Source of the DNA: Armatimonadota bacterium
GTDB lineage: Bacteria; Armatimonadota; Fimbriimonadia; Fimbriimonadales; GBS-DC
Direction of reading: 5' to 3'
DNA length: 35,887 bases
Assembly (NCBI GenBank): GCA_030550775.1
Contig: JAUQOS010000014.1
Span: 1 to 35,887, forward strand
The notes beneath the pieces are model-generated. The model saw only the letters and a list, made by a program, of their open reading frames with translations. It had not been told where the DNA came from and did no database searches. This document shows, in pieces, positions 1 to 35,887 of this stretch. How positions within the stretch are numbered: position 1 is the first letter of the stretch; every line of letters starts with the position of its first letter. Made by a program: the position numbers and the translations under genes.

Positions 1-1
1 T

Positions 2-94
2 GCCGTCGCCAAGGGCGCGACGGTACGAATGTCGTTGCACCCCACTCATCGTGTTGGCGTCCCCGCCGACGAAGCAGTAATCGTCCGATGGTAA
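2..94 (+). CDS. C-terminal fragment of an unidentified protein
   Basis: The window opens inside an open frame that ends with TAA at 92-94, overlapping the ruvC start ATG (88) by seven bases, a typical translational-coupling arrangement. The visible 30 residues are rich in alternating Val, Arg and Ala with a terminal stretch ADEAVIVRW. This beta-strand-like tail could be the end of a TOBE-like or similar small barrel, but the piece is too short to identify. The overlap with ruvC and sensible codon use are the only evidence that it is coding. Confidence 0.45.
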   Translation, partial: AVAKGATVRMSLHPTHRVGVPADEAVIVRW

Positions 95-579
95 TCTTAG
101 GCGTGGACCCCGGCGTAGCCACAATGGGCTACGGCATCATTGAGCAAGTGGGCAACCGTTATCGCGCGCTTGCCTACGGCAGCTTGGAAACGCCCAAAAC
201 CTTGCCCGCTCACCAACGCCTACAGATGCTCTATCACAGTCTCCGCGAACTGGTGGCTCGCTATCAGCCCGAAGTGTTGGCAACCGAGCAGCTGTTGTTC
301 AGCACAAACCGTCGCACAGCGTTTCAAGTGGCTCGCGCGGCGGGAATCGCCCTGCTGGTGGCTGCCGAGGCAGGTCTGGAGTGGTACGAGTACACACCTT
401 TGCAAGTCAAGCAAGCTGTGACAGGCTACGGCGGCGCCGACAAGAAGCAGGTGCAGGCGATGGTGCAACGCCTGTTGCACTTGGAGAGCTCACCCAAACC
501 CGACGATGCCGCCGACGCACTGGCGATTGCCATTTGCCATGCCCATCACGCCGCCCTGAGCGCACGGATACCCCGATGA
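88..579 (+). CDS. ruvC: Crossover junction endodeoxyribonuclease RuvC
   Basis: Holliday-junction resolvase, which cuts four-way junctions symmetrically together with RuvAB during recombinational repair. The 163-residue protein has the usual family length. The RNase H-like fold is recognisable from the N-terminal GVDPG with catalytic Asp7, ATEQLLF with catalytic Glu67, and the C-terminal KPDDAADALAIA segment supplying Asp140 and Asp143. The spacing matches the four-carboxylate set of E. coli RuvC (7, 66, 138, 141). ATG at 88 is chosen because it gives the conserved MVILGVDPG start. The stop overlaps the next ATG (ATGA at 576-579), so the two are translationally coupled. ruvA and ruvB are not in the window. 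Confidence 0.96.
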   Translation: MVILGVDPGVATMGYGIIEQVGNRYRALAYGSLETPKTLPAHQRLQMLYHSLRELVARYQPEVLATEQLLFSTNRRTAFQVARAAGIALLVAAEAGLEWYEYTPLQVKQAVTGYGGADKKQVQAMVQRLLHLESSPKPDDAADALAIAICHAHHAALSARIPR

Positions 580-773
580 ATGTGCCTTTTGTTATCACGT
601 GCTTGGTGATTATCGCGCTGCTGATATACACGGCGTATCGGCAGACGCAGCGCATCAACCAGCGCATTGCCGAGCTGGATGAGGAACGCCAGCGCAATCC
701 ACTGGATCCGTTCTCCGCGCTTATGGAACTTTACCGATTGCAAGAGGACCATCGGCGTGGCAAACGCGAGTAG
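576..773 (+). CDS. Small single-pass membrane protein
   Basis: A 65-residue protein starting at the ATG that overlaps the ruvC stop codon. Residues about 5-20 form one hydrophobic membrane helix. The rest is charged and helical (QRINQRIAELDEERQ), followed by NPLDPFSALMELYRLQEDHR. The layout is an N-terminal anchor with a short cytoplasmic amphipathic tail. I do not recognise the family. Coding is supported by the four-base overlap with ruvC and the direct overlap with the next gene, which starts at GTG 757 inside its 3' end. Confidence 0.7.
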   Translation: MNVPFVITCLVIIALLIYTAYRQTQRINQRIAELDEERQRNPLDPFSALMELYRLQEDHRRGKRE

Positions 774-1266
774 GCGACGCGGTTGGCTGTGGATAGGCTT
801 CCTAGCGTGGCTGGCAGCCCAAAGCGTGGGCGCAGGTGCGCTGTTTTGGGGACTGTTTCCGCTGTGGCTTGCGCTGTTTTGGAGCCTGCAGGGCTACCCC
901 CCTGTGTGGGCGGATATCGTGCGCTGGTACGCGCTGGGGGCATTCAACGCCGCGCCCATTTTGGCAACGCTGCTGCTTAGCCCGCTGACAATCATCGCGG
1001 CGCTGCTTATTTCGCGTCGGGGCAATCGGCGACACCGCATGGTGCTCAGCGCGTTTATGTACGCTCTGCTTACGCCACCCCTCGCCTACGCTCTCTTGCT
1101 CACCTATGCCCAGATGTGGCAATATCGCGCGCTCGATGCGATGATACCTACCCTCGCACGAGCTTACCTAATGCTTGCACCCGCCAGTGCGCTGGTAGGC
1201 GCATTACTTGGGGGACTTCCGCCACCAGTGGCTGAATCGTCTACCCGCCTCTCCGCCTCTAAATAG
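757..1266 (+). CDS. Hypothetical multi-pass membrane protein
   Basis: About 169 residues when started at GTG 757, which overlaps the end of the preceding small gene and has a purine-rich AGAGGACC about 10 bases upstream. The frame is open further upstream, but that part overlaps the preceding gene and reads as non-coding. After a basic N-terminus (NASRRRGW) there are roughly four hydrophobic segments (residues about 10-45, 52-82, 95-115, 128-150) separated by short loops, one of them basic (RRGNRRHR). No family is recognised. The position after ruvC suggests only co-transcription, not a shared function. Confidence 0.65.
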   Translation: MANASRRRGWLWIGFLAWLAAQSVGAGALFWGLFPLWLALFWSLQGYPPVWADIVRWYALGAFNAAPILATLLLSPLTIIAALLISRRGNRRHRMVLSAFMYALLTPPLAYALLLTYAQMWQYRALDAMIPTLARAYLMLAPASALVGALLGGLPPPVAESSTRLSASK

Positions 1267-1297
1267 GCGGGCAACGCTCAATGATAGGAGGTACCGA

Positions 1298-1693
1298 ATG
1301 CGAGTCGCCAAATGGTTCGTCGGGATTTTGCTGGTCGGCGCTCTAGCAGGATGCGAAGTTGACCAACCGCAAGGGAAAAAGACCTCGCTCACACCGCGCG
1401 AAGTGTACGAAATGCGCGAAGACAAGGACGTGCTCATCATTGATGTCCGCACACCTGCGGAGTTCCAGCACGAGCGCATCAGGGAGGCCGTTAACAAACC
1501 GTTGGACGAAATCAACGAGTGGCTGAAAGAGTTGCCCAAAGACAAAAAGATTGTGTTCGTTTGCCGTAGTGGCACTCGCAGTGGGCACGCGCAGCGCCTT
1601 GCCCAACGCGAGGGCTACGAGAACACTTACAACATGGCGGGCGGTATGCTTGCGTGGCGCCGCGAGGGGCTACCTGTAGCTTCAGGTGAGTAG
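1298..1693 (+). CDS. Rhodanese-like domain lipoprotein
   Basis: A 131-residue exported protein. The start at ATG 1298 is fixed by a good Shine-Dalgarno (GATAGGAGGT, ending 6 bases upstream) and a lipoprotein signal: basic MRVAK, a hydrophobic core and the lipobox LAGC with Cys19. The remainder is a single rhodanese domain: VLIIDVRTPAEFQHERI (45-61) and the active-site loop CRSGTR with Cys89 as sulfur carrier, then the typical NMAGGMLAWRREGLPV ending. Single-domain rhodaneses transfer sulfane sulfur or act as thiol or redox sensors; the substrate cannot be told. The lipobox places it on the outer face of the membrane. It ends 4 bases before the convergent aminotransferase gene. Confidence 0.9.
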   Translation: MRVAKWFVGILLVGALAGCEVDQPQGKKTSLTPREVYEMREDKDVLIIDVRTPAEFQHERIREAVNKPLDEINEWLKELPKDKKIVFVCRSGTRSGHAQRLAQREGYENTYNMAGGMLAWRREGLPVASGE

Positions 1694-1697
1694 CCAC

Positions 1698-2900
1698 TCA
1701 CTGCAGACGACTTACCGCCTCGGCAATACGCTCTATGCCCGCCTGAATAATCGCGTCGGAGGTGGCGTACGAGAGGCGCAGGTAGCCCGGAGCGCAAAAG
1801 CCCTCGCCCGGCACCGTTGCCACCCGCGCCACCTCCAGTAGAAACTCTGCCACATCCGCCGAGCTATTGAGCACGCGCCCGTTGTAGGCACGCCCAATCA
1901 GCCCGCGCACATTCGCAAACACGTAGAACGCCCCGCGCGGCACCCAGCACTCAATGCCCCCAATCGCCCGAAGCCCTGCTACCATCAAGCGTCGGCGACG
2001 GTCAAAAGTCGTGCGCATCGTGGCATACCACTCGTCGGAGGCGTTTTGCAATGCCGCCAGCGCGGCATACTGCGAAATCGTGCTGGCGTTGGAGGTCATC
2101 TGGTCTTGCAAGCGGCTAACGGCTTGCGCCACCGCGCGGGGCGCGCCCAAATAGCCCAATCGCCACCCCGTCATCGCGAAACTCTTAGACATGCCGTTGA
2201 CCGTAATCGTGCGCGCGAGTACCTCTTTGCCTAACGCACCAATGCTCTCATGCCGATAGCCGTCGTAGATTAGGTGCTCGTAGATTTCGTCGGCGACAAT
2301 CCACAAGTCGTGCGTGAGCGCCAGCGAGGCGATGGCTTTCAAATGCTGGCGGTCAAACACAGCCCCCGTGGGATTGCACGGCGTGTTGAGCACAATCGCT
2401 TTCGTGCGCGCGCTAATCGCGCGGCGCAGCGCGTCGTAGTCGGGCAAAAAGTCGGTCGATTCGTCAGCGGGCACAAACACGGGCGTTGCGCCCATCAGCC
2501 GCACCTGCTCGGGGTATGACACCCAGCAGGGCGTGGGAATAATCACCTCATCGCCTGGGTCTAACAGCGCCATGAAGGTGCAAAACAGCGAATGCTTCGC
2601 CCCGCAGGAGACCACGATTTGGTCAGGGGCGTATTGGAGGCGGTTTTCGCGCTCGAACTTCGCACTGAGGGCTTCGCGCAGGGGCAAGATGCCAGGCGTG
2701 GGGGTGTACTTAGTGTAGCCCGCGTGGATGGCTTCCAACCCCCCTGCTTTGGCGAAGTCGGGCGTGTCGAAGTCGGGCTCGCCTGCGGTAAAGCTCAACA
2801 CATCCACGCCCTGACGGCGCAACTCCTGTGCGCGCGCGGTGAGGGCAAGCGTTGGGGAAGGCTGCACTTGCTGTGCCCGCTGCGACAATCGGCTCTCCAT
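1698..2900 (-). CDS. Class I aminotransferase, aspartate aminotransferase-like
   Basis: PLP-dependent fold-type I aminotransferase of 400 residues, normal for the Ib aspartate aminotransferase group. Visible features are SFTAGEPDFDTP (36-47, substrate-binding Gly), GYTKYTPTPGILPLREA, CGAKHSLF, LNTPCNPTG with Asn176, VADEIYEHLIYDG with Asp204 contacting the pyridine nitrogen, NGMSKSFAMTGWRLGY with the PLP Schiff-base Lys239, and YLRLSYATSD with the carboxylate-binding Arg. It most likely interconverts aspartate and oxaloacetate; some members also use prephenate, and sequence alone does not settle this. The ATG at 2900 has no Shine-Dalgarno, but a GGTATCCT -10-like element lies 7 bases upstream, suggesting a leaderless mRNA. 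It is divergent from the enolase-superfamily gene. Confidence 0.93.
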   Translation of the reverse strand: MESRLSQRAQQVQPSPTLALTARAQELRRQGVDVLSFTAGEPDFDTPDFAKAGGLEAIHAGYTKYTPTPGILPLREALSAKFERENRLQYAPDQIVVSCGAKHSLFCTFMALLDPGDEVIIPTPCWVSYPEQVRLMGATPVFVPADESTDFLPDYDALRRAISARTKAIVLNTPCNPTGAVFDRQHLKAIASLALTHDLWIVADEIYEHLIYDGYRHESIGALGKEVLARTITVNGMSKSFAMTGWRLGYLGAPRAVAQAVSRLQDQMTSNASTISQYAALAALQNASDEWYATMRTTFDRRRRLMVAGLRAIGGIECWVPRGAFYVFANVRGLIGRAYNGRVLNSSADVAEFLLEVARVATVPGEGFCAPGYLRLSYATSDAIIQAGIERIAEAVSRLQ

Positions 2901-2907
2901 CGCCTAT

Positions 2908-2915
2908 AGGATACC
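2908..2915 (-). promoter_or_regulatory. Putative leaderless -10 element of the aminotransferase gene
   Basis: Reads GGTATCCT on the minus strand, with 7 bases between it and the ATG at 2900. It is a weaker match to the GGTAYAMT element seen elsewhere in the window but has the same spacing. No -35 box is evident. Confidence 0.4.
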
Positions 2916-2971
2916 CCGATGGGGCAGGAAGCGCGTGCAGCACGCAGAATCGAATCCACGGAGGCGCGACG

Positions 2972-4102
2972 ATGCGAATCATCAACATCAAGCTGCAGCT
3001 GCTGGAGTACCCGCTGGAGACGCCGTTTTACCCCTCGTGGCTGCCGGGCTATCCTCAAACCGCCCATCGCGTGCATCTGCTGACCTTAGAAACCGACGAG
3101 GGCATCAAGGGCTATGCTGCAGGAGTGGCGTTCCTGCGTGAGGGCGCAGGGCTGGAATCGCTGCTGATGCCGTTTTTGTTTGGGCGCGACCCAATGAATG
3201 TGGAAGAGGTGCTCCAAATCGCACGGTCGGCAACCTTCTTGGGGCTGCGCCTGTGGTGGATTGAGATGGCGTTTTGGGATATCATCGGCAAGGCATTGGG
3301 GCAGCCCGTGTACCGCCTGTTGGGAGGCTATCAGGAGCGTGTGAAAGCTTACGCCAGCACGGGCGAGCTGCGCAGCCCCGAAGAGCGACTGGATTACGTG
3401 GCGCAGGTGCGGGAGATGGGCATCCGCGCGGTCAAAATCCGCTTCCACAGCTGGGATTGGCGCGAAGATATGAAGGTCGTGCGCGCTATCCGTGAACATT
3501 ATCCTGAGATGGAGATTATGGTAGACGCCAACATGGGCTGGCGCGTGGCGGGGATGGCGCCCGCGCCCAAGTGGGATGTGCCCACTGCCCTGCGCGTGGC
3601 GCAAGAGCTGGGTGAGCTGGGCGTGCGCTGGCTGGAAGAGCCGTTAGACAAGCACGACTACGAGGGCTATCGTCGCCTGCGCGAGAAGTCGCCCGTCGCG
3701 CTCGCCAGCGGCGAGATGAACCAAGACCTGCACGAGTTCCGCGAGTACCTGGTGCGCGATGCGCTGGATGTGCTGCAGCCCGATGTATCGCTTTCAGGTG
3801 GCATCCTCACGGGCAAAAAGATTGCAGGTATGGCTGAGGCATTCGGCAAGCAGATTGCCCCCCACACTTGGACAAACGGGCTGGGCTTGGCAGCAAACCT
3901 GCAGCTGATGGGCGCGTGCCCCAACTGCGAATGGGCAGAGTTTCCCTATGAACCACCCGGCTGGAGCCCAAAGGCACGCGACTTTTTCCTCACCGAACCG
4001 ATTATGCCCGATGCAGAGGGCTACGTGCCCGTACCAAGCAAGCCTGGCTTGGGCGTGGAAATTGACGAGGCAGCGGTGCAACATTACGCCGTCGGTGGAT
4101 AG
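2972..4102 (+). CDS. Enolase-superfamily (mandelate racemase type) dehydratase or racemase
   Basis: A 376-residue member of the mandelate racemase subgroup, abstracting an alpha proton from a carboxylate bound to Mg. The start at ATG 2972 follows GGAGGCG and removes 40 upstream residues that read as non-coding. The N-terminal capping domain covers about 1-125. The barrel carries K155-x-R157 at the end of strand 2, Mg ligands Asp185 (VDANMGW), Glu222 (LEEPL) and Glu248 (SGEMNQD), and the Asp271/His298 dyad (LQPDVS, APHTW). The Asp-His spacing of 27 equals that of mandelate racemase. The second Lys of the KxK motif is Arg, as in several acid sugar dehydratases. Substrate unknown; a sugar-acid dehydratase is a reasonable guess. 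Confidence 0.88.
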   Translation: MRIINIKLQLLEYPLETPFYPSWLPGYPQTAHRVHLLTLETDEGIKGYAAGVAFLREGAGLESLLMPFLFGRDPMNVEEVLQIARSATFLGLRLWWIEMAFWDIIGKALGQPVYRLLGGYQERVKAYASTGELRSPEERLDYVAQVREMGIRAVKIRFHSWDWREDMKVVRAIREHYPEMEIMVDANMGWRVAGMAPAPKWDVPTALRVAQELGELGVRWLEEPLDKHDYEGYRRLREKSPVALASGEMNQDLHEFREYLVRDALDVLQPDVSLSGGILTGKKIAGMAEAFGKQIAPHTWTNGLGLAANLQLMGACPNCEWAEFPYEPPGWSPKARDFFLTEPIMPDAEGYVPVPSKPGLGVEIDEAAVQHYAVGG

Positions 4103-4373
4103 ATAAAACACCTCAAGCAAGGGCTGTTCAGGAAATAGATGGCTGAAGCCGCTGCTGAGCCAGCAAAGCCAACTTGCCTCGGCTTTGGTTCGTCGGCACG
4201 GACGCCGAAGTGCAGCCTGATGACATTCCTGTCGTCGTCGCTTGGCCGCGGCAAGAATACCGTTGCATCTACGCAGGTAGGCTGCGACGGCACTTTGTTG
4301 TCGCACGCCTCTCAACGGCAAGAATACCGTTGCGACCTGCTCTGCCTTGCCCTTGAGCCCTCCCTTAGGAACA
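4103..4373. repeat. Intergenic region with dispersed repeat element and an 18-base direct repeat
   Basis: No gene is supported here, although a frame is open into the photolyase. Positions 4139-4200 match a repeat also found at about 10711-10790 and 22281-22335: a GGCTGAAGCCG core, then AAAGCCAACTTGCCTCGGCTTT, then a CGTCGGC/GACGCCGA inverted pair. Downstream, an 18-base sequence beginning CGGCAAGAATACC occurs at 4249-4266 and again at 4316-4333. The second copy is flanked so that CAACGG and CCGTTG form a six-base inverted repeat around CAAGAATA. The content looks like an accumulation of small palindromic elements. Confidence 0.6.
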
Positions 4374-4381
4374 GGTACAAT
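4374..4381 (+). promoter_or_regulatory. Leaderless promoter -10 element of the photolyase gene
   Basis: GGTACAAT with only 6 bases before the GTG start at 4388. TTGAGC at 4352-4357 lies 18 bases upstream of TACAAT and could serve as a -35. Transcription would begin at or next to the start codon. Confidence 0.55.
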
Positions 4382-4387
4382 CCTTCC

Positions 4388-5908
4388 GTGCCGCCGTTGC
4401 AAGTGGTGTGGTTCAAGCGCGACTTGCGCGTATACGACCACGCGCCGCTGCACGAAGCCAGTCAGCGCGGGTGGGTGGTGCCCCTATATATCTTTGAACC
4501 AGAGCTGTGGCGGCAGCCCGACACTTCCAACCGACAGTGGCGATTTATTCGCGAGTGTTTGCTGGAGTTAGACCGCGAGTTAGGCAAGTTGGCAGGGCGT
4601 CAGAGTGGGCTAATCACGCGCGTGGGCAACGCCGTTGAGGTACTGGAGCAGATTTATCAAGCGCACGGTATCGCCGCGCTGTGGGCGCATCAAGAGGTAG
4701 GCAACGGCTGGACTTTCGAGCGCGACAAGGCGGTGCGTCGCTGGGCGAAGGCGCGCGGGATTCCGTTCCACGAGTTGCCCCAAGATGGGATTGTTCGCGG
4801 GCTGAAATCGCGCGAGGGCTGGCGCGAGCACTGGGAGTCGGTAATGGCGCAGCCGTGTGTGCCCGTGCCCGCCCGATTGCAGATCGCGCCGTTGCGTTCC
4901 GACAGGCTGCCGACTGCTGTGGGCGACGACGAGTGCCCCGGGGCGCAGATGGGTGGACGCTCGCAGGGGCTGGCCCTGCTGCAGAGTTTCTTGGCGCACC
5001 GGGTGCGTCGCTACACGCGCGGGTTATCCTCGCCGCTGACGGCGCCCCACGCCTGCTCGCGCTTGTCGCCGTACTTGGCGTATGGGGCACTGTCGCTGCG
5101 TGAGGTGGTGCAAGCCACGCGCCAACGCCTTACAGAGCTGCGCGCGCACCCAAACGCCGCGCGCTTCGTCAGCGCGCTGGAAGCGTTCGAATCGCGCCTG
5201 CGCTGGCGCAGCCACTTCATGCAACGCTTGGAGAGCCTGCCCAGCATCGAGTTCGAGCCGATGCATCCAGCGTTAGCTCACGAACGCACGGAAGTGGATC
5301 CTGTGTTGTTTGAAGCGTGGGCGCAGGGGCGCACGGGCTATCCGTTCGTGGATGCCTGCATGCGCATGCTGCACGCTACGGGCTGGCTCAACTTCCGCAT
5401 GCGAGCGATGCTCACAGCATTTGCCTGTTATCACTTGTGGCAGCCGTGGCGCGCAGTGGGGTTGCATCTCGCGCGCCTGTATGTGGATTACGAGCCGGGC
5501 ATCCACTGGAGCCAAATCCAAATGCAAGCGGGCACAACAGGCATCAGCGCGTTTCGAATATACAATGTCGTCAAGCAATCCTACGACCAAGATCCAACAG
5601 GGGCGTTTATTCGCCGCTGGGTGCCGGAGCTCCGTCGCGTGCCCACTGTGTGGATTCACGAGCCGTATCGGATGCCGCAGGAGCTGCAGCGCGAGTATGG
5701 TTGCATAATCGGCGTGGATTATCCAGCGCCAATTGTAGACCAGGAGACAGCTGCCCGCGCCGCCCGCCAAAAGCTTATGCAAGCCTACCGAACGCCTGAA
5801 GCAAAGGCAATTAGCGAGCAGATCCTGCAGCAGCACAGCAGTCGCACCCGCCGCGAACCACGCCCTGCCCCGAAACGCACACAGCAACTGGAACTGTTTG
5901 AGTTATAG
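4388..5908 (+). CDS. Deoxyribodipyrimidine photolyase (cryptochrome/photolyase family)
   Basis: A light-driven FAD enzyme that reverses UV pyrimidine dimers; 506 residues from GTG 4388. That start gives VPPLQVVWFKRDLRVYDH, the canonical photolyase N-terminus, and discards 83 upstream residues read from repeat DNA. The N-terminal alpha/beta antenna-binding domain covers about 1-130. The C-terminal helical FAD domain shows ESRLRWRSHFMQRLE, GYPFVDACMRML, TGWLNFRMRAML, a WSQIQMQAG segment and SAFRIYNVVKQSYDQDP followed by FIRRWVPELR. The tail (RTRREPRPAPKRTQQLELF) is basic and probably disordered. Whether it repairs CPD or 6-4 products cannot be told. A leaderless -10 precedes it, and a glycosyltransferase gene follows 17 bases later. 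Confidence 0.92.
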   Translation: MPPLQVVWFKRDLRVYDHAPLHEASQRGWVVPLYIFEPELWRQPDTSNRQWRFIRECLLELDRELGKLAGRQSGLITRVGNAVEVLEQIYQAHGIAALWAHQEVGNGWTFERDKAVRRWAKARGIPFHELPQDGIVRGLKSREGWREHWESVMAQPCVPVPARLQIAPLRSDRLPTAVGDDECPGAQMGGRSQGLALLQSFLAHRVRRYTRGLSSPLTAPHACSRLSPYLAYGALSLREVVQATRQRLTELRAHPNAARFVSALEAFESRLRWRSHFMQRLESLPSIEFEPMHPALAHERTEVDPVLFEAWAQGRTGYPFVDACMRMLHATGWLNFRMRAMLTAFACYHLWQPWRAVGLHLARLYVDYEPGIHWSQIQMQAGTTGISAFRIYNVVKQSYDQDPTGAFIRRWVPELRRVPTVWIHEPYRMPQELQREYGCIIGVDYPAPIVDQETAARAARQKLMQAYRTPEAKAISEQILQQHSSRTRREPRPAPKRTQQLELFEL

Positions 5909-5925
5909 CAGCTTCGGACACGGCG

Positions 5926-7506
5926 ATGCGTTGGTTGCTTTGGCTATTGGTAGTTTTCGCGCTGGTAGACATTCGCGCGTTCGGATTGACCGACTTAGAT
6001 GAAGGGTTCTACGCCTCCGTTGCGTGGGAAATGCGCCACTCGGGTGACTGGCGTACGCCCACTTTTATGGGTCAGCCGTGGTTTGAAAAGCCGCCACTGA
6101 TTTACTGGTTGATGGTGCTAAGCATGCGCTGGCTGGGTGAGCACGAGTTTGCGTTACGGCTGCCGTCCGTGCTCTTGTACGCGCTTACTTTGACCCTCCT
6201 TTCGTGGTGGGGCAATCGGCGGTTGGGCGCGGGTGCCGGCAGTTGGGCTGCGCTGCTGTGGGGGGTCGCCCCGCTGAGCTTGCTCTTAGCACGATTGGCG
6301 ATTACCGATATGGCGCTGAGCTTTTTCCTAACGCTGAGTTTGATTGCACTGTGGGAAGTGTCGCAGGCGCAAGGCACACTGCGCCCGTTGGGGTGGAGTT
6401 TGGTCGGCGGTGTTGCGCTGGGGCTGGCAGTGCTGACCAAAGGTCCGTTGGGGCTGGGGCTGATGGCACTGCTGTACCTATGGAACGCCTCTGTGCTTCA
6501 CGGGCAGGGGTTGCGCTTCCGTTGGGTGGTGCTGGCACTGCTGACAGCGGTAGGCACCGCGCTGCCGTGGTATGTCGGGGTCTACCTGCAGCACGGGGCG
6601 GAATTTTTCAACGAGTTTGTGGTGCGCCAAAACTTGTTGCGGTTTGCGGGGGGCGATACAGCGCACTCAGTGCTACCGCTGATACAGCGCGGCGACTTAG
6701 GAGGCATTGCGGCAGGTGTGGCGGTGTATCTGCTGTTTTATGTAGTAGTGCTGTGGTTGGGTGGTCTGCCGATGGTGGCATACTTGAGTGTGCTGTGGGG
6801 GCGCGAGGATACGCCTCTGCTGCGCTACCTGCGTCGGTGGGCGTGGCTGGTGTTCGGGCTGTTTACACTGAGCTTTACCAAACTGCCCGCCTACATTTTT
6901 CCGATGTTTTCGGCGTTGGCGTTGCTGGCGGGGCATCGGATTGTAGCGGTGCGCACGATGGAAACGCCCGCAGTAGTGCCCTATCGCGTGGGGGTAGGCA
7001 ATATGCTGGCGGTGGGTGTAGGCGCTGCTGTGTGGGCGTCGCTGGCTTTGTTCGCGCCCCTGTGGCAACACGCGCCCTGGGTAGTGGCGATGGCGTGGGG
7101 CGTGCCGCTAGTGGCGTTCGCCTGTGCAAAGCCCGCTGCTCCGCCTTTGGCGCGTTGGGCAGGCGTGCTTACCCTGCTTATCGGTTGGAACGGCGCACTC
7201 ACGGGCTACGACCGCATCGCGTTGCAACCGGTGCGTGCGCTCGCGCTCAAGCCCCCGCCTTATCGCACGCTAGTGCTCTACCGGGTCAATCCGGGCTACC
7301 CAAGCTTGCAGTTTTATCGCAAAGGCAAATACGCCACCGCGTCGCAGCCAGACTCGGTACTGAATCAAATGCAGCAGACGGGGGCTTACTGCCTTACAAC
7401 CGATGCAGCGTTCGCTCAGCGCCCCGAAGTGTTTATAGTGGCGCAGGCAACAGTTATGGGGCGGTCGTTCTACTTGACCGCCCCCAAATACGCGCCTATA
7501 GATTGA
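5926..7506 (+). CDS. ArnT/PMT-like glycosyltransferase (GT39 superfamily)
   Basis: A 526-residue polytopic membrane protein with about 10-12 hydrophobic helices. The first periplasmic loop carries the family signature LTDLDEGFYASVAWEMRHSG (Asp25-Glu26 in the catalytic position) and the following PWFEKPPLIYWL, as in ArnT and dolichyl-phosphate-mannose-protein mannosyltransferases. These enzymes move a sugar from a polyprenyl-phosphate donor to lipid A, a polysaccharide or a protein. The acceptor is not evident, because no other cell-envelope glycosylation genes are nearby. A soluble C-terminal stretch follows the last helix (from about residue 430). It starts 17 bases after the photolyase stop and is probably co-transcribed with it. 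Confidence 0.87.
   Translation: MRWLLWLLVVFALVDIRAFGLTDLDEGFYASVAWEMRHSGDWRTPTFMGQPWFEKPPLIYWLMVLSMRWLGEHEFALRLPSVLLYALTLTLLSWWGNRRLGAGAGSWAALLWGVAPLSLLLARLAITDMALSFFLTLSLIALWEVSQAQGTLRPLGWSLVGGVALGLAVLTKGPLGLGLMALLYLWNASVLHGQGLRFRWVVLALLTAVGTALPWYVGVYLQHGAEFFNEFVVRQNLLRFAGGDTAHSVLPLIQRGDLGGIAAGVAVYLLFYVVVLWLGGLPMVAYLSVLWGREDTPLLRYLRRWAWLVFGLFTLSFTKLPAYIFPMFSALALLAGHRIVAVRTMETPAVVPYRVGVGNMLAVGVGAAVWASLALFAPLWQHAPWVVAMAWGVPLVAFACAKPAAPPLARWAGVLTLLIGWNGALTGYDRIALQPVRALALKPPPYRTLVLYRVNPGYPSLQFYRKGKYATASQPDSVLNQMQQTGAYCLTTDAAFAQRPEVFIVAQATVMGRSFYLTAPKYAPID
7458..7484. terminator. Strong hairpin at a convergent gene junction
   Basis: GGGGCGGTC and GACCGCCCC form a perfect 9-bp stem with a 9-base loop, inside the last codons of the glycosyltransferase gene and 38 bases beyond the stop of the convergent dockerin gene. 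There is no U-tract on either side, so a bidirectional terminator role is only a guess. Confidence 0.35.
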
Positions 7507-7522
7507 CCTGGCGCACCTTACC

Positions 7523-9298
7523 TCAATCGCCCTGCTGCCCGAAGCCAAAGAGCACGATGAGCAAGTCGGCGTCATTCACGACGCCGTCACCGTTGAGGTC
7601 GGCAGGCGCGGCAGTAGACTGCCCAAACGCGAAGAGCACCTCCAGTAGGTCGGCGTCGTTGATCACATTATCGCCGTTCACATCGCCAAGCACGAGGTTG
7701 AGATCCAGCGTGGTGGTGCCCAGCAGACGGCGCAGTCCGGGAACGGCACGCGCCAGACAGCGCGGTGCGGTAATCCGCAGCCCGTCGTACAAGCCGGGCG
7801 TCACGGCGATGCTGTAGCTATAGCCGCTGCCGAGGTTGCCCGTGTGCGTGGCTGCTACTGCGCCCGTGTAGGGGTCAAACTGTTGTATGGTCAGCACGAT
7901 TTGCGAGGGGTTGCCCACAAAGCCCGGAATGTTCACCGTGCCCTGCAGGCGGGTTGGCACATTCGGCGTAGAGAGATACACCTCGTAGCGTGTGCCATCC
8001 GCTGACTGTACCGCCCACAGCACCTGCTCCGCGCTATTGTGCGCCAAGTAAATAGCATCCACAGGGCGGTTGACCGCCTCCTGCACAAGGTTCGTGCTGC
8101 TGTTGGTATCCCAACGATAGTGGAACAGGTGTAGGCGATTGCCTGTGGAGCTGTGCTTACCGCTCCAAAAAGCGTTGCCGTTGGCAAACACGCCCAGACC
8201 GTAACCTTCGCGTATGCCCACAGTGGTACCGCCACCGAACTGCTGTTGGCTAATATTGCGCGTCACGCTCGGCCGGGAGACGAACACATCGAAGTTGTTT
8301 GTGTTGGCACCAATGCCCGCCCACAGTACAGAGGCACCTTCAATATCAATAGGCAAGCTGTCGCGCCCGCTACCCAGCACAGGTTGGCTCAGATTCTGCG
8401 TACCACCGCTGATGGTCGTAGCGAAAGTGTCAAACAGTTGCCCAGTTGCGGCGGAACGTCCCTGCCAAAGCACATTGTTGCCGCTGACATCAAACGCTAC
8501 GGCATCGCGTGGGTTGGTGATATTGCCCCCACCGATTTGCGGAAAGCTTATATTTGTGGTGTTGAAAAACACATCGTTGTAGTCGCCGTTGGCAGAGCCA
8601 CTGCCGTACCATACTGCATCATTCGTGGCGTTGAGGCGCACAGCAATCGCGTAGCGGTTGTTGCCCAGTACCGACTGCGACAGGTTCGTGTGGGCTTGGG
8701 TGGCTAAGTTCGTGCGGAACACATCGCGGTTCACACCCAGGGTTGTGCCCGCACCGTCCCACAGCAGGAAGTCGTTCGTGTTAAGTGAGGCGGGCACTGC
8801 ATCGCGCCCACTGCCTAACACGGATGCTGTGAGGTTCGTCGAGCCGATGAAGATGTCCAACTGGTTGCCGTTTGCCGAACCAGAGCCATACCACACGGGC
8901 TGTCCTGACGAGGTGAAGCCGAAACCGAACGCCACACGCCCACTGCCCAGCACAGACTGGCTCAGGTTCGTGGCTTCCACGAACACATCGGTGTTGCCTA
9001 TACCAAGCGCCGTGCCACTACCTTCCCACATCAACCCTGCAATGGGGTGGTAGGCAATCGGGTCTGCCACGCGGTTGTTGCCCAAACGCGACGCAGTGAA
9101 GTTATTGTTGCCCGTGATGCGGAAAATGTCAATGTTGCCCGCAATCGCTTCCGCTGACCAAAACGGTAAGCCGCTTTCGGTCAGTAGCCCCAAGCCAATC
9201 TGGGTATAGTTTTCACCGATTTTTTGGTGGATAAACGCCTGCCCATAGGCAATCACTACCAAGCTCAAAACCCCAAAAACTCCGCTCCACGCTCGCAT
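7523..9298 (-). CDS. Secreted repeat protein (probable beta-propeller) with C-terminal dockerin-like pair
   Basis: A 591-residue exported protein. A signal peptide covers about 1-20, ending AYGQ. Nine repeats follow, each centred on a Trp (47, 91, 136, 180, 230, 278, 326, 378, 428; spacing 44-52). The pattern is hydrophobic-W-x-G-x-G, about 10 residues, DVF, then NLSQSVLGSGR. This periodic strand-rich pattern suggests a beta-propeller. Residues about 450-537 look like a carboxypeptidase-regulatory-type beta domain. The last 54 residues are two EF-hand-like dockerin repeats, GDVNGDNVINDADLLEVLF and DLNGDGVVNDADLLIVLFGF, with Asp/Asn at calcium-binding spacing. Function is unknown; an extracellular or surface role is inferred. 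It is preceded by AAAGGAG and a -10 element 26 bases upstream. Confidence 0.85.
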   Translation of the reverse strand: MRAWSGVFGVLSLVVIAYGQAFIHQKIGENYTQIGLGLLTESGLPFWSAEAIAGNIDIFRITGNNNFTASRLGNNRVADPIAYHPIAGLMWEGSGTALGIGNTDVFVEATNLSQSVLGSGRVAFGFGFTSSGQPVWYGSGSANGNQLDIFIGSTNLTASVLGSGRDAVPASLNTNDFLLWDGAGTTLGVNRDVFRTNLATQAHTNLSQSVLGNNRYAIAVRLNATNDAVWYGSGSANGDYNDVFFNTTNISFPQIGGGNITNPRDAVAFDVSGNNVLWQGRSAATGQLFDTFATTISGGTQNLSQPVLGSGRDSLPIDIEGASVLWAGIGANTNNFDVFVSRPSVTRNISQQQFGGGTTVGIREGYGLGVFANGNAFWSGKHSSTGNRLHLFHYRWDTNSSTNLVQEAVNRPVDAIYLAHNSAEQVLWAVQSADGTRYEVYLSTPNVPTRLQGTVNIPGFVGNPSQIVLTIQQFDPYTGAVAATHTGNLGSGYSYSIAVTPGLYDGLRITAPRCLARAVPGLRRLLGTTTLDLNLVLGDVNGDNVINDADLLEVLFAFGQSTAAPADLNGDGVVNDADLLIVLFGFGQQGD

Positions 9299-9324
9299 GG
9301 TAGACTCCTTTCGTAGTCCGCGCT

Positions 9325-9332
9325 ATTATACC
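9325..9332 (-). promoter_or_regulatory. Promoter -10 element of the nine-repeat dockerin gene
   Basis: GGTATAAT on the minus strand, 26 bases upstream of the ATG at 9298. The leader contains an AAAGGAG Shine-Dalgarno at normal distance, so this mRNA has a true 5' leader. Confidence 0.6.
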
Positions 9333-9549
9333 ACACTTTTGGGAAGATGCGAGAGGCACTGCGTCCAGTGCTCCCCATCTGTTAGGTGGGCGTGCCCCTC
9401 ACAGCACCTGGAATGACGGCTTACGAAAAGTGGACTTGTCATTTCGAACCTTGTGCAGGGGGCTTAGTGCCCACTTCGCTACCACCTCAAGGGCAGAATG
9501 CCCAACGCCCCCCTCCTGAAAGACAGGAGAGGGGCGCGGCGGTGAGGGC
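9333..9549. repeat. Intergenic repeats and hairpin
   Basis: This gap between two dockerin genes has no supported gene. It holds GGAATGACG and GTCATTTCG-type sequences facing each other (about 9411-9450), related to GGAATGACA near 10896. It also has a hairpin at 9510-9534, where CCCCTCCTG pairs with CAGGAG followed by GGGG, with a short bulge. The hairpin lies about 15 bases past the stop of the minus-strand gene at 9550 and could end its transcript, but no U-run follows. Confidence 0.4.
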
Positions 9550-10581
9550 TTAGCAGCCTTGACCGAAGTTGAAGAGCACCACCAGCAGGTCGGAGTCGTT
9601 GACCACCCCGTCGCCATTCACATCGCCCTGAACGCCAGAGCCACTATTGCCGAAGTTGAACAGCACAATCAGCAGGTCGGAGTCGTTCACGCAGCCGTCG
9701 CCGTTCACATCACCTTCGGGTCCCAACGAAATCACGACATAATGGTCGCCGGGCAGCTGCGTGAAGTCGAATGGGAAGAAGTCGAATGGCGGGTTGGGGC
9801 AGCGTACCCATGCCACGTTTGGGTATTGCTGGCTTGGGTCTGCCACATTCAACGCGGGCAGCGACTGGTTCGACAGATATGTGCCGCGGCAGGGGTCGTC
9901 CAGATCGGCACCACCTGTGAGGATAACGAAGAGGCGGATTTGACCGCGCGGATTCCCCAGCAGGCTTAGCGGAATTGCGACTTCCAGCCCGTTCACGGCT
10001 GTAGCAGGATCACCCACATTGTTCGGGTTGTCGGTCACGCCTTGCACATTCGAGTTGTCAAACCCTGCCTTCACCCCTTGATCAACCGTGCCCTCGCCCG
10101 AACCGACGCTCACAGCGCCTAAGTAAGTGGATTGGTTGCCCACCAAGTCGTGCCAGTCGATGTAGATGTTATCGTTGCCTTGACCATCGTCAAAGCGGTT
10201 TACTCCCAGCGCATAGTCAGGGTTCAGGTCGAACACCACGCCACTCATACCCTGCACGGAGCAGTTGATACAACCTGTGGTGAGGTTGAAAGTGTTGCTT
10301 TGGCTGCGCCCCGTGTCAAAATAGAAGTGAATGGCGTTGCCGTTGCCCTCTAAGTTGCCTGTGACGCCGATATACAGCATGTTGCCCTGCCGGCGTGCGA
10401 ATAATTGGTTCAACTCCGAGCCGTAGGCAACGTCTTGAACACGGTTGCCAAAACCGGTGTAGTTGGTTTGCGAGGCGAGAGGGGCAGGATATTTGCTGGG
10501 GATGTTTCTACCATCAGCCGCTTGCGCATGCAGCAGCGCCGCCGTAGCCACTATCGCGCTTAGCACCGTCATTGGTCGCAT
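9550..10581 (-). CDS. Secreted protein with C-terminal dockerin-like pair
   Basis: A 343-residue exported protein. ATG at 10581 is chosen because AAAGGAGG lies at the proper distance and a signal peptide starts there (MRPMTVLSAIVATAALLHAQA); the frame is open 17 codons further upstream, but that part lies in the leader. The central part (about 25-285) is rich in Gly, Asn and Asp with alternating strands, including YIGVTGNLEGNGNAIHFYF and several Cys (CINC, CRGTY). It is not a family I can name. The C-terminus has two dockerin-like repeats, GDVNGDGCVNDSDLLIVLF and GDVNGDGVVNDSDLLVVLF, and ends FGQGC. Location should be extracellular. The same tail design is found in the neighbouring gene and at the right edge of the window. 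Confidence 0.83.
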   Translation of the reverse strand: MRPMTVLSAIVATAALLHAQAADGRNIPSKYPAPLASQTNYTGFGNRVQDVAYGSELNQLFARRQGNMLYIGVTGNLEGNGNAIHFYFDTGRSQSNTFNLTTGCINCSVQGMSGVVFDLNPDYALGVNRFDDGQGNDNIYIDWHDLVGNQSTYLGAVSVGSGEGTVDQGVKAGFDNSNVQGVTDNPNNVGDPATAVNGLEVAIPLSLLGNPRGQIRLFVILTGGADLDDPCRGTYLSNQSLPALNVADPSQQYPNVAWVRCPNPPFDFFPFDFTQLPGDHYVVISLGPEGDVNGDGCVNDSDLLIVLFNFGNSGSGVQGDVNGDGVVNDSDLLVVLFNFGQGC

Positions 10582-10620
10582 CGTCGTATACCTCCTTTCC
10601 CCCAGCAGGGGTACCCTCCT

Positions 10621-10628
10621 ATTATACC
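10621..10628 (-). promoter_or_regulatory. Promoter -10 element of the second dockerin gene
   Basis: GGTATAAT on the minus strand, 39 bases upstream of the ATG at 10581. The leader includes a small CCCTGCTGGGG inverted repeat and an AAAGGAGG ribosome site. Confidence 0.6.
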
Positions 10629-10664
10629 CCATTTTGAGAAATCGTATTCTCGGAGGCTATTCAC

Positions 10665-10976
10665 AAAGAGATCGTGGCGAGGGTTCTCAGTCAACACATC
10701 GTACGCTTTTGAGGAGACGGCTCAAGCCGTTCCGTACCAACGAAGCCGACCAGCGTGTGCTTGTTCTCGTCGGCGCGGACGCCGACGCTACGAAGCTTTC
10801 CATCGGCGCGGATGCTGACGCTACGCCTTAGCCCGCGTAGGCGGGCTTAGCTTGCACAGCAACGGCTTGAGCCGTTCACTTCATAGCCTTTGGCTCGGAA
10901 TGACAGGGGGTTATGGGAGCCGCCCAGTTTGTCACCCCGAGCGCCGCGAGGTGGCTCACGCCTGCACGAGCGCTTA
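10665..10976. repeat. Intergenic region of palindromic repeats
   Basis: No gene is supported between the divergent dockerin and DUF1573 genes. It contains a palindrome ACGGCT-CA-AGCCGT (10717-10730) and its counterpart AACGGCT-TG-AGCCGTT (10861-10876), which enclose a CGTCGGCG/CGCCGACG hairpin with loop CGGA (10768-10787) and a degenerate second copy at about 10801-10825. The segment 10711-10760 aligns with the repeat copies near 4139 and 22281. A GGAATGACA motif lies near 10896. Confidence 0.6.
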
Positions 10977-10985
10977 GGTTATAAT
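10977..10985 (+). promoter_or_regulatory. Promoter -10 element of the DUF1573 gene
   Basis: GGTTATAAT, a one-base variant of the window-wide element, 20 bases upstream of ATG 11006. The leader contains CTGGAGGG as ribosome site. Confidence 0.55.
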
Positions 10986-11005
10986 ATTCGCTGGAGGGTG
11001 CAACG

Positions 11006-12643
11006 ATGCGTTTGTGGAGCACGTTATGGGCACTTGCATGCGTGGCGTTGTTGCAAGCGCAAAACGCCCCTAAAGCGCCCAACTTACCTGAAAATGTTGT
11101 CAAAAGTGAACAAGAGCAACTGACGAAAGCCATCAATCTGCTCTCCAAGGGCGAGTTTGCGGAAGCAGAGCGGCTCATCAAGCCCACCCTGATACCGAAT
11201 GTTATTCGGATTTATGGTAGCTGGGCAACGATTCCGATTGATTTGCGCGAGAGCTTCCGCACAGCCGCCGAAGAGGCGGTCGCGCAGTGGAACCGGGCGC
11301 TGGGGGGCACCCCCCGTATAGAGTGGACCGATGACGAGCGCGCTGCCGATGTGCAAATCGTGTTCGAGGAAGATGTGGCGGAGATTATGGCGGGGCAGTT
11401 CCGCTTGATGCACGGCAAGGCGAAGCTATTTTTGCCCCCTGCGCAAGGCGACCGACGGCGCGTGCGCGCCCGAATCGCCACCTACATTCCTTACACTGAG
11501 TTAGCACAGCCAACACGCTCAGTGAGCCGCTTGGTGGCTCAAGCAATTGGCACCTATCTAGGGCTGGGCGACAGCCAAAGCGACAGCGACTTGATGGGAC
11601 CCATTTGGAACAACGAAGACCAACCGATTGCCCCCACCCCAGCCGAGCTGGAGCGTGTGCGCGCCTTATTACAAGTGCGTGCCACCCTTGCTGACTATGC
11701 AGCGCGCCGCGTGGCGGTGTACCTGCCCAAGCCGCGCATTCGCATTGAGCCAATGGAGCACGATTTCGGCGAGATCATACAAGGCGCGGTGGTCAAGCAC
11801 ACTTTTGTCGTCAAAAACGAGGGCGATGCGCCCCTTACCATTGAAGCGCGCCCCAGCTGCGGCTGTGTGACACCTTACTACGATAAAGTGCTCCAACCCG
11901 GGCAACAAGGCAGAATAGAAGCCGAACTGCGTTCGGCGGGCTTTCGCGGCATGCAAATCAAAACCATCCAAGTGACCACCAACGATCCTGATAACCCCAG
12001 CCTCACCTTGCGCCTGTCAACCTTTATCCGCACGGCTGTGGAGGTGCGTCCCAGCGAGCAGATCCCGATCACGCTCAACTCCGACGGACCTACCGTGCAG
12101 GAGGTGGAGCTTGTCTCCAACACCGACGAGCCGCTGGAAGTGCAGGAAGTGCGCGTGAATGTGCCGTTTGCTAGCGCGAAAGCCGAAAAAATCGACGCAA
12201 AGCGCGCGAAGGTCATTATCACCATCAGCCCAGAGGCGCCTCCAGGGCGCAACACGATTTTGGCAGTGGCACGCCTCAACTCCACTGCTACCCCGCAAGT
12301 GAACATCGCGCTGAGCTATGAAAAGGGCATTATCGTGGTGCCCACGACCGTGTTCTTTGGAGCCATCAACTCGGCAACGCCCTTGCCCATCGAGCGCGTC
12401 GTGACGGTTAGCCGCAGCGATAAGCCCATCCAAATCAAACGCTTCGAGGTGGACGACCCCAATATCGAGGTGCGCCACGAGGTTTCGGAAGACGGCAAGC
12501 TGCACCGATTCACCCTGCGCTACAAGGGCGGCTGGCAAACGGGCACGGTGCGACGCAACTTGACGATTGAAACCGATGACCCCCAGCAGCCCACGCTGCG
12601 CGTGTCGCTAATGGCAACCGTACTGTCTGCAGGTCTGCAGTAG
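11006..12643 (+). CDS. Secreted protein: degenerate matrixin-like domain fused to DUF1573/ASH-type domains
   Basis: A 545-residue exported protein with a signal peptide at about 1-19 (LLQAQN). Residues about 75-205 follow the layout of a matrixin (M10) domain: FRTAAEEAVAQWNRAL, then ADVQIVF, then AQAIGTYLGLGDS (178-190) and DLMGP (195-199). Set against the matrixin HExGHxLGLxHS, the three zinc His and the catalytic Glu are replaced by Gln179, Thr183, Asp189 and Ala180, so it should bind no zinc. Residues about 245-345 are a DUF1573 domain with HDFGEIIQG and the PSCGC motif (Cys285, Cys287). Two more immunoglobulin-like beta domains follow to the end. The role is unknown; structural or binding work outside the cell is inferred. 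Confidence 0.82.
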   Translation: MRLWSTLWALACVALLQAQNAPKAPNLPENVVKSEQEQLTKAINLLSKGEFAEAERLIKPTLIPNVIRIYGSWATIPIDLRESFRTAAEEAVAQWNRALGGTPRIEWTDDERAADVQIVFEEDVAEIMAGQFRLMHGKAKLFLPPAQGDRRRVRARIATYIPYTELAQPTRSVSRLVAQAIGTYLGLGDSQSDSDLMGPIWNNEDQPIAPTPAELERVRALLQVRATLADYAARRVAVYLPKPRIRIEPMEHDFGEIIQGAVVKHTFVVKNEGDAPLTIEARPSCGCVTPYYDKVLQPGQQGRIEAELRSAGFRGMQIKTIQVTTNDPDNPSLTLRLSTFIRTAVEVRPSEQIPITLNSDGPTVQEVELVSNTDEPLEVQEVRVNVPFASAKAEKIDAKRAKVIITISPEAPPGRNTILAVARLNSTATPQVNIALSYEKGIIVVPTTVFFGAINSATPLPIERVVTVSRSDKPIQIKRFEVDDPNIEVRHEVSEDGKLHRFTLRYKGGWQTGTVRRNLTIETDDPQQPTLRVSLMATVLSAGLQ

Positions 12644-12708
12644 GCACGGAGGCGGCACCCTGAAGCGTTTCGGCGTCGCAGGCGTCTGACCTGCGGAGCA
12701 ACACGGAG

Positions 12709-13080
12709 ATGGTTATGTACAAACGAGTATTGCAGCGGGCAATATTGGTTGGGATCGTTGGGCTGTTCGGTTTCTTGAGCGGTGTGGCGGTAACGGAGTT
12801 GCGCGAGAAGCAGCGACGCCCGCGCATTCCAGAGGTTGTGGAAGCGCGCAACTTCCGCGTAGTGGACGAAAACGGCACGACGCGGGCGGAGCTGGGCATG
12901 GCGTTCGGCGCGCCCGCACTGTTCCTCTATGATGCCAACGGCAAGGCACGCGCGTGGATTTTGTTGGACCGCGACGGCAATGCCCGCATTATGTTTGTAA
13001 ACGCCGAGGACCAAATTCAATGGACGGCACCCCCGCTGCCCAACGAATCGCCGAAGCCCTCGCCGCAAACCCCGCAATAA
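12709..13080 (+). CDS. Membrane-anchored small protein with ENG/DANG beta repeats
   Basis: About 123 residues. An N-terminal membrane helix (residues about 10-28, ILVGIVGLFGFLSGVAV) is followed by a soluble part built from three similar strand units: FRVVDENGTTRAELGM, LFLYDANGKARAWILL and LDRDGNARIMFVN, then a Pro-rich tail. This beta-solenoid-like pattern recurs in uncharacterised bacterial proteins; no function is assigned. The start could be ATG 12709 or ATG 12715. CGGAG sits directly against the first and 6 bases before the second, so the second may be the real one. It follows the DUF1573 gene by 65 bases and is followed closely by acpS. Confidence 0.7.
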   Translation: MVMYKRVLQRAILVGIVGLFGFLSGVAVTELREKQRRPRIPEVVEARNFRVVDENGTTRAELGMAFGAPALFLYDANGKARAWILLDRDGNARIMFVNAEDQIQWTAPPLPNESPKPSPQTPQ

Positions 13081-13091
13081 CGCCACTGCGC

Positions 13092-13454
13092 GTGGTACGC
13101 GGCGTGGGCATTGACTTGGTAGAACTGGAACGCATCGCGCGGGCATGGGCGCGCCAGCCCCGCTTCATCGAGCGCATCCTAACGCCTGCAGAGCGCGACT
13201 ATTGCCTAAGTCGTCGGGCAAACGCGGTGCAACACATCGCGGGCAGGTGGTGCGCCAAAGAAGCCATCGCCAAAGCTGTCGGACGCCCCCTGCGCTGGCA
13301 AGAGGTGGAAATCTTGCCCAACCCCCTTGGTAAACCTGTGGTATATCTGCACGGCACCAGTGCCCAAATCGTCGGCGAGGGCGAGCTGTTGGTGAGCATC
13401 ACCCACACGCGCACCCTCGCTCAAGCAATCGCCCTCTGGGTGGTGAACCGATGA
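13092..13454 (+). CDS. acpS: Holo-[acyl-carrier-protein] synthase AcpS
   Basis: Transfers 4'-phosphopantetheine from CoA to apo acyl carrier protein, activating fatty acid synthesis. The 120-residue protein from GTG 13092 has the normal length. It shows GIDLVELERI with Mg-binding Asp8, LTPAERDYC, WCAKEAIAKA with Glu57, NPLGKPVV and the closing SITHT. An alternative ATG at 13020 would add 24 residues and overlap the previous gene by 61 bases; the GTG is preferred because AcpS proteins begin right at this strand. No clear Shine-Dalgarno precedes it. Its stop overlaps the purN start (ATGA at 13451-13454), so the two are coupled. Confidence 0.92.
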   Translation: MVRGVGIDLVELERIARAWARQPRFIERILTPAERDYCLSRRANAVQHIAGRWCAKEAIAKAVGRPLRWQEVEILPNPLGKPVVYLHGTSAQIVGEGELLVSITHTRTLAQAIALWVVNR

Positions 13455-14080
13455 AACGAATCGTAGTACTGGTCTCTGGACCTGCGCGCGGCACTAACAT
13501 GCAGGCGATTATCGAAGCGTGCCGCGACGGACGCATTCCGAACAGCCAAGTAGTGGCAGTGATCGGCACGCGCGACGACGCCCCTGCCCTGCAAAAGGCG
13601 CGCGACTTCGGCATCGCCACCGCCGTCGTCAACCCGAAAGAGTTTCCTGAACCCGAAATGTACAGCGACGCGCTGCTGTGGACTTTGCAAAAAGCTCAAC
13701 CCGACCTAATCTGCCTGGCGGGCTATATGCGCTTGCTGCCTGCCCGAATCGTGCACGCCTACCCGATGCAGATCATGAATATCCACCCTGCCCTACTGCC
13801 CCTGTTTGGGGGCAAGGGGATGTATGGGTTGCGCGTGCACCAAGCTGTGTTGGAAAGCGGGATGAAGGTCACAGGGTGCACTGTGCACTTCGTTGATGAG
13901 CACTACGATACGGGTCCGATTATTTTGCAGCGGTGCATCCCGGTGCGCGAGGATGATACGCCTGAGTCGTTGGCGGCACGCCTGTTGCCCATAGAGCACG
14001 AAACTTACATCGAGGCGATACGGCTGTTTGTGTTGGACAAGCTGCGCGTGGAGGGGCGGCGCGTGCGGATTTTGGAGTAG
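13451..14080 (+). CDS. purN: Phosphoribosylglycinamide formyltransferase PurN
   Basis: Third step of de novo purine synthesis: formylation of GAR using 10-formyltetrahydrofolate. It has 209 residues, the usual length. The catalytic triad is visible as Asn110 and His112 in NIHPALLPLFGGKG and Asp153 in DEHYDTGPIILQ. The phosphate-binding loop reads SGPARGTNMQAI (9-20), one residue longer than the common SGxGSNLQAI. This is unusual but resembles variants of the family. It overlaps acpS by four bases. Other purine genes are not in the window. Confidence 0.94.
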   Translation: MKRIVVLVSGPARGTNMQAIIEACRDGRIPNSQVVAVIGTRDDAPALQKARDFGIATAVVNPKEFPEPEMYSDALLWTLQKAQPDLICLAGYMRLLPARIVHAYPMQIMNIHPALLPLFGGKGMYGLRVHQAVLESGMKVTGCTVHFVDEHYDTGPIILQRCIPVREDDTPESLAARLLPIEHETYIEAIRLFVLDKLRVEGRRVRILE

Positions 14081-14089
14081 AGCGCTTCG

Positions 14090-14401
14090 CTACACCTGTA
14101 TCGCCTCGATAATCGCCAAGCGGTAAAGCATGGTCGTGCCCACATAGAACTCCAGCGTGTACAGCACGCGATAGCGGGCGTTGCGCCAGCTAAGTGTCGT
14201 TTGCGGGAAGACCGCTACATCGGGCGTGGCGAGCAGCGCCCACAGCGGGCGCGCCAGTTCGGCAAGGGCTTCGGAGCTAAACAGCCAGCGCAGTAGCTCT
14301 GCTGGGGGCTGCATGAAGAAGCCGTAGGCAGTTTGAGCGCCAATCCAGAACGGTTCGCCGTAGCGGCGCAGCCACTGCTCCAAGCACTCGCGAACAATCA
14401 C
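14090..14401 (-). CDS. Small phage-like protein, possible head-closure or head-tail joining protein
   Basis: A 103-residue protein starting at GTG 14401. The GTG overlaps the upstream stop (GTGA), and GAGGAGGAA lies about 8-10 bases upstream, a much stronger ribosome site than most genes here have. The protein begins MIVRECLEQWLRRYG, then GFFMQPPAELLRWLF, then WRNARYRVLYTLEFYVGTTMLYRL. The alternation of a helical N-terminus with a WRN-x-RYRV strand resembles small phage neck proteins, but this is a pattern judgement and not a firm family match. It is the last gene of a five-member cassette of tiny genes. Confidence 0.5.
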   Translation of the reverse strand: MIVRECLEQWLRRYGEPFWIGAQTAYGFFMQPPAELLRWLFSSEALAELARPLWALLATPDVAVFPQTTLSWRNARYRVLYTLEFYVGTTMLYRLAIIEAIQV

Positions 14402-14697
14402 GGTTGGGGTTCCTCCTCACGCGGACGGTAGATGAAGAGCAGCTGGGCATTGCGTTTGAGGAACGGCTTGAGGCGAGCATAGCCCTGTGCTTTCAGCCCT
14501 GTGGGGTCGGCGGGGTCGCGGGGCGCAGGCGGCAACACCTGCAGCCATCCAATCCGAAAGCCCGCCCACATCCCTAGTTCGCGATAAAACGCGGCTGCCA
14601 TCTCGCCCGCCACAATCTCCAACGCGCCCAAGTTCAGCGTCGCCAGCAGGTCGGGGTCGGTCGTGTTGAGATAACTCGGCTCAATCGCGTAGCGCAA
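14398..14697 (-). CDS. Main part of a frameshifted phage head-tail connector-like gene
   Basis: A 99-residue frame whose only available start is TTG at 14697. It begins LRYAIEPSYLNTTDPDLLA, continues NLGALEIVAGEMAAAFYREL, and ends in a basic then acidic tail (KRNAQLLFIYRPREEEPQP). The frame is also open about eight codons upstream of the TTG. Joined to the fragment at 14634-14795 it would give about 130 residues reading as one protein, with ALIAES from the first frame running into PALRYAIEPSYL of this one. The combined layout resembles gp6-type head-tail connectors of tailed phages. Either this is a damaged gene or the sequence lacks one base near 14700. Confidence 0.5.
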   Translation of the reverse strand: MRYAIEPSYLNTTDPDLLATLNLGALEIVAGEMAAAFYRELGMWAGFRIGWLQVLPPAPRDPADPTGLKAQGYARLKPFLKRNAQLLFIYRPREEEPQP

Positions 14698-14795
14698 CGC
14701 AGGCTCTCGGCAATCAGCGCGTCAATCTCGGCATCATAGAGGGTGCTGGTCAGGCGCAGCTTGCGTTTCACAGCCGCGCGGGAAACGGTCAACAT
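14634..14795 (-). pseudogene. 5' fragment of the frameshifted connector-like gene
   Basis: From ATG 14795, with a strong Shine-Dalgarno CGGAGGTG 4-5 bases upstream, the frame reads MLTVSRAAVKRKLRL and TSTLYDAEIDALIAESL. It then turns into Arg- and Pro-rich nonsense and stops at 14634. The first 32 residues look like the helical start of a gp6-type connector (LT-x-x-x-V-K-x-x-L-R-L, then Asp/Glu-rich). A -1 shift after about 14702 rejoins the 14398-14697 frame. Confidence 0.5.
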
Positions 14796-14815
14796 GGGGC
14801 ACCTCCGTTAGGGGG

Positions 14816-15091
14816 CTACGGCTTGTGCGCTTCTTGCCACTGCACGATGGCATGACGCAAACTTAGCAACGCATCGCGTACATCATCCAGTGCCAGCTCC
14901 AGCCGCTCGTAAGTGGCTTCTGTGCGGGCGATGCTTTCGCGCAGGTAGGCAATAAACTCGTCGGTAATTGCTTGCTCTTGGCGTTGGGCAGTTTCCACCA
15001 GCTTGTCCATCCGCTGTAGAATCTGGCGGGTGAGCACAAACGCCCAGCCCACCAGTGCGCTCACGACAGGGATGAGTTGCGTCCACTCCAT
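14816..15091 (-). CDS. Holin-like small protein (one membrane helix plus coiled coil)
   Basis: A 91-residue protein from ATG 15091, with GGAGGC 7 bases upstream. Residues 5-22 (QLIPVVSALVGWAFVLTR) form a single membrane helix. Residues about 25-88 are a long amphipathic, probably coiled-coil segment (MDKLVETAQRQEQAITDEF, then LDDVRDALLSLRHAI). An N-terminal anchor plus coiled coil is the layout of BhlA/UviB- or XhlA-type phage holin-associated proteins, and the neighbours are also phage-like. Many unrelated small proteins share this layout, so the assignment is tentative. Confidence 0.6.
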   Translation of the reverse strand: MEWTQLIPVVSALVGWAFVLTRQILQRMDKLVETAQRQEQAITDEFIAYLRESIARTEATYERLELALDDVRDALLSLRHAIVQWQEAHKP

Positions 15092-15486
15092 CGGTGTGCC
15101 TCCGTTATGGGTTCCAGCGCTCCTGTTGGTGCAGCGTGATCTGGCGCAGCAGGGTCGCTATTTGCTCCACGGTTTGCGGCGGCACGCCCAGCCGATGGGC
15201 GAGCGCGTCGCGCTGATGGGCGGGCAGTCGCAGCGCGCGTTCGCCCAGCCACTCTCGCAGGCTCGGCTTGACCACTTGCCATGCCCAACGCAAAATCGCG
15301 TGTCGCATCGGGGTCTACCTCCTCGATCTGCAATAATGCTGAATGGCGAATGGCGTCGGTGAGGGCATTTTCGTCCAGCTCCACGAACCCAGGCGCGTTG
15401 GGAAACCAGATGCCCGCTTTGCGATAGCCCTGAAATATCGGGTGCGGCTTGGCAGAAACACGGTAGCGTCGCATGAACCTCACCAT
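15061..15486 (-). CDS. FluMu N-terminal-like phage protein, frame probably runs past its natural end
   Basis: From ATG 15486, the first about 60 residues read MRRYRVSAKPHPIFQGYRKAG, FPNAPGFVELDENALTDAIR and LLQIEEVDPD. This resembles the Mu-like FluMu N-terminal domain: a short strand, F-x-RAG, then a helix and a LxVEE ending. Beyond residue about 65 the frame turns into Ala/Arg/Pro-rich sequence that is antiphase to the well-supported 67-residue gene, so the true product probably ends early or the gene has lost its stop by a frameshift. A GGCATCCT element lies 7 bases upstream of the ATG, a possible leaderless start. Confidence 0.45.
   Translation of the reverse strand: MVRFMRRYRVSAKPHPIFQGYRKAGIWFPNAPGFVELDENALTDAIRHSALLQIEEVDPDATRDFALGMASGQAEPARVAGRTRAATARPSARRARPSAGRAAANRGANSDPAAPDHAAPTGALEPITEAHRWSGRNSSLS
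15105..15308 (-). CDS. Small hypothetical protein of the phage-like cassette
   Basis: A 67-residue protein from ATG 15308, supported by GGAGGTAG at good spacing. It begins MRHAILRWAWQVVKPSLREW with an amphipathic helix and then a helical region (HQRDALAHRLGVPPQTVEQI) that could be a small helix-turn-helix-like fold. It ends 13 bases before the holin-like gene. It lies wholly inside a longer frame (15061-15486) whose 3' half reads as low-complexity Ala/Arg, so this frame is judged the real one here. No family recognised. Confidence 0.55.
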   Translation of the reverse strand: MRHAILRWAWQVVKPSLREWLGERALRLPAHQRDALAHRLGVPPQTVEQIATLLRQITLHQQERWNP

Positions 15487-15493
15487 AGCCTAT

Positions 15494-15501
15494 AGGATGC
15501 C
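15494..15501 (-). promoter_or_regulatory. Possible leaderless -10 element of the phage-like cassette
   Basis: Reads GGCATCCT followed by ATAGGCT and the ATG at 15486. Thirteen of the fifteen bases upstream of the ATG equal those upstream of the aminotransferase gene (GGTATCCTATAGGCG). The spacing is 7 bases in both. Confidence 0.35.
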
Positions 15502-15527
15502 AACGGGAACGCGCGTCAACACCCGAA

Positions 15528-15535
15528 GGTATAAT
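15528..15535 (+). promoter_or_regulatory. Leaderless promoter -10 element of ribBA
   Basis: GGTATAAT, a perfect consensus, with 9 bases before ATG 15545 and no Shine-Dalgarno between. This position leaves no room for an FMN riboswitch leader, which often controls riboflavin genes. Confidence 0.65.
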
Positions 15536-15544
15536 CTATTGGGT

Positions 15545-16816
15545 ATGGAGCCAACAACGCCCAGCATCGTAGAGCGCGACCCAGAGGTGTTCGCTACCGT
15601 TGAGGAAGCGATTGAGATCATCCGCGCGGGGGGGATGCTCATCGTGGTCGACGATGAAGACCGCGAAAACGAGGGCGACTTCCTAATGGCCGCGGAGAAG
15701 GTGACGCCCGAAGCGGTGAATTTTATGTTAGTGCACGGGCGGGGGCTGTTGTGTTTGCCCACCGATGGTAAACGCCTCGACGAGCTGGGCATTCCAATGA
15801 TGACCAAAGCCAACACGGCACAGTTCGGCACGCCGATGGCAGAAGCCATTGACGCTCGCGAGGGCATCACTACAGGCATCTCGGCGTTTGACCGCGCGCT
15901 CACCATCAAAAAGTTTTGCGACCCTAACGCCAAGCCCGACGATTTTGTGCGCCCGGGGCATGTGTTTCCGCTGCGGGCAGCGCCTGGGGGCGTGCTGCGG
16001 CGCGCGGGGCACACCGAAGCCGCTGTAGATTTAGCGCGCATGGCTGGGCTGTTCCCAGCTGGGGTAATCTGCGAAATCCTGAACGAGGACGGCTCGATGG
16101 CGCGTCTGCCCCAATTGGTGGAAATCGCCCGCAAGCACGGCTTGAAGATTCTGACCATCGCTGACTTGATTGCCTATCGCCGTCGGCACGAGAAGCTCAT
16201 CCGTCGCGCTGCCCCGCCTGTGTCGCTGCCCACTCGCTATGGCAACTTCACGGTATATGTGTACGAGTCGGATGTGGATCCTAACCCATACTTGGCGCTG
16301 GTGATGGGCAAGGTAGACGATGGCGAGCCAGTGCTGGTGCGGATGCATTCCAGCTGCCTAACCGGCGATTTGCTCGGCTCGCTGCGTTGCGACTGCGGCT
16401 CGCAGCTGGAGCTTGCCCTGCGCAAAATCAGTGAGGAGGGGCGCGGCGTGCTGGTCTATATCCTCCAAGAGGGGCGTGGTATCGGCATCGTCAACAAGCT
16501 GCGCGCCTACCATCTGCAAGAAAACGGGCTAGACACCGTGGAAGCCAACCAAGCACTCGGCTTTAAGCCCGACCTGCGCGACTACGGATTGGGCGCACAA
16601 GTGCTGGTGGATTTGGGCGTGCGCAAAATCCGCCTGATGACCAACAACCCCAAGAAAATCGCAGGCTTAGAGGGCTACGGGCTGGAAATCGTGGAGCATG
16701 TGCCTCTCATCACCCACCCTACGCCCTACAACATCCGCTACTTGCGCACCAAAGCCGAGAAGCTGGGGCACCTACTGCCGCTGAGCGCGCTGCAAGAGCC
16801 TGAAGCGCGAGAATGA
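15545..16816 (+). CDS. ribBA: Bifunctional 3,4-dihydroxy-2-butanone 4-phosphate synthase / GTP cyclohydrolase II
   Basis: Supplies both precursors of riboflavin: the four-carbon unit from ribulose 5-phosphate and the pyrimidine from GTP. The 423-residue protein starts at ATG 15545; an upstream extension of the frame crosses the promoter and is discarded. The N-terminal RibB domain (about 10-215) shows VDDEDRENEGDF, GRGLLCLP and AGHTEAAVDL with metal and substrate residues. The C-terminal RibA domain (about 220-415) shows MHSSCLTGDLLGSLRCDCGS with the zinc Cys set, LQEGRGIGI and LMTNNPKKI. Both active sites appear intact. ribD, ribE and ribH are not nearby. Confidence 0.95.
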   Translation: MEPTTPSIVERDPEVFATVEEAIEIIRAGGMLIVVDDEDRENEGDFLMAAEKVTPEAVNFMLVHGRGLLCLPTDGKRLDELGIPMMTKANTAQFGTPMAEAIDAREGITTGISAFDRALTIKKFCDPNAKPDDFVRPGHVFPLRAAPGGVLRRAGHTEAAVDLARMAGLFPAGVICEILNEDGSMARLPQLVEIARKHGLKILTIADLIAYRRRHEKLIRRAAPPVSLPTRYGNFTVYVYESDVDPNPYLALVMGKVDDGEPVLVRMHSSCLTGDLLGSLRCDCGSQLELALRKISEEGRGVLVYILQEGRGIGIVNKLRAYHLQENGLDTVEANQALGFKPDLRDYGLGAQVLVDLGVRKIRLMTNNPKKIAGLEGYGLEIVEHVPLITHPTPYNIRYLRTKAEKLGHLLPLSALQEPEARE

Positions 16817-16885
16817 CCCTCTCTGCAAGCAAGAGGTTTTGAACTCTGGTGGCGTACCCTTGCCAGACACTCCTGCCCCCCGCAA

Positions 16886-16893
16886 GGTATACT
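16886..16893 (+). promoter_or_regulatory. Leaderless promoter -10 element of the M50 protease gene
   Basis: GGTATACT with 8 bases before ATG 16902 and no Shine-Dalgarno in the gap. Confidence 0.55.
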
Positions 16894-16901
16894 CTCGCAC
16901 G

Positions 16902-17555
16902 ATGTTTAACCTAAACCACCTCATCGAAGCAGTGATGTGGATCCTGGCGGTGATAATCAGCCTTACCGTGCACGAATTCGCACACGCGGCTTATGCCGAC
17001 TGGGCTGGTGATCCGACCCCCCGCCGTCAAGGGCGCGTGACCCTCAACCCGTTAGCGCACTTAGACCCGCTGGGCACCGCGCTGATTGTGTTCGTGGCGC
17101 TTTTCGGCTACGGCTTCGGCTGGGGCAAGCCCGTGCCCGTCAACCCCGCCTACTTTCGCCACCTACGCCGCGACTGGATGCTCACCGCCTTTGTGGGACC
17201 GCTTTCCAACATCGTTTTAGCAGTGGTTTTCGCATTTTTGCTGCGTGCACTGATTGCTGCGGGAGTGTCTATCAGAGGCAACATCTTTGTGGAGTTTTTA
17301 TTCATGTTGGTGCTTACGAATGTCACCTTAGCCGTGTTCAACATGATACCGCTGCATCCGTTGGATGGCTCTAAGGTGCTATCGGGCTTTCTGCCAGATG
17401 TGTTTGATCGTCGGTATTGGAATTTTCAGACGGTTTATGGGCAAGTCATCTTGTTGGTGTCGTTGCTGGCGTTGCCGTTGCTGAACCTGCCGAACCCGCT
17501 ATTTATGGCGATTGCCGCGATGAGCGAGGTGATTTTACGCCTGTTGTTTCGGTAG
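16902..17555 (+). CDS. Site-2 protease family (M50) membrane zinc metalloprotease
   Basis: A 217-residue polytopic membrane protein of the short M50 group. The first helix carries HEFAHA (His24, Glu25, His28), the zinc-binding HExxH. It is followed by the group's typical YADWAGDPTPRRQGRVTLNP and HLDPLGT. A later segment, NMIPLHPLDGSKVL, supplies the third zinc ligand Asp. About five to six hydrophobic segments are visible and there is no PDZ domain. Such proteases cut substrates within the membrane; the substrate is unknown. The start at ATG 16902 is set by the -10 element 8 bases upstream and loses 21 non-conserved residues. The apgM gene begins 17 bases after its stop with its own promoter. 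Confidence 0.9.
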   Translation: MFNLNHLIEAVMWILAVIISLTVHEFAHAAYADWAGDPTPRRQGRVTLNPLAHLDPLGTALIVFVALFGYGFGWGKPVPVNPAYFRHLRRDWMLTAFVGPLSNIVLAVVFAFLLRALIAAGVSIRGNIFVEFLFMLVLTNVTLAVFNMIPLHPLDGSKVLSGFLPDVFDRRYWNFQTVYGQVILLVSLLALPLLNLPNPLFMAIAAMSEVILRLLFR

Positions 17556-17562
17556 GTATACT
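17555..17562 (+). promoter_or_regulatory. Leaderless promoter -10 element of apgM
   Basis: GGTATACT overlapping the last base of the preceding stop codon, with 9 bases (GAGGGGGCT) before ATG 17572. The purine run could act as a weak ribosome site but is too close to the start for an ordinary one. Confidence 0.5.
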
Positions 17563-17571
17563 GAGGGGGCT

Positions 17572-18816
17572 ATGGCGCGCGCGTTGTATAAAGGGCTGCT
17601 GCTAATCGCTGACGGTTTGGGCGACCGCCCCGTGCCTGCGATGGGCAACAAGACCCCGTTGGAGTACGCCGCCACGCCCACGCTGGATCGCTTGGCACGC
17701 GAGGGTGAATGTGGGCTGATGGATCCAATCGCCCCTGGCATCCGCGCTGGTTCCGACACGGCGCACTTGGCGATTTTAGGCTACGACCCTTACAAGGTGT
17801 ATCAGGGGCGCGGGCCGTTTGAGGCGATGGGCATCGGCATGGAAGTGCGCGGAGGCGACGTCGCCCTGCGGTGCAACTTCAGCACAGTGGACGAGTCAAT
17901 GCGCGTGATTGACCGTCGCGCAGGGCGCATTACCGAAGGCACTGCCGAATTGGCAAAGGCACTGGACGGCGTGGAGATTGAAGGCGTGCGGTGCTTTTTC
18001 AAGGAATCAGTGGCGCATCGAGGGGCGCTGGTGCTGCGCGGCGAGGGCTTGAGCGCACGCATTACCGATGTAGACCCCCATGTGGAAGGTGAACCGATTC
18101 ACGAGGCGCGCCCGATAGACCCCGACGACGCCGCTGCAGCGCGCACTGCCCGCGTCGTGAACGCCTTCGTGCGCCTCTCTTACGAGCGACTCAAAGACCA
18201 CCCCATCAACCGCGAGCGCGTGGCACACGGGCTACCACCCGCGAACATCATCCTGCCGCGCGGCGCAGGTGTTGCCCCCCACCTGGAACCGTTTCCGCAA
18301 AAACACGGAATGACCGCTGTCGCCGTCGTGGAAACGGGCTTGATACGCGGCATCGCCCGCTTCGTGGGCATGGACACCCTGGACGCGCCCGGCGCCACTG
18401 GTGGCGTTGATACCAACTACGCAAGCATTGCCGACACGCTTGCCCAAGCCCTGCGCCAATACGACTTCGTGCTTTGCAACGTAAAAGCCCCCGACCTGTG
18501 CGGGCACGACCGCAACCCCCATCTCAAAGCGCAAGTGATTGAACAAATTGACGGACTGATAGCGCGCTTGCTGGAACAATACACCGAGCCGTTTTACCTG
18601 ATATTCACGGGCGACCACTCCACGCCGTGCTCGGTGGGCGACCACTCAGGCGACCCCGTGCCCGTGTTGCTACACGGACCCGACTTGCGGGGCGACGAAG
18701 TGCTGCGCTTCCATGAATACGCCTGCGCCAAAGGCGCACTTGGACGGCTGCGCGGACACGACTTGGTGCCCATCCTCACCCAACTGATGGGCGTTCAAGA
18801 AAAGTTTGGCGCGTAG
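17572..18816 (+). CDS. apgM: 2,3-bisphosphoglycerate-independent phosphoglycerate mutase, archaeal type
   Basis: Interconverts 3- and 2-phosphoglycerate in glycolysis through a phosphoserine intermediate. The 414-residue length and layout fit the ApgM group rather than the 510-residue GpmI. The alkaline-phosphatase-type metal site begins LLLIADGLGDRP with Asp14. The nucleophile is Ser61 in AGSDTAHLAILGYDP. The insertion domain lies at about 75-300, and the second half of the metal site is in KAPDLCGHD and FTGDHSTPCSVGDHSG. It follows the M50 gene closely but has its own -10 element. Confidence 0.93.
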   Translation: MARALYKGLLLIADGLGDRPVPAMGNKTPLEYAATPTLDRLAREGECGLMDPIAPGIRAGSDTAHLAILGYDPYKVYQGRGPFEAMGIGMEVRGGDVALRCNFSTVDESMRVIDRRAGRITEGTAELAKALDGVEIEGVRCFFKESVAHRGALVLRGEGLSARITDVDPHVEGEPIHEARPIDPDDAAAARTARVVNAFVRLSYERLKDHPINRERVAHGLPPANIILPRGAGVAPHLEPFPQKHGMTAVAVVETGLIRGIARFVGMDTLDAPGATGGVDTNYASIADTLAQALRQYDFVLCNVKAPDLCGHDRNPHLKAQVIEQIDGLIARLLEQYTEPFYLIFTGDHSTPCSVGDHSGDPVPVLLHGPDLRGDEVLRFHEYACAKGALGRLRGHDLVPILTQLMGVQEKFGA

Positions 18817-18973
18817 GGAGCGCCTTTCATGAAGCCTGTGGACGCAACAAAACGCGGCGTTCTTGCCAACGGAAGTCGTAGCGTCGGCGTGCCCGCCGCC
18901 GAGGCACCTGCCAGACGCGGGCGCAATGAAAGAGGGCGTCCTCAAAGTGCTGTCGGACAGTAGGAGGTTCCCT

Positions 18974-20563
18974 ATGCACCTAATCTATGGCGCACCTGTG
19001 TACACTTTTTGGAACGAGTTGCCAATCGCGGAAGCATTTGTGGTGCACAACGGGCGGATTTTGGCAGTGGGCACAAAGGATGATCTCGCTGCTCGCTACC
19101 CCGATGCCAAGCGTATCGCGGTTGATGGTAAGGCTATCGTGCCCGCCTTCAACGACTGCCATATGCACATCCTGCCGCTGGGGATTGATTTGGGCAAAGC
19201 CGACTTGCGTGGCTGCACTAGCGTCGCCGAGATTCAGCAACGCCTGCGCCAGTGGATGGATACCAACCCCCACGCGGAATGGATTTTGGGGCGCGCCTAT
19301 GACCAGAACTTGCTGCCCGATGGCAAACATCTCACGCGCCACGACTTGGACGCGGTATCCGCCGATAAGCCGATTTTCCTCAACCACGTAAGCAAACACG
19401 GTGCGGTAGCGAACACGCGCGCTCTCCAAATGGCAGGCATCACGCGCGATACGCCTGACCCCACCGACGGCATCATCGTGCGCGACGAGTCGGGCGAGCC
19501 GACGGGTGTGTTGTTGGAAAGCGCCGCGACACTAGTTGCAAAGCACATCCCCAAGCCACAGGGCGCGGAGCTCGTGCAGGCGGTGCATCGCGCGTGCAAC
19601 GATCTGGCGCGGCGCGGCATTTTGGCAGCCAGCGACGCCTCCACAGGCTGGCACGACTTGGAAGCAGAAGTGAACGCCTATGCGCAGGCACTTGCCGAAG
19701 GCACGCCCGTACGAATTACGCTCATGCCCCTCTACGGCGCAGCGCAGCGGGCAGGCTGGCTTGACATCCCAGAGCAGGCCGGCGAAGCCACAGGCAGCAG
19801 CCCCTACCCGCCCACACCACACCCCGAACTGCGCTGGGGTGCGATCAAACTGTTTGCCGACGGCGCGTTCACTACGCGCACTGCTGCCCTCCGCCAGTCC
19901 TACGCCGACACGCCCACCACTGGCGTGCTAATGTACGAACCCGAAGAACTGATAGAGCGCATCCTCACTGTACATCGCGCAGGCTGGCAGTGCGCCGTAC
20001 ACGCAATCGGCGACCGTGCTATTGAGTTGGTGTTGCAAGGCTACCGCCGCGCGCTAGAAACGCACCCACGCCCCCACCACCGCCATCGCATTGAGCACGC
20101 GATGCTAATGGCAGACGACCTGCTTACCGAAATGCAAGCGTTGGGTGTGGTCGTGGTCCCCCAACCAGAGTTTTTGTGGTGGCTCACACGCGCCTATCTG
20201 CAGGGCTTGGGTGAGCGTGCCGTATGGCTTATGCCGTTCCGCAGTTGGCTGCGTGCGGGCGTTCCAATGGGTTTCAGCTCCGACCAGCCTGTGGTGCCCG
20301 GCGACCCCATCATCGGCTGGCGAGCTGCCGTAACGCGCACCAGCCGTGACGGTACTTGCCTCAACCCTGAAGAGGGCTTAGACCCACTGACCGCCCTGCA
20401 AATGTTCACCGTCGGCGCCGCCTACGCCACAGGCGACGACGAAATCGGCACCCTTGCACCCGGCAAGCAGGCACGCTTCGTCGTGCTTTCGCACCCGCCC
20501 GAACACATCGCCGACGCAGACATGCAGGTAGTAGCCACCAGTGCAGAACTGCTGCCAGCATGA
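18974..20563 (+). CDS. Amidohydrolase family 3 protein (YtcJ-like metal-dependent hydrolase)
   Basis: A 529-residue cytosolic amidohydrolase. ATG 18974 is fixed by TAGGAGG 5-6 bases upstream; the frame is open 37 codons further upstream but reads through repeat-like DNA. A small beta-sandwich at the N-terminus (VVHNGRILAVGTKDD) precedes the barrel. The HxH metal motif is NDCHMHILPLG (His63, His65). Later motifs are HAIGDRAIE, HRIEHAMLM and the catalytic Asp in GFSSDQPVVPGDP, closing with GTLAPGKQARFVVLS. Family members hydrolyse amides such as N-substituted formamides or hydantoin-like compounds; the substrate is not determined. Confidence 0.9.
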   Translation: MHLIYGAPVYTFWNELPIAEAFVVHNGRILAVGTKDDLAARYPDAKRIAVDGKAIVPAFNDCHMHILPLGIDLGKADLRGCTSVAEIQQRLRQWMDTNPHAEWILGRAYDQNLLPDGKHLTRHDLDAVSADKPIFLNHVSKHGAVANTRALQMAGITRDTPDPTDGIIVRDESGEPTGVLLESAATLVAKHIPKPQGAELVQAVHRACNDLARRGILAASDASTGWHDLEAEVNAYAQALAEGTPVRITLMPLYGAAQRAGWLDIPEQAGEATGSSPYPPTPHPELRWGAIKLFADGAFTTRTAALRQSYADTPTTGVLMYEPEELIERILTVHRAGWQCAVHAIGDRAIELVLQGYRRALETHPRPHHRHRIEHAMLMADDLLTEMQALGVVVVPQPEFLWWLTRAYLQGLGERAVWLMPFRSWLRAGVPMGFSSDQPVVPGDPIIGWRAAVTRTSRDGTCLNPEEGLDPLTALQMFTVGAAYATGDDEIGTLAPGKQARFVVLSHPPEHIADADMQVVATSAELLPA

Positions 20564-20627
20564 GGCGCTTTGCACAAACGGCGTAGCAGGCTCACAACCT
20601 GCCCCTACCCACACACTCACTCCGCTT

Positions 20628-20875
20628 GGTTCCCCCTGCTTGCAGGGGGAACCCAGTGTTCTTTTTCGGTTCCCCTCGCGTGCGGGGGGAACCTACAGGA
20701 GGGGGGCAGTTTCTCAACCCCCTCCGCTTGGTTCCCCCTACCACTAGGGGGAACCGAGCGGTGCTTTTATGGTTCCCCTCGCGTGCGGGGGGGAACCTAC
20801 AGGAGGGGGGCAGTTTCACGAACCCCCTCCTTGAGGTTCCCCCTACCACTAGGGGGAACTGAGTAGGTTTCGGCT
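20628..20875. repeat. Tandem array of palindromic hairpin repeats
   Basis: Five strong hairpins sharing arms GGTTCCCC and GGGGAACC lie at 20628-20653 (12-bp stem, 2-base loop), 20668-20693, 20730-20755 (11-bp stem, loop CCAC), 20771-20797 and 20835-20860. Two further stems pair GGAGGGGG with CCCCCTCC around a CAGTTTC-containing loop (about 20698-20726 and 20802-20830). A unit of about 104 bases is tandemly duplicated (20668-20770 and 20771-20875), with a partial third copy upstream (20628-20667). It sits in the convergent gap between the amidohydrolase and DUF1080 genes. A related cluster is at 32204-32540 and a fragment at 22214-22232. Confidence 0.85.
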
Positions 20876-21025
20876 CCCCTCTCAAATGCGTATCACTCCC
20901 CGCTCGCTAGGCAGCCACAACGCACTGCTACAGGCAAGCCCCTCGCATAGCGTCAGCGCCACGCTGACGAGTAGTTCTCACAAAGGCAACATCGTGCGTT
21001 TAGAGCGAATGCCTGCACAGCGGGG
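20876..21025. other. Remaining convergent intergenic region with a small hairpin
   Basis: No gene is seen. A perfect 8-bp hairpin, CGTCAGCG and CGCTGACG with loop CCA, lies at 20951-20969. It may help end transcription of the DUF1080 gene, whose stop is at 21026, although no U-run follows on that strand. Confidence 0.4.
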
Positions 21026-22198
21026 TCATGGGCACGGTCGCCAATAAATGTCGCGTGTTTCGATAATCGTGAACGGGTCGTGGCACTGGATGGCGATGCG
21101 CCCTTCGGCAAACTGGCTATCCCGAGTATCCACCACCTTCTGCCCATTGACGAAGATTTGGATGTGGTCGCCGCAGGCGCGGATACGCATCGAGAACCAC
21201 GCCCCATCGCGCGTGAGTAGTCGGCTTGCCATCACGCGCCCATATAGCGAACCTGTGATGTAGTTGCCGCGTTCAATATGGTTGAACACCTGCGCCTCGT
21301 AGCCCACGGGCCAGTTGTTGGGGTTTTCGGGGTTGGGCTGCGCGCGGAAATAGATGCCGTTGTTGGGCTTGATAGGTGAATCGGGCTTGAAGGGGCGAAT
21401 GCGCACCATCGCCCGCAACTCGAAATCTCTGAAAGTGCGCTCGGTGAACAGGTGCCCCATACCGCCCTCCCCAATGAGCACGCCCTCTTGCACGCGCCAA
21501 CGTGCCAGCCCCGTGCTGAACCAGCCTGTGAGGTCCTTGCCGTTGAAAAGCGGTTGCCACCCCTCGGCGGCGCATTCGCGCGGGCTGAGCTGTTTTAGGC
21601 GCAGGTTGCGAAACTTCACCACCATGCCTGGATGGTGTTGCTGCAGCCCAATCACGCCGCGCGTATGCTCGTGGAGGGTGCAATCTTGTACCGTCTCGCC
21701 ATTAATGGTAATCTGGATGTGCGGTCCGCAGGCGCGGATTTCAAAGGTGTTCCACTGGCGTTCAGGAGCGATTTCGCGCATGTGCTCCAAGTGGGTGGGC
21801 ACGCGGTCGTAAATGCTGCCTGTGGGGTTGCGCGGGTCTTGCAGGCTGATTTGCATCTCGTAGCCATCGCGCCACGGAGTTGATGTAGGCTTGGCACGGA
21901 AAAACACGCCGCTGTTCCCCTCGTCTGTGCTGCCTTTATCCACCCAGAACTCGCCTCGCAAGATAAAGTTGTCATACTCCGCGACGGTGCCAATCCAGCC
22001 CGCGCTGTCGCTGGGTCCCACCAGTTCGCCGTTTTGCACACGCCAGTTCGCTCCTGCGTACACTTTCCAGCCCCGCAGGTTGCGCCCGTTGAACAGCGAG
22101 CGGAAGCCCTCTCGTCGCTCTTGAGGGGTGAGGTGTTGGGCATATAACCCGACACATAGTCCAAGCGCCAACATGCTCGCAAGAAGTTGCCTGCCCAT
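21026..22198 (-). CDS. Secreted protein with two DUF1080 (3-keto-disaccharide hydrolase) domains
   Basis: A 390-residue exported protein with signal peptide at about 1-21 (GLCVGLYAQ). It holds two tandem concanavalin-like DUF1080 domains: residues about 25-200 (SLFNGRNLRGW, WRVQNGELVG, NSGVFFRAKP, GYEMQISLQDP, GSIYDRVP) and about 210-390 (PLFNGKDLTGW, WRVQEGVLIGEGG, NNGIYFRAQP, GYEAQVFNH, GSLYGRV). Both domains keep the same order of motifs. The family binds or hydrolyses 3-keto-disaccharides and related sugars, often in organisms with many secreted hydrolases. The ATG at 22198 lacks a Shine-Dalgarno; ATG 22174 is an alternative. The gene is flanked by members of the hairpin repeat family on both sides. 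Confidence 0.88.
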   Translation of the reverse strand: MGRQLLASMLALGLCVGLYAQHLTPQERREGFRSLFNGRNLRGWKVYAGANWRVQNGELVGPSDSAGWIGTVAEYDNFILRGEFWVDKGSTDEGNSGVFFRAKPTSTPWRDGYEMQISLQDPRNPTGSIYDRVPTHLEHMREIAPERQWNTFEIRACGPHIQITINGETVQDCTLHEHTRGVIGLQQHHPGMVVKFRNLRLKQLSPRECAAEGWQPLFNGKDLTGWFSTGLARWRVQEGVLIGEGGMGHLFTERTFRDFELRAMVRIRPFKPDSPIKPNNGIYFRAQPNPENPNNWPVGYEAQVFNHIERGNYITGSLYGRVMASRLLTRDGAWFSMRIRACGDHIQIFVNGQKVVDTRDSQFAEGRIAIQCHDPFTIIETRDIYWRPCP

Positions 22199-22492
22199 AG
22201 AAGGAGAGTTCGCGCAGGAGGGGGTAGTTTCCTACATTTGGGTCGGTCCCCATCGCTCGTGAGAAACTGTTTTTGAAAAATGACGGGCTGAAGCCGTTCC
22301 TGTGGAAACAAAGCCAACCTGCGTCGGCTTATGGGCGGGGTGTGTTTGTGTAGGAACGGCTTCGGCGGGCTTCCCGAAAGCCACGGTTTGCCCGTCTGTG
22401 CCCCCACGCCCTTTTGCTCAGGGCGGTCGTTGAGTGCGTGGGGGCTCCTCGTTTTGCTCGGTCGGGACCTATTCCTAACAACTTGGGCTATC
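22199..22492. repeat. Intergenic region with dispersed repeat copy and inverted repeats
   Basis: No gene is supported. GCAGGAGGGGGTAGTTTCC at 22214-22232 matches the linker of the 20.7-kb hairpin array. At 22281-22335 lies a copy of the repeat also seen at 4139 and 10711, with 12-base inverted arms GAAGCCGTTCCT (22290-22301) and AGGAACGGCTTC (22352-22363). A 10-bp stem, GCCCCCACGC and GCGTGGGGGC (22400-22409 and 22436-22445), encloses a nested CGCCC/GGGCG stem, 48 bases past the stop of the prepilin-like gene. Confidence 0.6.
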
Positions 22493-23296
22493 TTAGGGGG
22501 TGCGTTCGCACGCCCCTGCGTATTGCGCCGACTCTGGGAAAGGCGTCTTGGGGCAGAAGTAGTGTTTGGGCACGGTGTGCGGGCACTGGTTGAGCCGCGC
22601 GCGCTCGCGCGGATGGATGGCACGCACCCATTTCGTGTGCCCGTCAAAAAACTGGAAGTTGCCCCCGCCGTTATGCACGATGGAGGGGCAGTCATTGAGT
22701 TCGTTGGTGCCGTTGCGCACCGTGAGCGCCCAGAAATAGCCGTCGTTGAGCGTTTCACCTTCGTCTACCAGCTCCACGAACTCGCCAGGGCGCTCCACCA
22801 CAGCCTCGTAAATAAAGCCCGCTACCGCGTTCATCGAGTAGCTCAATTTCTTCTCGTGCCCGCGCCGGTCGGAGGGGCAAATGTATACATCGGGGTTCTT
22901 GAGATAAGGGTAGATTGCCCCACGCGTCACATGCCCCCACAACAACCAGATTTGGTTGACAGGTGCGTCGGGATCGTTCGCCCGCGTAAGCACTGGAAAG
23001 CATGGCACCCACTGCGCCTCTAAGTAGACGCGAAAACCCGTCATCCACGAGGGCCAATCAGGTGCGCGCCACTCGCCCGGACACCGCCCTGCATCGCCTG
23101 GGCCTGGGTTGCGTCCCTCCCAGTCGTTCCGATACATCGCCAGCGCGAGCCCCAACTGCCGCATGTTCGCCAAACAGGTTGTCTGACGCCCTTTCTCGCG
23201 CGCTTGCGCCAACACAGGGAACAAAATCGCCGCCAAAATCGCGATAATCGCAATTACCACCAGTAACTCAATCAGCGTAAAGCCCGTTCGCCGCAT
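22493..23296 (-). CDS. Prepilin-type N-terminal cleavage/methylation protein with H-x9-DG C-terminus
   Basis: A 267-residue pseudopilin-like protein. The N-terminus [20 protein letters not shown] is the classic type IV pilin/type II secretion signal, cut after Gly5 with Phe6 methylated and Glu10 needed for assembly, followed by the long hydrophobic helix. The globular part has the [20 protein letters not shown] segment common in planctomycete and armatimonad proteins and ends with [13 protein letters not shown], the H-x9-DG motif. Such proteins are usually present in many paralogs; their partners and roles are mostly unknown. GGAGG lies 9 bases before the ATG at 23296. No secretion machinery genes are adjacent. 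Confidence 0.92.
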
Positions 23297-23525
23297 TCTA
23301 ATGCCTCCTGCTGCGAAGTGGATTACATGCTACACCGCAATTGTAGCCCATTCCTGCAACTTTCGGGTGGATGATGGGCGAATTTGTGCCCGTATTTTGT
23401 GTCGAATCTCACGTAGCGCTGCCCAGCCGGTACAGAAGCAACTCGAGATTGGACATCTCCTGAACAAACCTCACGCGATTCCTTTCCCCTGTCTGCGTGG
23501 GGTACCCTTGTGTGAGACAGCCCGC

Positions 23526-24596
23526 ATGAATAGCACAGCCGCTCTCACGCGATGGATCAAGCTATACGCCCAAGCGCTTGGGTTCGAGTTGGTGGGGGTT
23601 GCACCTGCGCAACCGCCACCTCACGCCGATTCGTTTCTACTCTGGCTGGCGCAGGGCTATGGGGGCACGATGGACTATTTAGAGCGCACAGCACACCTGC
23701 GCATCAACCCCGCCGCGCTGTTGGAAGGCGCACGCAGCGCGGTTGTCGTGGGGTTGAACTACGCCCCCGCTGAATTGCCTGACACCGACTATCGCATCGC
23801 CCGCTACGCCTTGGGCGATGATTACCACCTTGTCATCCGCGAAAAGCTGGAAATGCTGCTGAGCGCGCTCCAAGCGCTCGTGCCCGAGGTGCAGGGGCGT
23901 ATCTGCGTCGATTCAGCCCCTGTGCTGGAACGCGACCTTGCTATGCTGGCGGGCTTGGGCTGGTACGGCAAGAACACTTGCCTTATCAACACGCCGCGCG
24001 GCTCCTACTTTGTTATCGGAGTGCTGCTGCTAACGCTGGAGCTGGAGTACGACACGCCTGCACAGGGCGGTTGTGGCACTTGTCGGCTGTGCTTAGATGC
24101 CTGCCCCACAGGCGCGCTGGTAGCCCCTTACCAACTGGATGCCCGCAAGTGCATCAGCTACCTGACAATTGAGTTGCGCGGTTCGATTCCCGAAGAGTAT
24201 CGGGCGCCGATGGGCAAATGGCTGTTTGGCTGCGACATTTGCCAAGAGGTGTGCCCCTTCAATCGCCCGCGTGCCCATCAGCCGCTGCGAGCTCAGCCCA
24301 CGACCGAGCCACGCCTGCAGCCGCGCTCGTTGCCCACCCTCGCTGAGATTTTGCAGATGAGCGAAACTGAGTTTGCGGAACGGTTTCGGGGCAGTGCCAT
24401 CAAACGTACCAAATGGCGCGGGCTCATCCGCAACGCGCTGATTGTGGCAGGCAACAAGCGTGACCCCACACTGCGCCCGCTTATTGAGCAATACCTACAC
24501 CACGACGATCCTGTTTTGCGTGAGACTGCAGCGTGGGCGTTAGCGCAGTTGGAGCTGGTAGAGCCTGCCCCCGCTGAATATCGGGTCGCCCAATAA
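23526..24596 (+). CDS. queG: Epoxyqueuosine reductase QueG
   Basis: Last step of queuosine synthesis in tRNA: cobalamin- and iron-sulfur-dependent reduction of epoxyqueuosine. The start at ATG 23526 gives a 356-residue protein with the family N-terminus (LYAQALGFELVGVAP). The N-terminal DUF1730 domain contains VDSAPVLERDLA with Asp129 and Asp137, and GLGWYGKNT. Two 4Fe-4S clusters are formed by CGTCRLCLDACP (Cys183, 186, 189, 193), Cys209, and CDICQEVCPF (Cys236, 239, 243). A HEAT-like C-terminal tail follows (HHDDPVLRETAAWALAQL). Its last 57 bases overlap the convergent truncated mfd gene. A GGTACCCT sequence 17 bases before the ATG may be its -10. Confidence 0.94.
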   Translation: MNSTAALTRWIKLYAQALGFELVGVAPAQPPPHADSFLLWLAQGYGGTMDYLERTAHLRINPAALLEGARSAVVVGLNYAPAELPDTDYRIARYALGDDYHLVIREKLEMLLSALQALVPEVQGRICVDSAPVLERDLAMLAGLGWYGKNTCLINTPRGSYFVIGVLLLTLELEYDTPAQGGCGTCRLCLDACPTGALVAPYQLDARKCISYLTIELRGSIPEEYRAPMGKWLFGCDICQEVCPFNRPRAHQPLRAQPTTEPRLQPRSLPTLAEILQMSETEFAERFRGSAIKRTKWRGLIRNALIVAGNKRDPTLRPLIEQYLHHDDPVLRETAAWALAQLELVEPAPAEYRVAQ

Positions 24597-25685
24597 CAAG
24601 GTGGAGGTGTGCTTTTCAACGCGTTCAAATGGCTCGATGTAGTCCTCGGCGCGCAGGGGCGGTATATCGCCTCGCTCCGCGCGCGAGGCAAGCGACTGTG
24701 CGACATCCTCCAGCAAACGCTCGTAGGCGGTGCTGAGCACCAACGGCTCGTCCAGCACCAGCCAGCCGCTTTTGGGCAAGTAATCCAGCAGGCAAGCGCG
24801 CTCGTTCAACAGCCACGGCAGGTAAAGCTCTAAGCGATCAAAGGGCGCGCCCTGCATCAGGGGGCGTAGGTCGTCTGCCAAGCGCTGGCGTAGTTCGGGC
24901 TGGAGGTGGGGCGGCTGGGCAGCAATCATCTGTTCCCACTCGGTGCGAATGCGGGCAGCCATCGCCTCGTTGCCCATCGGTACCTCGCGGGCAGGTGGAA
25001 TCGCCACCGTGCTCACTTGGCGGATCGAGCGCTGCGACGCCGGCTCAAATAGGCGCAAGCTGGTAATCTCGTCGCCCCAAAACTCGATGCGCACAGGCAA
25101 CTCCGCGCCCATCGGAAATACATCCACAATCCCGCCTCGCCGCGCAAACTGCCCCGGAATGCGCACTGGCTCCTGATACTCATAACCATCCTCGGTAATC
25201 CGATGGAGCAGCACCTGGGGTTCGATGTGGAACAGCCACTCGTGGTCGTCTGGAGGTGGCGCATCGGGCACGCGCAAGCGCACCAGTTCGGCTTCAAATG
25301 TCGCTTCAGGCATCGTGCGCTGCAGCGCGGCAGCAATCGGCGCGATCAGACACACCGCGTCGCCGCGATGGAGCGCGCTGAGAGCGCGAATCCGCTCGTG
25401 TAGAGTTTCTTGCTCCACACCGGTTGGCTCCAGCAGGGGCGTGAGCGCGCTGGGCACGCGCAACAGGCGACTTTCGGGCACCCCCAAACGTAGCAACACC
25501 GCCAGCCATTGCTCCGCGCGCTCCAGCGAGGGCGTAAGCACCAACACGGGCGATGACTGATGCAGCAGCCACGGCGCCAACAACACAGGGCGCGACTCGG
25601 GGCATACCTCGCGCCATACAATAGGGGCACCAGGCACTAGCGCGGGCATCGCACCGCTTAGCTGTTCCAGCCACGCGGGTAGCAT
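24540..25685 (-). CDS. mfd: Truncated transcription-repair coupling factor Mfd (UvrB-homology module only)
   Basis: A 381-residue protein matching only the N-terminal third of Mfd (about 1100 residues normally). Visible parts are domain 1a (LLAPWLLHQSSPVLVLTPS), the UvrA-binding domain 2 region, domain 1b (PGQFARRGGIVDVFPMGAE, VRIEFWGDEITSLRLFEP) and the start of domain 3 (LLDYLPKSGWLVLDEP). The RNA-polymerase-interacting and translocase domains with their Walker motifs are absent. The last 19 residues are read antisense through the end of queG, so the original gene appears to have been cut near 24600. It starts 3 bases after the stop of the exchanger gene and is probably in its operon. It might still bind UvrA; alternatively it is a decaying remnant. 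Confidence 0.8.
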   Translation of the reverse strand: MLPAWLEQLSGAMPALVPGAPIVWREVCPESRPVLLAPWLLHQSSPVLVLTPSLERAEQWLAVLLRLGVPESRLLRVPSALTPLLEPTGVEQETLHERIRALSALHRGDAVCLIAPIAAALQRTMPEATFEAELVRLRVPDAPPPDDHEWLFHIEPQVLLHRITEDGYEYQEPVRIPGQFARRGGIVDVFPMGAELPVRIEFWGDEITSLRLFEPASQRSIRQVSTVAIPPAREVPMGNEAMAARIRTEWEQMIAAQPPHLQPELRQRLADDLRPLMQGAPFDRLELYLPWLLNERACLLDYLPKSGWLVLDEPLVLSTAYERLLEDVAQSLASRAERGDIPPLRAEDYIEPFERVEKHTSTLLLGDPIFSGGRLYQLQLR

Positions 25686-25688
25686 CTT

Positions 25689-26801
25689 CTACTTTGGAAG
25701 CTCCACTTGCCGACGGCTAATCCGCCGCGGCTTGAGATATTGCCGATTCCACGCGAACACCAGCGTTAGTACTAGCGCAATTGCCGTAAGTGGCAACACA
25801 AAGTACTTCATCGCCAGCGTGTACTCATCCAGCGCGTCATGTTGACTGGAGTTGAGGAACAGGTACACCGTATAGGCGATGTAGTAGCTTACAAACAGCG
25901 CACCCTCCCACCGCTTGATTTGAAAGCCGTTGAAGAACACTGGAAAGCACGCCAACGAGACGGCAATCATCACAGGTGCGTCAAAGCGCAGCACCGCAGG
26001 GGCAACTGCGATTCCCTCGGGCGCTGCCAGACTGCTGAAACCCAGCACCGACAGGATGTTGAAAATGTTGCTGCCCACCACATTGCCCACCGAAATGTCG
26101 CGTTCGCCACGCAGACTGGCAATCACCGAAGTTGCCAGCTCGGGTAGCGAAGTGCCTACCGCCACGATCGTTAGCCCAATCACCAGCTCGCTGACCCCCA
26201 GCGCGCGTGCTGCTGCTACCGCGCCTTGGATCAGCCACTCAGACCCCAGCACCAACCCGCCCAGCCCAAAGCCGATTAGCCCCAGCAACTTGAGATAAGT
26301 CCAGCCGTTGCGCGGAATCGCGCCCACCTCTTCCAGCTCGGTTTCCAACACCGGCTCGGAACGCGCCGTGCGCGCCATCCAAATCAGATAAGCCGTAAAG
26401 ATTGCCACCAAAACTGCCCCGTCGAAGCGTGTCAACTTGCCATCGTAGCTCAGCGCAAAAAAGAGCAAGGCCGTGCCAATCATCATGGGCACTTCAATCT
26501 TGATAAGGCGGACGCTTACTGCCAGCGGCGCAACCACCGCCGACAGCCCCAAAATCAGCAAAATGTTGACGATATTGCTGCCTACCACATTGCCGACGGC
26601 GATGTCGGGCTGCCCGCGATACGCCGAGAGCACCGAGACAGCCAACTCAGGCGCGCTGGTACCAAACGCCACCACGCTTAGCCCAATCACCACGGGGGGC
26701 ACGCCCAGCAACGCAGCCAAGCGCGACGCTCCACGCACCAACCACTCGCCACCGCCAATCAGCAGCAGCAACCCCGGCAGAATAAGCCACGCTTTTTCCA
26801 A
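25689..26801 (-). CDS. Sodium/calcium exchanger (CaCA family, YrbG-like)
   Basis: A 370-residue membrane antiporter with about ten helices and the two inverted alpha repeats of the CaCA family. Alpha-1 is VVAFGTSAPELAVSV with Glu52 and GNVVGSNIVNILL. Alpha-2 is VAVGTSLPELATSV and GNVVGSNIFNIL. The acidic residues in both repeats, which bind the cation, are intact. The start is TTG at 26801, supported by GGAGGG about 9 bases upstream and by an N-terminus fitting the family. It follows nuoL by 14 bases and precedes the truncated mfd by 3, so the three form one transcript. It likely exports Ca in exchange for Na or H. Confidence 0.92.
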   Translation of the reverse strand: MEKAWLILPGLLLLIGGGEWLVRGASRLAALLGVPPVVIGLSVVAFGTSAPELAVSVLSAYRGQPDIAVGNVVGSNIVNILLILGLSAVVAPLAVSVRLIKIEVPMMIGTALLFFALSYDGKLTRFDGAVLVAIFTAYLIWMARTARSEPVLETELEEVGAIPRNGWTYLKLLGLIGFGLGGLVLGSEWLIQGAVAAARALGVSELVIGLTIVAVGTSLPELATSVIASLRGERDISVGNVVGSNIFNILSVLGFSSLAAPEGIAVAPAVLRFDAPVMIAVSLACFPVFFNGFQIKRWEGALFVSYYIAYTVYLFLNSSQHDALDEYTLAMKYFVLPLTAIALVLTLVFAWNRQYLKPRRISRRQVELPK

Positions 26802-26815
26802 AGTCTGATTCCCTC

Positions 26816-28789
26816 CTACCGCGTGCTGTAGACAAACGCTGCGATAAGCAACAGCAAAGCGCCTGCCATCATCACCAGCGCATACGAGCGCACATACCCG
26901 CTTTGCAGCGGGCGCAGCAGGTTGCCCAACGCGCGCGCCGACGCACCAACGAGGTTCACCACGGTATCAATTACGCTTTCCACAATAACCGCTAAAACGA
27001 GCGCGAGAGCTCCACCCAAGTTTACGCCCAGTGCACGCATTAGCCCATCGTAGCCCCACTGCTTGTGGGCTGCGCCCCATATGCCTTGCAGTTGCGCTTC
27101 CGCTTTAGGCATACCGCGCCGATAGCGCACTATTGCGAACGCTGCTCCAAGCACCGCCGCTCCCAAGGCAATCCCGAACACGATGCCCTTGCCCGCCGTT
27201 TCGCTGAAGAAGAGATTCTCTTGCCCCAAAATGCTCGGCTCAGCAACGGGCTTGAGGAACTCGTGGAACGCTTTCTCGCTGGGCAATACCCACCCAAACA
27301 GCACCGACCCCAACGCCAAAATGCCCAACACGCTAAGCACCGTAGCGTATCGCTCGCGTGGCAGCTCGTGAGAATGCCCTTCCGAAGGGGCATGCGCTGC
27401 AGGCGGCACCACAAACACCAGCCACACCAAGCGCGTCATATACGCCGCCGTAAGCCCTGCCGTCAGCACCCCTACCCCAAACAGGAACGGCGCAAAGTAC
27501 ACCAACTTTGCATTGTAGACGCTTAGCAGAATCGCCTCTTTCGACCAAAAGCCCGACAGCGGCGGAATGCCCATAATTGCCAGCCACCCCACCACCATCG
27601 TGGCGAAGGTAACTGGCAACGCCCGCGCCAAGCCCCCCATCTTGCGAATGTCGCCCTGATGATGCAGCGCAATCAGTACCGAGCCAGCCGCCAAGAACAA
27701 CAACGCTTTGAAAAAGGCGTGCGTTGCCACATGGAACATCCCCGCCCAAAACGCGCCCACGCCACACGCCAGAAACATATAGCCCAGTTGGCTGACGGTA
27801 GAGTATGCCAACACGCGCTTGATATCAGTTTGGGCAATCGCGATGGTTGCCGCCCACAGTGCGGTAAGCGCACCCACCCCTGCGATAATGCCCATCGCCA
27901 TCGGCGCCATCTCCAAAATCGGATGCACGCGCACCAGCAGATAGACACCTGCTGTCACCATCGTGGCAGCGTGTATGAGGGCAGAAACGGGCGTTGGACC
28001 CGCCATCGCGTCGGGCAGCCAGAAGTAAAGCGGCAACTGCGCCGACTTACCCGCCGCCGCCAAGAACAACAGCAGCGCCACGGCTGTCGCCACCCAGCCT
28101 GCCTCACGCAACACTGTGAACGCCAACGTGTTTACCTGCGCAAACGAGAGCGTGCCAAATACTGCCCAGATGATGAACATCGCCAGTAGATAGCCGGCAT
28201 CGCCGATGCGGTTCACGATAAACGCTTTGTTCGCGGCGTCGGTGTTCGCCTTCCATTCCGCGTTGCGGTAAAAAAAGCCAATCAGTAAGTAGCTGCATAG
28301 CCCCACGCCCTCCCATCCAACAAACATCACCAAAAAGTTGCCCGCCAGCACCAGCACCAGCATGAAAAAGATAAACAAGTTGAAGTAGGTGAAAAAGCGC
28401 GGATAATCGTCATCGTCTGCCATATAGCCCGTGGCGTAGAGGTGGATTAGCCCACCGATGCCTGTGACGACCAACGCCATCAACACCGAGAGTGGGTCTA
28501 TCAGGAACTCAAGGGGCACAGTCAAGCGCGTCGTTTGAATCCACTCAGTAATGCCATATACTATGGTGCGCTCTTGTGGGGGTAGGCGAAGCATCGCCTG
28601 CAGCAGCTGCCAACTGAGAGCAAACGCGCTCAGCACTACGCCTGTGCCCACCGCGCCGACGAGCCACTTGCCCGTCCGCGTGCCCAACGTGCGCACAAGC
28701 CAGCCGCCCAATAGCGCGTGAAACAGACTGCCAACCAAAGGCAGTAACACTATCCAAAGTGTCAGGTGCGCGGGCCATCCGTCCATCAT
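26816..28789 (-). CDS. nuoL: NADH-quinone oxidoreductase subunit L (NuoL/Nqo12 type)
   Basis: A 657-residue, about 16-helix antiporter-like subunit of respiratory complex I. Family marks include LSVLMALVVTGIGGLIHLYATGY, FLVMFVGWEGVGLCSYLLIGF with the conserved Glu of the proton channel, and NRIGDAGYLLAM. Further marks are LPDAMAGPTPVSALIHAATMVTAGVYLLVR, IKRVLAYSTVSQLGYMF, HAFFKALLFLAAGSV, and a long C-terminal part consistent with the lateral helix. That length favours a true NuoL over the shorter DabB or Mrp subunits. It is odd to find it alone, with no other nuo genes beside it. TAGGAG precedes the ATG, and a consensus -10 lies 20 bases upstream. Confidence 0.9.
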   Translation of the reverse strand: MMDGWPAHLTLWIVLLPLVGSLFHALLGGWLVRTLGTRTGKWLVGAVGTGVVLSAFALSWQLLQAMLRLPPQERTIVYGITEWIQTTRLTVPLEFLIDPLSVLMALVVTGIGGLIHLYATGYMADDDDYPRFFTYFNLFIFFMLVLVLAGNFLVMFVGWEGVGLCSYLLIGFFYRNAEWKANTDAANKAFIVNRIGDAGYLLAMFIIWAVFGTLSFAQVNTLAFTVLREAGWVATAVALLLFLAAAGKSAQLPLYFWLPDAMAGPTPVSALIHAATMVTAGVYLLVRVHPILEMAPMAMGIIAGVGALTALWAATIAIAQTDIKRVLAYSTVSQLGYMFLACGVGAFWAGMFHVATHAFFKALLFLAAGSVLIALHHQGDIRKMGGLARALPVTFATMVVGWLAIMGIPPLSGFWSKEAILLSVYNAKLVYFAPFLFGVGVLTAGLTAAYMTRLVWLVFVVPPAAHAPSEGHSHELPRERYATVLSVLGILALGSVLFGWVLPSEKAFHEFLKPVAEPSILGQENLFFSETAGKGIVFGIALGAAVLGAAFAIVRYRRGMPKAEAQLQGIWGAAHKQWGYDGLMRALGVNLGGALALVLAVIVESVIDTVVNLVGASARALGNLLRPLQSGYVRSYALVMMAGALLLLIAAFVYSTR

Positions 28790-28809
28790 GCCGTGCTCCT
28801 ACACGCGAG

Positions 28810-28817
28810 ATTATACC
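28810..28817 (-). promoter_or_regulatory. Promoter -10 element of nuoL
   Basis: GGTATAAT on the minus strand, 20 bases upstream of ATG 28789, with TAGGAG in the leader. It lies back to back with the element of the divergent Kef-type gene. Confidence 0.6.
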
Positions 28818-28833
28818 TGCGCCACACGGCTCA

Positions 28834-28841
28834 GGTACAAT
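28834..28841 (+). promoter_or_regulatory. Short-leader or leaderless -10 element of the Kef-type antiporter gene
   Basis: GGTACAAT with 11 bases before ATG 28853 and no Shine-Dalgarno between. Confidence 0.5.
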
Positions 28842-28852
28842 TCCGCGCACAC

Positions 28853-30580
28853 ATGGCACACACCCACGCGGCTTCCCTTGCAGAGAGCATCCTGCTTGTC
28901 ATCGGCGCCAGCATCGTGATTGTGGCGCTGTTCCAGCGTTTGCGTCTCCCCTCAATCGTCGGTTTTATCCTCACAGGAGCGTTGATGGGGCCTTACGGCT
29001 TGGGCTGGATTGGTGAGGCGGAAGCCATCAAGCTGCTGGCAGAGATGGGCGTGGTGCTGCTACTATTCTCGCTGGGGGTGGAGTTCTCGATTGACCGTTT
29101 GCTGCAGTTGCGCCACTATGTGTTGCGGGCAGGCATTGCGCAAGTGGGGCTGACGGTAGTGCTGTGTGCAATAGGCGCGTTCCTGCTGGGCTATAACTTA
29201 GCGCAGGCACTGGCGCTCGGTATGATCATTAGCCTCAGCAGCACGGCTGTTGGGGTCAAACTGCTTAAGCAGCGCGAGGAGCTGGATAGCACCCATGGAC
29301 GGTTTGCAGTAGGCGTGTTGTTGTTTCAAGATGTGATGGCGCCGATTTTTATGGCGGTGCTGCCCTTTTTGATGCAGCTGGAAGAGCGTGGGCTGTCGGT
29401 GGTGGGGCTGAAGTTGGTGTTGACAGTAGTGGGCGTGGCAGCGGTATATTTCGCAGCGCGCGTTGTGGTGCCAATGCTACTCCGCTGGATGGTTGCTTCC
29501 GATACGCGCGAGATCCCCGTGTTGGGGTCGCTGTTTCTGGCGTTGCTGATGAGCTATATCACGCAGCAGTTGGGGCTCTCGCCCGCGCTGGGGGCGTTCA
29601 TCGCGGGTATTATCATCTCCGAGACGCCCTACAGCCACCAAATCACCGCCAACATCACCCCCTTCCGCGACAGCTTCCTTGCGCTGTTTTTCATTTCGGT
29701 GGGCTTGCTGGTGGACTTGCCTTACCTCCATGAAAATTGGACGCAAGTGCTGCTGTGGACGGTCGGGCTGATGGCGTTTAAGATGCTGATTGTGCTAGGC
29801 ACGGCGTTGGCGATTCGGCGCCCGCTGCGCGTGGGGCTGCTGGCAGGCACGGTGCTGGCGAATATCGGCGAGTTCTCGTTCGTGCTGATGGAGCAGGCAC
29901 GCGCCACGCGCTTGCTCCCGCCTGAGTTAGTCAATGGGCTGGTGGCGGGCACCTCGCTGAGCATCCTGCTGACACCCATCGTATTAGCAACTGCCTATCA
30001 GCTGCTGGCGCGTGCCACGCGCCGTGCCCCGTGGCTTTCGCGAGTACGCGCCGCCCACGAGAGCCATCCTGAGCTGCGCGACCACATCATCATTGTGGGC
30101 TTCGGGCTGAACGGGCGCAACTTAGCAAACATGCTGCGCGAACTGAACGAACCGTTCGTGGTCGTGGAGATGAACGGGGCGCTGGTGCGCGCGGCGCAAA
30201 AGCAGGGCATTCCGGTGGTTTATGGCGATGCTGCCCATCCTGAAATCATGCTCGCTGCGGGTGTTCAGCGCGCTCGCGCGGTAGTCATCGCGATTTCCGA
30301 CCCCATCAGCACTCGCTATGCGGTGCGCACGATCCGCGAACTGAACCCTGATGTGTATATTGTTGTGCGCACACGCTATGTGTCGGAGATTGAACCGCTG
30401 TATGCAGCTGGAGCTACCGATGTCGTGTCTGAGGAGTTTGAGACCTTTATTGAAATCGCGGGTAGGATTATGCGCCTGCTGGGCGTGGATACAGAAAAGC
30501 GGCTGCAGGTGATGAACCAGTGTCGCGCCCGCCACTATCAGATGCTGCAGGAGACCAAAGAAGGCGTGTTTGCCAACTGA
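28853..30580 (+). CDS. Kef-type cation:proton antiporter (CPA2) with RCK domain
   Basis: A 575-residue protein. Residues about 10-390 form a 12-13 helix CPA2 antiporter (PSIVGFILTGALMGPYGLGW, LLFSLGVEFSIDRL, LSSTAVGVKLL, LFQDVMAPIF, LGAFIAGIIISE). From His411 a TrkA-N/RCK Rossmann domain begins HIIIVGFGLNGRNLANML, the G-x-G-x-x-G nucleotide site, followed by VVVEMN and VYGDAAHPEIML. It probably exchanges K or Na for H under control of NAD(H) or another ligand. ATG 28853 is chosen from its closeness to the -10 element; an upstream extension has no support. It is divergent from nuoL and followed closely by a dehydrogenase gene. Confidence 0.92.
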   Translation: MAHTHAASLAESILLVIGASIVIVALFQRLRLPSIVGFILTGALMGPYGLGWIGEAEAIKLLAEMGVVLLLFSLGVEFSIDRLLQLRHYVLRAGIAQVGLTVVLCAIGAFLLGYNLAQALALGMIISLSSTAVGVKLLKQREELDSTHGRFAVGVLLFQDVMAPIFMAVLPFLMQLEERGLSVVGLKLVLTVVGVAAVYFAARVVVPMLLRWMVASDTREIPVLGSLFLALLMSYITQQLGLSPALGAFIAGIIISETPYSHQITANITPFRDSFLALFFISVGLLVDLPYLHENWTQVLLWTVGLMAFKMLIVLGTALAIRRPLRVGLLAGTVLANIGEFSFVLMEQARATRLLPPELVNGLVAGTSLSILLTPIVLATAYQLLARATRRAPWLSRVRAAHESHPELRDHIIIVGFGLNGRNLANMLRELNEPFVVVEMNGALVRAAQKQGIPVVYGDAAHPEIMLAAGVQRARAVVIAISDPISTRYAVRTIRELNPDVYIVVRTRYVSEIEPLYAAGATDVVSEEFETFIEIAGRIMRLLGVDTEKRLQVMNQCRARHYQMLQETKEGVFAN

Positions 30581-30582
30581 GA

Positions 30583-30590
30583 GGTACACT
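30583..30590 (+). promoter_or_regulatory. Leaderless -10 element of the zinc alcohol dehydrogenase gene
   Basis: GGTACACT just after the Kef-type stop codon, with 8 bases before ATG 30599. Confidence 0.5.
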
Positions 30591-30598
30591 TCGAGGCG

Positions 30599-31618
30599 AT
30601 GTTGGCTGCTTGGTTACCCGCCCCACGTGTGTTGGAATTGCGCGAGTTACCCGCTCCAGAGCCAGCCCCCGGCGAGGTGGTGGTGCGCATGCGCATCGCG
30701 CTTACTTGTGGCACCGATTTGAAAACCTATCGCCGCGGGCACGCCAAATTGCCGTTCGGTGCGTTTGGGCACGAGGGGGTAGGCGAAATCGTTGCCGTTG
30801 GTGAAGGCGTGGAGCATCTCCGTGTGGGGCAACGCGTCACTTGGTTGCCCACAGCGCCCTGTGGTACATGCTTTACCTGCCGACGCCAACGGTATAACCT
30901 TTGTCGCAACCTTTTTGATGCTGTCGTGCTGGGCACTTATGCTGAGTATCTCAAAATCAACGCGCGTGTGGCACGCGTGCATGTGTTTCCGTTGGAGACA
31001 CTGAGCGACTTGCGTGGCGCGTTTGTGGAACCGTTGGCATGCGTGCTGCACGCATGGCGCATGCTGGAGCCGCTGCCCGGGGCGCGCGTGTGCATCGTCG
31101 GCACAGGCGCGATGGGTTATCTGCATCTAATGGAAGCCCGCGCCCGTCACTGCGAAACGATAGTAGTCGGCAGACGCCCCGAACGCTTGCAGCTGGCACG
31201 CACGCTGGGAGCCACTGAAACCGTTTTGGCGACGCCCGACCCTCAGCACTGGATGGAAACGGTTCGCATGCTTACCGACGGCGGAGCCGATGTGGTGATT
31301 GAAGCCACAGGTGCCAAAGAAATCTGGCAGCTCGCCCCCGACTTGGCTGCCCCCGGCGGCAAGGTGTTGCTGTACAGTGGTTTGGCAAAAGGCGAAACCG
31401 TGAGCATCCTAGCCGAGCGGTGGCATTACGATGAGTTGACCATCTTGGGTAGCTTCCACTTCACCACGCCGGACGCTCTACAGGCACTGGAACGACTGCA
31501 CCAAAGCGAGTTTGCCGTTGAGCAGCTCATCACCGACACGCGCCCCCTGCGCGAGATTGTGCAAGTGTTCGAACAGCTGGATCGGGGCGAAGGCATCAAG
31601 TACGCGATTGTGCCATAG
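30599..31618 (+). CDS. Zinc-dependent alcohol dehydrogenase (MDR superfamily)
   Basis: A 339-residue medium-chain dehydrogenase. The catalytic zinc site is Cys37 in LTCGTDLKTYRRG and the GHE of His58-Glu59. The structural zinc site is Cys88, 91, 94 and 102 in PCGTCFTCRRQRYNLC. The Rossmann nucleotide-binding loop is CIVGTGAMGYLHL (about 162-174). The pattern is close to threonine or sorbitol dehydrogenases, which oxidise polyols or amino alcohols with NAD(P). Substrate unknown. It follows the antiporter gene by 18 bases but with its own -10 element. Its stop is followed by about 970 bases with no gene. Confidence 0.92.
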   Translation: MLAAWLPAPRVLELRELPAPEPAPGEVVVRMRIALTCGTDLKTYRRGHAKLPFGAFGHEGVGEIVAVGEGVEHLRVGQRVTWLPTAPCGTCFTCRRQRYNLCRNLFDAVVLGTYAEYLKINARVARVHVFPLETLSDLRGAFVEPLACVLHAWRMLEPLPGARVCIVGTGAMGYLHLMEARARHCETIVVGRRPERLQLARTLGATETVLATPDPQHWMETVRMLTDGGADVVIEATGAKEIWQLAPDLAAPGGKVLLYSGLAKGETVSILAERWHYDELTILGSFHFTTPDALQALERLHQSEFAVEQLITDTRPLREIVQVFEQLDRGEGIKYAIVP

Positions 31619-31915
31619 AGCGTGCCTGCTCAAACAACTTGCCCATGCGGTAGCGGCGCCCAAGGTTTGTAAGGGGTCGGGTCCACTGCAAGCATCGCGA
31701 CACCCGGGGGGCGGATTCCCACAAGAGGTCAGAACATTTATCCACCGTTCCTATCTGGCATACCCACCCTCAGTGGATGTTTTCGTAAGCAGTCTGTCCG
31801 CCTACGGTTCTTTGATAGTCCCTGAGCCAGCCGGCACGATTGCGCGGAGCGGCAAGTCTGGTGAGTTTGCGCGCGCTGCGCCGCCGTAAGAGGTAGAATC
31901 GTTTAGCTGGATCGC
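31619..31915. other. Gene-free region downstream of the dehydrogenase
   Basis: I see no convincing gene or known RNA here. There are some possible structures: ATCCAC (about 31740) with GTGGAT (about 31773) around a 30-base loop, and a GGTAGAAT sequence at 31892-31899. A transcript from the dehydrogenase promoter would run through this stretch to the terminator-like hairpin at 31916. Confidence 0.3.
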
Positions 31916-31941
31916 CCCTGATGCCTCAGGGTTGGCTTTTC
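31916..31941 (+). terminator. Probable Rho-independent terminator
   Basis: CCCTGA and TCAGGG form a 6-bp stem with loop TGCC, followed by TTGGCTTTTC. It is about 300 bases beyond the dehydrogenase stop and is the only plus-strand candidate in the gap. Confidence 0.45.
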
Positions 31942-32084
31942 TGCAGTTTACAGCCACGCCCGAATGTTTCGCGGCGTTTGCTGTTTTTGGGTGTTGAGGT
32001 TCCTCTTACACCACTTGGGGTTTCAAATGTGGTGAGTCCCTCGTCGGAGGCGTGCCCGCCGGCTTTCGCTCTTCACCCCCAGCT

Positions 32085-32200
32085 CTTCCTGATAAAGGGT
32101 CCATCGTTTGGGTTCCACTGCGCGCTCTTCGCAGGGGGATTCTGCTCCTCTGATAAGGGTACAACGCCTAGGTTCAACTCGGCTGTCTTGCCCCCCTCCG
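32085..32200. repeat. Degenerate GATAAGGGT repeat units
   Basis: Two direct copies of a roughly 60-base unit start CTGATAAAGGGT (32089-32100) and CTGATAAGGGT (32150-32160) and continue with similar sequence (TGGGTTCCACT and AGGTTCAACTC). A third copy is inverted at about 32395-32455, where CCCTTATCAG is followed by CTCCTGTAGG. The unit is unknown to me. Confidence 0.55.
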
Positions 32201-32203
32201 TAA

Positions 32204-32540
32204 GGCTCCCCCTGCCCTGCGCGGGGAACCGCCCCCGACCCAGTTCCCCAAACCGCCAAACCACGTTGTAATCGACCACCCGCCCCGCGAGGGGAACCGA
32301 AAAAAACGCCCTCGGTTCCCCCTACGGCGTAGGGGGAACCTGCAGGAGGGGGTTCGAGAAAAATCCATCTCTGCTCTCGGCTTGAGGGGTGCAAGTGGGA
32401 AAGATGCGCCCGCGGCGCCCGAGTTTGGGGTAGAACCGTGTACCCTTATCAGCTCCTGTAGGTTCCCCTCGCGCAGTGGGGGAACCAAATCCCCAGCGGT
32501 TCCCCCTGCCTGTAGGGGGCAACCTCAAGGAGGGGGTTTG
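32204..32540. repeat. Second cluster of GGTTCCCC/GGGGAACC hairpin repeats
   Basis: Related to the array at 20628-20875. Hairpins lie at about 32204-32230, 32314-32340 (a perfect 13-bp stem around a single central base), 32461-32486 and 32499-32524. The linker TGCAGGAGGGGG at 32341 and AAGGAGGGGG at 32527 are the same as in the first array. CTCCTGTAGG at 32454 is its inverse, so units occur in both orientations. The cluster again sits between two convergent genes, ending 47 bases from the stop of the GlmL-like gene. Confidence 0.8.
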
Positions 32541-32586
32541 GTCAAAATCACGCAACAGCTCTGGCAACGGGCAAGGGTGTCCGTGC

Positions 32587-34362
32587 TTACGGTTTGGGTA
32601 AGCCGAGCGCGCTCATCCACTCGATGAGCTTTTGGCGGCGCTGCGTGTTGTCTTGGGGCAGTTGCAGTGGGCGTCCACGCGTGTCGACGACGATGCCTAC
32701 CACGCCGCCCTCCAAAGTGGCCTCAACGGGTTTACCCTTGCCCGCGCCCACATCGAAGCCGCGCGCGGGCTTGAGTGTCGCCTCGATAGTTTCGCCCACG
32801 CCCAGCGGCAACACGCGCAGTTCGCCGTAGCGGAAGGTTTCGCTCTTGCCGTTGAACTCAATGGTTAGGCACGGCTCGCCCTCTTTGCCTTGCCCTACAG
32901 GTGCCACACACGAGCCAAGCCGTATCAGGCAGTCGCGGTCAAACACTTGCGCAGCAGCCTCGGGGTGCACGGTGGAGAGCACGCCCAACTGCGGCATCAT
33001 AAAGATCGAGTCCACCGCGAGCATTGTGACGCCTTCGGGCTGGTAGGCATCCATCATCATCAGCGCGGCTTGGGCGCGTCGGGGCGCGTGGCTTAGCACA
33101 CCGCCACTGCCCACAATCATGTTCAGCTTCATCATATCCACCAGCGTTCTGCCAGTTTCGGTTTGTTCCAGCGCCTCACCGATGGTGCGCTGCTGTTGAA
33201 CACCTTTCAAGCCGCGCGCCAGCTGCTTGTGGTGGATGAATGCCAATCGCAGTGCCTCGCGAGCAACCGCTTGCTCCAGCAGCAGATCTTCGTAGGTTTG
33301 CGGGATGGTGGTGGGACGGATCATTTTGTTGCGCAGGCGGTTGCGCACCTCGTACTCCTCGATATCAAACGGGAGCCAGCGGTAGATGTTGGGAATGCCC
33401 GCCTCCAGCATCACATTGCAGATTGAGTAGCTCATGCCTAAGTTCGCGCTAACAGTGCGCGTGTAGTTGCCATCAAACACTGAGAACACATCGGTGGTCG
33501 CGCCGCCGATGTCCACACCCAAGATGTTAATGCCGCGCTGCTCGGCGATGGTCACCATAATCTTGCCCACGGCGTTGGGCGTGGACATGATGTCGGCAGA
33601 GGTCCAAGTCATGAGCTTGGAGTAGCCGGGCGCTTGCTGCATCACGTGCTCTAAGAACAGTTCGTGGATGGCTTCGCGGGCGGGACCGAGGTTTTCACGC
33701 TCTAGCGTGGGGCGGATGTTGTCCACGATGCGCAGGTCAAACCGCTCGCCCAGTAGGTTTTTGATTTCCTCGCGAGCGTCTTTGTTGCCTGCGAAGATGA
33801 CAGGCAGTCTCATCGTGCCGAAGCGTGGGCGCGGGTCAGCGGCAATCAATAACTCGCCCAGCTCTACCAAGTGCGTAACGGTACCGCCGTCGGTGCCACC
33901 TGAGAGCAGCACAATGTCGGGGCGCAACTCGCGCAGCCGTTGGATTTTTTGGTAGTCTTTGCGCCCATCATCAATGGCTATGACATCCATAATGATGGCA
34001 CCTGCGCCCAGGGCAGCGCGTTGGGCACTTTCGGCAGACATTTGGCGCACCACGCCCATCACCATCATTTGTAGCCCACCACCTGCGCTAGAGGTAGACA
34101 GATACAAATCTACACCACGCTTTTCGTCAATTTGGGGAGTGAGGATTTTGCCATCTTGAATCAGTTGTCTGCCAGTGAGATCTTCCAGCTCGCGCGTGGC
34201 GTTGAGCACACCGATGGTTACATCGTCGAAGGGGGCTTCGACGGTGGTGGGCGCCTCACCGCGGTTGATGAGGCGATACTCATCGCCGCGTTTCTCAATC
34301 AATATCGCTTTGGTGGTTGTGCTGCCACAGTCGGTTGCTAAAATTGATCGCACTTCCGCCAT
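32587..34362 (-). CDS. GlmL/MutL-like protein of the glutamate mutase accessory family
   Basis: A 591-residue protein of the ASKHA ATPase fold, as in GlmL/MutL, which is encoded with adenosylcobalamin-dependent glutamate mutase and is thought to maintain it. The N-terminal phosphate-binding loop is LATDCGSTTTKA (Asp11). Further motifs are DLYLSTSSAGGGLQMMVMG, VLLSGGTDGGTV, VIFAGNKDA, the second nucleotide motif GVDIGGATTDVFSV, and GSGGVLSHAPR. ATG 34362 has GAGAGAGG upstream; the frame extends 10 codons further but crosses its own leader. No mutase subunit (GlmE, GlmS) is nearby, so the partner must be elsewhere or different. Confidence 0.88.
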   Translation of the reverse strand: MAEVRSILATDCGSTTTKAILIEKRGDEYRLINRGEAPTTVEAPFDDVTIGVLNATRELEDLTGRQLIQDGKILTPQIDEKRGVDLYLSTSSAGGGLQMMVMGVVRQMSAESAQRAALGAGAIIMDVIAIDDGRKDYQKIQRLRELRPDIVLLSGGTDGGTVTHLVELGELLIAADPRPRFGTMRLPVIFAGNKDAREEIKNLLGERFDLRIVDNIRPTLERENLGPAREAIHELFLEHVMQQAPGYSKLMTWTSADIMSTPNAVGKIMVTIAEQRGINILGVDIGGATTDVFSVFDGNYTRTVSANLGMSYSICNVMLEAGIPNIYRWLPFDIEEYEVRNRLRNKMIRPTTIPQTYEDLLLEQAVAREALRLAFIHHKQLARGLKGVQQQRTIGEALEQTETGRTLVDMMKLNMIVGSGGVLSHAPRRAQAALMMMDAYQPEGVTMLAVDSIFMMPQLGVLSTVHPEAAAQVFDRDCLIRLGSCVAPVGQGKEGEPCLTIEFNGKSETFRYGELRVLPLGVGETIEATLKPARGFDVGAGKGKPVEATLEGGVVGIVVDTRGRPLQLPQDNTQRRQKLIEWMSALGLPKP

Positions 34363-34397
34363 AACCTCTCTCTCCTGCCCTGCGGTGGGCACGATAG

Positions 34398-34405
34398 AGT
34401 ATACC
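34398..34405 (-). promoter_or_regulatory. Promoter -10 element of the GlmL-like gene
   Basis: GGTATACT on the minus strand, 35 bases upstream of ATG 34362, with GAGAGAGG in the leader. It lies 15 bases from the oppositely directed element of the next gene. Confidence 0.55.
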
Positions 34406-34419
34406 TCTTGGGTTGCGTT

Positions 34420-34427
34420 GGTATAAT
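34420..34427 (+). promoter_or_regulatory. Leaderless -10 element of the MBL-fold lipoprotein gene
   Basis: Perfect GGTATAAT with 7 bases before ATG 34435 (10 before ATG 34438). No Shine-Dalgarno is present. Confidence 0.65.
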
Positions 34428-34434
34428 AGGTGCG

Positions 34435-35538
34435 ATGATGCGCTACTTGGGATGGCTATTTGCCCTCTGGTTGCTGGTTCTTCACGGTTGTGCCCCTTCG
34501 TCGCAGTCGCCTGTTTCGGCAGAGTCGCGCACGGTCTTGCAGCCTGCGCCGCGGGGCGTGTTGCAAGTGGTGTTTCTTGATGTGGGGCAGGGCGATAGCG
34601 CGCTCATCACTTTTCCAAACGGCAAGACGATGCTAATTGATGGGGGCGAGGTGGAGCAGGGGCGCGTGTTAGTACGCAAGCTGCAGCAGTTGGGTGTGCG
34701 CCGACTGGATTGGGTGGTTGCCAGTCACCCGCACAGCGACCATATCGGAGGCTTGATCGAGGTGTTGCGCACGGTGCCCGTGAGCGAGGTATGGGACATC
34801 GGCAGTCCGTATGAGTCGCCCGTCTATCGCGACTTTTTGCGGGCAGTGCGGCAGGCGCGTGCACCAAGTGGAGGTCGCCCCAAGTTTCGTGTGGTGCGCA
34901 GCGGGCTAACGCTGGAGGCTGCGCCGAATGTGCGCGTAAGCGTGCTTGCGCCCCGTGAGCCATTGTTGCAGGGCACGCGCTCGGATCCCAATAACAACAG
35001 TATCGTGTTGCGCCTGGATGCGCCTGGTGGAAGCTTCCTGTTCACGGGCGATATTGAGCGCGAGGGCAGACAACGCCTGTACGCAGCGCGGGCGAACCTG
35101 CGCGCAGATGTGCTGAAAGTCTCGCACCATGGCGCGGCAAATGGCACCGACCGCGCGTTCTTGAACCGCGTGCAGCCGCGCGTGGCGGTGATTTCGGTGG
35201 GGGCAGGCAATCGGTATGGGCATCCACATCGCGAAACGCTGGCGCTGCTGCGCGGGGTGCGCCTCTACCGCACTGATTTGAACGGCGACATCGTGATGCG
35301 TCTGGGAAGCGAACGCAAGCTCCAGATTGCCACCACACGCACGGCGACTGCTGGGTCTACGCGTCCCGTCGCGCGCCCCGCACCTGCGTTTGCAGTGATT
35401 GGCAACCACCGCAGCAAGGTGTATCACGCGCCTGATTGCCCCAGCTTGCCCAAGCCCGAAAACCAAGTGCGGTTTCGCTCGTCGCAGGAGGCAGAGGCAG
35501 CAGGCTATCGCCCGCACACCTGTGTGGAGGGCGAGTAG
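34435..35538 (+). CDS. ComEC/Rec2-like metallo-beta-lactamase-fold lipoprotein
   Basis: A 367-residue exported hydrolase. The N-terminus MMRYLGWLFALWLLVLHGC is a lipoprotein signal with Cys19. The metallo-beta-lactamase domain (about 43-300) shows FLDVGQGDSALI, MLIDGGE, the metal motif ASHPHSDHIGG (His98, His100, Asp102, His103), FTGDIEREG and VSHHGAANGT. This is the soluble hydrolase part found in ComEC and related secreted proteins, which may degrade DNA or other phosphoesters. After a Thr/Pro/Ala linker, the C-terminus has KVYHAPDCPSLPKPEN and AGYRPHTC, an Ada-like small zinc-binding motif often appended to secreted nucleases. ATG 34435 and 34438 are both possible starts. Confidence 0.88.
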   Translation: MMRYLGWLFALWLLVLHGCAPSSQSPVSAESRTVLQPAPRGVLQVVFLDVGQGDSALITFPNGKTMLIDGGEVEQGRVLVRKLQQLGVRRLDWVVASHPHSDHIGGLIEVLRTVPVSEVWDIGSPYESPVYRDFLRAVRQARAPSGGRPKFRVVRSGLTLEAAPNVRVSVLAPREPLLQGTRSDPNNNSIVLRLDAPGGSFLFTGDIEREGRQRLYAARANLRADVLKVSHHGAANGTDRAFLNRVQPRVAVISVGAGNRYGHPHRETLALLRGVRLYRTDLNGDIVMRLGSERKLQIATTRTATAGSTRPVARPAPAFAVIGNHRSKVYHAPDCPSLPKPENQVRFRSSQEAEAAGYRPHTCVEGE

Positions 35539-35579
35539 TAGGTGAGGCGCGGGCAGTGCGCCCGCGCCAGTAGAGACTC

Positions 35580-35887
35580 TTACGGCTCGCCTTGCTGACC
35601 GAAGTTGAATAGCACGACGAGCAGATCTGCGTCGTCTACGACGCCGTCGTAGTTTAGGTCAGAGGCGAGATTGTTGCCTGTCTGCCCGAAGTTGAACAGT
35701 ACCTCCAACAGGTCGGCGTCGTCAATGATGTTGTCATTGTTCGCGTCGCCTGGCGCGCCCGACACAAAGGCGACGGGCAGCAGGTTCGGGATGGTGATGC
35801 CGTCTTCAAGCGTTGCGAGCCAGCCGTGCGGTTTCACCCACACTTTGAAGGTACCGCTGGGCACATTCGGCACGGTGAACGCGCCCG
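35580..35887 (-). CDS. C-terminal part of a third dockerin-tailed secreted protein
   Basis: The frame is open to the right edge, so the N-terminal part lies outside the window. The visible 102 residues start with a beta domain (FTVPNVPSGTFKVWVKPHGW, ITIPNLLPVAF), resembling a carboxypeptidase-regulatory-type module. Two dockerin-like repeats follow, GDANNDNIIDDADLLEVLF and DLNYDGVVDDADLLVVLF, ending FGQQGEP. The design is the same as at the end of the 7523-9298 gene. It is convergent with the MBL-fold gene, 41 bases apart. Confidence 0.85.
   Translation of the reverse strand, partial: GAFTVPNVPSGTFKVWVKPHGWLATLEDGITIPNLLPVAFVSGAPGDANNDNIIDDADLLEVLFNFGQTGNNLASDLNYDGVVDDADLLVVLFNFGQQGEP

Follow-up and report, generated by a model that had tools for sequence, protein, structure and literature searches.

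Between two genes of an Armatimonadota bacterium lies a dense cluster of palindromes, which raises the question of what kind of element such a cluster represents and how it came to be there. It is located at 20.6 kb of a 35,887-nucleotide stretch (the whole of which is referred to as the window here), corresponding to contig C126 of a 2.43-Mb genome in 152 contigs. The original prediction, made from the sequence alone, described seven strong stems, and we found five GGTTCCCC/GGGGAACC hairpins and two GGAGGGGG/CCCCCTCC linker stems in an array that extends from 20628 to 20860 (Table 1). The rest of its description was borne out as well: the duplicated unit of about 104 bases has a measured spacing of 102 to 105 bases, the loops TT, GT, and CCAC can all be read in the array, the linker is conserved (TACAGGAGGGGGGCAGTTTC, exact at 20694 to 20713 and at 20798 to 20817), and the two neighboring genes point toward each other. 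The array is not a CRISPR, as had been stated, given that it is composed of ∼104-base palindromic units with repeated linkers instead of direct repeats with unique spacers. The first linker stem is the end of one unit's outer stem beside the start of that of the next unit. The whole window contains 6 exact palindromes, compared with 0 in 100 shuffles, and the folding energy of positions 20614 to 20875 reaches a z score of −11.0. Directly left of the array lies a short palindrome of another kind, GCAGGCTCACAACCTGC (window positions 20585 to 20605).

Table 1 Features of the array, its surroundings, and related elements. Positions are those of the window unless a locus is named.
Feature	Position	Strand	Remark
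Solitary terminal repeat	16841..16866	-	CTGGCAAGGGTAC..GAGTTC without core; element remnant
Amidohydrolase gene (PF07969)	18863..20563	+	Flanking gene
Hairpin 1	20628..20653	.	Array hairpin, GGTTCCCCCTGC-TT-GCAGGGGGAACC
Hairpin 2	20668..20693	.	Second loop type, TCGC-GT-GCGG
Linker stem 1	20698..20725	.	GGAGGGGG (20698-20705) with CCCCCTCC (20718-20725)
Hairpin 3	20730..20755	.	CTA-CCAC-TAG loop
Hairpin 4	20771..20797	.	TCGC-GT-GCGGG
Linker stem 2	20802..20830	.	GGAGGGGG (20802-20809) with CCCCCTCC (20823-20830)
Hairpin 5	20835..20860	.	One terminal base altered (GGGGAACT)
Truncated sixth hairpin	20872..20883	.	5' arm only (GGCTCCCCTCTC); right edge of array
3-Keto-disaccharide hydrolase domain gene (PF06439)	21026..22198	-	Flanking gene
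Probable left end of interrupted element	32089..32102	+	Imperfect terminal repeat CTGATAAAGGGTCC
Complete MITE, subfamily B	32150..32452	.	CTGATAAGGGTAC...GTACCCTTATCAG with same hairpin core
Further hairpin pair	32461..32524	.	Second element, seemingly interrupted by the 32150-32452 MITE
Y1 (IS200-like) and sigma-70 region 4-like fusion	L016:1183-1902 (G000:C84)	-	

A genome-wide count yielded 202 exact sites of the palindrome (control, 0), which excludes a restriction to this array and the 32.2-kb copy, and the array is therefore no local oddity. At a tolerance of three mismatches, the outer tag GGGGAACCTACAGGAGGGGG has 229 sites in the genome (control, 0). Many contigs of this genome (G000), e.g., C12, C25, C26, C72, C89, and C147, terminate in or beside hairpin arrays. 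As arrays break the assembly, the number of 202 is probably an undercount. The exact palindrome is present in 19 of 61 genomes (including our own), and its counts within the genus range from 0 to 202.

To a large extent, these hairpins lie inside longer elements with defined ends. The flanks of hairpin pairs display CTGAYAAGGGTACA...TGTACCCTTRTCAG, and 101 such terminal repeats, each with no more than one mismatch, were counted genome-wide (control, 0). In a sample of 90 hairpin clusters from 75 stretches of this genome (738,020 bases), which were chosen for holding elements or ends so that the figures are proportions of elements and not of the genome, we observed the terminal inverted repeat CTGAYAAGGGTAC(A) in the correct orientation and no more than 220 bases away at 63 clusters, of which 27 have it on both sides, while 71 of 2,000 random positions had one on one side. 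A further 21 clusters, including the window array, have no main-type end on either side, with neither side cut by a contig end, and the other 6 lack an end on one side and are cut by the contig on the other. Seen from the ends, counting those with at most one mismatch, the core was found inside 70 of 80 terminal repeats.

The paired ends carry the footprint of transposition. Among 33 end-paired elements of this genome, at least 1 of which (L064, 3738 to 4126) is a false pair, 9 are flanked by 11-bp target duplications with at most two mismatches, compared with 0.09 expected from swapped flanks, and 3 of these duplications are exact; 10-bp duplications flank 4 of the 33 pairs (0.06 expected). 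The remaining 24 pairs, including the one at 32150 to 32452 of the window, have no 11-bp duplication at this threshold. In loci of three sister metagenome-assembled genomes (MAGs), 6 of 14 pairs show 11-bp duplications, compared with 0.00 expected. The pairs of our genome span 198 to 582 bp and have no coding capacity (33 of 34; the remaining pair is at a contig end), they fall by eye into three arm subfamilies, and folding of whole elements gives a single long hairpin running from one end to the other. They are thus short, noncoding, multicopy elements with terminal inverted repeats and a duplication of fixed length, whose ends also lie next to transposase genes in sister genomes, as is characteristic of miniature inverted-repeat transposable elements (MITEs). 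Given the terminal repeats at 63 of 90 clusters and the 11-bp target duplications, most of the arrays are MITE cores.

Taken together, we put at roughly four in five the probability that the hairpin arrays are mostly cores of MITEs on which an IS4-like DDE transposase acts in trans, with the 20.6-kb array as a copy that lost its arms. The ends of the main vehicle are ∼27-base terminal repeats (CTGAYAAGGGTACANNGCNTGRGTTC), its target duplications measure 10 to 11 bp, and an IS4-like transposase from an element with these same ends would mobilize it in trans. The core that lies between the ends has an outer stem, CCCCCTCC/GGAGGGGG, that encloses two hairpins, and tandem duplication of this unit, probably by recombination or slippage, would turn cores into arrays.

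The second element of the window, at 32150 to 32452, has CTCCT (5 bp) on both sides instead of the usual 11-bp duplication, and it probably lies inside another element. Two further loci depart from the common arrangement. At L221 of this genome (3511 to 3865), a main-type end is followed by GCAACGGCACGAAnGCCGTTGCCCCTG repeats instead of GGTTCCCC. At L173 (5451 to 5806), two ends are joined in a composite element: one has a CCTCACCCC/CCCCTCTCC core, the type found in the relative G009, and the other is complete and has a GGTTCCCC core. An exact 10-bp duplication encloses the entire composite.

Candidates for the partner transposase come from sister genomes, where transposase genes lie just inside the same ends. 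In the relative G007, a transposase gene that matches PF01609 (L244) has an element edge, CTGATTAGGGTAC, 35 bases before its start codon, and homologues of this transposase led us to four additional genes. One of them, also in G007 (L204), is a 311-amino-acid open frame related to IS4 transposases whose start lies 61 bases inward of an exact terminal repeat; another, in G013 (L347), starts just inside an end with two mismatches, and the GGTACAAAAAAA that comes after this end is also seen in L204. In G012, the C-terminal parts of two homologues (L330 and L340) face exact ends, CTGAYAAGGGTACATCACTTGAGTTC, as found at many G013 element ends. In the relative G010, we found two identical 1,438-bp copies of a more distantly related element, with ∼44% amino acid identity to the L244 transposase and exact 11-bp duplications at both copies, and IS4 elements are described as having duplications of about 10 bp (PMC2266710). 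The top NCBIfam model was that of the IS4 family (NF033591), at 100.3 and 63.2 bits, below its cutoff of 152; the PF01609 cutoff was passed by L244 only, with L204 below it. None of the partner copies examined is intact with both ends, each being broken or cut by a contig end. Beside the IS4-like element of L244 (2451 to 2860), which abuts the ACCTGCGGGAGGGGGG edge of an apparent GGTTCCCC-core element, lie more MITEs.

PF01609 was detected at 31 places in 10 of 13 genomes of the genus. A profile search of our genome with this model gave 0 hits, which does not prove absence, since the same model misses L204. A tblastn search with three transposases against about 830 kb of the 2.43 Mb returned only a doubtful fragment, in a 92-kb portion. 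This weak match to the L244 transposase (35% over 68 amino acids; E value, 0.006), at L362 (2344 to 2544; contig C133 of this genome), is a possible partner remnant.

Terminal-repeat matches were found in the Armatimonadota MAGs JAIMAN01 (HOT.MAX.079), CALKLF01 (“uncultured Fimbriimonadales”), and CAKZQI01, which by equal coordinates correspond to G007 and G009 (same genus as our genome) and G013 (same family); these relatives suggest a placement in Fimbriimonadales and a hot-spring habitat for our own genome. Across 113 genomes of the class, an extended version of the end is present in 12, of which 11 belong to the family; it was found once outside the family, with two mismatches, and controls gave 0. 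The counts include 106 ends in G013, 66 in G009, and 42 in G000. What lies between the ends differs by species, even though single assignments of a core to a genome are loose because the sorting patterns are short strings. Among ends with no more than one mismatch that a contig boundary does not cut, GGTTCCCC was found in 72 of 80 ends of G000, a CCTCACCC/CCCTCTCC core in 24 of 24 ends of G009 and 15 of 16 ends of G007, the CCTCACCC core in 4 of 6 ends of G006 and both ends of G001, and a GAGCGAAGCGA palindrome in all 5 ends of CAKZQI01. The 6 ends of G002, G008, and G011 include 1 with GGTTCCCC and 5 with no listed core, and three or four of these five have, by eye, GTAGCGTCGG-type repeats.

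Conversely, the GGTTCCCC core occurs outside the main vehicle. In our genome, it lies in a second vehicle of 144 to 148 bp with GCTTYGCCTCTCGT ends, in five copies (L055, L116, L117, L178, and L184); the scan for this vehicle was loose and gave mostly false pairs, and only these five, with matching ends on both sides, were retained. In G007, it is found in a third vehicle, between ATACCAATCG ends, and in G008 it is found within other arms; target duplications were not established for the terminal repeats of these other vehicles in G007 and G008. A match to the paired ends in Bacteroides (L234) was AT rich, without duplication, and was set aside as unrelated. Judged by sequence comparison, the core is interchangeable: one and the same vehicle holds unrelated palindromes in sister species, and the core of our genome also rides in other vehicles.

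This interchangeability bears on a rival explanation, in which the palindromic doublet would be a module in its own right, mobile or convertible, that inserts into MITEs of unrelated kinds, the MITE being one carrier only. Such a module would account for the same core in a second vehicle here, a third in G007, and other arms in G008, for the 21 of 90 clusters without main-type ends, and for the other palindromes held by the main vehicle in G009, G007, G013/CAKZQI, and G008/G011/G002. However, no target duplication was demonstrated around a bare core, no core-less vehicle was seen as an empty site, and core exchange by recombination between elements would look identical, so that we regard the independent module as rather unlikely. 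A related idea, which we advance tentatively and at less than even odds, is that the palindromic doublets are transferable cargo, with several unrelated palindrome families being exchanged freely between several unrelated MITE vehicles inside one bacterial family and each species having its own palindrome.

Selection for a transcript-level function offers another explanation, as the original prediction had also considered a structured RNA or a bidirectional transcription barrier. The clusters are largely intergenic, with only 3 of 90 inside genes although 80% of the sequence is coding by our own gene calling. Of 57 clusters with both neighbors known, 35 lie between tandem, 12 between divergent, and 10 between convergent genes; the expected excess in convergent gaps is absent (10 of 57 intergenic clusters compared with 77 of 416 element-free gaps; Fisher P = 1.0, with 53 gaps holding an element). 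The convergent setting of the array is incidental, and a role tied to convergent gaps was set aside, given the missing excess. For covariation, we used 29 of 36 two-hairpin cores, seven being excluded because they were oriented differently or had a poor outer stem, and obtained 3 cells with compensatory changes, a number equaled or surpassed in 478 of 500 shuffles; pairing in these cores amounts to 91.3%, and all 500 shuffles were at least as high. Thus, a structured RNA or terminator kept by selection would fit the strong folding of the array and the two terminator-like matches at 20400 to 21100 (shuffle mean, 0.7), but it appears improbable given compensatory changes that do not rise above shuffles, convergent gaps that are not enriched, and an Rfam search without a match.

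The original prediction had further proposed a REP-type element amplified by a transposase elsewhere. The genome indeed holds a palindromic family, apparently moved by a transposase encoded elsewhere, but the mover indicated is an IS4-like DDE transposase instead of a RAYT-type Y1 transposase. The single Y1 protein of the genome reads QVH instead of HUH, its first histidine being replaced by glutamine, and by eye the usual position of the catalytic tyrosine appears to read tryptophan. It continues into a sigma-70 region 4-like tail (Pfam, 22.1 bits, below the cutoff of 24.1), and it matches ISDra2-type transposases, the PDB chains in question being those of ISDra2 TnpA. The motif PNQ[VI]HL was read in all 9 family loci with the protein extracted (of 17 loci examined). 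A Y1 match is present in all 18 genomes of the family, for which reason the fusion looks like a domesticated transposase; these include G003, G005, G006, and G015, which are without the exact palindrome. A GTAG tag adjoins the palindrome in 30 of 197 hairpins, and CGTC is not among the 20 commonest tetranucleotides adjoining it. Spread of REP/BIME or REPIN elements by a RAYT (Y1 HUH) transposase would fit the high copy number, the intergenic location, the BIME-like inverted pairs of two alternating hairpin types, the occasional GTAG tag, and the cores of G007 and G008 that sit within other arms and lack the main terminal repeat. It was rejected as very improbable on account of the QVH motif and the sigma-4-like tail, the Y1 proteins in palindrome-free genomes, the scarcity of GTAG, and the terminal repeats and 11-bp duplications that lie outside the core.

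Returning to the array as the core of a MITE, we found no recognizable arm or terminal repeat on either side of it, its right margin truncates a hairpin, and its flanks showed no resemblance to anything else in the stretches of our genome that were compared. We somewhat favor a decayed core whose arms were lost by deletion or recombination; the alternative is a core inserted without arms. The two flanking genes lie apart in G003, G005, G007, G009, and G010, and the retrieved stretches of these genomes share with the window no more than one flanking gene and matches of less than 200 bases. DNA identity to the relatives is 77 to 81%, and gene order around the array is not preserved. As gene order is so scrambled in the relatives, the separated flanking genes are no evidence of rearrangement, and the idea that the array marks a single rearrangement was dropped.

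MITEs with an IS4-like mover are already known. Like them, the elements described here are noncoding, have terminal inverted repeats and ∼10- to 11-bp duplications, and are associated with an IS4-like transposase (in sister genomes); they differ in their hairpin-array interior, the sequence of which changes from one species to another between ends that remain the same. The nearest precedent is BrickBuilt, a MITE of Porphyromonas gingivalis that also contains a tandem array and is described as always intergenic; other MITEs of that genome are described as having similar ends with unrelated interiors, as here (PMC4596501). The BrickBuilt repeats differ in being 23-nucleotide direct repeats, and its ends resemble those of the IS5 family; no match was reported outside its species (PMC4596501). 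With BIMEs and REPINs, our elements share inverted palindrome pairs, high copy number, intergenic location, and alternating arrays (PMC3116915 and PMC2817692), but they have no intact RAYT and no constant GTAG tag, and terminal repeats of the DDE type surround them. The REPs with GTAG and CGTC tags are similarly short dispersed palindromes, of which the CGTC class is reportedly without a dedicated transposase (PMC3733652); neither tag is the rule here. In the literature covered on MITEs, REP/BIME, REPIN/RAYT, and Fimbriimonadales repeats, which took in few subscription journals, we found no hairpin-array core exchanged between species and vehicles.

Many bacterial genomes contain hundreds of short palindromes for which, to our knowledge, no mover has been named. 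In the present case, most of the sampled copies adjoin ends of a kind that, in sister species, also borders a classical DDE transposase, with the palindrome being swapped by species and the ends remaining constant. If the palindromic doublets were indeed transferable cargo, this would provide a general spreading route for REP-like repeats without a RAYT, and an inverted hairpin core may be needed or favored by DDE-type MITEs. The family thus offers a testable spreading route for transposase-less REP-like repeats and a natural experiment on why MITEs retain hairpin cores.
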